DNA of 64,000 nucleotides. Source: Gongronella butleri. Lineage: Eukaryota > Mucoromycota > Mucoromycetes > Mucorales > Cunninghamellaceae. Below, piece by piece: positions 1 to 64,000 of this stretch. Both the position numbers and the translations under genes were made by a program. Each line of letters begins with the position of its first letter. The stretch's first letter is position 1. The stretch lies in the NCBI GenBank assembly GCA_025201375.1, contig JAIWZP010000004.1, positions 744,001-808,000 on the forward strand. Direction: 5' to 3'. Below the pieces are notes generated by a model. The model did not search any database and was not told the origin of the DNA. It worked only from the letters and a program-made list of their open reading frames with translations.

Positions 1-2026
1 GCTATGATTTCCGTGGCCCCACTCATCCAATCGACCTAATACTATCAAGAGTTTATTAAAAGTCTAATTGAAAATGCCACAAACATGGAATTCTGACCGT
101 CCTCCTTATTTTTAAAGTCATTACGTAAAAACCAGAAGCCAGCCAGCCGAGCTGTCGACAATTTTGAAAATTTAGCAATTTTTCAACGATTTTCACAAAA
201 ATAAATCACAAACCATGGCTGTTGCGTCTCCCCTCCAATCCTTTTAGTGGTAGCATGTTTTTGCGTGCCTTTTTTTAACAAGCCGTTAAAATCATGAGAT
301 GACTGGGTCGTTGTGCAGATGAATCCAAGATATCGACATTTGCACAATTTGGCACTGTCTTGGTCAAATTTTTCTTTGATCGCAATGAAAAAACGTGCCT
401 TGTTCGAATTACACGGGCTCGGACGTCATTTCTGGATTCTTATCATAGTTCGCCCGATGCGTGACCATTGTACTTCACAGACGAACGCACAAATGACGTC
501 TACTGTATGTCCACTTGCCTTTGGTCTATTTTGCCATCGTTCCCATTTAAACGCAATGAACGCGCGTTTCGGGGCCATTTTACTGTACGACGTACGCTCG
601 TGAAAGCCGTTCAAACATTTCAAAAATTTTCAACCTCAATGCTCTCGGCAACGAGTTCGACAGCACGTGGCGCTTTTAACGTGTCAAAAGCACCTGATGA
701 ATCTATATCGTATGAGACCAGTTTCACCGATGGAGGACTAAAACTCGCAGAGAAAATCCACTTTTCCATTAAAATCTTCGATCGCGAATTGCTCGAGCAC
801 AACGGTCTAATAAACCTGTGATTTTTATTCAGTTTTACTAACAAAAGGGGTGCAAAGCACCTAATGGGATGACTTGCGACGCGCTAACTTGGGTTTTAAC
901 TTTTTGCATCGGTTATTTCACCAGCCTGCTGCAGCCCACTCAGCGCACAAAAATGTGTACAGTAAAATAAAAAATAAAAATACTACAGTACAAAAATATT
1001 TCCATGCAATTTACACACCTTAATTTGGAAGGCCAAACCTTAAATTTATGCAAAAAAAATCTTGACCAAAGTAGGCAATTTTCTCAGTCGTTCGCCGTTC
1101 ATGGGTCAATCTTTGGGCTCTTTTCTAAGGTGGGGCGACCCGCCATGATGTCCGCCAATAGCAAATTGTCGAAGTTACCTGTTTTGGATGCATTGATCAC
1201 TCGGAGTTCGAAATTTCCCAAATTTGGCATTTTCTGAGATTGAAATGTGTGACCCCTGAGTGACCCCGAGTGACCCCTGAATTTTTCAAAAGTGGTCGTA
1301 GCGCTTTCGGGGTTTAAGCTTTTTTGTTGCAAATTTTGCGCTTAATTCGATGCAGCTGCTTTTGAGCGGAGTCGACCATGCAGATGGCGAGATGAATGCA
1401 AAATAGTACAAATAGGAGGGTTTTGGCATTTCCGAGTGCAAAAAAAATCGGGCGGGTTCGTGCGTTGTTTGATGATGAATGAACAACAACACTGCTGCTG
1501 GCGGCTACCGTTATACGGTACTGTAATACTGTATGTTGCTCTGTATGATAGTTTGCGACCCGCCAGACGCATATACAGTACTTTACAGTAATACGGTAAC
1601 AGTACAGTACAGTACAGTATTTCGTTCGTTGTTGGCGGGCGAGCAGGCTGTACTGTAAAATAATTCTGAAGGCACAGCAGGCTGGTGGTGGTGCTGTAGT
1701 ACATCCCAGTCATCATGCTCTCGACGCGCCAGGCCTACCATCCATGCATTTTCTCGCGCAAAAATGCCGTCAATGCCACTCTATCTGCACAAAACGATGC
1801 ACAAGAAGCAAGGAACGAACACCAAGCAACGACGACAACAACGCGCGCGTCCCAGGGTGCTTCGTGGTCCTTTGCGGCGTCGTGTTGGGACACACACTTT
1901 TATCAACTTTCGTCGCGCGCAAATACGCTGAATGACATACAGTACTGTAGAAAAAAATAAAAACCGGAGGTCTCCAGCGGCTCCCATTTTTCTGCAGTGC
2001 CAGCCGTAAAATTTATCACTTTACAG
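1..2026. other. Repeat-rich region without a recognisable gene
   Basis: No open frame here resembles a known protein, and the short ones overlap on both strands without intron signals. The segment from about 750 to 1705 is one copy of a dispersed repeat whose second copy lies at about 32443-33317. From 1500 to 1700 the sequence is full of TACTGTA/TACAGTA motifs, and these continue right up to the Tc1 element at 2029. I see nothing definable in positions 1-750. Confidence 0.6.
750..1705 (+). repeat. Dispersed repeat A, copy 1
   Basis: This segment aligns in the same orientation with about 32443-33317. Shared blocks include GCAAAGCA(C/T)CTAATGG, GGGTTTTAA..TTTTTGCATC, GATCACTCGGAGTTCGAA, TGTGACCCCTGAGTGACCCC, GCAAAATAGTACAAATA and GGCACAGCAGGC. 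The copies differ by scattered substitutions and small indels, so they are old. I see no long open frame common to both copies. A TACAGTA-rich block follows or interrupts each copy. It is probably a decayed transposable element or a segmental duplicate. Confidence 0.75.
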
Positions 2027-2028
2027 TA

Positions 2029-3362
2029 CAGTGACCGGACAAAAAAAATGTCCGCCCTGACTTTTTTTGGGCACCGCAGCCATTTTGACCAATTTATAAA
2101 ATTGCCCGCCAGGCGCCGCCCAATGCCCCTTTCTTTTTTTTTTTTGTGAAAACATGGCTCTATCGACCACGCAGAAGGCTCAACTCGTCGCACTTCGCTA
2201 CCACGGTTGTACTACTGCTCAATTAGCAGCTCAATTCAGCGTGTCCGAGCGATCTGTCAGAAGAATGGTGAAAGAATACGCAGATCGCGGCTACTACGGT
2301 CGCAAGGAAGGCTCAGGGCGCCCGCAAAAGCTTGCAGACGTGGACCTACGACGCTTGCGACGCCTTGTACTCAACGAACGACGCGCGACGCTTGACCAGA
2401 TTCGCGACATGTCTGACATGAGTGTGTCGAGTCGTACCATTCGACGTCGTCTGCATGAAATGGGCATACACTCACGTATTGCCAAGAGGAAGCCCTTTGT
2501 TTCGACTGCACAGGCCGCAAAACGACTTGCTTTTGCTAGGAAACACGCAACGTGGACGGTGGACAAGTGGAAAAAAGTGCTGTTTACCGATGAGTCCTCG
2601 TTCGAAATCGGCAAGAACTCTCGTCGCATCCGTGCCTGGCGCACAGCTGCCGAAGCAGACCATCCGGACACCCTCGCCCCCACGTTTAAGAGCGGACGTA
2701 CGTCGCAAATGGTGTGGGGAGGTATTCATCAGCACGGAAAAAAGACAGAGCTCGCGCTTTTCGAGAAGCACGGGCCCAATGACCGCAGCACAAGGTCGAC
2801 TGCGGAAGACTATGTGCGTGTCGTGTATGAGGGACCTTTGAAGAAGTTTTTTGGGCGCAAAAGGACCATCATACTCATGGAAGATGGTGCCATGATCCAC
2901 CGTGCAAATGTGTCCAAACAATGGATTGCGAAAAAGAAGATTAAGAAGATGGAATGGCCTGCGAGCTCGCCGGACCTCAATCCAATCGAAAATCTTTGGA
3001 AAAAGATGAAGGCGCGCGTTCAAGATCGATTTCACGAGGGAATGGAGTTGGAGGAGTTTCGAGAGGTTCTAAAGGAGGTGTGGAACGAGTTTGAGCCCAA
3101 AGACTGGAACAAGCTCATCGAGTCGATGCCCAGGAGGATGAAGGCAGTCATCATGAGCAAGGGCAAGCCCACCCGGTGGTGATCCCTCAATTACCCGCAG
3201 CAACTGCCCGTTTTTTTTATGACTTATGTTTTTATGATATTAAAGGACCAATGTATGAAATATGAGAGATCCAAATGCTATACTCGATGAAAAACGCATA
3301 AAAAATAAAAGACGCGTAAAAAAATTAAAGTTAGGACGGACATTTTTTTTGTCCTGTCACTG
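2029..3362 (+). mobile_element. Tc1/mariner-family DNA transposon, apparently intact
   Basis: The 1,334-bp element has terminal inverted repeats of about 33 bp beginning CAGTGAC; the right end read in reverse differs from the left by about three bases (CAGTGACCGGAC versus CAGTGACAGGAC). Both ends are flanked by TA (2027-2028 and 3363-3364), the target duplicated by this superfamily. Between the ends lies one uninterrupted transposase frame (2154-3182). The size, ends and TA flanks are those of a complete Tc1-like element. The small end mismatch and the open frame suggest a fairly recent, possibly still functional copy. It sits in TACAGTA-rich DNA just beyond dispersed repeat A. Confidence 0.93.
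2154..3182 (+). CDS. Tc1-like transposase (DD34E)
   Basis: This 342-residue intronless protein would cut and paste the element it lies in. Residues 1-110 contain two helix-turn-helix-like segments (QFSVSERSVRRMVKEY and MSVSSRTIRRRLHEMG) typical of the paired-like DNA-binding part. The catalytic triad is visible: D146 in FTDESSF, D244 in MEDGAMIHRA and E279 in SPDLNPIENLW. There are 34 residues between D244 and E279, giving the DD34E spacing of Tc1-type enzymes. The GRPQ tract near residue 55 fits the usual hinge motif between the two DNA-binding parts. Length is normal for the family (about 340) and there is no internal stop or frameshift. The start at 2154 is the first ATG after the left inverted repeat. 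Unlike its neighbours it has no intron, as expected for a transposon gene. Confidence 0.93.
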   Translation: MALSTTQKAQLVALRYHGCTTAQLAAQFSVSERSVRRMVKEYADRGYYGRKEGSGRPQKLADVDLRRLRRLVLNERRATLDQIRDMSDMSVSSRTIRRRLHEMGIHSRIAKRKPFVSTAQAAKRLAFARKHATWTVDKWKKVLFTDESSFEIGKNSRRIRAWRTAAEADHPDTLAPTFKSGRTSQMVWGGIHQHGKKTELALFEKHGPNDRSTRSTAEDYVRVVYEGPLKKFFGRKRTIILMEDGAMIHRANVSKQWIAKKKIKKMEWPASSPDLNPIENLWKKMKARVQDRFHEGMELEEFREVLKEVWNEFEPKDWNKLIESMPRRMKAVIMSKGKPTRW

Positions 3363-3479
3363 TACTGTACTGTACAGTACTGTACAGTTGTACTGTAATC
3401 TCTCTGTACAGTATTATTGATCAATAAATAAACTAGGATCGAAAAAATCCCTCGCTCGTGGCCAACTCACCGACAACGT

Positions 3480-6020
3480 GAGGCGATATCGCCAAACCAC
3501 AAGCGCCTTTACCACATTTGACCACCGATTCATTTGAGGTGCCTCATCACAGCATGCGGAGGAGGTGCTCAGCTAGGGATGTTATTAAATCGAGAATCTC
3601 GCTCGAAAATCTCGAGGGTTCGAGACGAGATCGAGACGATCGAGACGACCTGAATCTCGCTCGTCTCGATCGACAAGAAAGTAAAATCTCGCTCGTCTCG
3701 CTCGAATCTCGAACAAAAAAAAATTAGGTTAGGTGTAATGTTTCATCATCTTGTATTTTAGATTAGTGGTGTGGTGCAATGGGGCCTAGCTAGGATTTTC
3801 TGTTCATAAATCGAGAATTGGGCAGCTGCATTTTTGACTTTAATCTCTTGCTGAGCGCCCAGTAGTAATGCACTGAGATGAACTAACGCAATGCCCCTGG
3901 ATGTAAAATTTGATTTGGAATCGAATGGTGTTACTTTCGAGCCTTGCTCGTGCCTACCTAAGATTTTGCGCAATAAAGTATGAATTGGTCACCCCAATTA
4001 AAGCCCGCCCAGAGCCATTTTTCGCCCCTTTTTTTTTTGCTGTTCGTCTTTTTTTTTCGTGCATCTGATCGTGTACAGGGAAAAACGGCACATTGCCACA
4101 CAAAAAAAAAAAAGAAAAAAAGGGCGAGAGAGAGAAAGGCTATAAGTAAAAGTGGGTCTTTACAGAACGCTGTCAGTCTACCAATGGCGCCGATTCTCGT
4201 CTCAAGTGAGAAGTTTCAAGCCTGAGCACTAAAAAAACAGAGAATTCAATTAAAACAAATGCTCTCATTCTCCTCTGTCAAGCAGCGTTTCTCCTTTTCA
4301 TCTCCATTCTACAGTTGTACCTTGTACAGCATGCACATGCACGATCAGATGCACGAAAAAAAAAGACGAACAGCAAAAAAAAAGGGGCGAAAAATGGCTC
4401 TGGGCGGGCTTTAATTGGGGTGACCAATTCATACTTTATTGCGCAAAATCTTAGGTAGGCCCTTGCTCGTTTAATAAAAAAAACACCTGATAATCGCACT
4501 TTTACCGCCGCCAAAGGCCAAAATCGCGTAAAATCGCGTAAAGTGCGATTATCTCGAAATTTTATTAAGTTAACGGACACCGTGTGAGAACTTTATTCGA
4601 TTCTAAATCAAATTTTACATCTGGTTACGTGAACAGAATTACGAATTGAGCGATTTTTGAAGCACTTGTATTAGAGCAAACTTCAAAGACAGGGCGAAAT
4701 CGGCGCAAATCGCTTAAGTGCTCCAAATCCAGCAACCTGACATGCATTTCAGACTTCACCATGCGATTTAGAATCATCAATTACAGTACCCCTAGAACGT
4801 CTGTCAAAGCATCGCAAATGCAAAGCCAAGTGCATTCAAAGTGCCAATTCGATTGCCCAATTCTCGATTTATCAACAGAAAATCCTATCTAGGCGTGCAA
4901 TGGGAAAAAGCTTTGTCTTGGCACTCAGGATGTGAAAGGTTCAACTCTTGTCTTTGTGTCGACTTTTTTGGGTGGATTTTTTCACCCCACCAGACAAAGT
5001 TTTGAAGAAAAATGCTCGAGTTTTGTCATGTGACATTCTCGAATCTCGCTCGAATCTCGCTCGATCTCGACTAGGAGAATCTCGATCGAGATCGAGATGA
5101 CCCAAAATTTTGTCGAGACGAGACGAGACAAGGTGAATCTCGTCTCGCTCGCTCGAATTAACAACCCTATCTAACAGCATTTACGCCTATGATATGAAAC
5201 TGGCGCTTTCTCAGAAACTCGTTCATATGGTCCCAAATTTGGATCAGTTGATGGTAGACTCATTTCTTCAACGTTGTCAAGTTTTTTCGCGAATCGGATC
5301 ACTCAGTCGCGAGAAAGATCGAGATTCGTGTTTGCTAGTGAAAACCCAACGCAAAACAATATTTTAGGCATTTCTCTCGATGAGGCTGATCATCTAGCTC
5401 CAAATTTAGGTCAATGGATACTTGACTCGAAAATCCAACAATGTCAAGTTTTTTTTCCCAAATCGGATCACTCAGTCCTGAGAAAATGCATTTTTCATAA
5501 AATCAGGGCCGTACCGGAATCAAAACGACCCCTCAAGGGTAACTCGCCGAAAACTTGAAGCGCTATTCCCAAACCACAAGCGCTTTTACCGCGTTTGACC
5601 GCTGATTCATTTGAGGTAACTTACGCGTCGGTGCGCTCAGCCGTTGTCGCTGTACGAGACAAAATACTGCTGATCTTACCCCCTTTACGCCTACGTATGA
5701 AACTGGCACTTTCTCAGAAACTCGCTCATCTGGTACCAAATTTGGACCAGTTGATGGTAGACCCAGTTCTTCATTGTTGTTAAATTTTTTCGCGAATCGG
5801 ATCACTCTGTCGCGAGCAAGCTCGAGATTCGTGTTTGCTAGTGAAAACCAGCGCCAAATAATATTTTACGCGTTCCTCCCGATGAGCTTGAGTGCTTGAC
5901 CATCTGGCGCCAAATTTAGACCAGTGGATACTCGAATCAAACCTTCGATTATTCCATTTTTTTTTCGCAAATCGGATCACTCGGCCCTGAGAAATCTCGA
6001 GATTCGTGTTTGCTAGTACG
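3480..6020 (+). repeat. Two-unit tandem repeat (repeat C), first unit interrupted
   Basis: Unit 1 consists of 3480-3573 plus about 5180-5550 and is split by the fold-back element. Unit 2 is about 5560-6020. Both contain AAACCACAAGCGC, GATTCATTTGAGGT, GAAACTGGC(G/A)CTTTCTCAG, TTTTTTCGCGAATCGGATCA and GAGATTCGTGTTTGCTAGT. Fragments of the same family occur near 29596-29735 and 60248-60310. No shared open frame is visible. Confidence 0.75.
3574..5169. mobile_element. Fold-back (long inverted repeat) element with hAT-like ends
   Basis: The two ends are inverted copies: TAGGGATGTTATTAAATCGAG-like at the left and, read in reverse, TAGGGTTGTTAATTCGAG at the right. The palindrome continues inward in matched blocks: 3574-3725 with 5036-5169 (TCGAGA/TCTCGCTCGA repeats), 3775-3830 with 4847-4905, 3895-3925 with 4595-4625, and 3948-4078 with 4338-4459. 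A loop of about 260 bp lies between. No transposase is encoded, so it is non-autonomous. Ends starting TAGGG resemble the hAT superfamily, but I find no clean 8-bp target duplication, so the family assignment is an inference. Confidence 0.7.
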
Positions 6021-7180
6021 CGTTTTTCGTGTTTCGGGATGAACTACAGTAATGCTTGGATCAGGGGGGAGCAAGAGCCACTACGACTTTGATATTTCGG
6101 GGGCGTGTATGTTCAAGAAAAGCGGGTAGACGTCAACGAAAGGGTTGTAGTGAAATCCCCCCAAAAAAGCCGATTTTCAGCAATGCAATGTTGAACACTG
6201 CGATGCATGAGTGGATGGCCTGGAAAACTGGTTGATTAGGCCAATTCGTGGCGTCTTTTTTTCAGTACAGTATCCGTCTGCTGAAAGCAGCGAAGGGACA
6301 GACGATAGCGTGTTTTTTTCAGTGCAGAGGTTTTGAGAGAATTTGTCCAGTGACAAAGGGATGAAAAGCCGAAAATCTGGGCATCTCGAAAGTGACATTT
6401 CTTTCTCGGCATCCTTGCAGCCTAGAAGAAAGCGGCAAAAATGGTCGCCAATGGTGCACTTTTTACCGAGTAGCAAACGCGGCCACGCGAGGAAAAAGCC
6501 GTTTGCGGCCAACAATTTGTGCTGCGGGCTAAGCAGAGGTCAGAGCGCCAATGAGAAGTCTTGGCCCCTGATGATGTCATGCCCAGACAGGCACGGTCGC
6601 ACATGGGCTGCAACGGGGCCAATGACGCATCCAAATCAGGGGCCGGACTTGGCTTTCTTGCTTGGTTTCTTTCTTCGTCCACTTCCGCGGCCGCCACAAT
6701 GAATGAGGCTCGCCGCCACAAGAGACGGCAAAGCGTTCATGTTTGCCTGGATGTGAAAAATACACGACACCGAGACGTGTGCAGAAATGACCACCGGTCG
6801 GCCAACTCTAAACCCAACAAGATTTCGCACAACGACGTCTTGGAAATCTGCGAAACGGCCAAAAGCGCGGAGCCAAGCGCGGCCAAAAGAAAAAAAAAAA
6901 CCTTTGGGCATTGAGAAGGATGAGTAAGTTGCCAAAGCAACACGTCAAATCAAAAAGACGCTGTACAGATCATCGTTTTTCTCCTGAATGTTCCATGCTG
7001 AAACGCATTGCGTTTTTTTACGAGCAGCCTGCGTTCTATTTTTATTTTTTTTTTTCCTTGTGCACGGAATTGAGCGAGGTCTTGGCAGGGAAACAAGCGG
7101 ATGGCACGGGTGTCACCTGAATCATGGCCAATCAGGACGCACCCCGGCACATTTTGAAAATCCGGCATGAAATCGAAGAT

Positions 7181-7188
7181 TATAAAAG
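7181..7188 (+). promoter_or_regulatory. TATA box of the WWM1-like gene
   Basis: TATAAAAG begins 93 bp before the ATG at 7274 and is followed by a T-rich leader. BIM1-like, Ctr-b and the aminotransferase gene have TATA-like boxes at a similar distance. Confidence 0.65.
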
Positions 7189-7273
7189 GACGCTAGTGCC
7201 ACGCTTGTTTCTTTCTTTTTTTTTTTTTTTTTTCATTCAATCTTATCTCTCTTACTCTCACATATACACACAA

Positions 7274-7855
7274 ATGGGTCTGTTTTCCAAGTCCAGCAAG
7301 TCATCCAGTCGACCTTCCAGCGTGACGCCAAGCTCGCCCCCTCCTGCCTACTCGCAATCGTCCAATGCAGCTGCGCCTGCTGCTGGCAAGGCATCGTATG
7401 CCCCTCCCCCTCCCCAGAATGCACGCAATGTCAACCCGGACTCGCGCCCATTGCCGCAAGGCTGGATTTCGCAATTCGACGCCAATTCCAACCGCTGGTT
7501 CTACGTGTACACGCCGACGGCCGCTACGCAATGGGACCATCCTTCTGACCGCGGCATTGGCGGCGGTTATGCACCGCCTCCCCAACAGCAATATTACCAG
7601 CAGCAGCCGTACCAGCAGCAGCCTTATGGCTATGGTCAGCAACCCTATTATCCTCAAACGCAATACGTCCAGCAGCAACCTCAAAAGCAAGGTGGCCGCT
7701 TTGGCGGCGGCGCAGGCCTGGCAATGGGCGCGGGTGCCGGTCTTCTTGGCGGTCTGTTGATTGCCGATGCCTTTGACCACAACGACACTATCGTCGAGAA
7801 CAATTACTATGGCGATGGCGGCGGTTTTGATGGCGGCTTTGACGGCGGCTTTTAA
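7274..7855 (+). CDS. WWM1: WW-domain protein, Wwm1-like (metacaspase-interacting family)
   Basis: This single-exon gene encodes 193 residues. A WW domain lies at about residues 59-91 (LPQGWISQFD..NRWFYVY..TQWDHP; W64 and W87). A PPAY motif at 23-26 could bind WW domains. A Q/Y/P-rich middle is followed by a glycine-zipper-like segment, and the tail reads TIVENNYYGDGGGFDGGFDGGF-like. That order (WW, QPY-rich, Gly zipper, VENNYYGD, GGFDGGF) is the layout of yeast Wwm1, which binds the metacaspase Mca1. Here the WW domain sits after about 58 extra N-terminal residues. I chose the ATG at 7274 because a TATA box and a T-rich leader precede it; an in-frame upstream ATG at 7124 lies before the TATA box. 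An AATAAA lies at 7941-7946. The metacaspase link is inferred from the family. Confidence 0.85.
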   Translation: MGLFSKSSKSSSRPSSVTPSSPPPAYSQSSNAAAPAAGKASYAPPPPQNARNVNPDSRPLPQGWISQFDANSNRWFYVYTPTAATQWDHPSDRGIGGGYAPPPQQQYYQQQPYQQQPYGYGQQPYYPQTQYVQQQPQKQGGRFGGGAGLAMGAGAGLLGGLLIADAFDHNDTIVENNYYGDGGGFDGGFDGGF

Positions 7856-8106
7856 TTCGTCCCATCATGATGCCCTTCCCTCCCCCCCTCCACTCACCCT
7901 GTAGCATAAAATATACCTTTATCCAACACATTTGAGCAATAATAAAGCCCCCTTGTACACATTTGTAAAGAATAAAAAAAAAAGCAAACGAAAAAGACCC
8001 AAAGTCGACCCATGTGACCCTGTTGTGCACGAGATCTCGCTCGTTTTGGCACGCGCTGCAATCATGCTTGTAAAAAAAAAGTTTTTTTAATTTCTATCAA
8101 GGAATT

Positions 8107-9362
8107 CTATGGGGATGAAGGTGGGATCCATTTCAAAACCTGCTCGTAGACCAAAAAGTTGAGCGAGTGAATGGGGAATGCACGGATGAGTGTGACAGAA
8201 AGGCCGCGATAGAGGCCTTTTGTGCCATTGCGTTGTAGAATGTCGCGCGCTGCTTGACGCGCAGATGAATATTTGGGTTGTGGCAGCATGATGTCCTTTT
8301 GCATGACGGATTTCACGAGATCCACGGGGAAAAGCAGCAGCCAGCTGGCCACGCCACACATGCCGCCCGAAAAAAAGTGAACAAGCGGACCCGTGCCCTT
8401 GCCGTCGCCGTGCTTGGAAAGCAGGCGCTTGGCGGTCTCGTAGCTACCAAAGTAGAAGGCGGTGCCTAGCGTATCACGTGCTGAGTGCAAGCCCAAGCTG
8501 TTCCACAGGCCCAACGGGCCCTTGCGCGCAACAATTTGCCGCACAGCGTGCCAACTCGACGATTCGCGCATCACCACGTCGCCATTGCCACTGCCACGTT
8601 GCAGCACCATCTCCAGCTGCCGCTGAATCTTCACAAGCTCTAGTGGGCAGCTGAAAAACGACACAAAGGCACCACTGCAGGCGCCACTCATCGTTGCCAG
8701 TGGAATCATCGTTGAGAGCGATTGTCCATCCAATGACGTGTGCGCGCGCAACACAGACTTGCTGTTCTCGTACACTGTGAATGAAATGGACTTGATGGCA
8801 CTCACCGTCACCAGTGGCGGGATCATGCCTGTGAAAAATTTTGACAAAAAAAAAAGCGATGTCAGACTAACCTGACCACTTTTTTTTTCTTTTTCTTTTT
8901 TGTGTCCTGATTGCCACTATTTTCTGCTCTCACCTCGGAAAAAGCCACGTGCGCCTTCCTCTCGATAGGTCACCTTGACGCAATCGATCATCGAGTCATA
9001 ATGGTGCGTTTGCATCCTTGTCTTGATCGAATCAAACTGAACAAAAAGAAGAATTGAGCGCCATTGGTCTCTCTTTTCTCTGTCTCTGACTCTCTCTCGA
9101 GAATTACAGGAAATCCAGAGAGCACGCTTGCTGTGGCAGCACTGGATGCAGCAATGACGGTCCTATTTGCTGGAAAAAAAGTTGAAATTCGTCAGTCTTT
9201 GTGCGTTCAGCGGGTTTCTGCAACCTACGTTGGAGGAGGCGTTGATATGTATCCTGTTGGGGGTACAGGTTGGCTAGCGAGTCGGTTCTACGAGAAAACA
9301 AGCAAGAAAATAAGCAAATTGGGCTCCAATTGGCCGTTTTACGAGTACCTAATATCTTCCAT
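8107..9362 (-). CDS. Mitochondrial carrier family protein (SLC25)
   Basis: Proposed exons (minus strand): 9349-9362, 9108-9162, 8934-9036 and 8107-8828, giving 297 residues, a normal carrier length. All three signature repeats are visible: PFDSIKTRMQ, PLELVKIQRQ and PVDLVKSVMQ, each followed by the usual G-x-x-G-containing loop (GFFRGM, GLWNSLG, GLYRGLS). Six membrane helices are therefore expected in the inner mitochondrial membrane. The first exon encodes only MEDI plus two bases. It was chosen because it restores the frame (MEDIRTVIAASSAATASVL) after a T-rich leader; that 5' exon is the least certain part. The repeats look closest to the carnitine/amino-acid-like branch, but the substrate cannot be read from the sequence. 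The gene is transcribed away from the ZCCHC8-like gene, sharing a gap of about 175 bp. Confidence 0.87.
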
Positions 9363-9537
9363 GGGCGGTCAAGGGCTATCGTACCATGGGGAAAGGAGAA
9401 AGGAGGGGGTATCGAAGTTGGCAGAAACAGAAAAGAAGAAAGAAGAATAAAAAGGGCCAGGGGCAATTTTGCTTTGAAAAACAAGCCAATTTTAAACTCC
9501 TTCTTTTTCGGTTGCTCTCTTTTTCCTTTTTTTCTTT

Positions 9538-10791
9538 ATGTCCGCCGAGCGAGCCAAAGTCGTGGCCACGCTGCACGCGGCGCTGACCGATCCAGTGGCC
9601 GTTGGCGGCGCCATCTTGCAGACGGTCGTTTCGCACGCCAAAGACGGGTTTGTCAGCGTGTCACTACTTCAGGGCCTTGTGCGCGACCTCAAGGGCGTGC
9701 CACTCGCGTATTTACACCACTGCCTCGCCCACCAGGACACTCGTAATTTGCTCGAGCACGACGACGTCACCGACAAGGTGCGCGTGCGCCCGTCGCGCGC
9801 AGAAATCGACCCTGACGCCCTTGTCAATGCCACAGAACCCACAGGTACCATTGTATTCGACAATGGCCATTTCTTCGCCGACTCGGACCACGCGCCGACC
9901 GCGCCAACCTATGATCAATGGCTCGGAAAGCCCTATGGCGCCGCAGTCGACGACGACATTGATCGAGAAGGGTAAAATAAAAAAATAAAAAAAATGAACC
10001 CAATTGCAACTCTTCCACTGGTTTTGACCCTCATCCTCTTCCCTTTTACGACGCGTAGGATGCCAACGTGTTGGAATTGCGATGCCGTGGGCCACACGCT
10101 GCTGCAATGCAAAAAGAAACGCGATGATGAGCGCATCAGGGCAAACCGCGCACGATTCCGCGAGCAGAATCATGACGATGACCCGAGATACTATGACACT
10201 GCCCACATTGACGTGTCATTGCTCGAGCCGGGCAGATTATCCTGGAATTTAATCAATGCACTGGAAATCACGGCTCATCAGCCTTACCCACCTTATTACG
10301 GACGCATGCGGGAAAATGGCTACCCACCGGGTTACTATGGCACCGCCCAGGATCAAGGTACGTACACGCGAACAAAAAGGGACACGAGATCATGACGCGC
10401 TAAAATCGGTGAAATCTGTCTTTTTTTTATTTTCATGCAGAGGTGATCATGCAATTGCTGCAGCAAACGCAGCCAGCGGACGACCTAAAGGTGTACGACG
10501 AACCTCCAGCGGATGAGCAAGACGGCAAAGCAAGCAGCAAGGACGATCATGCGGCTCAAGACCAAAACAATGCCAAATTCCACATGGTCTATTACCCCGG
10601 CCTGTTTGATCAAGCCCATCCGGTGCCGCAATTGATTCAATGGCAACACGACCACCAGGTACGTATGGTAGAGATTGAGAAACGCGCTTTTCAAGCCCGC
10701 CGGACGCCTGACACGCCGGATGACTGACACGACGCTTTTTTTTTCTTTTTTCTTTTTTTCTTTTTTCCTCTTTGAATAGCAGCCTCAGTGA
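9538..10791 (+). CDS. ZCCHC8: Zinc-knuckle/PSP-domain protein, ZCCHC8-like
   Basis: Exons: 9538-9971, 10059-10357, 10441-10658 and 10780-10791. After a 145-residue N-terminal part comes a CCHC zinc knuckle (CWNCDAVGHTLLQC, spacing 2-4-4). A PSP proline-rich domain follows (PGRLSWNLINAL..PPYYGRMRENGYPPGYYG). A single CCHC knuckle directly followed by a PSP domain is characteristic of ZCCHC8, the scaffold of the nuclear exosome-targeting (NEXT) complex that bridges Mtr4 and RBM7. Joining at GTAAAA/TAG gives EGMPTCWNC without a stop. The last intron (GTACGT to GAATAG) is optional: if retained, the protein ends 23 residues later at 10727. Much shorter than animal ZCCHC8, so parts outside the core are missing or diverged. 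A NEXT role is inferred. Confidence 0.8.
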
Positions 10792-11143
10792 TTGAGCCAA
10801 GAGCCATACTCAATTCTTTGCCTCATGTTGGGTCCTGACGCATCTTGCCACACCCATTGGCCCTCGACAGCGCGTCGGAAATTGGACCAAATTGTCAAAT
10901 TGGGACAAAATTGGTGTCCAAGCGAGACAGACACGCCATTTTACTCAAATGACCTCCTCGCAAGTCCATGATGTATATGTATCGAAAAAGCCAACCAATG
11001 GTGCATAATTCATAAAAAGAGAAAAATGATGATTTGTTTTATTGTGAAAATGGGTAAAAAAAAAATTAAAATAAAAAGAGAGATGATACATGCAAATGGG
11101 GGGGGGGATCCAGAGGATGAATTGGATGAGGGAGGTGTGGGGT
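10792..11143. other. Intergenic gap between convergent genes
   Basis: This is the 3' flank of the ZCCHC8-like gene and of UTP6. It holds A-rich and T-rich tracts and a G run at 11097-11107. I see no gene or repeat partner. Confidence 0.5.
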
Positions 11144-13552
11144 CTAAGACGAGGAGGCGACAAAGTGGCGCTTGCCTTGCTTGACGGCCTGGAAATCATG
11201 CTCAAAGGCGTCCTTGTCAGGGACGTCCTTGCAAGCCTTGTAATAGACATGATTTGCCTTTTGGAATTGCTTCTCCGAGTAGAGGTAGGACAAGTACATC
11301 AAGTACACCTCGTGCTTTGCCATGTCGAGGCGCGTGGCCATCTCAAACAGACGTTCAATGCTTGCACCCGCGGCATTGTCGTGTTTGCCGTCGAGGAATG
11401 CCTGTGCATGATCATTCTCGATTTGCAAGCATGTCTTGTAAAAGGCAAAGGTGGGGAACAGGCGCGTGATGATACGGGCGTACGCGGTGCGGAATGCGTG
11501 GATGCCGGCGGTCGTATTTACCCACGTGACATATTCACTTAAGATCATGTCCTTAATCTGGTTTCGTTCGTCGGTTTCGACGGTGACGGACGGCAGCAAT
11601 GCCGTCGCCTTGTCGCACGCAGCCTGGTACAACGCGTCGATGCGTTCGTGCGTCCAATCCTCGTCGTTTTCGTCGGAATCGCGTGCTTGCAACCAATCGT
11701 TGTACGCGGCCCACACATCGTACGCCTGAGGGCATTGGTCCAATGCCGACTGGAAGATGGCAAGCTGCGCATCTGCATCGGCCGAATCGTCCATCGTGTC
11801 GATGCGCAGTTTCCAAAGTCGCGCATCGCCGGGAAATTCACGCGTCGCGTCCACCGCCTTGGCACGCGCCTTGGCCACGTCACTGCGCAAAAGCGCCGTG
11901 ATCCAGCTCACGTACAATTCGGGCGTCAGCATCTTTTGCTTGGAAACAGACTGGAGTGCACGCTGGAGAAGCTTCTCCAGGTATAAAACCAAATGTGGCT
12001 CGCCAACAATTGCCTGCCATTCGCCCAAAAAGTCCACGTATGTCTGCCACATCGCCGGCGTCCCGAGCTCGTCCACGGCCTGCTGGAAAACATCCACCGT
12101 GCGCTTCAATGCCTCCACAAACGCAGGATCGCTCACGGAAATGAACTTTGGTGCGTTCTTTTTGTCCGTTTCGTCACTGTCGTCCTCCGATTTGTCGTCT
12201 GTCGCCGTCGTCGCCTTGGCGTACAAGTGTCGGATAGCAAGGCTCGCGCGTGCCTCGGGTTGCGAGCCCATGTCGCGCTCAATGGTCTCGTAAATCATCG
12301 CACATCCTTCCTCGTGATCAGAAAACTGACGATAAATGTCCACAAAGCCCGTGCGAAACGCCAAATCGTCAGAAATCACTATAAAGGATCAAGGAAAAAA
12401 AAGGGGGCGGGCGTCAGCGCATACTTTCGCTTGAGCGCATGACGCGCTTTTCTTTTTTTTTTCTTCTTTCTTTCTTTCCTACCATCAATGGCGTTGGTGT
12501 AGATGATTTTGGCGAGCAGGCCCTGGAGAATGGGGTTCATGCCCTCGCTGAGTGCGCTGGCAGTGGACTCGCTCATCTTGTTCACGGCATTGGCGGCCTC
12601 GTCATCCTGTTCCATGTCGTCGCCCGTGATGTCGGGCAATTGGATCATATTGTCGTCCTCCTCGTCGTTGGCGGCGGCCGCCTTTTCCTCCTCCTTTTGC
12701 TTCTCCGTCTGCTCGTCAATGCCAAGGATGCGTCGGCGCGCCTTGATCTTCTCAATGTAAAGCAGCTCGAGGCGGAAATACTCGTGCCACAGCTCAGGCG
12801 CCTGTGGATTCATGCGCAGCGCGCGCTGCATCATCAGACGCGCTGCTCCCATGTTCGCATTGTCCTCGAATTCCCACGACGCCGCCATGATCCACAATGG
12901 CGTGTGGTGCGGGTGGAATTGGAGCGCCCTAAAATAGAGAAAAAGAAAAAAAAAAAGAAAAAAAAAAAGTCAATACATTACCAATGCCAATTTTTGCACG
13001 CAATGCCTTACTGCACAAAAATGCCACTCAGCATCTTGTTCGCGTTGGACTTTTTGGCAAAGTCGATGTATTGCATCCAGATGGCCACATCGCCCTTGAA
13101 TCGCACCAACGCGCGCTTAAACAGCTGCAGAATGCGACGATGGATGCTGTACTCGGCGGTGCCGGCCTTTTCCGTGGTGGCTACAAGCACAAAAGAGAGA
13201 AGAAAAAAAAAGTGAGCGTCTTTGCTTGTCAATTGGAGGTGCTCGTGTTACTTACTCATGCGGCTTTTGCGCTTTTTGCGCAATTGCTCCAAATTCATCT
13301 CATACTCGATGCTGCGCAAAAAGTCAATCTTTTTCTTAATGCGTCGATTCATGGCGTATTCAAAGTTGGTGCGTTTCTTGATAATGGACTTGATCTCGGT
13401 CTAGAGACACAAAAAAAAAAAGACAAAAATGAGCCAAAATCGCTTTTAGCGCGCCAATTGTACAAGCTTACACTCGAAAAATAGCCCTTGTTCTCGAGCT
13501 CCTCGAGATCAGGAACCATGCGTTCCATAAAATATTGCACGGTTTCCGCCAT
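11144..13552 (-). CDS. UTP6: U3 snoRNP protein Utp6 (HAT-repeat)
   Basis: Exons (minus): 13472-13552, 13256-13400, 13012-13180, 12483-12928 and 11144-12378, giving 691 residues. The N-terminus MAETVQYFMERMVPDLEELE..KGYFSS followed by EIKSIIKKRTNFEYAMNRR is the conserved U3-associated Utp6 domain. The rest is built of half-a-TPR (HAT) repeats such as WMQYIDFAKKSN, LWIMAASWEFE and WAAYNDWLQARDS. Utp6 belongs to the UtpB part of the small-subunit processome in the nucleolus and is needed for early 18S rRNA processing. The protein is longer than yeast Utp6 (about 440) mainly through acidic inserts (about residues 200-235 and around EDDSDETDKK). All introns keep frame with canonical GT/AG ends. 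Confidence 0.92.
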
Positions 13553-13788
13553 GGTATAGGATCGACAAGTAAAAAAAAAAAAAAAGGACAAAGAAAAAGA
13601 AAAAAAGTGCCACTGAAGGCTGGCGCCCGCCCTTTTTTACAAAAAAGGCGAGTTGAAGCCACCCCCGCCCATTTGGCTGGGCTCGTATTTCATTGGCCGC
13701 TGTTCATTCATGCAAAAGTAAAAAAGGGGGAGGGGGTCATATCAGCCCAAAAAAGTTTATTTTGCGTTTTAAACATTGCACAAATCGA

Positions 13789-15006
13789 TCATCCAAGGTA
13801 CACAGCAGCCGCACCGCACAGAGCTGCAGTCAAAAGTGATGTGACAAGGTTCACCTGGCGAGCAAATAAAAAATAGCGAGTCAATGGCAACAAATCGCGT
13901 CGTTTTCACGTTACCTGATGATTGTCCAGGACATTCCATCCACTGACGTGCTCGGCGGACGCGTCCTTGTGCTCCACGACGCGCTTCTTGTCCTTGGAGT
14001 ACAATGTCTGCTGCACCGTGGCGCCCAAGACCGAGTCAATCTACAAAAAAAAAATGCGAGCGTGTCAGCCTCTTTTTTCTTTTTTTTTTTTTTTTACGCC
14101 GCTTGATATGAAGTGCAATGAACTCACCAAGGACCCGCCAAGACCGGCGGCAGCGCCAACAAGGACAAGTGACCAGTCCCATGTGCCACATCGACGATCC
14201 AAGGCCATGGAAAGCGCGCCAACCAGACCGATCAGCAGACCGCCACCAAGCGATGCGGCAAGACCCAACGGAGACACACCGCCATTGGTGCCAGGCGGCA
14301 CCTTTTTCAATTTCGTAATAAGGATGGGCCACGATTTGTTGAGAATGCCTAGCTCACTGGCCCACTTTATGAAAAAAAAATAAGCATGGAAACATTCATG
14401 AGTCAAATCCAAGTGGGGTCCGATCAGATGATCTCGTTACCGTGTCACCACAGCAGGCTGCGTAGTGACTACAAATAATATAAAAAAAAAAAGCAAGGCG
14501 TGCGTGACGTGTCAATAAGGTCATGGTGCTTGTTTCGCGTGTTTTTTTTACCCAATGTAGGCCCAAATCAGCACGGTGGCGTGTTGTTGAGAGGTATAGC
14601 ACGATGTAGCATCAAGGGTATGGAACAGGGAAACAGCAATGGCACCGCCAAGGCCATTGCACACCACTTGCATTAAATTGCGCTCAGACGCTTGGTCATA
14701 GCCGTCCTCGAGAAGCCGTTTGCGCTCAGCCTTGAACTGGAGCAATCCAAAATCGAGTCATTGTAAGAGCATAGTGTTTTTTTTTCATTCTCTCTCTCTC
14801 TCCCTTTCTCGGTTTACCTTGGTCAGCTTGGAACTGGAAAGGAAAAAGGAAAGCAAGACAAGCGTAAAGAGCCAATACGAGGCGCTAAACGTCGTCATAC
14901 CAAGCACAAAGGCGCCCGCCGCACCATCGCGTGTCAGTGACTTTTTGCGTAGCGTGTAGATCACAAAGAGTGTTGAAAGAGCTAGGGCAAAGCCGACGGG
15001 ATGCAT
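13789..15006 (-). CDS. TMEM19: TMEM19/DUF92 family integral membrane protein
   Basis: Exons (minus): 14818-15006, 14552-14736, 14441-14468, 14128-14364, 13915-14040 and 13789-13854, giving 276 residues. The family signatures GDTWASELG (spanning the 28-bp third exon and the fourth) and GTNGGVS are present, as is KSLTRDGAAGAFVLG near the N-terminus. Several hydrophobic helices are evident (ALALSTLFVIY, YWLFTLVLLSFFL, LGGGLLIGLVGAL, WSLVLVGAAAGLGG). DUF92 includes TMEM19 and the plant phytyl-phosphate kinase VTE6, so a prenyl- or phytyl-phosphate kinase-like activity is possible, though not established for fungal members. The start at 15006 follows a T-rich stretch; an upstream in-frame ATG lies in low-complexity DNA. 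Slightly shorter than human TMEM19 (336). Confidence 0.85.
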
Positions 15007-15974
15007 AAAGGGCGCAAAAAAATGGAGAAACAAAGAGAAAGAAATAAAAAAAAGGGTTGCCTTGCCCCCCCCCTGAGCCCCATTTATGGGCAAAAATCTG
15101 ATCCCCCTAAAATAATCAGCGGGATCACTTCTTACCGTGCCTCAACCGGCGCAATGGGCAAAGCAATAAGCGAGTGCCCGCGAAAAATAAAATAGACACC
15201 CGATCCACACTAATTGCGCTATCGTTCTTCACTTTTTCACAAGTGCTCGCTTCAAATCTTCATTAACTGCATTTGGCTATTTTGTGGCTCGCGATGAAGT
15301 CGTCAAAATCGCGCTTTGCATTGCCGGAGACGCGCATTTTGGCGTGCTTTTCTTTCTGAGCCCTGATTTCGCGCCTTCTCACCTCCATGACGCGTCCCCG
15401 TCACGTGTCCACGCTTCTTGCCCAGCTCATAGTTCACAATTGACGCGTCAAATCGCGCTTTGCGTTGCCGGAGACGCGTCATTTGGCGTGTTTTTCCTTC
15501 TAAGCCGTGATTTCGCGAATTTTCAACACCATAGCGCGACGCCATCACGTGTCCACGCTTCTTACGCCACTCATAGTTCATAATTGAGGCGTCAAAACGC
15601 GTGTTGCATGGCAAATGAGGCACGTTTGGCGTGTTTTTTTGTTCTGAAAGTATGTTTATGTGTCTTTCACCGCCATGACGCGTCCCTTCATGTGGCCACG
15701 TATGCAACTTCACAGCCCACACTGAAAGCATCAGAACACGTCGTGCAAGCCAAAAGACAACGTGCATGGCGCACTGGTCCCATTACGCGCGATTTTACTC
15801 TATTTTGACTGATGCGTGCCAAACGCGTGTCTATACCTCCTCCTTATTCTAGCTACAAGTCGCGTGATTTGAGATGGGAAAAATGCATCATAGACTTTTT
15901 ATTTTTATGCACAAGGGGAAAAAAAAGAAGGAAACAGGAGATTGTCAATAAATCGTTTTAGGGTGGTCGGCAAG
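15007..15974. other. Intergenic region with tandem repeat
   Basis: This is the upstream side of the TMEM19 gene and the 3' flank of the U2AF small subunit gene. It contains the three-unit repeat at 15298-15725 and many ACGCG motifs. No coding exon is recognisable. Confidence 0.55.
15298..15725 (+). repeat. Three diverged tandem units of about 146 bp
   Basis: Units begin near 15298, 15446 and 15590. Each starts with GCGTCAAA(A/T)CGCG and contains TTTGGCGTG, (C/A)TGACGCGTCC or a variant, CACGTGTCCACG or a variant, and CTCATAGTTCA in the first two. The third unit is the most diverged. The units carry several copies of ACGCGT/GACGCG. Confidence 0.75.
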
Positions 15975-16993
15975 TTAGCGATATTCGCGTTCATCCTCAT
16001 AATGTCGTCGTCGCTCACGATCGCGGTCGCGATGCTCGCGCTCACGGTAGCGATCCTCATCATAGTGTCTGCGGCTGGCGTGCTCTTCTTCGGGTGCGCC
16101 GCCGGGCGCGCCGCTGTTAGGCGTGCCTTCGGTCGCGCGCTGGTGACGCTCGCCATCCTCCTTCTCGCGCTGCTCACGTCGCTTCTCACGGATCGATAGT
16201 CGCTGCGCATCCCATAATTCGCGTCGTAAAGACCGGCTGGGGTGCTGCAAATGCATGAAATTGCAGAACCCGCCGCGATTGCACTCGGCAATCTCGTTTT
16301 GACGGCAGCACGCTTCCCGAAAGTCGGTCACGGGCGACAATTCCGCGTAAAGAGGGCGACCTGCATCGAAAAAAAAAGAAATGAGCATGTCGCCTTTTTT
16401 TCTTCATTTTTTTTTTTCGCCTTTTCGCTATTTTGTTTGCTATTTTTGGCCTTACCAGCATAGAAACGATCATTGAGACTCTCGACGGCTTTGCCGGCAT
16501 CCTCTTCGTTGCGGAATTGGCAATACACGTTGCCTATCAAGTGCTCGCCCACATTGTTGCACACAATCAGGTCCTCCACCTCGCCAAAAGTTGCAAGCTC
16601 TGAGAAGATATCCTCGTAAAAAGCGTCGAATTCCTCCTTTTGCTCGTCGGCCGTCGGCGGCCGTCCGTCCTGGCTTTGCGCGGGCTTGTACATATTGGCG
16701 ACAAGCAATGTTTGCGAAAACAGGGGCTTCACGTGCTTGCGCGAGCACCGCTCGCCGTGTCGGCAGGCACCGATCTAATAAAACAAACACATTAGGACCT
16801 CGCTCGTGCACAACACCACCCTTTGCTCCAGATCTTACCTTGAAATAAAAGGAACAGTTGACCCTGCAGAGAAAAAAAAACACAAAAAACCAAAATAAAA
16901 CATCAGTTTCGCGGCGTCCACCTCCACTTTCTCGACTCTTGCCACTTACTTGTCCTTTTCTGTACCGTAAATAGAGGCCAAGTAGTCCGCCAT
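15975..16993 (-). CDS. U2AF1: U2AF small subunit (3' splice site recognition)
   Basis: Exons (minus): 16950-16993, 16839-16863, 16456-16774 and 15975-16360, giving 257 residues. Starting MADYLASIYGTEKDKVN, it has a first CCCH zinc finger (C-x8-C-x5-C-x3-H across CSFYFKIGAC and RHGERCSRKH) and a U2AF-homology RRM containing GEVEDLIVCNNVGEHL and GNVYCQF. A second CCCH finger follows (CCRQNEIAEC..GFCNFMH), then an R/E/D/H-rich tail (about 60 residues). The protein binds the AG of the 3' splice site with U2AF65 in the nucleus. The match to U2AF35 is close in order and length (human 240). The 25-bp second exon is one of the shortest in the window. Confidence 0.95.
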
Positions 16994-17354
16994 CGTCGTA
17001 AAAAAGAGAGAATGAAGAGAATGAAGAGAAAGAAAGCAGAAAAGATGCCAGAATGATCCTCTTTGTCTCATTTCAATGGGAATTGACACTCCGCTCGCTG
17101 GCAAAATCATGCCGCGCGTTCATTGGCTGCGCGCCATGGCCACCCACACCCCCACTTTTTTTCTTTTGGCAAAGCAACAGGATGAAAGGCTACTTGAACT
17201 TGTTTTTTATAATTTTGGAGCAATGTTAATACACACAGAGAGAGGAAGGGGGAGGGGAGGGGGGAGACATGGACAAATTGAGCGCGGAGAGGGGTAAAAA
17301 AGGCAAAAAAGAAAAAAAGAGATGATGGGGATGAAAAAAAATGTATAAAAAAAT
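16994..17354. other. Intergenic gap, promoter side of U2AF1
   Basis: The gap holds the upstream region of the U2AF small subunit gene and the 3' end of TOM40. A purine tract (GAGAGAGGAAGGGGGAGGGG, about 17238-17260) stands out. There is no gene. Confidence 0.5.
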
Positions 17355-18408
17355 CTAAGCAGAGAGCATGATGCCGACGCCAAACTTGCTTTGGCCCTTC
17401 ATGTGGTCGAGGTCGCCGCTGATGAGGAACGAGAAGCCGGGGGCCATCTTTTCCTCGAGGACGGCAGAGACGCGGCCGGTGGTGTCGATTTGACCGCGGA
17501 AAGTGGCCTGTCTAAAGTCGAATTTGCCACCGACGGTGGTGACGGCCTCGCGACGGCCGCCCTGCTGCATCAGATTGATTTCTGCGCCGAATTCGACCTT
17601 TTCGTTGATGCGCTGATAGTACGTGGCGGACAGGGCATTGGCGCCCTGGACGGTGGCGGTGGCAACAAAGTCGGAGCCCGTGTATTTGCCGACAAAGGAC
17701 ATGGCTGTCTCCTCCATGTCCGCGGTGGGGCGCTGCAAGACGAATTCCGAGCCGAGCGCCAGCTTTTGCGTCACAGATTGCAAGTAGCTAGCCATGAACA
17801 AGCCGGTGCCCTCCAATGGGTTGGGGTTCATCGCCTTGATGTTGAACGAAAAGTCCGAGCCCGTGTAATCCTGATCCAATTGCAACATCGACTGGCCAGG
17901 CATGCTCGTGATCTGCGCCACCATCTTGGTCGCCGACTTGGCGCTCCACGCATGGCGCACCACCGCGTTCAAATTCAAGTCATTGTCCATCGTGCCTTGC
18001 GCCATCGTGCGCTCCGTCATGTAACCTGCCATGAAGTTATACATCGCAGGCATCACTTGCGAACCGAGCGAAAATTGATGTTGAACGTGGAAGTTGCCAG
18101 ACAATTCCTTGACAATGTTGGCCTGCGCGCCGTCAAACAAGTAATTGGTCACAAAGGCATCTAAAAAAAACACAATAATCGTCAATTGCGCCCGTCGTCG
18201 TCGTCACAAGCTGTCCATGTGTCGATTTGGCCCGCTTACCCTTGGCCTCGGTGTGCAGACGCTCAAATTTGCCGGGGTTGGGCAGATTCAGCTGCTTCTT
18301 CTGGTAGTTGAACCAAGAGGCCCAGTTGAGCGGGTTCATGGGCGAGCCCGTGGGCTTTTGGTCCTTGACGGTGAAGGCGGACAAGGGCGAATAGACAGGA
18401 GTGGCCAT
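17355..18408 (-). CDS. TOM40: Mitochondrial import channel Tom40
   Basis: Exons (minus): 18240-18408 and 17355-18160, giving 324 residues. The N-terminal segment (MNPLNWASWFNYQ..LNLPNPGKFERLHTEAKG) is the conserved Tom40 lead-in before the barrel. The rest is a Porin_3-type beta-barrel with alternating strands (FNIKAMNPNPLEGTGLFMAS, QKLALGSEFVLQRP, KVEFGAEINLMQQ, SFLISGDLDHMKGQSKFGVG). Tom40 forms the protein-conducting pore of the TOM complex in the outer membrane. I chose it over VDAC because of the N-terminal motif and the C-terminal DHMKGQSKFGVGI signature. It is transcribed away from mitochondrial AsnRS across a gap of about 700 bp. Confidence 0.92.
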
Positions 18409-19107
18409 AATGGAGTATTTAGATAGCAAAAAAGGTCGCCAGCCGTAAATAAAAAAGGGGAAGAGAGAGAAAAAGAAAAAGGAAAACTTTGACACAAAAA
18501 AAAAATAAAGCCACTGCGTAAATCTGGGCCTGGCATGGGCGGGCGCCCAAAACAGGAGCCTAAAGCCTAGTGTGACAGCGTCGGGCCAAAAAAGGAAAGC
18601 ACCTTTTGCCTGCAAAATGGACAAAAAGCGCCCTTTTTACGCCCAATTGCTTCTTGAGTCGCCAGGGTGAGCCTCCATTCTCATTGTTCGTGATCCTAGA
18701 GATGCTTGTCCCTTCATTGGGTGCCATGGCAATGCAAAAGAGACCGCTACAACGAATGGCCAAATAAGCTCAATATCGCTTTGGTTTGTTTTTTTTAACG
18801 TTTTGTGCCATTTGTCATGCCATTGACCCATTACTCCCTACATTCATTTTGTTTTTAAGGGTGAATGGTAGTTGTGCGTCCGCGCTCATTGTGTCAAAAT
18901 GCGTATCGAGGTTTGTGGGAGGCGATCTGGTCTTGCAAATGTGAATTTGTGATGCTTTGACCGGGGTACGATTTGACAGCAAGGAAACGGGTGTGAGCCG
19001 GGCGGTGTTTCAATCAAGTCTTAAAGATTCATGCGGAGGTGGCCAATTCGATGTTTTTCTTTCCTTGTTCCTATTTTTTTTCCTTTTGCCTATTTATTCG
19101 CGCAACT
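18409..19107. promoter_or_regulatory. Divergent promoter region, TOM40 / mitochondrial AsnRS
   Basis: About 700 bp separate the two start codons, both of nuclear genes for mitochondrial proteins. T-rich leaders adjoin each ATG. I see no repeat copy and no coding exon, and no specific factor site can be named. Confidence 0.5.
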
Positions 19108-20842
19108 ATGCTATTTTCGCGTCCCTGCCTATATACGCGTCTCCATGTCGCGCGGACCTATGCCACCAAGACATCTGTCTTTCCCACGCGCACGATCCGC
19201 GCGCTGCTGAGCGATCCGGCTGCTTCTTCAGCAGCGCCAGACGCCAACGTCACTGTACGAGGCTGGATCCGGTCTGTTCGCCAGCAAAAGCAAGTCTCCT
19301 TTGCCAATATCAATGACGGGTCGACACTCAAGGGTATCCAGGCGATTCTCAAGAGCAATGACGCGTCAAAGTAAGAAAATGAGGCAAAAAAGGCCCGATT
19401 TTGCCCAAATAAAATATAAAAACAGAAAAAATGGCCAGATCAACCACCAGATCAATCAACTTTACTGACGCTATTGCTCTCCGCAGATTGTCAACAGGTG
19501 CATGTGTCGAATTAAAAGGGCAATTGGTGGACAGCCCAGGCAAGGAACAGAACCAAGAACTCCAGGTCGATAGCGTCAAGGTGCTTGGCGAGTGTGACGC
19601 CGTAAGCAAAAGGGAAGGGGGTCCGCGACGCGCTTGCGCCTGGCTCAAGTCCGTTTTTTCCACTTTCTTTTGTAGAGCTATCCCCTGCAAAAAAAGCGCC
19701 ATAGCCTGGAATTCATGCGTTCCATCAATCATCTTCGTGCGCGAGGCAACACGGGCAGTGCCGTGCTTCGTGTGCGCAATGCCGCGGGCGAGGGCATCCA
19801 CCGCTTCTTTGCTGTACGTGTTTTGTAGCCATCGCGGAAGACCAAAAGGAGAGCGAAATGGGTTAAGTTTCTCATTTTCTCAATTTTTTCTTTTTTTTTT
19901 CTTTACGCTTTATTCTTTTTTTTTTTTTTGCATAATTAGGATGAAGAGTGCATCCAAGTGCACACGCCTGTGCTGACGTCGTCGGACTGCGAGGGTGCGG
20001 GCGAGGTATTTGGGATCACGCCGTCGGATTTCTTCAAACAGCCTGTTTATTTGACGGTGAGCGGGCAGTTGCACGCCGAGATCATGGCGACGGCCATGGG
20101 CCGCGTGTACACGTTTGGCCCTGTGTTCCGTGCCGAGCCGTCCATGACGTCGCGTCATCTGGCCGAGTTTTGGATGGTGGAGGCGGAATTGGCGTTTTTG
20201 GACGATTTGAATCAATTGCTGGACGTGACCGAGGCCAATTTGCAGGCGGCGACTCGTCACGTGCTCGAGCACTGCGCAGACGACATGCAATTCTTCAACC
20301 AGTGGGTCGACAAGTCGCTGCTGGCGCGTCTCGAGCGCAGTGTCGCCCAGCCATTCGTGCGCATGTCATATTCCGAGGCCATTGACACGCTGCAGCGCAG
20401 CAAACACACCTTTGAATTCCCGACGCACTGGGGCGCCAGCCTGCAGTCCGAGCACGAGCGATTCCTGGCGTCCGACGCGTGTTGCGGGCGCCCCGTCTTT
20501 GTCACCGATTACCCGGCCGAATTGAAGCCCTTTTACATGCGCGCAAACGACGCCGACAATGGTCGCACGGTTGCCTGCTTTGACCTGCTTGTCCCGGGCA
20601 TCGGCGAGCTTGTGGGCGGGTCCATGCGTGAGGAGCGACACGACATTCTCGTGAAAAAGATGAAAGACGCGTACATGAACATTGACGACTATCAATGGTA
20701 CCTCGATCTGCGCAAGTACGGGTCCGCACCCCATGGCGGCTACGGCATTGGCTTTGAGCGCTTCATGCTCTGGCTGACGGGTCTCGAAAATGTCCGTGAG
20801 GTCTCTCCAATCCCGCGTTGGGCAGGCCATTGCAGATACTAA
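19108..20842 (+). CDS. SLM5: Mitochondrial asparaginyl-tRNA synthetase
   Basis: Exons: 19108-19370, 19487-19601, 19676-19813 and 19940-20842, giving 472 residues. The start [21 protein letters not shown] is an arginine-rich mitochondrial targeting sequence. An OB-fold anticodon-binding domain follows ([21 protein letters not shown]), then the class II catalytic core: [67 protein letters not shown] and, near the end, [18 protein letters not shown] plus a C-terminal [10 protein letters not shown]. The PIPR(W)AGH end matches asparaginyl rather than aspartyl or lysyl enzymes. It charges mitochondrial tRNA-Asn. I selected the ATG at 19108 because it gives the targeting peptide; an earlier in-frame ATG adds only low-complexity residues. 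Confidence 0.92.
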
Positions 20843-22555
20843 GGGCACTTTCTCGCATCCCCGCCCCCATTGTCGCCACATTGTAGATACACTTTAGACG
20901 CTTCCCGATTCCTATCAATAGACACACGATCCACACAACATGTAATCAAAATATATTCCACCCTTTTTCTCTTTTTCTTTTTTTAAAATGTACTTTTTGA
21001 TCTTTGAAAACGTTGTCCACGAAGCATGATTCAAGAAAAGAAATGGGACTGGGCGCGTCAAGCGTTCTTTTGAGCCCCGCAGCGCGTCCATTCACTGCGC
21101 GGTCGATGAGCACGCTTCTAAATTTGTGTTTTGCTGGTTTTTCGCTTGTCTCTGGCCAATCAGGCAATACAAAACCACGAAACACGCTCACCCGTGAAAT
21201 GTCTAGGCCAGAAAACACGATGGGACGTGCTGCGAAGCAGTAAAATGCCATTGACTGGCCACACGCGCAAATCAAGATTTTGCCACGACGAGCACCCAAA
21301 CCAAAAAGTTGAAATATGGGTCCTCAGAATTGCACCAAACTTAATCAAAAGAGACACCTCTTGGAGCAACTACAAAAGAGGCCAAAAAAGAGTGTGTCCG
21401 ATCTGCTCGTTCGCGAGCAATGAGTAAAATTAGGAAAAAATTCAGCAGCGATTTGCACGGGAACACGCGTTCATAGACCGCACTGACGCGTCCACTAGCA
21501 AGAGACACGCCAGGTGCATAAATCGGAATAGAAATAGGCGCGTGCAACTCGACGAATGACGCGGTTTATCACGCGTCGAAAACTCTGTATGATTTTGTAA
21601 CCGCGTCAAAAATGCCAAAAATCACCTTTTCCAGAGATCATTGTTGTTTACGCGCGCTTCAAGCTGTGCTCTTTCTGATGATATGACTTTCAAGGCGCTG
21701 CGGTCAATCCTCATCGACTTTGACCTGGGATGAAAATTCGCAGATTTTTACGTTTTACGCGACAGCTAGTCGATGGACCCTTGGTTTTTATTGCATTTTC
21801 GTCGGAAAATGAGAAGCGTGTACCATGAGGTTAAATGGCCTAGCGATCCGAGGACTTGATTTTCTCCATTTTCCCGTCCACGACTGCACCCCTTGGAAAA
21901 TCCGCGGTTTTCGAAAATGGTGATTGCACGTCCATCTGGTGGTCCCAGCGCCTCGGGGGTGGGCTCATTTAAACGAGAAATGTGTACATTCGTGGTCCAA
22001 AGAGCAAATATCCACGTAGGTTGTAAATCCATCGCAAAATAACCAAAATGGCTCAAACGAGACGATTTTTTATTGTTTTTCACGGAATGCACCTTCAAGG
22101 AAGCAATCTGAGAAGTGTATACGTACGCGCCTGGCTCACGTGCTCGTTTTCACTTGGCCTCTTCCGTGCAAGCGCGTCGCCCCACTAGCGCTGTAACACA
22201 AAAAGTCAGAATTGGGCGTCATGAGCACGCGTCTCTTGAGAAACCAAGCACGCCGCTAGCTGTTTTTCTCTCCCATTCTCTTTGTAGATCCCGTCTCCTA
22301 TCCGGCTCATCGATTTCTTTCGCCCAGTTTCTCCTTGCACACCCCACACGTGCCATGATCCTGTGATTTTAATTCATAAATACATGGCCATGCCTCCTCT
22401 TTTGCGCCTCCTTTGCCTCCGCACGGCGTGTCGACTTGATTTTCGGCCTACTTTAGCCAGTAAGATGCCGGTTGATACGCAAAACAATCCATCATGAAAC
22501 GCACAAATGATATAATTTAATGAGATGCAAAAATTATGAGATTAAAAAGAGGTGT
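20843..22555. other. Intergenic region with dispersed repeat B
   Basis: The segment from about 21280 to 22060 is an inverted copy of the repeat at about 44440-45215. ACGCG motifs recur at 21050-21650. From 22060 to 22555 I see no gene; the last bases are the 3' flank of the BIM1-like gene. Confidence 0.55.
21280..22060 (-). repeat. Dispersed repeat B, copy 1 (inverted relative to copy 2)
   Basis: Read on the minus strand this segment aligns with 44440-45215. Shared blocks are TTCCAAGGGGTGCAGTCG, AAAGTCGA(T/C)GAGGAT, CCGCAGCGCCTTGAAA, TTGTTGCTAGTG-like, GATCGGACACTCTTTTTTGG-like and TTTGGTGC(A/G)ATTCTGAGGAC. Divergence is high. A 110-codon frame occurs in each copy, but in different phases across the shared blocks, so the repeat is not evidently coding. 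Confidence 0.7.
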
Positions 22556-23260
22556 TTACAACGCGAGCGCAAGTGCCGCGACGGACGACAGGGCCATGAC
22601 GACGGCACCCATCTCAAGAGTCGCGCCAGCGCTGGTGGTGGTGGTGTTGGAGGTGGACGAGGTGCTGTTGCCAAGATTGGTCTTTGAGCCATCGGCATTG
22701 ATACAGGCAGACGCGTTGAAGCTAGTGGGCGTCGTAAGCAAGACAACATCCGTGCACTGTTTTGAAAAAAAAAAAAGAGGGCGTCAATTTCATTGATTCA
22801 CTTTTTATTCAATCTTTGTTTTTCTGATTATTTTTTTCGTTTTTACCTGGTACAGCGTGCCATCGCCGGCATTGTAGACGGCCTGGAGGGTGCCGACGGA
22901 GCCATTGGTAGCGGCGGCCAGGGAGCCAAAGTTGACGGCCCAGCAGCTCTGCATGGGGTAGCTAACGCTGCCCGAGCCGACGAGGGTGGCATTGTTAAAG
23001 GCATCGACGGCAGGATTGTTGCCAGGCACAAAGTACACCTTGTACGAGTAGGACACATGCTCAGAATTGACCTCCAAGAAGCCATTGGTCAAAGGGAACT
23101 GGTTGCGCGACGACGACACCGAGTTGAACCCACCGCAAGGCGCCGTGGGCTCTGTGTCCTCTGAAAAGCCACGCGCAGGAGGGTATGTCAATTGGTAATG
23201 GCCCAGCACGCTCTGGCACAAGAGACCCAACACGGCAAAACACAAGAAAACACGAAACAT
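22556..23260 (-). CDS. BIM1: Secreted GPI-anchored LPMO-like copper protein (X325/Bim1 family)
   Basis: Exons (minus): 22847-23260 and 22556-22756, giving 204 residues. A signal peptide (1-20, ending in SVLG) is predicted to leave histidine 21 as the new N-terminus, HYQLTYPPARGFSEDTEPTA. A free N-terminal His is half of the copper 'histidine brace'; H68 in NSEHVSYSYK is the likely second brace ligand. The YPPxRGF and APCGGFN motifs are typical of the X325/Bim1 family. Cysteines occur at 42, in MQSCWAVNF, in CTDVVLL and in SACIN. The tail is Ser/Thr/Asn-rich and ends in a hydrophobic helix (VVMALSSVAALALAL), a GPI-anchor signal. X325 proteins bind copper but do not cut polysaccharide; Cryptococcus Bim1 helps Ctr1 import copper when it is scarce. 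The gene is transcribed away from a metal reductase next to two Ctr genes, which strongly supports a copper-uptake role. Confidence 0.9.
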
Positions 23261-23931
23261 GGCAATTTGCACGCGCAACAAGGAAAAAAAACGCAGAAAA
23301 AAAAAAAAAGAAACAAAGAATGAAAAAAGAGAAAAAAAAGGGAAAGCGTTTTTTATAGCTCGCTTGGAGCGGACGGGGAAAAAAAGCCTACCCCTTGTAA
23401 CATCGCAAAGCGCCAAAAAAAAAAAAAAAAAAAAGAGGGTGAGATCTTTTCGCTGCTGCACGCGCTTCCGATTGGCCTGCTGCCAAACCTTGTTTTTCCA
23501 TTGTGCGACAATGCAAAGAAAACAACGCGAACGGGGGCGCGACGCGCAAAACAATGGGCACATTGCTGGCGGATAAATTGATGAATCTTGGGAATCTTGC
23601 AAAATGACGAAATCGATGGATGCACAAACCTTGGACCTCTCCGCTTTTTTTTTCTTGGCTCCCATGTTCCCTCTTTTCGAGTAGGAGGTCCCCTGTTGCC
23701 ATTGCCCGCCCGCTCCACTCTCGCTGCCCTTGAGTTTGCTCCCCCCATTTTGTATCCATTGGCGAGATCTTTTCGCTGGCAAAGACCTCCTGATTGGGCC
23801 GATGCTTGGATTTAAAACACCGCACCGTCAAAAGAAAAAGGCAACCTTGTGCCTTTTTTCATTTTCTTTCCTTTCTAATTTTTGTTTTTTGTTTTCAACG
23901 CCCTGTCTCTCCTTTCATTTTATTTATCAGG
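23261..23931. promoter_or_regulatory. Divergent promoter of BIM1-like and FRE-like genes
   Basis: The 671-bp gap separates the two start codons. A TATA box for BIM1 (TATAAAA on the minus strand, 23351-23357) lies about 91-97 bp from its ATG. The 15-mer GAGATCTTTTCGCTG occurs twice, at 23441-23455 and 23764-23778. TTTGCTC at 23735-23741 resembles the yeast Mac1 copper element, and the 12-mer TTGCTCCCCCCA (23736-23747) recurs upstream of Ctr-a (26376-26387). TTTTCGCTG also occurs upstream of Ctr-b (about 27884-27892). These are candidate copper-control sites; their function is inferred. Confidence 0.5.
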
Positions 23932-25720
23932 ATGGATATGGACATGGATATGTCGGGCACACCGCCCAACATCAATGAGTGGGCGACACAGGCTCTGCTT
24001 GGGGTGATGGCCGGTGTGCTTTGCCTGCTTGTTGTCCGCCACGCCCTGCTTCGCCTTGCTTCGTCGTCGCCTCCTTGGTCTCGCCGACTTGCACCCCTTT
24101 TACGGCTCGACCGCGCTATTGTCAACCGGTGCTCATACCAGGTGACCACTTTTTTACCGCCTGTTGGTGGACTTCTTGTTGCCGTTGTTATGGTTAGCAC
24201 GTTGTTGCCACTTTTGCTCGTTGCCACGGATCTGCAGCTCAACTCGAACCGAGCGGGTTTCCTGACGGTGTCGCTCGTGCCATTTTTGCTTGGATCGACG
24301 GGCAAATATTCCGCATTGCAGCTGTTGACAGGGATGTCTGCGCGCCAGCTCAATTGGTTCCACCGATTCCTCGGCTATTGCATGATCATCCTTGCGACGG
24401 TGCACATGGCATGCATGATCACGGTGTGGGCGCGATTTCCGGCGTTTTTGACGTCTCAATTGCAGGCGACCAAAGTGCAATATGGTCTTGCTGGCTATGG
24501 ATGTCTTTGTGTGGTGATTCTCGGCAGCCTGTACCCTGTGCGTGTGTACAAGTACGAAATCTTCCTTGGCACGCATTTATGTGCGTTTGGGTTCCTTGGC
24601 GCCATCTCGGTTCACACGCCATACGCCATGCGTTACTTCTTGGTCGGCTTGCTCTGCTATGTGCTCAATGTGCTTGCCTCTTGGTTTGTGCAGAATCGCA
24701 TGGCGCATGCGCGCGTGCATGTCCTCAATGGTGCGACGCGTCTGAGGCTACGGACAGCAAGCCCCATCCAGCATCACCCTGGACAACACGTGTATTTGTG
24801 CATTCCGCGCCTTTCTTGCTTCCAATGGCATCCATTCACCATTTGCAACATCAGCGCCAATGATACCCTCATCGAGGTTTACGCGACGGTGCGCGGCGAC
24901 TTCACGCGCGCCCTGTACAATGCGGCGGCCAGCGATAGCAAGCAAGATGACGACGAAAACGACTGGTTGGTCATGGTGATGGGCCCCGTTGGCCGCCATT
25001 GGGCCACAACCACGCCCGAGCACATGCTCACCCATCAACACACTATTGTCCTCGCCAATGGCGGCGCAGGCGTCACCTTTGGCATCCGCCTTTTGCGCAA
25101 TCTCATGGAAACACTCCAAAACAACGAAAAAATCGGCATCCGCACACACACCATCTATTTTTCGTGGAGCGCACGCCACGCACGCGAGTTCTCGTGGTTC
25201 CGCGCCGAGTTACAACAGCACCAAGCAGATTTGGCCGCGATGCGACACGCGTCAGACCGCGTCCCCGCCCTTGAGATCTTGTTCCACTACACAGGCGACG
25301 CGGATGACACCGCCGCCATCGAGAGCGGCATCGTCGACGCTGCCATCGCAGACAATGCCGTCGACGAATCCCTCACTCGCGAAAAATCTGATCTCATCTC
25401 CTCGGAAGAACGTACACTCAGCGCTACACCCTTGCGCGTCGTGCAAAATCGCATCAATCCCGCCGACTACCTGTCTCATCTCGACGCCAATGCTTCCCTC
25501 GGCCTCTTTGGTAAGAAGAAAAGAAAAAAAGAAAGAACGCAAAAAAAAAGCAAAAAAACGCGAAATACTTTTTTTTTTTGTGTCTGACTCTTTCTTTTCT
25601 TTTCTTTTTCGTATAGTGTGCGGCCCCCCTGGCTTCAATCGTGCCTTTAAGAACAAGGTCGCTGCTCTGGGCAACAGCAAATCGAGCCAAGTCACTCTCT
25701 ACTGCGAAGACTTTGAATAG
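23932..25720 (+). CDS. FRE-type ferric/cupric reductase
   Basis: Exons: 23932-25510 and 25617-25720, giving 560 residues. The ferric reductase transmembrane domain has two His pairs for two hemes: H144/H158 (13 apart, in WFHRFLGYCMIILATVH) and H215/H228 (12 apart). The FAD site is HPFTI (300-304), preceded by HHPGQHVYLCIP. The NADPH site has GGAGVTFG (377-384) and the C-terminal VCGPPGF (527-533), which spans the intron. The enzyme moves electrons from NADPH across the plasma membrane to reduce Fe(III) or Cu(II). It begins MDMDMDMSGTPP, a Met-rich start like that of the Ctr-b ectodomain. With a BIM1-like gene upstream and two Ctr genes downstream, cupric reduction to feed Ctr import is likely. 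AATAAA lies at 25819-25824. Somewhat shorter than yeast Fre1 (686), lacking its long N-terminal extension. Confidence 0.93.
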
Positions 25721-26507
25721 TCAGGCGTTGCTCACGTCTTTTCTCCAATTTTTGTTCCATACTATGATATCATTTGCATTCCCCCCATCCATCCTTGCCA
25801 ATTGGCTTCATTTTCACTAATAAAAATGACGTGTCTTTTTACTCGTAATTCGCATTTTTTTTTCTTTCGATCTTTCTCGGAAAAGACGGTCGCGATGCGC
25901 GGAGATTAGTCATTGCGCAGGGCAAGTGCCCATACAGAGCAAGTGGTGCGTGGGTGTTTCTTTGCGGCTACTCAAAAGCATTTTGTTGCGCCAGCACAGG
26001 CCGTGACCCTTGCGCACCCGGGGGTTCCCTTTTTTTATACAATAAAAAAGCTGATGGGGGGGGGGAAGATGCGAAAACAAGGTGCCGACGCGTTGGTTCC
26101 AGTGCGTGGCAAGATTCATTATCGAAAGACTACGCAGGCAGAACGAAAAAGAAAGTAAAAAAAATAAAATAAAAATAAATAAGAGCCACTTGCGCGATTT
26201 TGCTGCATCACGGCAAGATGGCGGGGTGGGGGGAGTGGAGCAAGGGTTCATGCAAACATGATCAGATGCAGGTACACAGTCAGACGTTTCACGTTAGCTT
26301 GCCATGATCGTCCCTTTCCCGCGCAACACCGATCCGAGACGTTTTTGAGAGATTATCGCTGCACCAATCATTCGATTGCTCCCCCCAATTTGTGGAAAGA
26401 AAAAAAAAAAAGTCAGCACAGCGGCCGCAATTCAGGTTCCTTTCTTTCCTTCTTTTTGCCACCAGTCGCTTTTTTTTTTTTTTTGTCGTTTTCTCGTTTC
26501 CGTCACC
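25721..26507 (+). promoter_or_regulatory. FRE 3' flank and Ctr-a upstream region
   Basis: The region includes the FRE polyadenylation signal (25819-25824). About 120 bp before the Ctr-a ATG is TTGCTCCCCCCA (26376-26387), the same 12-mer as in the FRE promoter. AAAAGCTGA at about 26047 fits the loose fission-yeast copper-element consensus. No clear TATA box and no coding exon are visible. Confidence 0.4.
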
Positions 26508-27102
26508 ATGAGCAGCCACGATATGAGCAGCATGAACATGGGCACATTTCACTGGTCATCGTCTGGTGACGCCTTTTGGCTGAACAGCTTTGTGCCGCAA
26601 AATGAACCGGCATACATTGGCGCGTGCATTGGCTTGTTTGTCTTTGCCATTGCGAGCCGCGGCATCCTTGCACTTGAGGTTTATTTTATCGCCTGGCGCT
26701 CGCGCAGATACGCTGATCACAGGGAGGCTGTCCTGGCCTTGGTAAGTACACGAAAAAGAACTGGCAAATCGCGATTAGGTTGCTGACAACAACGCTTTTT
26801 ATTGATTTTTTTCTTAGAAAAAGGACGATGACAGGAGTTCGACATGCTCCGAGGGAGTCACGTACCCAACGCAGCAGGGTCTGCCGTCCGTGCCTCCCTT
26901 TTCGTGGGTCCACGATCCCGTGCGCAGTGTCTTGACGACACTGTCCGCATTTCTCAGCTACCTCTTGATGATGGTCGTCATGACAGGCAACGGCGGCTAC
27001 TTTTTGGTGATCATTGTCGGCATTTTTGTGGGCGAAATGGCCTTTGGCCGGTACAGATCTATTACGGGCATGCCCGGCATCCATGAAGGGCACAGCCACT
27101 AA
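26508..27102 (+). CDS. Ctr-family copper transporter, copy a
   Basis: Exons: 26508-26741 and 26818-27102, giving 172 residues. The ectodomain is short with a modest Met cluster (MSSHDMSSMNMGTFHW). Three membrane helices follow. The second carries MMVVM (M129 and M133, the MxxxM copper filter) and the third carries GIFVG (G146/G150, the GxxxG packing motif). The C-terminus ends HEGHSH, a possible copper-handover tail. Ctr proteins form trimers that import Cu(I). The downstream neighbour is a close paralogue (Ctr-b) with the same intron position, so the two arose by tandem duplication. AATAAA lies at 27216-27221. Confidence 0.95.
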
Positions 27103-27989
27103 GGCATGGCCCCCTTTTTTGGTTTTTTTTCTTCTTTTCTTCCGCTCGATACCTCTGTATATGTAATTTTTTACTTTTCTGCACTGTATATCCTCACTGC
27201 CCAGATGGGCATGCCAATAAAATGCACGTTAGAAAAACATCATCACGTCGTCAATTGGACTTTTGCAGGGATCAGACGCGACTAGCATGAATTCCATCGA
27301 GCATGACCACGTGACATGGTTCCACAGCGCCCAATGAGCTCCCCTGCGTCTCCCTCGCTCACTCTGTGCTGCATTGGGTCGCGTGCTATCGCTGCAACGT
27401 GGCGTAAATGCAAAAAAAAAAAAGGAGGGAAGCGACGAATTGAAGATAAAAAGGAGACCAAAGAAAGCTCCATCCTTTTTTCTAGCGCGATCAGACACGA
27501 CCGGTTGCCCATACCAGGGTAAAAGACGCGATGGTTCGGAATGAAGCGCGACATGTGAGAGAAAAAGCCTGGGCCCTGGTCGCTTTGACCCGTTTGTCAC
27601 GCAAGTTCTGACGTACGGAGAAGCAGCCTGTGCAACAGACACGTACTGGGGCATCAGATCACGAAAAAAAGTGAAACTTAAAGGAACATGACCCAAGACG
27701 ACGGTGTAAACAGCAAAAAGGCGCGCGTCATGATTTTTTTTTCCAATTGTTCCACCGGAAGCTCCAAGGCGGGTGCCATCATGCGCAAAATTCACGGCTC
27801 CGATAGATGAGACCCTGATGAGAACTTTTCGCTACCTGGCAGCCAATGAGCACCGCGACCACGGCCTCAGGCACATCTCCCCTTTTTTCGCTGCATATAA
27901 ATAAGCGAACAAAAAAAAAAAAAAAGGTCATCACTTCCATCATTCTCCACTCATTTCCTCTCCTTGAGTCTCTTTTTTTTTTTATCACA
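27103..27989 (+). promoter_or_regulatory. Region between the two Ctr genes
   Basis: The polyadenylation signal of Ctr-a is at 27216-27221. A TATAAATA box at 27896-27903 lies 87-94 bp before the Ctr-b ATG, and CTTTTTTCGCTG just before it shares TTTTCGCTG with the BIM1/FRE promoter. The remainder (27240-27840) holds no convincing exon. Confidence 0.5.
27896..27903 (+). promoter_or_regulatory. TATA box of Ctr-b
   Basis: TATAAATA lies 87-94 bp upstream of the ATG at 27990 and is followed by an A-rich then T-rich leader. The spacing matches other TATA-containing genes in the window. Confidence 0.7.
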
Positions 27990-28664
27990 ATGGACCATAG
28001 CCACCACCAAATGGATGACAGCATGAACATGGGCAACATGAGCGGCCATGACATGTCGGGCATGGATATGGATATGAGCATGTCGATGGGTACATTCCAT
28101 TGGTCATCATCGGGCGATGCATTTTGGCTGGACAGCTTCGTGCCAAAGACGGAGGGTGCCTACATTGGTGCCTGCATTGGCCTCTTTGTGTTCACCATTG
28201 TCACGCGCGCACTGCTCGCATTGGAAGTCTATTTTATTGCGTGGCGCGAAGGCAAGCTCACCACCGATGCACATGCCGTGGCCACCAATATCATGGTAAG
28301 ATAATTCAACGCCACAAGGCCGAAAAAAAAAAACCATTCCTAATAAACGCGCCTTTTCTTTTTATCCTGTGCCTAGGTCAAGGACGAAGGGCCGTCGTCA
28401 GATCACAGCTCCGAGGCACTGACGTACCCTGTGCAGCGCAATGTGCCTGCGGTGCCGCCATTCTCGTGGATCAATGACCCTGCACGCAGCCTGTTGACCA
28501 CGCTGTCGTCGTTTTTAAGCTATTTGCTTATGATGGTCGTGATGACTGGCAATGGAGGCTACTTTATCGTTGTCATTGCCGGCATTTTTGTGGGCGAGGT
28601 CGCCTTTGGCCGCTACAGATCCATTGGTGGCCCAGCCGCCGGCAGCGGGCACCACGATCACTGA
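27990..28664 (+). CDS. Ctr-family copper transporter, copy b (Met-rich ectodomain)
   Basis: Exons: 27990-28295 and 28377-28664, giving 197 residues. The N-terminal ectodomain is strongly His/Met-rich (HSHHQMDDSMNMGNM, then SGHDMSGMDMDMSMSMGTFHW), giving several Mets motifs that bind Cu(I) outside the cell. The second helix has MMVVM (M154/M158), the third GIFVG (G171/G175), and the tail ends GSGHHDH. The membrane part is nearly the same as in Ctr-a, but the ectodomain is about 22 residues longer and the loop between the first two helices differs. This suggests division of labour, with Ctr-b as the high-affinity scavenger. AATAAA lies at 28862-28867. Confidence 0.96.
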
Positions 28665-29125
28665 AAAGTGTGCTTTGGCCTCCTTAAAAATATCGCCATC
28701 CCCCCTTTTCCAAATACCATCCTTCCATTTGCCCTCCACAATGTTTTCCCTTAAACCCTCCCATTGCATGCATCCCCACTCCCATCTTTTTTATTTATAC
28801 ATTTTCTGCAACTCAACCCCTCTCTATCTCTTTATGCCTCCTTTTTCGCGATGTAAACTATAATAAACCACTGCACAATTGACAAAAACAAACAAAAAGA
28901 TTTGGAGGCACGGCCAAGATAGCGCGTCCAGTGAGGATGTCTTGATCCATAATGTCAGAGCAAACAATAAAAAGAAGTAATGGCAGCACAAAAAAAAAGA
29001 TTGCACATTCACGTCAATTCGGGCTCGGATTCATTTTAACAAAGACTCACGTTCGCCATTCTCTTTTTCTTCTGCTGGCTTTTGAATTAACCCCGGCTCA
29101 TAATTCTCTTTTATCGTTGTTTTTT

Positions 29126-29163
<38 letters not shown>

Positions 29164-29939
29164 AGCGCCGAAAATAGGTATAGGTGCCCATTCATGGTGA
29201 CACCAAGATTATGCGTCCTCTCCAAGGCAAGCGCGCTCCGGTTTCAATCACCGCTCGGCGCGTCACTTTGCATGGGGCGGGCGAGCAGTACCTGCTGTGT
29301 GGTTTGTCAGGAAGGCAACGAGCAGACGCGCGAATCGCACTATCATATCATACTGTACATTGCCAAGCCGCCCGTCTCTCTCTGGGTCGCTCCAGCTTCC
29401 TTTTTCTCCAGTCATCACTCTCCTAATTTTTTTATTAAATTGTCTTCTGTTGTTGCCCGTCGTGGTACCAAAATGAACCCATTTTATTGGGCGCATCCTC
29501 CGAATCTTGCTCATTCGGTCCTAGCCACCCTAGGTCCTACTGTATATTTGAGCTATCATAGAGGATGTTACTGTACCGGTAAACACAAAACTCCAACGAT
29601 GTCAATTTTTTTCAGAAATCGAATCACGCACTCAGTCCTGAGAAAATGCATTTTGCATAATTTCAGAGCCAAAACAGGATCAAGAGTTCAAGACGACCCC
29701 ACAATGCTACTGTAACTCGCCGAGAACTTGACATCCGCGAACCGGGTGTCCTTTTTTTACGTATACAGTATGATACTTACAGTAGTTATAATTTTTAAGG
29801 AAATATTCCAATACAGTAAGATGAAACCTACGGCAGGATGCCTGTACTGTATTTGGATGTTTCGATCCAGATGAATGATCCATTGCGACTTGTTGATGGT
29901 GGCTTACGTATGATGATATTGCAGGTCGACAGTCAACGC

Positions 29940-30790
29940 TTCGCGTTCGCTACGCGACGGAATCGAATTGCTTGGATGTTTCTGATGATCTGCCATCTGC
30001 GTCGTTAAACAACCGTTGTTCGAAGTGATCGCCCAACTTCTCAAGCAGCATTGAACGGAAAGCTTGGCTGTCCTGGACGTGCAGTGCGTACAGTAGCACC
30101 GTGCCGAATTCTTCAATACGTAAATTCGAAAGGGTTTTGTGTTGTCCGTATCATACGACCACATGTTGTATTTGCCTGCTTTACAGAGCTTGATTTAATA
30201 AGAAAAGCCTAACAGACGCTTGGTCTGTCAACGAAAGAAAGCATAAGCGCGTCTTAAACGCGCTCAACGCGTCAATGCGAGTGCAAGCAGCGATCAAAGA
30301 ATTAAAATGCTGACTTGTTGCCGCAATTGGATCTTTCTCATGCCGCTCCTCTAAGCGGGCATTGCCCAATTGGGTAATGCTCCCGCTCTGCTCGTCACAA
30401 AAGCCCGCTGTCGGCTGGTCATCTCCTTTTACCGCTTTTTCATGCTTTTGGAAGAATGCGCATCTTCCTCCATCTCGGTCTCTGTACGCATCATCACATT
30501 GTCTCAGATGCTTAAGTAGAAACACACCCTCACGGTTTCATAGCCTGCTTTGATCACTAAGTGATCAATGCCTTTTGAGAAACAAAAGAAAAAAAAAAAA
30601 AGAAAAATGGCTTCTCCGTGCCAAACATTGCATGTTGGCACACACGACTCGAACCATTATGTTTCTCGCACTTGCGCACCAAGTGAAACAACACGGTGCT
30701 TGCAAGCATTGGCATGTTTGAATCCTCTGGGATGGGCATAACGTTTTGTTTGAGATCTGCGCGGCCATGTCTTGGTCTCACGCCCCTGTT
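29940..30790 (-). pseudogene. Decayed coding fragments of unknown origin
   Basis: Several short minus-strand stretches read like protein but are not joined by usable splice sites. One, near 30790-30610, includes MPIPEDSNMPMLASTVLFHL. A second, near 30340-30181, includes KDPIAATSQHFNSLIAACTR. A third, near 30140-29950, includes LRIEEFGTVLLYALHVQDSQ and EKLGDHFEQRLFND. Frames change between them and a stop precedes the third. I do not recognise the family. They could be exons of a dead host gene or a transposon relic. A further piece (31560-31680, SEDGKYNKQIAVKLALSDGD) may belong to the same set. Confidence 0.35.
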
Positions 30791-32442
30791 TCCTTATTCA
30801 GACGCCGCGACATCTTCATTTTACGCGTCTGCGCATCTAGCCTATCCGTCTAGGCATTTTTCATTTTTGTATAAATATCGAGATCTTTTCATTTTAATAA
30901 AAGACTTACTTCATTCTCGTTATTCTTAACGTCTCTATCTTTTTCACCCTTTCTTGCTCAAAAGCTACCCCATATTCTTCACCACACACCACCATGATGG
31001 CATTCAATCAATTCTTGCAAATATACCGGTATACCGGTATGATATGATATTGAGCAGAAAGATGCATGATGATGATGCTGATATGATGGTTGCCCGAGAA
31101 TAATTTTTTGTCACGGCCCAGCTCCGCAGCTCGCGTCGTCGAGTGGCAAAAGTGCGCAAAAAGCGCGTGAGCCGACGCGCTCGGAAGCTGGAACCATGGA
31201 CGCGTACTGTAGTGGCTGGCTGGCGCGTCAATGGCGCGTTAAAAAAAACGACACACGACAAAATCATACGTGCGTACTGTTGTAATTAATTATAATACCC
31301 GTCTAGCCAATGATGACGTGCAAGGCTCTCATCGGCATTGGCGACAAATTGAAAAAAAGAAACGGGAAGAAATAAAAGCAAAAACTTTTATTACAGTATT
31401 ACTGTATTTGCACGCTTGCAGAAGTCAATCAACAAACATTGGAAACAACAACATTGGATTAATTTTCAAATTCGATTATGATATCTCGACAACTGTACTG
31501 TTGTATATTACAGTATATATTACATACTGTATATCATAAAAACAATCCCTTTGCACTTCTTTAATATGTCAAATGCAGCTGCTGAATCATCTCCGTCGGA
31601 TAAAGCAAGTTTCACCGCGATCTGCTTGTTGTATTTGCCGTCCTCAGAGCATAAGCGATCAAGTTGTTTAGACGCGCAATGGCGCGTACCTTGTATTTTA
31701 TAACTAGTGTTGAAAAGAAAGGCAATTGCCGCACACGTCGCTCCGACGCTCCTTCCAAATCTGGGGTTTGATTCCCCGCTCTCGCTCAGGCCACTGTCGG
31801 GCCGTCATCCGCATCGCATTGTAATCATGATGCCCAAAATAAAGAATGCGCACCTTTATCATCCTTTCTGCTCTCACATTGAATTGTACGCGCTCATTAC
31901 GTGATGCATCCATCAATGCCCTTAATACAAATGATCCAGACATGCAGAGTCGTGGCTTGGCTATGACCAGCCACGAGCTCGGGCCAAGCATGGCAAAAAA
32001 TAGAATATAAAAAAAAAGTCGCGCGCCGCAGGCGCTGGTTTCACCGGCTCAATGGCCATGCCCTGATCAGCCCCGTGTGTATACATACTGTACAACAGTG
32101 TCAATGGCATTCAATGGATTGAAACAAACGCCCTTGCTTGATACCGATCCGAGGTCTTTTCACAATTGATGCAAAGCGGCAAATACTGTAATATTATGTT
32201 TTGCCTCAGACACGGAGAGTCTCGACAGCTCTCTCTTACAGTACAGCGTTAGTTGTTTCTCCGCATCTCACGTTCTGATACCATTGTCCTTTCACGTTTT
32301 GCATAAATAGAGAATCGTTTTACATTTCAATAAACCGTACTGTATCTGTTTGCGATTGTACCGGTATTTCTTGAGTCTTTTGTTTTCTTGTCACATTTCT
32401 CCACCCACCAATTTTACACTGCTGATCAAAATAATAATTGAT

Positions 32443-33317
32443 GGAGAAAATTCACTTTTTCAACAAATAAAATCTTTAATAATGGCGATTTGCTCGACAA
32501 CGGTCTAGACAATTCCCGAAATTTATTGCAGGTTTACTAACGAACAGGGGAGCAAAGCATCTAATGGAACAACTTGCAGTGCGCTAGCTTGGGTTTTATT
32601 AACTTTTTGCATCAGTCATTTCATGTCCAGGCTGCAGCTCACTCAGCGTATAAAATGTGCAAAAAAAAAATAAAAATTCCTTGCAATCCACCACCTACCG
32701 GTAAATTTGGAAGTGTCAAACCTTAATTTTTGCAAAAAATCTTGACCAAAGCAGGCAATTTTCTCAGTCGGTCGCCGTTTATGCGTCACTCTTTGGGCTT
32801 TTTTTCTTGCTTGCTTTGGGGGGGGGGGTGACTTGCCGTTTTGTCAGCCAATAGCAAATGGTCGGAGTTACCTGTTTGGGATGCATTGATCACTCGGAGT
32901 TCGAAGTTTCCCAAATTTGGCATTTGCTGAGATTGAAATGTGTGACCCCTGAGTGACCCCTGAATTTTTCAAAAGTGGTCGTGGCGCTTCGGCGGTTTAA
33001 GCTTTTTTGTTGCAAATTCTGCGTTGAATTCGATGCGGCAATTTTTGAGCGGGGTCAATCATGCTGATGGACAAATGAACGCAAAATAGTACAAATACAG
33101 ATGTAGAAGGTTTTTGACATTTTCGAGTGCACAAAAAAATCGGGCGGGTCCGCCGTCTTGATCTCTTGATGTCTTGAACACTGGGGGGCTATTATTACCG
33201 GTATACGACGTACAGTATGATACAAGTTTATGATATTTATGACATGACGCATTTTTCATTAGCGGGAAAGTAGGCTGTAAAAAAAATTGTGGAGGCACAG
33301 CAGGCCGGCAAAGTCTG
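32443..33317 (+). repeat. Dispersed repeat A, copy 2
   Basis: Same orientation as copy 1 at about 750-1705; see that entry for the shared blocks. This copy lacks one of the tandem GAGTGACCC units of copy 1, has a G run at 32819-32828, and carries its own TACAGTA/CCGGTATAC insert near 33198-33225. Confidence 0.75.
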
Positions 33318-34080
33318 AAAAACGCACTTTTTGGGTTTTAAATGTTGTATGATACAGTAAACGTTTTCGTGCAGTGTAGCGCGATGCTTCAGGGAGGCAG
33401 CGAAGAAATGATAGCACGCGTCCGTTTCTGCCCACCGAGATCGATACATGGATGGATCAAACGCTTTATTAATTTATTTGTGTGCATGCAAAAATGCAAA
33501 ACGGATGAAAATCGTGCTTTTGTGCATTTTATCGGGCACTTGCTGAGATGTTGTGTCGCTGAAATGTTGACCGATTTTTTTTCACGCCTGTGCAAGTTTA
33601 AATTTGTGAATATCATAAAATGTGCGGGCAGGTTCGCAGGCCGTGTTGAGCCAGCATTTCTGCTACTGTATTTCTATGAACTGCTGTATGATATATGATA
33701 CAGTACGTAATATAGTACTCGATTCTTTTCTGAGCGTCGCATCGGCTTGTATGATTGATGCATGTACGTATCATAATCGACAACAATACAGTATTGCCAT
33801 TACTGTAATACTGTAATACAGATATACAGTATTGTATTCAGTATACGTAGCGCGCTCCATAGTCCATACAGTATACAGTATTTGACGTCGTTGGCAGAGA
33901 TGATTGTCTGCCGCAGCAAGAATGGCAGCTGTGGAAGCGAGAAGAACGAAAAAAATACGCAAAAACTAGGCCGGGAGCTCTATGATACTGTATACTGTAT
34001 GATATCATACGTAATATCCACCAGTAGCTCATGTTTGACCGGCCCTGTTGCAGGATCATACTGTAAATATCATAGGCTTG
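33190..34080. repeat. TACAGTA/TACTGTA-rich island
   Basis: The 7-mer TACAGTA and its reverse complement TACTGTA, often within ATACAGTAT, GATACAGTA or TACTGTATGATA, recur many times in this stretch, for example at 33351-33358, 33663-33670 and the dense run at 33785-33850. Similar islands lie at 1500-1700, 3363-3415, 29540-29850 and 31390-31530. The flanking segments carry no genes. Confidence 0.6.
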
Positions 34081-34468
34081 GGATGTCATGTGGTAGTGAC
34101 GAAAAAAAATCAAAAGCTGCATGATAAAACGAATTATTTTGTTGGTTTTGGCTTGTTCGTTCCTACAACAGGGCATCAGTGAATTTGCAGGCTTAAATAA
34201 TTCTTTTGTGATGGCCGAGGTCGTGCTCTGAAGATATTGAATCGATTTCAAGAAAAAAAAAGCGCAAATGATTCCTCTGATCCCTTTTTTTTTTTTTTTT
34301 TTTTTGTACACATACTGCGGGCGACTGGTTGCCTGACCACCAGCTAGCGTAATGTACACTCCGAGACTCCGGGTTCTCAGTCAATGACGAAAGGCGATGG
34401 AGATTTGTCGGATGTGCCATTTAATCTGAGAGCGCTTACCTTTTTTAGACATTTCCCGCTTGAACATC

Positions 34469-34476
34469 TATAAAAT
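34469..34476 (+). promoter_or_regulatory. TATA box of the aminotransferase gene
   Basis: TATAAAAT starts 85 bp upstream of the ATG at 34554, with a T/C-rich leader in between. Confidence 0.65.
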
Positions 34477-34553
34477 CAACGCCTGGGTTTGCATTTCCGC
34501 TGCACATTTTTCTTCTCTCGCTCACTGTTGCTTCCTTTTTTTTATTCTTCGTC

Positions 34554-36358
<1,805 letters not shown>

Positions 36359-36673
36359 ACACGATAGTTGTGGTCCCACTTTTCTCTTCAAAATTAATAA
36401 AAGCGAACCAAGCGTTTTGTTATTTGGCATCCGAGCATGGAAGGAAAGATCAGCTTAGTTGGCAACGATCAAAGTTCAATATCGTGCCATGGAGCGCTGT
36501 ACTTGTCATAGACACGCGCGCGCGGGCACGTCAGACTTTAGAAACGCGTGCCACCATACTAATTGCTCGTCATCACGCCGCATTGTATTGCCCCCTCCTC
36601 CACAAAAGTGAATCAAGCCTTTTTTTTATTCTATTTACAAGATGATTCCACGTCAATCGTGCTCATGGCGTGC
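36359..36673. other. Gap between convergent genes
   Basis: The gap holds the 3' flanks of the aminotransferase and EAF6 genes, the AATAAA at 36396-36401 and a CGCGCGCG tract near 36515. No gene. Confidence 0.5.
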
Positions 36674-37580
36674 TCATTCCTCGTCGTCGGTGGCCAACAC
36701 CGAGCCTGCGCGCTTCTTTTTGCGCACGTCCGTGCCCGCGCCTGATGGGATCTTGAGCTTGCGCTTCTTTTCTTTGCGCTGCATGCTGCTGACCGATCGA
36801 TCGTCCTGACTCGAGTCCTGCTCTTCCTTTTGCGCTAGCGCCTAGCAAAAATAAACGAAAAAAAAAATTGTGAGACGAATTTGAGGGTCTCGACGTGCAG
36901 AATTTGGGGGGTTTTGGCGCGGACAATGACCATTTCGAAGCACTAAATGGGAGTCTCAAAGCGCCCATTGACGAATTTGACGCGCCAATGGCTGTTTTGA
37001 CGTGTCCAATGAGTGCATGGACACGCCAATGGATAGATTGAACGCGTCTAGACGTGACAATGGGCGAATTGGACGCGCAATTGCGTGATTCATTACCTTT
37101 TGATAGGTGGATGAGGACAAGGAGAAGAGTCGATCGAGCTCGTTGAACTTTTGTTTGCGCTTGTCCGGCCGGCTGGACAGGTAGCCCTCAAAGCCGCGTA
37201 TGATATTTCCGTTTTGCTGCGTGTCCTCCAAGTAAGAGCCCTCAAACAGGTAAATGGAGTGTTCCAGGTTGATCTAAAGACAGTATTAAGAGAGTGTGAG
37301 CAAAAGACGGATGTTTTTCACACTTTTTTTGCCTTACCAGGTTGGTATCGACTTGGCGTTTGCGGTGCAGCAGTGCGGAAAGCTCTGCTTTTGCTTCATC
37401 GTACTTTTGCCGTGTTACTTGAGGAGGCTCAGCGGCGGCCGGGGTGGATGAGGCGTGCTGTAGCATGGGAAAAGCAAGAAAAAGGTAAAAAAATAAATAA
37501 ATGTGAGGCTAAGAGAGAAAGGTTTTGTGGCTACTTACGCTTGTGTTGGTATCTTTTTCTTTGCGTGTAATATCGGGCAT
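36674..37580 (-). CDS. EAF6: NuA4 histone acetyltransferase subunit Eaf6
   Basis: Exons (minus): 37539-37580, 37338-37457, 37097-37273 and 36674-36841, giving 168 residues. The central conserved stretch [40 protein letters not shown] and [29 protein letters not shown] is diagnostic for the Eaf6/MEAF6 family. It contains the leucine-heptad helix that packs into the Epl1/ING-containing module. The C-terminus is lysine-rich ([21 protein letters not shown]) and would serve as a nuclear signal. The protein acts in NuA4 and NuA3-type acetyltransferase complexes. The third intron (36842-37096) is unusually long for this window and is full of GACGCG-like motifs. It shares a 213-bp divergent promoter with the acyl-reductase fusion gene. 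Confidence 0.93.
36950..37085. repeat. Cluster of ACGCGTC-like short repeats inside an EAF6 intron
   Basis: Within the EAF6 third intron the units GCGCCCATTGACG, GACGCGCCAATGG, GACGTGTCCAATG, GACACGCCAATGG, AACGCGTCTAG and GGACGCGCAATT follow one another about 13-25 bp apart. They share the pattern (A/G)ACGCG(C/T)CCAATG. This is a degenerate short tandem repeat, on a motif that also occurs in several intergenic regions here. Confidence 0.6.
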
Positions 37581-37793
37581 CGTTTTGCGTGTAAACAAAA
37601 AGGAAGGAGAGATGCGGCTGTTTCCTGAAACGGGCTTCCAGCCACTTTGAGCCCAATTGCGGCTAGCTACTGGCCCCCAAAATGGACCTTGCGCCCCCTT
37701 TTTTTTCATTTCTTTGCTCTCCTTTCTTGTTTTTTTAAACTTTTTTTTTTTTCTCTTTCTTCCTTTTTACCTTTTTGTTGTTCCACCGACGCC

Positions 37794-40700
37794 ATGGCCA
37801 CCCTTCCTGACCAGGCTTCGCCGACTGCGCGTGCGCGCTCGCCAGGGGCGCGCAATTCGCATTTTCCTATTCCTGTTATTGAGGTGCCCATCCACGACGG
37901 GGACGACCTTTCGTCCGACTCTGACGACGACGACGAAGCTATGCACGACGCCGCCGAGCCACACCAGCAAGACGACGCGCCTATTGCGCCGCCTGAGCCC
38001 GCTGGTCAAGAATCAATGGCACCCATGGCTGCTGCTGAGCCTGAGTCCGTGCCTGAGTTTGTACCTGAGCCCCTAGTGGACGACGCGTCTGTACAAGAGC
38101 AGCCTACGGCGGCTCCCGATAACGCGCCCACCACGCATGTCGAAGAACACGTCGCTGACGAGGCCATTGCCATTGTTGCCGAGGAGAAAAAGGAAGAATT
38201 CGGCGAAAAGGAGAGTGTTTCGATGCCTTTGGTGCTTGAGGACCCCGTGTTGGCCAAACCACCTGCACCGGCGCCGCCTGCCATCGAGATGTACGACGCC
38301 GAGCCCATGTCGCCACCAGTGATCCAGATCGACAAGGCGCCGGCACCGCCACCCCCCGCCATCCAGATCGACACGCCTCAACCGCCCCCAGCGACTCAAA
38401 TCAAGCAAGTTGACGCGCCGCGCCCGCCTCCAAAGGTCGCCAGCAACTTGGAATTGCACGATGGACCTATTTCCACCTATTACAAGGGCAAAACGATCCT
38501 GTTGACCGGCGCAACCGGCTTTGTCGGCAAAGCCATCCTTTGGAAATTGATCCGGTCACTCGGACCACACCTTGGCCGGATCTATCTGCTCATTCGCAAC
38601 GGAAACACAAAGAGAAGTAAGATGGGCAGGCCAATGGATCGCCTCAAGCAAGAAATCCTTAGCAACAAGGTAAAACAAAAAAAAAAAAAAAAGAACGAGC
38701 GGATGCATCCCGAAAAAGACACGTGCTCAGCTCCATTTCCTCTCTGTTTTTTCCAGGCCTTTGTGGTGCTGCGCAAGCAGATGGGCGAGGCGCTCTTTGA
38801 CGAGATCATTGACACGAAAATCGTGCCCATTGCCGGCGACATCATCTCGCCAGATTTATCCATGGCCAATGACCACCGCGAGGCCGTCGTTTCGCAAGTG
38901 CAGGTGGTCTTGCACTCTGCCGCGTCGCTCGATGCCCATGAGCGTCTGGATCTGGCCCTCGAGGTATAAAAAAAAATTGGACACCCGCACAGATCCGCTT
39001 GGCAATTTGCTAATTGCACCTTGTTTCCTTGCTTAGACAAATACCTTGGGCACTCTCCGACTCATGGATCTCGCCGACGAATGCGTCGCCATGGGTAAAA
39101 AAAAAAAAAAAAAAAAAGCCAAGAAAAAGTCCAATTGACACTTTTTTTTTAATCGTTTTACATTTTTTTTTTTTAAAAAAAAAACTAGAATCTTTTGTGC
39201 ACTTGTCGCTCGCGTATGTCAATCCGCATCTACAGGATGCCACCGTCCAAGAGCGCGTGTACCCGATGGAGCTCGGCGATCCTGAGGAGCTTTTAAAGGA
39301 GATTGTCGGTCTTGAATTGCAGGGTTAGAACCTAACATTAAGAAAGGGCGAAAAAGGGGAACTCATTCATCACTTTTTTTGCACGTAGACATCGCCAAGA
39401 TGACGCAGCGCATCCTGCAATTTTACCCCAATGTGTACACGTTCACCAAATCGCTAGCCGAGTATCTTGTCTTGAAACGCGTTGATTACAATCGCATTGA
39501 AGAGATCCAGGGCGGCAAGACCCAATGGCCCGTGTCCATTGTGCGCGCCACGCACCTGGGCGCAGGCATGTGCGAGCCCTTGCCTGGTTGGGTACGTTGA
39601 AAAGAAGAAGGCGAAAAAAAAAGAGAAAGAAAATGCACAAATTCTCATTTTTTTCTTCCCCTGTCATCCTTTTTCTCATCACATCACTACAATCCCTAGG
39701 TGGATGGCGTGTCTGGGATGAACAGCATGGTGTTTTTGACAGGCCAAGGTGTGCCATGCTTCCCTGCCGAGGATGGGCACCAGCGCGCGGACATTGTGCC
39801 TGTGGATTATTTTGCACGTGCGGTGATTGGGTGCCCAATTCTTGCGCGGCCGCCCGGGGTCAAATTTGTACTGCCGTACAACGAGATTGTGAACGAGACA
39901 TTGCCACGTCGTTTGCCGGATGTGCAATATTTCCCATATGTGTATCAGGTTTGCGCTTCGAATCCGGCGACATGGCGCGACGTGTATGGCGCTGTGCAAC
40001 ACTATTGGACGCGTAACTCCAAGGCCAATGTTCCTGCGGCGGACCAATACTTTAGCTCGACAAAGTCGATTTTCAAGCTGTTTTCCAGGGCGCAGCCCAC
40101 GGCGGCCGTGGCCAATGCGATTGCGAACAATTCGTTGCCCATGGATGTGGCAAGCAATGGGAAAACCCATCGCCAAAGCAACTCGCATCATCATCATTCT
40201 TCTTCTCAGGCGCCATTGCGTGGGGCGGCAGATCAGCAGCGACTTTTGCACATTGCGGCCAAGGCCGTGGAGGCGATGCAGCCATTCCATTCGCGATCGT
40301 GGCAGTTTGAGCACGACAATGTGCTTCGACTCGCGTCGCATCTTGCGGCAGACGCGTCGTTTGCATTGGATGCGGTTTCCCCGAGCGATTGGCCAAGCTA
40401 CATGACGAATTATTGCTATGGCACGCATCTGTACCTCGGCCAAGCACCGCTCGGCGCTCGCTCGCTCACCTTGCCGCCGAATTGGGATTGCGCACTCTTC
40501 TCAAAGCATCCCGTCTTGCGTAGGTCGGTGATTGACCAACAAATCGAATCCGTCGTCTTCACCGCCGCAGATATCCAGAAACGCACCGAGCGCATGCTTG
40601 CTCAGGTCATTGCTTGCCTCGAGCAGCCGGCCACCACCGCCCTGCTCGCCTCGAGCATGCCCAACAACAACAATGCCAGTGCCAATCAAGGAGCCAATGC

Positions 40701-43700
40701 CAATGCCACTGCCAACGGCCATTCAAACTCCGCCTCAAACTCCGCCGCTGCGCGTCATCTCTTGCAGCAGCGCAAAATGGAGGAATGGATTGCCGATTTC
40801 GATGCCAGTCTGGACGATTGGTGCCACGACGACTCGGGCGTGCTGACCAATGCCGCAGCCACGGCGGTGCTGGGCCGCTGGGTGTCCCACATGGGCGACC
40901 ACGACGAGGCCACACGCGTCGTCATCCTCAACGACAAGCGCGTCGTCGCGTCCATCCGCCAGATTATCGACACCTCGGGCGTGCCCCAGCAGACCGTCAT
41001 GGGCGAAGCCCTCAAGATCCTGCAGCGCACACGTGAACGCACACAGATCGCCTATGTTTGGTTCGCAGGCTCCTTCCTCGATGCCCTCTTCAAGCGCCTC
41101 TTCTCGAGCATCCGCCTTCGAGACGACGATCTCTTCCGCGTAAAAAAAAAAAAAAAAAAAAAAATGAAAATCCCATTGACATTAAAATTGACTCCCCCAT
41201 TTCTTTTCAAATTCTAGCTCAATGCCCAGATCAAGGGCAAAAATGTCGTGTATGTGCCCGCATCAAAGACGTTGCTGGATCAATTGCTCGTGTGGTACAT
41301 TTGCTTGCGCTACCATCTGCCCATGCCCGCTCTGATGTGTGATGAAGGTAAGAGCAAATCTTCCATATATTTTTTTTTGATTTTTTTCCATTTTTTTCCA
41401 TTTTTTCCCCATGCCCCCCTATTTTTTTTTACTAACCAATTCCTTCATTTTTCTATAGCACTGGCACTGCTTGGCCCCATCTCGGATTTGCTGCGCATCG
41501 CTGGCGCGTTCTTTGTGCGCCGCGACCCCACGAACCGATCGCCACTCAATTCGGCCGTGGCCGCCGCATACACCGAGTCGCTGCTCAATGAGCACGGCGC
41601 GCTGTCGTTGTTGCTTGAGCGTGCACGATCTCGCACGGGCCGTATTCAATCGGTGTACGAGGATGGGATCCTGGACATGGTCGTCGAGGCTGCGCTCGAA
41701 CACCTTGCCAACACCGCCACCAATGCCGACGCGTCGCCCGCGTCGCCTTCGCCGTCCATCTCGAGCCAGCCGTCGTCGGTCGGCAACGCGACAAAGCCCA
41801 CGACCATCGTGCCAATTCATATCACCTACGAAAAGATCCCAGATTTGCGTGTTCTCATAGATCAGGTCCTCGATCAAAAGGCAAAGGATGCCCCCACTGC
41901 CGAAGTGCAACAGCCAAGCGCCGCACCAACCACCACCGTCGGCAAACTTTCACGCTCCGCGTCGTTCCTCCGCCCGAGCGCTGCCGCTGTCGAGCGCGCC
42001 GCCAACAAGGACCCCTCCGTCGACGTTGGCCGCTACGGCCGCGTCTATGTGGGCATTGGCCACGCCGTCGACGTTGCCGCCGTCACAGACGCACTCGCAC
42101 CCCACGACACGTAAGATAAAAAAGCGACAAAAAGCGACAAAAATCACAAAAAAAAAAAAAAGAAAAAACGCGACTGAACACCATTTTTCTTCTCATTTTA
42201 GCGACTTGCCGCGCAAGGACAAGAGCACCAAGATTGCAAAGGAGATTGCCTTGCAGGTGCAAAAGCAGCAGCACTCGAACGCCATTGTCAGCCCCGTGTC
42301 CGTCGTGTCGTCCATCATCCTGTATGGCCGCATCAGTAGCGGCGTCTCCTTTACAAAGCTGCATGAGCACGCGCAATGGCTGCGCCAGCAAATCATTGCA
42401 AAGGGCCTGTCTATTGACTGGCAAGGTAAAAATAAGAAATGGGTGTGAAAAAAACAGCCAATGAATAATTCTTTTTCTTTTTCTTGTTTTGCGCGGCGCA
42501 GATGACGAGGAGCCCGACACGATTGTGTCGTACTCGCTGGACCTGCTGGACGCCAAGGCCAATGTATCCTTTGAGGGCGGCAAGCGCATGAGCGAAAACA
42601 CGCTTGTGCGCGTCGTTGATCACGCCGACAATGTCATGTACCTCTCGTACATGGCCAATCAGGTAAAAAAAAAAAAAAAAAAATGGGTGCGTCCGTGTGG
42701 CACGGCGATTCTCACATGCATTGTTTTTTTTCGTGCTTTTTAGACGGTCGAGACGTTTTTGCCCGAAGCCATTCTGTCTGTTGTGTACCTGTCGTACGGC
42801 CCGTCCACGGTGCTGCCGCGAGACGAGCTATACGCCAAATTCACGTTCTTGGTGCAGCTCTTTAAGGACGAATTCATCTACACGTGGGATATTGATCAGG
42901 TAAAGCGGCAACTCTCTAGAAAAAGAATTAGAGACTGATTTTTTTTGGCCTAGACATTCGAGTCGCTGGTGGCCTGGTTCAGCGCAAACGGGCTGCTCAA
43001 GGAAAAGGACGGCGACGCCGCCACGTATATCAAGACGGCCAGCAAGCCGGACGAGCACCCGGATTATGTGCACATCTGCCTGCTGGCGTCCTTTTTATAC
43101 CCATCGCTGGACGCCTACTGGATCACGTCGTGCTCGTTGTCGGCACTGCGCGACCTGCCCTACATGCCGCGCAAAACAGTGCCTATCCTTGCCCAATGGA
43201 TCGCCGCTCACCTCATCAGCGGCAGACGCACCATCTACCGTGAGGTCTTGTCCACAGAGGTCACGCAAAACGCCGTGAACAATTTCATGGCCATTGGCTT
43301 CATCGACGCCGTCCATCCAAAGACAAAATTGTCCCCTGACGCCCAAATCTTGCTCCTCGAGCTCGGCATCAAGACGAACGAGGATCTCGTCACCGTCTCG
43401 GATCGCAGCCACTCTCAGGAACACACCAATGGCCAAAAGGTATGCATGAAAGAATGAGAGCAAGGGGGGGGAACACGCCACCAACATGTCTTTTTTTTTG
43501 AAATTTTAGACGATTTTGTCGGGTTTGATGGACATTGCGTCGCTGTGCCACGAGATTGAAAAGTTCCGGTACGGTGCAGGCGAAGCGCAGCTGTTGGGCC
43601 TGCAAAACCATAATTCCCAAGTGTTTGAAAAATGCCAAAACCAGATCCGCAGCATCCTGCGCGCCGATGAGAGCTATGCGCAGCAGCACGGCATGCAATT

Positions 43701-43851
43701 GATTCGCGACGAGGACCAAATGATCCAGCTCGTTTACGCGCTAAAGGCATCCACCTCAAACGTCGCCTACATGGAGGGCTCGGGACGAAACCCAAGACGC
43801 GTCTCACAGGCCTACAATTTGCAATCGTCTCATCGCACGCCCACAATGTAA
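37794..43851 (+). CDS. Fatty acyl-CoA reductase / GPAT-DHAPAT-type acyltransferase fusion
   Basis: Thirteen exons (37794-38669, 38757-38963, 39037-39094, 39189-39323, 39389-39591, 39700-41139, 41218-41347, 41459-42110, 42202-42425, 42502-42662, 42744-42899, 42954-43439, 43510-43851) give 1,689 residues in one frame. Residues 1-225 are acidic/proline-rich. A fatty acyl-CoA reductase domain follows: GKTILLTGATGFVGKAI (about 230), HLSLAYVNPHL, and catalytic YTFTK (Y442/K446). The second half is a PlsB-like acyltransferase: motif I VPASKTLLDQLL (about 987-998), motif II LLRIAGAFFVRRD, motif III ERARSRTGR (about 1069) and motif IV IVPIHITYEKIP, then a helical C-terminus. The reductase makes fatty alcohols; the acyltransferase class acylates DHAP or glycerol-3-phosphate. 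Together they supply both precursors of ether lipids. A similar fusion (FARAT) is known in Dictyostelium. Oddity: motif I has Ser989 in place of the catalytic His, and motif III has Arg1070 in place of Gly. Confidence 0.9.
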
Positions 43852-46065
43852 ACCTCCCTTTTTTATTCTTGTTGTCGCTCGTCAAGGACGATGCGTGTCA
43901 CCCACCTTCCCCTCGTTCGTGTCTATCATGTTTACCTTATGTATTATTACTACCGCGTCACATCTTTTGGATTATAAAAAAATAAATAAAAAATGTGTAC
44001 TTTTTCTTTTTCTTTGGCCATCATCGGTGACAAGTGTGCGTGACACGATTGTCGTTTTGTCTTGCGCAGAGGCAGAAACGTCGCTCATTGACATTTGTTT
44101 TTGAATTCATGGCAATCCTCTCTTAAAAACTCGCAAAAGTTCGATTATTCAATCAGAATTCTCCAAATAACAACCTTTGAACCTTTGTGCAATAATTTTA
44201 ATGTCCAAGAGGCATAATAATTCCAAATTTGACCTTGATCCGATCCCTGGCAACGCCAACAATCTTGTAAAGACACTTTTTGCACTTTTTGGTGTATGTT
44301 CTGAAGCCTTTTTGCGCTGAATGAGCATCCAACGTACCGCATGTTACTTGGAACACTCTTTCAGAACTTGAATGCTGCAAAGTAAAAATGGAGATATAGT
44401 CGTCCGTTGCCGAAAGAATGGTAATGAAAGCAATTTTGTTGTTTTTCAGCCACTTGTCGACCCATTCACAATGTATACTGCCTTTTTAACGCAAGCTGCA
44501 GATACTTTCAAGCCTCATCGATCGAAAGAGCTCACTCGCGGGTCGCTGCAGCCTTCGGATGGATCGCAGTGGCGATTTTCAAAATCACGGATATTCCAAG
44601 GGGTGCAGTCGAGGATTTGCAAAATGCAAAATTTTGGTCATCAGATCACCTTGCCATTCAACCGTATGGTAAGCATACTTCATTTACCGATGACAATGCA
44701 ATAAAACTCAGGGGTTCAATGACTAGTTTTCATGCATAACCCAAAAAGCTGCGATTTTTCATCGCAAGGCAAAGTCGACGAGGATACGCCGCAGCGCCTT
44801 GAAAATCATTTCATCTGAAAGCGCACAACTGGAAGCGTGTGCAGGGATCAGTGATCTATGAAAAAGGCGATTTTTGGGCATCTTTGACACGGTTTCAAAA
44901 TCATATATGTTTTTTGACGCGTCATAAACCGCATCAGACGTCGAGTGACAAGCGACTGATTCTAATCAAATACATATATCTGGGGTATGTGTTGCTAGTG
45001 AACCCGCTGAAACAGGTCAATGATCGTGTTTTTCTAGTGCCATTCGCCATTGAAATTTTATCGAAAATCGATGATTGCTCGAAAACAACTGCATGGATCG
45101 GACTCTTTTTTGGCATTTTGCTTGGTTATCCTACGCGATTCATCTTGTATACAAGTTTGGTGCGATTCTGAGGACCTGATTTTCCAATGTCGTCTCGGGT
45201 GCTCAAAAGATCTAATTTGACGATTTGGCTCTGATGGACTCCCATGACCTTTTTGGAGCTGCAAGTTGCGCTTCATACTGTGTTTCTAGCTGGTTTCCTT
45301 ACGTTGCAATGCATTTCGAGACGCCACATAGACAGGTTGCAGTGGCAACAGACTTTTCCTCCAAAACCAACTTTTTATATTTTCTCCACCCACAAAAATG
45401 TTCCATCTGGACCCAAATTCGAAGCAGTTGCTGGCTTACCTTAGCACTCCCACGAATTCAAGTTATTTTGATATTCAAATTGTACAATAATCTTGCAATT
45501 CTTGTTGAAATGGGCGTTAAACCCAATTTTTGATAACTCATCGCCAAAATCATCAAATTTATTTCAAGACACAAGTGCATTAAAACGCGTTCCTCGCTGT
45601 TTCATTAAAGGTCTCCCTCGGCGATCCGTTAATGCCCTCCAGAGAAGCATGTTATTATCCCCAAGTGTTGCGCCAAACTTATTTTGTCAATTGCTCACTA
45701 GCACCTCGACCTGGAGACGTGCAGGTAGACGCAAACCAAAGCGCATTGGAAATTCTAAACGATGTGTGCAAGAGTGAGGCAATGGATTGATAGGACAAGC
45801 CGGAATAAGCCCAAATCAAGGTTTTACCGTAATTACGTGGCTGCTTGCATGTTTACGCGCATTCCACAGCTTGTTATGGTCACTTTTAATAGCCAGATGG
45901 GTGAACAGCTTGGCTTTTTGCAAAAGCAATCTATGCACATGACAGAAAAATACAATCAATTTTTATTAATTTTTGATTTTTTTTACATAAAATTGGAACG
46001 GCTGCTGTGCTTTCAAAAAAAATTGATGACAATACGACCCAAAGTGAATGGGAAAAGCGTGGAGC
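43852..46065. other. Intergenic region with dispersed repeat B
   Basis: The segment at 44440-45215 is the second copy of repeat B. Outside it, 43852-44400 and 45230-46065 contain AT-rich DNA with short frames only, none with family motifs or splice sites. Confidence 0.55.
44440..45215 (+). repeat. Dispersed repeat B, copy 2
   Basis: Aligns with the reverse strand of 21280-22060. Both copies read, in order, TTCCAAGGGGTGCAGTCG, GGTCA..GGTAAGC/GGTACAC, AAAGTCGACGAGGAT, CCGCAGCGCCTTGAAA, TTTTTGACGCG, GATCGGACTCTTTTTTGGC and TTTGGTGCGATTCTGAGGAC. No protein is recognisable in either. Confidence 0.7.
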
Positions 46066-47003
46066 TCATTGTGCGTCTATGAAAAATAAAAAAATAGTGA
46101 ATTCAAATGGCTTTTTCTACAATAAACTTACATTGTTTGACCGGAAGTCTGACAAAAAGCCATCGCCCTGATCTGGTTCCAATTCTTCTTTTCATATGAA
46201 ATGTGTCGCCCCATTGTCCACTGTCGGCCATCCATTTAGTGACAAGGTATACGCTGATGTACTTGTTATAATATCTCATGACTGTTTTTGCAATGTCTTG
46301 ATTTGTGAAGAAGCGCGGTCGTTGTGTGACACGCACGTTTGCAGGCCTTTGAACATAGTACATCATCTGAAGGAGCTCGAGACACTCTTCCTCCGACACG
46401 CGATCTACAAAAAGGCAAAAAAAAACTTGGACAAGATCCTCTCTCCATCGCCGTTTCCTCACCCTTTTTTCGTCGCAGCGATTCCTTGACTGAATTATTA
46501 AACGCAGCGATGCTGGGCATGCGTGGTACGGGATCAATTTGGGGCGCTTCATCGTCATTGCCAATGTCAATGTCATCATGCTGCTGATTTTCATCGCTGC
46601 TCGGCAGTTGCGAGCTGCCGGCGCTTCCAAAAAGGATGCTTTGCTCATTCTCTGGCTGATCAATGTAATGAATTCCCTGATCTATGGCGCCTTGTTTGAA
46701 ATCAGGCAGTACAAGTAGATCATGCGCGGGCGGATCTACAAATAATGGCCATGACATCAATCAAATCGCAAATTTAGGACAGAAATTCGCATTACAGTCA
46801 TCGTGCTCATACGAGTCAACATAATAAAACGGGTTGCGCTTCTGCACGTCGACACCCACAGCCACAGGCTGGTGAAACGACGTGCCCCACAGCTGCACAG
46901 GCATCATACCGACGCGTTCAAACGTTTCAACCGCCGCTTTTCGATTTGCTTCGGTTGGCTCGAGTCCAAGGACGATACAACACGCTTGAGAGAAGTTTAT
47001 CAT
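46066..47003 (-). CDS. Unrecognised protein, four exons
   Basis: Exons (minus): 46796-47003, 46463-46735, 46132-46404 and 46066-46076, giving 254 residues. All three introns have consistent phase 1 and GT/AG ends (GTAATG, GTGAGG, GTAAGT), which supports a real gene. The last exon adds only four codons' worth. The N-terminal third (MINFSQACCIVLGLEPTEAN..PVQLWGTSFHQPVAVGVD) looks globular. The middle is acidic and low-complexity (SSDENQQHDDIDIGNDDEA), followed by basic KESLRRKK. The C-terminal third is globular (CLELLQMMYYVQRPANVRVT, FFTNQDIAKTVMRYYNKYIS, VTKWMADSGQWGDTFHMKRR). No signal peptide or membrane helix is seen. I do not recognise a family. The ATG at 47003 is the first after a T-rich leader. 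Confidence 0.6.
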
Positions 47004-47373
47004 GCGAAACACAAGGCAAAAAGAAACATGAAAAATGGAAAAAAAAATGTAAAATGAGCAAAAAATGGGTCATTCGCGACAAAAAGTCACGATAAAACAT
47101 GGGGTGGGGGCTATGAAATTCCATGCTCCGCGACGCCACACACACGTGCCTCACCAACAACCCAGATCCAGTGCGAAATCCAATTCTTATTGTCCTGCCC
47201 ACACTTTTACACAAAAAAAAAAAAAAAAAAAAAAAAGACGCGTCGCGTCGCACCATGCCTATGAACCCCACGCCAACACGCGCCCATTTGTTGATCATGC
47301 ATCGATCACGCTGAGTTTTATTGGGTTTCGAAGAATAAACGCCAGTGAGAAACGAGTGGATCGAGTGGATCGT
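47004..47373. other. Gap upstream of the unrecognised gene
   Basis: The gap contains the T-rich leader of the minus-strand gene at 46066-47003, an A run at 47213-47236, and ACGCGTCGCGTCG near 47240. No coding exon is evident. Confidence 0.45.
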
Positions 47374-48684
47374 CAAAAGGCCGAATTGAGGAAATCAAGC
47401 AGATTGGATCGCTGCTCGTCGCGCTTTTTATCCTGCGCCGTCTTGTGGATCTTGAGCTTGAGCTACAGAAACACAAAAAAAAAAAAATGTCAAGCAACAT
47501 GGGCTGGTGGGCTGTTTGCCGCGCTTACCTTTTTGCCTGTGATGGCATTGCGCCGCTGATCGCCGTCAGAATCGCTGCTGCTGTCACTGCTGGAGCCATC
47601 ATCGTCGGACGACGCGCGCTTGCGTTTTTTCTGTCGTGTTGGAAAATTTAAAAGTGTGAATTTATCGTCCATTTTCCCATTTTACGCGTCAATTCACGCG
47701 TCGCGTCCACTTACATCCTTCTTTTTGTGCTTGTCCTTGCTGCTCTTTTTGCTATCGCGACGATGGTGGTGCTTGTGTCGGTGACTCTTTTTCTCGCTGC
47801 GACGATCATCTGTTGGTCACGAAAAAAAGGAAAAAAGGAAAAAAAGGAGGACAATGAGCCATTGGACGCGCGCTACGCTTGGTAAAACTCACCGCGATGC
47901 GCTTCTGGTGACGTGTCGCGATCCCGCGTACGATGTTTGCGTGATGAGGATGACGACGACGTGCGCGTAGGCGAGCGTGACCGAGAACGAGCTGTAAATG
48001 ACAGAAAAAAAAAAAGGGCGTTTCGCATGCAGAATTGAGCCAAGTGGGTCGTCAGTCAGAGTGCGCCGCAGGAGCGAAAAAACGTGTGTTTCACCGCCAA
48101 GGGGTTGGTCACAAGAGAGGGCGCGCCACCAGCAAAGCACAAGCAAATAGAAAAACAAAATGAGCTCTCTTGTGGGTTCCCATGTCGGTTCCCAACGTCA
48201 GTGGACGTCCTTACCTCGCTTGTCTCGATATTTCCGTGAGTCACGCGACGAGTCGGGGCTCGCCGACCGACGACGAGACTTGGAAGACGAAGATTCTATA
48301 ATGCATTTTATTAAAACGGTCTGTTTTGCCTCGTTTTTTCGCGTGTCTTGCCTTCACCCATCGTTTAAAAAGTGTGGAGCGACTTGAAAGAGGAGAGGTG
48401 GAATGCAAAGCGCCAGCTGTCGCCAGCAATTGGGCATTCAAACACCGCTCCGGATGCACCAATGCCGCGTTTTTCCATATGGCCGCTACATCACCTTCAC
48501 AAAAAGTCTACCCCATTGATCAATGCGGCCCATTCAAGTTAATAGGCCACGACGGGTCCATTGCGACCACTTGCATTCTATTAGAGTCAATCACTCGGTT
48601 TGGACAATAGATATTTTTTTTGAAAATTACCATTTTTACGGCCATTGTAGTCGACTGGTCGCCTAGATTTGCTCAGCAATGGTC
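47374..48684 (-). CDS. RS/K-rich nuclear protein, 5' end unresolved
   Basis: Six exons can be joined in frame (minus): 48631-48684, 48215-48295, 47893-47991, 47715-47809, 47529-47630 and about 47374-47462. They encode about 170 residues ending LLDFLNSAF. The sequence is strongly Arg/Ser then Lys/His-rich (ESSSSKSRRRSASPDSSRDS, ARSRSRSPTRTSSSSSS, DDRRSEKKSHRHKHHHRRDS), then acidic (SSDDDGSSSDSSSDSDGD), with a conserved-looking end QRRNAITGKKLKLKIHKTAQ. This composition is typical of SR-like splicing-associated proteins. The first exon seen starts mid-codon, so a short 5' exon lies between 48690 and 49010, but I could not fix it. Family not identified. The intron at 48296-48630 is long for this genome. 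Confidence 0.55.
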
Positions 48685-49010
48685 CTGTAAAAAGAAAGCG
48701 TGCGTGCGACCGTGCGTCTCATAAAGCATTCGGAAAGAATTGGGCTCGATCGTCCTACTCAATTGGGAAAAGTCACGAGACCAAGAGCGCTTTTATGGTT
48801 TCAATGTGGTCATCCATTCATGATCTGCCATTGAACGCCTTCCACGGTACCCTGAGAACAAGAGAATGCCAGAGAACGCGGGGTGCATGTAACAAAAAAT
48901 GGCAAATAATTCGTTGATTTGTGTCTTTTTTTTTGCGTGTAAAACTGGTCTACTTTTTTTATGGTACTTCAATTGATACAGTAAATGCAACAGATATAAA
49001 AAAAAAAAAT

Positions 49011-50860
49011 TCAGGATATTTGGCGCATGTGGTGATTGCATTTTGTGAGAAGATGGCTGGGTAATAGTGGGTGTGTGATCAGATCGTGGGGCGTCTCTGG
49101 GTTGTCATCGAGATCATCATCTGTCTCGTCTTGGTCAAAGACAATTTCAATGTCGCAGCCGGCCGGCCGGCGCGACCCATTCGTGTTCTTGTCTTCATCG
49201 TCATGAATGGTGAAATCAAAGTGGATTTCGGGATCAATGGACGAGGTTGCAGTGGCCGCGATGTCTTGGCATGCTTTCTCCGGTGGGGGCGATGCTGACG
49301 ATCTGGACCTACAAGCTGAATTGTCTAAAAAGGCGAAAAATAGGGGGTAACAAAAAAAAACACAAAAATCAGAAATGAGGTCATTAAGAGTCAAATTGGT
49401 TTTTTTTACCTTGGGACGTGTGGACCGTTCCTGTCTCGGTCAAGAGGGAAGCAAAGGCGTCTGGGGCCGGGGCTTCGAGAATCCATGGATGGCCGAGCGC
49501 TTCGCGGGCTGTCCAGCGTTTATGTGGTCTTTTGCGCAAGCAGCGGCGGATAAAGTCGTGGCACTGGTCCGAGACTTGGGGCATCATGCCGAGAGGGGGA
49601 GGGTCGTGTAGGATGTGCTCAAAGACGGCGTACGCGTCGCGCGCATCGTGGAACGGCGGGCGGCCGCGCATCAATTCGACACACGTGATCCCGAGGCTCC
49701 ACAGATCGACTTTGGCGTCATATCCGCGCTGCAGCAGCACCTCGGGCGCAAGCCAGCACGGCGATCCCACAAAGCTGTGCCGTTGCGACATTCCTTGCAT
49801 CAATTGACCAGACACACCAAAATCCGCCAATTTGATCTTGCCACATGCATCCACAAGCAAGTTGGCCGCCTTGACATCGCGGTGGATCAACCCATTCTCA
49901 TGCAGGTACACAAGACCAAGCAAAGCCTGCTTCATGATGCTACAGTAAAACAAAAAATCGAAAAATCAAGGGAAATCAGTCAAAATCAACAAAAATCACC
50001 GTTTGAAAGCCATTAGCAACAAGTCTTACCACGCGACAACAGGCTCAGGGAAACCTAGGGGTCGTTCACGATGCAGAATATCCATGCAAGAACCTAAATT
50101 GCAAACGTGCAATTAGAGTTGGGTGGGAAAATAGCGACATTAGACTCATTTTCGCCGTATGAATTAGGTATCGTTGGAATTGGAGGGGCAATTAGATGGA
50201 AAATAGGCTAAAACGTTACCTGCCGCCATGTTGGGCGTGACAATGTACAGGTGTGAGCCCGAGACGAAGCTGCTGAGGATTGGCAAGACGTGGGGATGTT
50301 GACAGAGCGACATGATTTGCACCTCGTTGTACAGGGCTTCGAATTGAGCACATGGCATGCGGATGGATTCAAGGTCTATTCGTTTCAGGGCCACGAGGCA
50401 TTGTCTGGGCTCATAAGTGGCACTGTAAACCTTGGCACTGGCCCCTGAACCTAAAAAAATTTTTGGGCAAATTTGGAGTTTGAGCCAAGGTCATGGGCTG
50501 CTGGTTCACGCGCGCTGCCCCCGCCCCCCACGCTTGCATTCTGCACATTGCTTTTTTACCAATCAATTGCAAAGAGACGTAATCATCAAGACACGTTGAA
50601 AAAGCACGCGAAGCGTCGTCCGCATTTTCGCTTGCCGCCTTGCTTTGCTGCATGAACCGCGTGAGCCAATGCTGCCAGGAAAACCCGACAGAGCCGCTGC
50701 TCATGGTGCGACGACGCATGATTCCTGTCGTACGACCATCTGCCGATGAAGCCTGCTGCGAAGGCCGGCGCGACACCGCGTAAAGCACATCGCTCAACGA
50801 CCGATGCCTCGATAGCGTCACCTGGCCTTCCGCATGTACCGTGGTTACTGTAGATTTCAT
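49011..50860 (-). CDS. STE20-family protein kinase, OSR1/SPAK (FRAY)-like
   Basis: Exons (minus): 50560-50860, 50220-50450, 50030-50093, 49410-49939 and 49011-49324, giving 479 residues. The kinase domain spans about 95-370: Gly loop GSGASAKVY (101-109), VALKRI with K123, HRDVKAANLL, ADFGVSGQL, GSPCWLAPEVL and LWSLGITCVELMRGRPPF. The APE-region GSPCW and the VALKRIDLE opening resemble the WNK-activated OSR1/SPAK group within STE20 kinases. An N-terminal Ser/Arg-rich segment of about 90 residues precedes the kinase. The C-terminal tail (ETGTVHTSQ onward) is acidic (EIVFDQDETDDDLDDN). I do not see an obvious conserved CCT/PF2 domain. It likely acts in a cytosolic stress or cell-volume cascade; substrate unknown. 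Confidence 0.88.
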
Positions 50861-51663
50861 TGTGACAAGAGTGGCATGAAAGGTAAAAAAAAATTCAAAA
50901 GAAAAAAGAGAGAAAGAGCGTGAAAAAGACGGCAAACAGGGAAAAAGGAATGCGATAATTGCTCAAAATAGTAAAAAAAGGCACTGATCGACCAAAGTGT
51001 GCGAGTGTCACACTGGTGGTGTGGGGAGCCAGGGCAAACGCAAGCCATTGGAGCACTGGGGTGCTGAACCTAATAGGTGTCAGCCATGTCATGGGCAGCC
51101 AATCCCAGAATCGACGACACACATGGCCATGGGCAAGGTTTTAGACATCTGTCAAGGCCGCAGGTCATTCCTCATCGGTTTGGCACAAAGCCAATGAGGC
51201 GTATGAACCTTAAAAATGCATTTTCAGACGCCAAAAAAAAGTGACAAAAAAAAAAAAGACCACTACCGCCTCATATTTATTTTTTTCATGCCGGTTGCAA
51301 ACTGCTCATGGAACCTGTACAAAGGCGGAAATACGCTCATTGGGAAGCACCAGAGCGATGGGAAGTGGGGGGGGGTATGAAGGGCGCTCCAAGCCGATTG
51401 AGACTTGAAAAAAATCCGCGTTTCAAAGCAAGAGCAATGGGTTGTGTGAGCCGTGGTTGCACGAACAGGGGGAGGGAAAAAGCACTTGGTATGGTGTCAT
51501 CCTGGCAACAGCAGCGAGGGATTTGGGGATGACGAGGGCCGTGAAACAACGCGCATCCCCTCAAAATGTCGACCATTGCCAATTGGCAGGCACAGATTGC
51601 AGAGGTGCATCTAAAAGAACGCGTAAAATGAGCCGCTGTTTTTTTCTATTGTCCGGTTTTTTG
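50861..51663. other. Intergenic gap upstream of the kinase gene
   Basis: The gap contains the leader and promoter side of the kinase gene and the 3' flank of the FYVE gene. A G run lies at 51367-51374. No coding exon or repeat partner was found. Confidence 0.45.
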
Positions 51664-52338
51664 TCAATTTTTACTGGCGTCTTGTGAAGGCTTTCGTGAG
51701 CTGCGTCGGATATTGATATTACTGGAGGTGACGGAAATGGAAGCGTCGTCGTCTAAAATTCAAAAAAAAAAAAACGCTGAATAACCTGCCACTCGCTTTT
51801 TTTTTTTTTTGATGTGGCCACGGTGCCATCAATTTCTAGCTTACCATCGGCGTCCACGTCCTCAGAGGTAGGGGGTGGCGGCGTGAATGCAAGTTTTGGC
51901 TGACGCCATGCATGATAGTCCCGAACGCATCGGTCACAGCCGCGTGATAGGCCGCCATCCATGTCGAATTGGCAGTAATGATCAAGGCGGATGTAATTGG
52001 AGCAATGGCGCGAGCAAAAGATATGGCCACACCGGCGACAATGGTGCCGCCGATCAAGCAAACCAAATAAAACGTCGCAACCCTCCAATTCGCATTGCAT
52101 CACCTCGGCATCCGGCTATGATTTAAAGCAAAAACGAGTGAGTCCAAGGAACTGGGACCCCACGATTTTTTTTTTTTGTCTCCAAGCCCGCAACAAAAAA
52201 GTGCTTTTTTTACTTTTTTACCTTCCAGTGGTCTCGACTGGGGGGTTCTGGCGTGGCGGCCCAAGGAAGCTGAAACGAACGACTGCTTCCTTGTTGTGCC
52301 GAGTCTAAGCGAGCTTGTGCCAAAGGGTCAATGGCCAT
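51664..52338 (-). CDS. Small FYVE zinc-finger protein
   Basis: Exons (minus): 52222-52338, 51845-52115 and 51664-51752, giving 158 residues. A FYVE-type zinc finger occupies about residues 45-110: CELEGC, the signature basic patch RRHHCRRCGHIFC, CSRHC and CDRC provide the paired Cys/His ligands. The HHCRRCG patch binds phosphatidylinositol 3-phosphate on endosomes and vacuoles. The rest is a proline/serine-rich N-terminus (FQLPWAATPEPPS) and a short acidic/serine tail (DDDASISVTSSN). There is no other domain, so it is probably an endosomal adaptor, similar in size to small yeast FYVE proteins. The first and third exons rest on splice signals only. Confidence 0.8.
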
Positions 52339-52568
52339 GAAGTGAGGAAAAAATAAAAAACAGCGAGAAAGAAAACGAAAAAAAGTGCGTCGGAGGGGCA
52401 ATGCGAGCTTTTTTTTTTTTTTATTGTGTGGCCTGATGGCCTATAATAGCGTGATGAGTGGGTGTCTCATTTTTTTTTTTTGACCACTGGAAATGCTATT
52501 GGGATATCATTTTGTTTTTTTGGGGGAAGGGGAATCAAAAGGTGTAAAATGCAATTGGTTGGGTGTTG

Positions 52569-53333
52569 CTAGTGATTGAATGAAGGGCGCGCAAGGATGG
52601 GAACAAGGCGATGGTTGTCTCTGTCGATGCGCATGCCCTGAGAACGAGCAACGGGCTCACTGACATCAAGAAAGATACGATGCGCCTCATCGTGTCTGTG
52701 GTTTTCGCTTGCCATACCATCTCTGCGCTGTTGCTTGCTGTAGCCCAACCTTAGGCCGGATTCCACCAGCTTGTACGCCTGGCGCATCGCGTCCACCGAG
52801 CCATTGGACTTGCAAACATAGATTAAATTCGTGGTCAATCGGATGCGCAGGCGTTCGTCTTGTGTCATCTTTGGCGCATCCTCGAGAATAAAGATCGCGT
52901 ATTGAAACGCGGTCTCCGGGTCGGGCGCGTACCGCACCAGCGTCGTCACCGCCTTTTGAAAAAGCACCCAGTCCACTCGGAAATTCCTCAAATGCGATTC
53001 AAACACATCGACATCGCTAGCAACTCGTCGACGGAATTTGATGTTGCTGAGCAGCGCCAGGAACAAGAATTCGCACGCCATGAAGTTCTGCTCGCGGTTC
53101 GCCTTGACCTCGGGCGTCTTATTCCACCTCGATTGATGTGGTCTGCAATAAGCCACTATATCATCAAAGATATTCGTATTCCTTTGGCTCACTTGCGGTG
53201 TCTTTGCAAGCTTCCCGCTTGTCACAACGCGCGCATGCACGTCCTTGAGAATAGTCGACGCCAGCTGATCACGAACCTTTTGAAACAACACCGGTTTGGG
53301 GGCGTGTTCTGCTACAAATTGTTGCCACTGCAT
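52569..53333 (-). CDS. Unrecognised intronless protein of 254 residues
   Basis: One uninterrupted frame from the ATG at 53333. The protein is predicted to be mostly helical and positively charged, e.g. RVASDVDVFESHLRNFRVDW, VTTLVRYAPDPETAFQYAIF, QDERLRIRLTTNLIYVCKSN. The regular helix pattern is reminiscent of helical-repeat proteins, but no family motif is recognisable. No signal peptide or membrane segment. A region of A/G-rich leader lies upstream on the plus strand (T/C-rich on the coding strand), as for other genes here. The lack of introns is unusual in this neighbourhood. Confidence 0.6.
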   Translation of the reverse strand: MQWQQFVAEHAPKPVLFQKVRDQLASTILKDVHARVVTSGKLAKTPQVSQRNTNIFDDIVAYCRPHQSRWNKTPEVKANREQNFMACEFLFLALLSNIKFRRRVASDVDVFESHLRNFRVDWVLFQKAVTTLVRYAPDPETAFQYAIFILEDAPKMTQDERLRIRLTTNLIYVCKSNGSVDAMRQAYKLVESGLRLGYSKQQRRDGMASENHRHDEAHRIFLDVSEPVARSQGMRIDRDNHRLVPILARPSFNH

Positions 53334-55417
53334 ACAACGAGCTCAATTCAAAGAGAAAAAACGCGCACAACCAGAAAGAGAGAGGGACGAAAAGACGAAA
53401 AGCAATACAAAGACGTGGACAGAGGAAACAAAGAAAAAGTGGAGCGAGAAGAGAAAGGAAAAATGGCGTTTTCGACCTGCTTTCCTTTTATGGGACACCT
53501 AAAACCGGTTTTTGGAACACGCTAAAAAAATGCGAGGCTGGCTGCGCACCTTTTGTCTCCAAGAATCAATTGATTCAAACATTGATAACAAGCAGCGACA
53601 CATGTTTTATAACTAAAATGGCAAATTCAAATGAAAATCTAGTTTTTTTTTCGTATTCTGCGAATGCAAATCACCTCAGGGCAGCACAGCAGTCTCCAAG
53701 TGATTGGTGAGATTGAACTCAATGCTTGCAACATTGGGGAATTTGAACACTGATCAAAAAATACCAAGATCTGAATTGTTTCGTGAAGTTGGGTACTTTC
53801 CACGTCTTTCACAACGTGACAGCCAACCTGCAACACTAGTTGGCTATCCTTGCCTTGTTGCTGATCAGCCTGAAACTCGTCAGGGGGACGCATACAAGAT
53901 TAGAACGCGGGTCGCCCAAACAAAGACAATTCAATCGTTTGCCTAGCTTGCAGGATGGCGTCTCGACGGCGCATGCCTTTTTAAAACCCGAGCGCTAGGC
54001 TTGTCATCTTCCAAATGTGTGGTTGTTGCTATTTTTCACCAAAAAAATGAGAGAAAGAAAGGGATTTTTTGACCAATTGACCTGTCAAAGTTAAAAAATC
54101 TTCAACACAAAGAGGTAAAAGTGACCCGTAAAAGACGTTGTACAGCACCTACAGACGCGTGAGAAGCATGATGCCTCGCTAGCCTATCGGGTGCACGCTC
54201 TAGTTTGCTTCTTTCATTGTCTTCATTGGTTCATTCTTGGAGCTGTTTTAAGATTTCACCGTAGAAAAGGGGCCTTGGACCCAAGAATCCGGCAATGGAG
54301 CGTGAGCAAATCTAATCTTTAAACGCGACGAGGGCCGTGTAACCCCATACGGTACTTATCTTGCTCTTCCTGGGGTCAGCACAGAAAAAAAGTAATCCCG
54401 AGGGCGCGTCTCAAGAATCCCAAGAAGAATAATCGAAGCAGGCCACGCGTCCTGATTGGTGGATTTAATGACGGCATTCTCATGCGAAGCTCACCAGAGC
54501 AATTGAGAGCCATTGGACGTTGCAAAGCACGGATCATCCGTCCTGGAACATCCGGTGTAATAACATTTGGCGGTCGACACGCAAAGAAATAGCTCCCAAC
54601 CACGAAAAGAAGCCCAAGACCTGCATCGGCATTCTCGATTTCTGCAAAAAAAAAAGTAAAGGACAAAGGGCAGAAACGAGCGGGCCCTGCCTAGAATTCG
54701 GATTTTTTTTTTTCAACGGCCGGTTTTCCTTTATTTCCATCCTGACGCGTGGGCCCAAAAAAAACTCTTTTTGCTCGACTGCGCCTTCCATTTTGCCATT
54801 CTAGTGCAACCCAAACAAAGCAATGGACGTACCACGCGACCCTTTCTTGCCTTTTTGATCTGGCACGACTCGCTCGCGCAAGAGTGGCCCCCGCCCCATC
54901 ACTTGTCAATTTTTCCATGATCCCATGGCCACACCCCCTGCCAATGGATCTTGATCCATGGCCGTACCACCACGCACGTCCCCATCCCTTTCGGCTTTCC
55001 CTTTTTTTTTTTGTGATTTTTTTTCAAAATTGCAAAAACTTTTGCAAAATGAAATCAAAGTGACGTCACGACTGTGATCCATGGATGCTGTTCATCCGCT
55101 TTTTTAGCCTGTCTTGTTTTGTTCTATCAGTGATCCATCGAAAGTCGAGAAAAATGGAAACAACAGAAAAAAGAATGACCAAAAAGGATGCTACGGATGC
55201 ATGTTCCGTCTGGGCCAATGAACGCCTGATATTCTGCTATGCTTTGTTATGCGTGAGTGATTGCGGGATCGGGATCAAAACTCCGCGAAACAAGATTTCA
55301 TATTTAAACGAGCAAAAAAAAAAAAGACGAGCCTCTTGTCCTCTTTGTCCATTTCCTCATACTCTTTTTTCTTTCCCTTGTATTTCTATCATAAAGTGTG
55401 CATGAATATTAAAGAAA
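53334..55417. other. Intergenic region upstream of the cation ATPase
   Basis: Two kilobases without a supported gene. TATTTAAA at 55301-55308, about 115 bp before the ATPase ATG, may be its TATA element. ACGCG motifs occur near 54150 and 54440. Short frames exist but none has motifs or splice signals. Confidence 0.45.
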
Positions 55418-58383
55418 ATGAGTGATTCGCAACAACAAAATCAACAGCCATCCACAACAATTCAATTCGACACGCTCCCCGCGGATGGGGTGCGCACCAA
55501 ATACCCTGGGCAGCAAGACAAAATCTCTCAAAAGCCCTTGACACGCACGTTCACTGGCACATCCATTGCCAGCAGCTTTGATGCGCGTTCTGTGCGCTCC
55601 GCCGTCATGAAGCGCATGCATCTCGTCAAGCGCTTCAAAAAGCAAAAGTATGGTTCGGCCGCTGAGGCCATGGAGGCCGAGAACCGCGTCGAGGGCGTGC
55701 CCTACCACACCATGGACTTGGTGTCCGTCTCCAAGCTGCTCAAGACTGATCTGGAGGACGGCCTCGCGGAAGAAGACATTGAAAAGCGCCGTGCCGAGTG
55801 CGGCTACAATGAAATGGAGGGCGAGGGCGGCGTCAATCCCGTCAAGCTCATGCTCAAGCAATTCCTCAACGTCATGGTCCTCATTCTCCTCATTGCCATG
55901 GTTAGTTCAAAAAAAAAAAGCAAATGGCCGCTTTTTTTTTTTTTTTTTGCTGATTTTTGCTGATTTTTCCTTTTTTTTTCTTGTCATTAGGTGGTCTCGT
56001 TTGTCTTCAAGGACTGGATTGAAGGTGGCGTGATCTGCGCCATCATGTTCTTGAACGCCGGCGTGGGATTTGCACAGGAATTCAAGGCCGAAAAAACCAT
56101 GGATTCGCTCCGCCAAATGGCTTCGTAAGAAACAACGAGTTGTCGCCTCTTTCTGGAACAACCAAGGTTTTAACCTGCCCTTTTTTTATATCCTCTTTTG
56201 GTATTCCAGTCCCACCAGTGTGGTAGTGCGCAATGGCCAACAAAAGACTATCCCCACGCGCGAACTTGTGCCGGGCGACGTCGTGGTGCTCAAAAGCGGC
56301 GACGTCGTCGGTGCCGATTGTCGTATCCTGGAGTAAGTCCATTTTTGAGCGGATCAACGGCTCGTATGACCATCGAAATTCATCTCTTTTTTATTTTTTT
56401 TCTACAGATCTTTTAATATGGACATCGATGAAGCTCTGCTGACCGGTGAATCTTTGCCTGTGAACAAGACGTATGTGACCTATAAAAAAAATAGGTTCAA
56501 TTGCTCATTTTCTTTTTTTTTTTTTTTGTTGAATTCAGCTCCGAGGTGATTAATGAGGAAGATGTGCCTCTCGGTGATCGCATCAACATGACATACTCGA
56601 GCACAGTGCTGACCAAGGGCCGTGGCAAGGCGATTGTTTCATCGATTGGCATGAACACGGAGATTGGACGCATTGCCAAGCGTCTCCTCGATAGCGGCGA
56701 CTCGTCCAAGACGCCGCTTCAAAAATCGCTGGATCGCATGGCTCTTTTCCTGCTTGGTGTGGCCATTGTATCTGTGATCATTGTGTTTTCCGTCGCCAAA
56801 TTCGATATTGATGACGATGTGATTCTGTATGCCGTGTCTACGGCCATTTCTGTGATTCCCGAGGGCCTTGTTGCCGTTGTGACGCTGACCCAAGCGTTTG
56901 GTGTGAACACCATGGCACAGCGTAAGGCATTGGTGCGCCGACTTGCCGCCCTCGAGTTCTTGGGCGCGGTGACCAATGTTTGCTCTGACAAGACGGGCAC
57001 GCTAACACAATCCAAGATGGTGATGACTCGCATGTGGCGTCCATCGAGCGGGTTTTACCACGTGAGTGGCCTTGGTTTCAACATTGAAGGTGAATTGAAA
57101 AGCGAGGCTTCGAATGCGGTGATTGCGCCCGAGGCGATGAACGACGCGCTGACCAAGATGACACTGACGGCCGCGCTGTGCAACATGAGCGAGGTACGCA
57201 AAGACAAGAAAACGGACGAATGGCACGGCCTGGGCGACCCCACCGAGGTCGCATTGCAGGTGTACGCGTACAAGATGAAGATGGGCAAGCCATCGCTCAC
57301 GAAAAAGGCCGAGCCCGGCCAACAATGGGGCCTCGTTGCCGAATATCCGTTTGATTCGACCATCAAGCGCATGAGCGTGCTTTCAAAATCACCCGATGGC
57401 CAGTACATTGGCATGCTAAAGGGCGCCACCGAGCGCGTCTTGCAATGCTGTGTTGGTTTCTATGAAGAAGATGGCTCCGTCAAGAGCGCATCGGTCGCCC
57501 AACTCGAGGACATGGTCCTGCCTCAAGTCGATGAGCTCGCCGCTGGTGGCCTCCGCGTTCTGTCGCTTGCCATGCGCCCCATCAAAGCCGACGGCGACAT
57601 TTCCAGCAACACATTCAAACGAGAAGACATTGAACAAGACATGATTTTCCTTGGTCTTGTCGGCATCTATGATCCTCCGCGCGAGGAATCCAAAGCCGCC
57701 GTCGAAAGCTGCCACGAGGCTGGTAAGTTGGTCAAAAAAAAAAAAATGAATGACCCAAATTCTTACCCTTTTTTTTTTTTTTTTTTTGTTCGTTTTAGGC
57801 ATCTCGGTGCACATGCTGACGGGCGATCACATTGCCACTGCCACAGCCATTGCACGTGAAGTGAGCATTTTGCCATCGAATGTCGAAAGAAAGGACGAGG
57901 GCCAGTACGTGATGTCTGCGCAAAAATTCGACAAGCTGTCCGAGGAAGAGATTGACACTCTGCCCAGTCTGCCACTCGTGATTGCGCGTTGCAGCCCTGA
58001 CACCAAAGTCAAGATGATTGAGGCGCTGCATCGGCGCAAGAAGATTGCCGGCATGACCGGCGACGGTGTCAATGACAGCCCTAGTCTCAAGGAGGCAGAC
58101 ATTGGCATTGCTATGGGCCAAGCCGGATCCGACGTGGCCAAGCAAGCCGCCGACATTGTCCTCGTCGACGACAATTTCTCCACCATTGTCAGCGCTGTCC
58201 AGGAAGGCCGCCGCGTCTTTTCAAACATCTCGCGCTTCGTCGTCCACATGGTCTCGGCAAACGTGTCTCAATTGGTCCCATTGCTCATCGGCCTCGCTTT
58301 CCAAAATGGCTCCGGCAGCCTCATCTTCCCCATGTCGCCCATCCAAATTCTGTTCAACAATATTTTGACCAGGTAAAAACGAA

Positions 58384-58433
<50 letters not shown>

Positions 58434-59042
58434 CTTGTGTGACTGACGCGTCACGCCATTTCTTTTTTCTTTTTTTTCAGCTCTCCTCCTGCGATGAGCT
58501 TGGGCTTGGAACCAATTCATGCCGATCAAATGACAGTGCCGCCGCGTACATCCAAAGAAAGCCTGTTTTGTGTTTCCAATGTGATGGACATCTTGTACTA
58601 TGGCTTTATGATTGGTCTGATCTGTCTGTGCAATTTCATCGTGGTCCTCTTTGGTTATGGAAATGGCCTTGACGATGTCATGGACTCTTGCTATAGGGGC
58701 TGGACTCCCGAGTGTGACATTGTGTTCCGCGCGCGTGGTGCCCTCTTTGCGACACTCACCGTGCTCTGCCTGCTTCACGGCTTCACCTGCCGCGACCTCG
58801 TCCACTCAACATACAGCCCAAAGGCCCTGCGTGGTCCCAAGAATTGGTATCTCGTCGCCAGCTTTGGCTTTGGCTTGGTGCTCCTCATCATTGTTCTTTA
58901 TGTGCCCGTCGTTAATCACGACGTCTTCAAGCACGAGGGTATCACCTGGGAATGGGGCATGACCGCCGTTTCCGTCGTCATCTACATCATTTTTGCTGAG
59001 CTCTGGAAGGCTCTCAAGCGCAAGTTTTACCACAAGATCTAA
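55418..59042 (+). CDS. ENA-type P2D cation-exporting P-type ATPase
   Basis: Exons: 55418-55900, 55991-56124, 56210-56332, 56408-56470, 56539-57722, 57799-58372 and 58481-59042, giving 1,040 residues. An N-terminal cation-ATPase domain (about 95-150, YHTMDLVSVSKLL) leads to the first membrane helices, then the actuator LTGESLPVNK, helix 4 with AISVIPEGLVAVVT, the phosphorylation site CSDKTGTLTQSKMVMTRMW, the nucleotide site MLKGATERVL, HMLTGDH, and the hinge MTGDGVNDSPSLKEADIGIAM. DKTGTLTQSKM followed by an aromatic-rich stretch, and the overall length, match fungal ENA Na+/K+ exporters rather than calcium pumps. The enzyme would remove Na+ (and K+) at alkaline pH or high salt at the plasma membrane. 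All introns keep frame. Intron 6 contains an exceptionally long A run (58385-58426). Confidence 0.93.
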
Positions 59043-59454
59043 GCATTTGTATATTTATTTTCAGGATTTTTTTAAAAAAAAAATGTAACATAATAAAAAG
59101 ATAACATTATCGTAAATTTTATCATAGGATGATCATAAAATTTTGAGTGGGGTCAGCAAGAAGGAGCAGGGACGAGCAAAGCCAAAACCAAAAGCTTTTA
59201 TGTTTTTTTTTTTTTTTTTTTTTTTTTTTGCGCGCGCACTTGTATTGTAGCCCAATGGCCGCCATGCACTGCCTTGTCGTTCGAGCCTTTTCATAGCGCT
59301 GGACATAGCCCTCCATCGACATCACCAGGCACACGGCGACATAAAAAAGTGCACATAAACAGAAGTCCGGTATTTTAACGCGGCTTTCTATTTTCTGAAA
59401 AAGATAAACTCGATGAGCCTTTGAGCGCGTGTGCAAACGTGGCAATATATCGGC

Positions 59455-59800
59455 TCTGAACGCGTCGCGTAGGCAGAGCCGACGCTAACAAGCGTAAAAA
59501 CGTGCAAAAACAGTATTTCCATCGTTCTTTTTCACACATTGCTGCCGCAGACTCTTTCAATTCACCAGTGCGCTCCAAATGCCAAATGAAAACAAAACAA
59601 AACAAAAAAAAGAGAGAGAAAGAAAGAAGAAAAAAAGGGACAGCGGCGGAATTGGACGTGTCGCGTGTACAGAGCCGTCGCTTACAAGCGCAAACACATG
59701 CAAAAAGAGCATTGCCCTCGTCCTCTTTCAGGCATTGCTGCTGCAGACTCTTTTCGCTTCACCTGTGTGCTCTAGATGTAAGATGAAAAGCGAAAAAAAA
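59455..59800 (+). repeat. Direct duplication, two units of about 170-190 bp
   Basis: Units at about 59455-59610 and 59645-59800 both read TCGCGT(A/G)..AGAGCCG..GCT(A/T)ACAAGCG, then CATTGCTGC(C/T)GCAGACTCTTT and a GCTC(C/T)A(A/G)ATG..GATGAAAA-like end. Purine-rich tracts follow each unit. Confidence 0.7.
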
Positions 59801-59802
59801 AA

Positions 59803-59833
<31 letters not shown>

Positions 59834-59871
59834 AAGGACGGCGGCTAAAAATCTGGGGCAAAGTCAATTTT

Positions 59872-60235
59872 GGCGCGTCACATCGCGTTTTTTTTTTTTT
59901 TACACATCGGCCCACACCACAAATCCACCATCGGCAATGTGAGCCACGTGGCTGGCCTCTCTGTCGTAGCGATACGCCACAGGTTCGGCATCGATGCAAT
60001 GAACCAAGTCCATGTATCATGTAATATGAGCCCACACACCCACGAGTCACGTCGCGTCTTTTTTTTTACACATTGGCCCCCCTACACCCTGACCCCCACA
60101 CCCACACCCCCACGTGTCACGTCGCGTCTTTTTTTTATACATTGGCCCCCCACACCCTGCCCATAAACCTACACCCGCACACCCCCACGCGTCACGTCGC
60201 GTCTTATTTTTTTTTTTACACAACGGCCCCCCACA
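59872..60235 (+). repeat. Minisatellite, at least four units
   Basis: Each unit contains CGTCACGTCGCGTC (or TCACATCGCG) followed by a T tract, TACACATTGGCCC and a C/A-rich CCCACACC stretch. Starts lie near 59872, 60042, 60113 and 60188; the last three are spaced about 70-75 bp. Confidence 0.75.
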
Positions 60236-60957
60236 CCACCAGTTGAGGGTAGACCCAATTTTCCAGAGATTTTAATTTTTTTGCGAATCGGATGACTAGT
60301 CATTTTCGAAGATCGATGTGGCGCACCGTCGAGTGCTTGCAGCTCCATGAAAATTTGGCATATGAGCATTTTGGTCTCACTCTTTTCAGAACAATAGTAA
60401 AAACCGGGGGTTGATCTGACCGTTGGCAAGACAATTGACAATGCTCCATATATTCACAATTTTGTCTCTAGCGCGTCAAGCTGCTATTCGACCAGGCTTA
60501 AATCTTACAAGTGGAAAGACACGCACAAGGGGGTCATTTCATCCCTGCCCGGTAACGCCGATGATGTGCAACGTTTGTACGCTTCAACGCCCAATCAAAC
60601 ATTTCAGCGTCGTTTTTCTCGGCATTGGACAAGAAAAATCAAGGATGGCGTGCTGCTGTGACAATAAATGCAGAATTCGATTCTCTGTCGGATGAACCCA
60701 GTTTCACAAGCGTACGACCATACGGTACGTATGATAATCACAAAAGATAGCCATTAAGAACGTTTAACATAAATTCTTTTACTGGGAATACATCATATTG
60801 AGAGGAGGGAGCAAGGGTGGCAGCGGGTTGCAGATGCGGTCGGCCGATCATGCGGCGAACGACGCATCATGCATGAAATAAGACTAAAAAATATAAAAAG
60901 ATGGAAAAAAGGGATAGGGAATGAGGGACGTGGTGCAAAGAGAAGCAAAGATGGCGT

Positions 60958-62685
60958 CTAGAAATCTTCATAGTCTTCTACAATAATGGCCAAACGTGAG
61001 TCTACCCCGGAATGTCACGTTGTTTTCTATTTTTTTTCTTTTCACGGCTTACCTTCGATGCCGTTGACAGCGTGCAAGACAAAGAGGATGATGTTGGAAG
61101 TGCATTGCATGGAGAAGCCCTGGTAGAGACCACGCCAGCCCCAGCCGGTGAAGTAGCCGCGCGGAACGGCGTCTGTTTGCTTGTCATTTCGGCGCGAGCG
61201 GCGTCCGCCCTCCTCCTTGATGATGTGATAGGCGGCATCGGCGATGCCAGTATAGGGCACGGGGCGCAAGGCAACGACGGACTCGAATCGCTTCTTTGGG
61301 GTGCGCGTGCGGATCTGGCACTGCAGACGCTTGCGAATTGTCTCGAGTGGCAACATGATTAGCAGCTCAAGTGTGTTGAGCGACAGCTCCGCGAGCCCGT
61401 ACAGGAATGGCGAGTCACTCGCGTTGATCTGCAGCACGCGGTCGATAAAGATGGGCGTCATATTCTGCAACAACGGCGTCAGCGCGTGGTAAAGCACGGA
61501 CGGCAGCAAGTTGTGGTTCAAGTACAGACCGCTCAGCCCACCCTCCTCTTCGAGAATCGTGCGCAATGCGTGCAATGGGCCCTTGTACTTGCGATGCAGC
61601 GGCGAAGCAGATTGCACAATCAATCTACACGTGAAAAAAAGGGAAAAAATGAGAAAAATAAGCAAAATAAGCTAAAAATAAGCAAATGCGCCATTTATCT
61701 CGCCTTTTTTTTTGATTTTTTCTTCCTCTACCTGGTGCGGATCAGCTCAAGTGGGCTGAGGACCACGCCGACAAAGACATGGCTGGCGACAAGTGTGGCG
61801 AGATTGGGGCCAATGTGATCGAGATGGACCAAGGGGATGGTGTCGTCGTACAGGCCAAAGGCATCGTTGAGCGACCCCTCGACGGTGGGCTGCAAAAACA
61901 GGTGGCAGATCTCGTACAGCCAATTGGTGTACTGGCCCTTGAACAGCGAGCGCCAGCCCTCGTGCTGCTGGCGGAACAGGCGGCCAATGCCCTGCCACAC
62001 GCCGGCATCGATCGGCTTGATCTGATACGCAGGTCGCGTCGCGTCGTCATACACGCTCGTGCGCATCACATAGCCGCTCTGGTCCACTGCCACGTTTTTC
62101 TGATGAAACACGGGATCGTCCACGCCCAGTGTAGCTTGCATTGGGATGTCATCAGAGAAGCGGCGATGCCGGCCGCCGTAGAAATCACCATCGTCGCTTT
62201 CATCCTCAGACGAAAGCTCGTCATACTCCTGAGAAAAAAAAAAAAAATAAGAGATAAACCGAAAGCATGAGCCAACTTGTTTCTGAAAATAGACGGGGTG
62301 CGCTCAATTGTACCGGTTCATGGGCTTCTCGGTCGTCTGCCTCGGTGCCGTCGGCAGCGGCACCGCCAGAAAACACCTCGACGTCCTCGTGCGGCGTGTA
62401 TTGGACTTGCATAAGCGTTTTGGACACCTCAAACGGGTTGCTGACGGCCGTTGTCAGGAACTTTAACACCGAAAAGTTGATCAATTCGCGTGCGGCCGCA
62501 CGCGAGTCAATCAGCTCGTCATAGTCGTCGGGCGGCGGCGGGTAATACACATCCGCGGGCGTGGCAATCGACGTGTAGTTGAAATTGTTGCTGACGCCGG
62601 GCGTGTAATAAGGACGCAGACCGTGTAGGCCCTTGCCGGCCGTCGTGGGGAACGTCGCATACGGGTGACTCGAGTCGGTCGTCAT
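60958..62685 (-). CDS. UGO1: Mitochondrial outer-membrane fusion factor Ugo1-like
   Basis: Exons (minus): 62314-62685, 61732-62228, 61053-61624 and 60958-61001, giving 494 residues, close to yeast Ugo1 (502). It is a degenerate member of the carrier family: FLTTAVSNPFEVSKTLMQVQ (about 80-100), GVVLSPLELIRTRLIVQ and IMLPLETIRKRLQCQ replace the three usual carrier signatures, and GLYQGFSMQCTSNIILFVLH forms the last helix. A long acidic insert (EDREAHEPEYDELSSEDESD) splits the first repeat from the rest. Ugo1 links Fzo1 and Mgm1 in mitochondrial fusion and lies in the outer membrane. The four-residue-plus last exon (DSRLAIIVEDYEDF end) follows a GGGGTAG acceptor and fits the frame. Confidence 0.88.
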
Positions 62686-63893
62686 AGCAAGCTGCCAGAG
62701 TAGAAAAGGAACCGAGAAAAAGAAAAAAAGACAAAAAAAAAAAAAAAAAAAAAAGAACACGGGCGGCAAAAAGTCAAAAGCAGGGCCCCAAAAAAAAACT
62801 TGGAACCTGGCCACCTCGGTTTTGAAACGCCGCCCTTTTCATCTCGTTGATTCACTAATGCCATTTTGTTCGTTTTTTATATTTTTTCATTTTATCGTCT
62901 ATTTTATCGTCTATTTTGGAGTACAAGTGATGTCAATTTCAATTGAATTCATGGATGGCTCATATAAAGGATTTGATGCGTAATGGACTTGCCGCAAAGG
63001 TGGAAGAAGAATTGCCGGCAGCATATTTGTGAATGTCTGATTGATCACGGCGGGCGATGTGCATGACGTATCGTTTTTGCGGGCATGGCACGGCGGTCTG
63101 GAGACAAATGTGCAGCAGGAGCCATGGGAGCCATTGGATCTTGATCTTGAGATGAAGAAATGTACCCGCGTCTTGCGTAGCCGCTCATGACCATGCTCAA
63201 TTGTTTTTCAATGGTTTTCAGGTGCTGCTCAATGGCGCAAAGTGTGCGGTGGATGGACTGCGCGGCCCTTCAATGGCTGGCCATGGCGGTGTGGGCGGCA
63301 GGGCTATATGAGCCGGATGTGAAAGCGACACAGATGACATTGTCGCGTCTGATGGTGGTGGTGGATGATGCCAGGACTCATGTTGCGCTCTCCTGATGGG
63401 CGACGCGGGCGAGCCTGGTATTATTGGTGGCAGCAACACGGGCTGCTGTCGTTGCTGCGCCAATGACTTCCTCACAGAAGGAAGAAAAGGGGATGCTGCA
63501 GGGAAGGATGTTGTAGCGTCGACGCGTCGCTTTGCTTAACCGATCGACGAAGGTTAATCGTCAGTTTGCACAATTTATTCTTGCCTCATATTAATCGTTT
63601 TTTAATGGACCACTGCGAGTCATTCCCAACGATTGGACACAGACGTGGCTGCCTTTTTGTTCCTTTTTAAAAACGCGTGCCTAATTTATTTTACGATCAT
63701 GCGCGCCGAACATGCCTCGATTCGCTCTGCGGGCCACAGAATATGTAAACATCAATGCCACGAGTCCATGTGTCCCCAATTCCTATGCTCTAGGCATCTG
63801 AGAGACATGGGTGATCATATTCGAGTTGTTTTTTTTTTCGCAATTGACAGGCCGTGAAAGGCATATTTTACTTTTATATACTTGTTTAGCGGT
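62686..63893. other. Intergenic region with a possible broken coding stretch
   Basis: The region upstream of UGO1 starts with A/T tracts. Between about 63047 and 63475 the minus strand has two adjacent coding-like stretches in different frames (see the separate entry). From 63480 to 63893 I see nothing beyond ACGCG motifs near 63520. Confidence 0.45.
63047..63475 (-). pseudogene. Possible broken or unresolved gene: Pro-rich plus helical segment
   Basis: On the minus strand a proline-rich stretch (about 63475-63260, with QQPVLLPPIIPGSPASPIRR and LPPTPPWPAIEG) runs straight into a second open stretch in another frame (about 63275-63047) that reads as an amphipathic helix (AAQSIHRTLCAIEQHLKTIE) followed by MAPMAPAAHLSPDRR. 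No GT/AG pair joins them cleanly. This may be a gene with an intron I could not resolve, a frameshift, or chance. Confidence 0.25.
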
Positions 63894-64000
63894 TTATTTG
63901 CGCTTCCAGACGCTCATTTTTTCGCGCCCAAGACGTGATTCATGGCCCTCGGTGTCTTTGACGTACACGAGCTCAAAGTTGGCCTCCAACACCGCCTTGT
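63894..64000 (-). CDS. 3' end of an unidentified gene (cut by the window)
   Basis: The minus strand is open from the window edge to a TAA at 63894-63896, encoding a C-terminus with LEANFELVYVKDTEGHESRL and GREKMSVWKRK. Charged, with no membrane segment. Too short to assign. The start and most of the gene lie beyond 64000. Confidence 0.5.
   Translation of the reverse strand, partial: KAVLEANFELVYVKDTEGHESRLGREKMSVWKRK

Follow-up and report, generated by a model that had tools for sequence, protein, structure and literature searches.

A candidate copper-uptake gene cluster of BIM1, metalloreductase and CTR genes in the mucoralean mould Gongronella butleri

The question raised by this locus is whether four neighbouring genes of Gongronella butleri, a mucoralean mould of soil, belong together as a gene cluster for the uptake of copper, and whether such a grouping has been described before. 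The window, i.e., the whole stretch of 64,000 nucleotides that was analysed, is carried by contig C45 (1,153,077 bp) of an assembly of 33 Mb in 110 contigs. It was found to contain, in this order, the genes of a BIM1/X325-like copper-binding protein (BIM1, minus strand), a FRE/NOX-type metalloreductase (FRE, plus strand) and two CTR copper transporters (CTR-A and CTR-B, plus strand), each in two exons. The span extends from 22556, the outer coding end of BIM1, to 28664, the outer coding end of CTR-B.

The four genes and their surroundings

The four-gene neighbourhood was confirmed as real. The models of BIM1, FRE and CTR-A were identical, residue for residue, to NCBI proteins of Gongronella butleri, and the gene identities and coordinates given in a first-pass annotation of the window were upheld by these models and by the Pfam matches. 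The same annotation had placed BIM1 and FRE divergently over one spacer, and their start codons were indeed found 671 bp apart (23261..23931), followed by spacers of 787 and 887 bp between the remaining genes. Nothing gene-like was noticed by eye among the short ORFs in the spacers between the four genes. Among the eight flanking ORFs scanned, the nearest on the left encodes a class II tRNA synthetase and the nearest on the right an aminotransferase, neither of which is copper-related. In the approximately 6 kb that separate the cluster from the aminotransferase gene (28700-34900), no gene-like ORF was noticed. Elsewhere in the window, a Tc1/mariner-like transposase ORF with HTH and DDE_3 domains (2154-3182) and an exon of a P-type cation ATPase (PF13246, PF00122; 56501-57859), approximately 28 kb from the cluster, were found.

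The BIM1 gene (23260..22847 and 22756..22556, minus strand) encodes a protein of 204 aa, which was found to contain PF20238 with 92.8 bits against a cut-off of 27 (residues 20-160, profile positions 2-139 of 140); this was the one match to PF20238 in the whole genome. The residue His21 follows a hydrophobic leader and matches residue 1 of LaX325 in the sequence alignment as well as in the model, and a His was present in this column in all 16 aligned proteins, own included. The mature protein is therefore predicted to begin with His21 after cleavage of the leader, and the histidine N-terminus that had been proposed for it was borne out by alignment and model. The residues His68 and Asp141 fall opposite a His and an Asp in LaX325, which we take to be copper ligands of that protein; His68 was kept in 15/16 aligned proteins, own included, and the Asp stretch was absent from rows P0015 and P0016. 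The C-terminus was found to contain a Ser/Thr-rich stretch followed by a hydrophobic segment (190-204), which may be a GPI-anchor signal. In X325 proteins, the fourth copper site is reported to be filled by an Asp carboxylate, unlike in LPMOs (PMC10952591).

The FRE gene (23932..25510 and 25617..25720, plus strand) encodes a protein of 560 aa (NCBI P0017), which was found to contain the domains Ferric_reduct (PF01794, 70.1 bits), FAD_binding_8 (PF08022, 53.1 bits) and NAD_binding_6 (PF08030, 51.9 bits), all above their cut-offs of 28, 22 and 22.2, respectively. The residues His144/158 and His215/228 and the HPFT stretch at 300-303 were invariant in an alignment of 18 sequences, and GGAGVT and CGPP motifs were also found. 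The four His residues presumably form two haem-binding pairs, and the remaining motifs we take to be those for FAD and NADPH.

The N-terminus of FRE is the Met-rich stretch MDMDMDMSG (23932-23958), which is similar to the Mets tail found in Ctr proteins. A hydropathy scan found five segments over the threshold within the first 300 residues and, together with a reading by eye, it would place the Met-rich tail outside the cell. A TP.N.N-like anchor after the tail was kept in 42 of the 53 FRE matches listed (P0017-P0069, own included), and 30 of these 42 anchored Mucorales FREs contained at least three Met residues ahead of the anchor; in seven of the 42, fewer than six residues precede the anchor, and these models may start too late. 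The FRE paralogue on contig C70 begins with MAVDTSYDENE and was found to be without the Met-rich motif. Titles and abstract openings of the papers listed for methionine-rich metalloreductases yielded no fungal FRE with such a tail.

The CTR-A gene (26508..26741 and 26818..27102, plus strand; 172 aa; NCBI P0073) and the CTR-B gene (27990..28295 and 28377..28664, plus strand; 197 aa) encode proteins matching PF04145 with 105.2 and 107.2 bits, respectively (cut-off 25.3). Both were found to contain MMVVM (MxxxM) and GIFVG (GxxxG), and their N-termini are Met-rich in CTR-A (MSSHDMSSMNM) and Met/His-rich in CTR-B (MDHSHHQMDDSMNM); we take these features to be Ctr-type motifs. The NCBI protein contained in CTR-B (P0070, 181 aa) begins at a later ATG, and the longer model, which adds 16 residues upstream, was preferred because several relatives also start with MDHS. 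The annotated start of P0070 is thus probably 16 residues too late (27990-28037). In a CTR tree of 26 rows, CTR-A, CTR-B and a Hesseltinella CTR grouped together, with the branching order among the three undecided.

Recurrence of the neighbourhood and the shared promoter repeat

In the whole genome, PF01794 was found in seven matches at six places and PF04145 in nine matches at six gene places. When loci were placed uniformly at random in 200,000 draws, the probability of BIM1 lying within 3 kb of one of the six FREs was 0.0012, and that of at least two of the six FREs lying within 3.5 kb of one of the six CTRs was 2e-5. Six copper-fist matches were also found in the genome, so that a regulator of Mac1/Cuf1 type is available.

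A second FRE-CTR tandem was found on contig C70 (L017, G000:C70:18001-27999, at approximately 3,420-7,023, minus strand), its genes lying approximately 1.1 kb apart. NCBI protein P0037 (747 aa, C70) contains both domains and was considered as a FRE-CTR fusion, which was rejected. The reductase of this tandem has its own stop approximately 1.1 kb ahead of the CTR start, and a gene-model error is therefore likely; P0037 is probably a merge of two models. On visual inspection, the unspliced end of this reductase (...SYAVSLYTESFQ) is similar to the conserved C-terminus of FREs, and the CTR end of P0037 also deviates from the plain reading of the DNA. By eye, the join used by P0037 could pass for an in-frame GT-AG intron, and a rare spliced FRE-CTR fusion may exist on C70.

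Linkage in relatives was judged from an identical bp size of the source contig of each protein, a procedure verified on the own genome, where P0001, P0017, P0070 and P0073 gave 1,153,077 (C45) and P0037 gave 145,432 (C70). The counts cover the best-scoring relatives listed, own genome included. BIM1 and FRE were found on a contig of the same size in 5/7 species having both among the matches listed, namely Gongronella, Hesseltinella (1,275,103 bp), Chlamydoabsidia (439,900 bp), Cunninghamella blakesleeana and C. echinulata (31,980 bp), and on different contigs in Absidia repens and Circinella (2/7). BIM1 and CTR were likewise matched in 5/7, the exceptions being Syncephalastrum and C. echinulata; for the latter, separate assemblies seem to have supplied the BIM1 and the CTR. 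For FRE and CTR, a match was found in 10/20 entries, comprising nine species (own included, with Halteromyces on a contig of 1,315,071 bp) and one 7,941-bp contig, and some of the ten misses may reflect different or fragmented assemblies. The conserved neighbourhood that the first-pass annotation had called for was thus recovered by way of size-matched contigs. As evidence for linkage, the short contigs are strong, namely that of 31,980 bp for BIM1 with FRE and that of 7,941 bp for FRE with CTR, and long shared contigs such as that of C. blakesleeana (9.1 Mb) are weak. Chlamydoabsidia padenii was found to contain two BIM1 proteins (P0005 and P0006) on different contigs, each size-matched to a CTR contig, which suggests that the BIM1-CTR neighbourhood is duplicated in this species.

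The BIM1-FRE spacer was found to contain two copies of GAGATCTTTTCGCTG, at 23441 and 23764, within an 18-bp repeat. Related sites in identical orientation were present upstream of CTR-A (GAGAGATTATCGCTG, 26347..26361, plus strand) and upstream of CTR-B (GAGAACTTTTCGCTA, 27820..27834, plus strand), both copies having weak statistical support. The degenerate pattern GAGANNTTWTCGCTR was found at six genomic sites, four of them in the cluster, against two sites for a reversed control pattern; the other two sites lie inside ORFs that by eye seem unrelated to copper, one of them kinase-like. The core TTWTCGCTR was found five times in the three intergenic regions, where 0.14 sites were expected, a count matched by 0/500 Markov shuffles, both patterns having been defined after the sites were seen.

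Since GAGANNTTWTCGCTR was fitted to the cluster sites, maximum tests were run. For 15-mers on both strands, 8/60 random window triplets and 37/60 shuffles equalled or exceeded the observed value. On the same strand, this was found in 34/60 random triplets for 9-mers, 4/60 for 10-mers, 4/60 for 12-mers and 3/60 for 15-mers. The support is thus borderline for one-strand 10-, 12- and 15-mers, and there is none for both-strand 15-mers or for 9-mers. Of the seven other CTR/FRE loci that were scanned (L017-L023), one contained the core, namely L023 with a single site, and it was absent from the second FRE-CTR locus and from the CTR on contig C24. The shared promoter element is a suggestive lead. The S. 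pombe Cuf1 consensus (three sites against 2.75 expected in the three intergenic regions) and TTTGCT[CG] (three sites against 1.88 expected) were dropped as evidence; we take both to be copper-factor sites of yeasts.

Comparison with known copper loci

A cluster that also includes the reductase had been thought undescribed. This claim fails because an adjacent trio of genes for a GPI-anchored protein, a copper transporter and a metalloreductase (Afu6g02800-02820) was reported in Aspergillus fumigatus in 2008 (PMC2481287). The three genes were jointly induced on contact with normal neutrophils and were jointly deleted, and the deletant was menadione-sensitive and grew undiminished on iron-limited medium; the available text of that paper was not found to contain a copper-starvation test of the deletant (PMC2481287). 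The A. fumigatus proteins XP_747797.1, XP_747796.1 and XP_747795.1 are given as homologues of BIM1/CBI1, CTR and FRE, respectively (PMC13208438), and ctrA2 is Afu6g02810 (PMC8425704). Because the accessions XP_747795-747797 are consecutive and ctrA2 is Afu6g02810, the GPI protein of the trio is very probably the BIM1 homologue.

The A. fumigatus trio (Afu6g02800-02810-02820, with CtrA2 at 02810) matches the Gongronella cluster in its functions and in physical adjacency. It belongs to a different phylum and, by locus number, follows the order BIM1-CTR-FRE with one CTR, whereas the Gongronella genes are ordered BIM1-FRE-CTR-CTR, the first two being divergent. In Gongronella, the grouping known from Aspergillus is present in a Mucoromycota variant. 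The literature listings consulted revealed no report of BIM1, FRE and CTR clustered in Mucoromycota, and what seems new is the occurrence of the cluster there in a different order of genes, with two CTRs, a Met-rich N-terminus of FRE and a weakly supported promoter repeat.

Partial groupings have been reported from other fungi. In Aspergillus nidulans, the CTR gene AnctrA lies beside the metalloreductase gene AnfreC with a shared promoter, and a CTR and a metalloreductase were found in tandem in 110/127 species screened; the available main text is without the words 'Bim1', 'Mucor' and 'Rhizopus' (PMC7705104). The divergent pairs ctr3/fre9 and fre12/ctr1b of Fusarium oxysporum are direct Mac1 targets under copper limitation, and 'Bim1' is absent from the available main text (PMC11563359). 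In these pairs FRE is divergent from CTR, whereas in Gongronella it is divergent from BIM1 and the CTRs lie downstream. In Pseudogymnoascus destructans, BLP2 (VC83_03095) and FRE (VC83_03096) bear consecutive numbers and are both up under copper withholding, whereas the locus numbers of CTR1a (VC83_00191) and CTR1b (VC83_04814) are far from them; no remark on the BLP2-FRE adjacency was found in the available texts (PMC12113139, PMC13208438). Cbi1/Bim1 of Cryptococcus neoformans is a GPI-anchored histidine-brace protein, as is predicted for the BIM1 of the cluster, and interacts with Ctr1; no statement on gene linkage was found in the available main text, from which 'adjacent' and 'divergent' are absent (PMC9258870).

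Proposed function and its alternatives

The locus is, with good confidence, a high-affinity copper-uptake gene cluster, and probably a functional one. This reading is based on the observed gene families, key residues, adjacency, single BIM1 match and recurrence in relatives by size-matched contigs. The putatively GPI-anchored BIM1 would bind Cu(II) at the cell surface by its histidine brace, FRE would pass electrons from cytosolic NADPH through FAD to two haems and so yield Cu(I) outside the membrane, and both CTR proteins would bring in Cu(I). A Mac1-driven reductase combined with Ctr is the standard functional idea (PMC11563359, PMC7705104), as is the assistance of Ctr1 by BIM1/Cbi1 (PMC9258870). 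Clustering and the shared divergent promoter of BIM1 and FRE would put the genes under the joint control of a single regulator of copper starvation, probably one of the copper-fist (Mac1/Cuf1) type. We infer copper as the substrate, the co-regulation, the GPI anchoring and the order of the hand-off.

FREs reduce iron too. It is improbable that this FRE serves mainly iron and that the genes lie together since reductive iron uptake needs copper for a multicopper ferroxidase. The FRE/NOX Pfam domains cannot separate copper from iron, and the A. fumigatus trio was discussed by its authors as one of iron/copper assimilation (PMC2481287), but the normal growth of the triple deletant on iron-limited medium in that report, together with the copper tracking of published Ctr-linked FREs in the texts available, argues for copper. 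BIM1 and the CTRs are copper proteins, and neither an iron permease nor a ferroxidase was found among the eight flanking ORFs scanned.

A role of BIM1 chiefly as a cell-wall or oxidative-stress factor, with copper import secondary, is quite improbable. The effect of Cryptococcus Cbi1 on the cell wall (PMC9258870) and the menadione sensitivity of the A. fumigatus deletant (PMC2481287) are consistent with it; however, purified Cbi1 was without the redox activity that most sugar-modifying enzymes have, had no recognizable polysaccharide-binding sites and acts in Ctr1-mediated uptake (PMC9258870), and the adjacency of CTR and FRE fits import. A chance adjacency without shared regulation is hardly credible, for although linkage is missing in 2/7 species for BIM1-FRE and in 10/20 entries for FRE-CTR among the matches listed, and the promoter-element statistics are weak, it is opposed by the probabilities under uniform placement, by the return of the neighbourhood on short contigs (32 kb and 7.9 kb) from other organisms and by the comparable Aspergillus trio (PMC2481287).

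Under the copper-uptake reading, the proteins might further act as one surface machine, in which BIM1 would hold Cu(II), FRE would reduce it in place and Cu(I) would pass from the Met-rich tail of FRE to that of CTR; this arrangement is tentative and rather doubtful. If true, it would account for BIM1, FRE and CTR occurring together both in Dikarya and in Mucoromycota, and for the way in which a protein that binds Cu(II) supplies a Cu(I) channel. The presence of the locus in Mucoromycota bears on whether the grouping is ancient or was assembled repeatedly, and a locus joining BIM1, the reductase and the CTRs makes the intervening reduction step directly testable in a soil mould.
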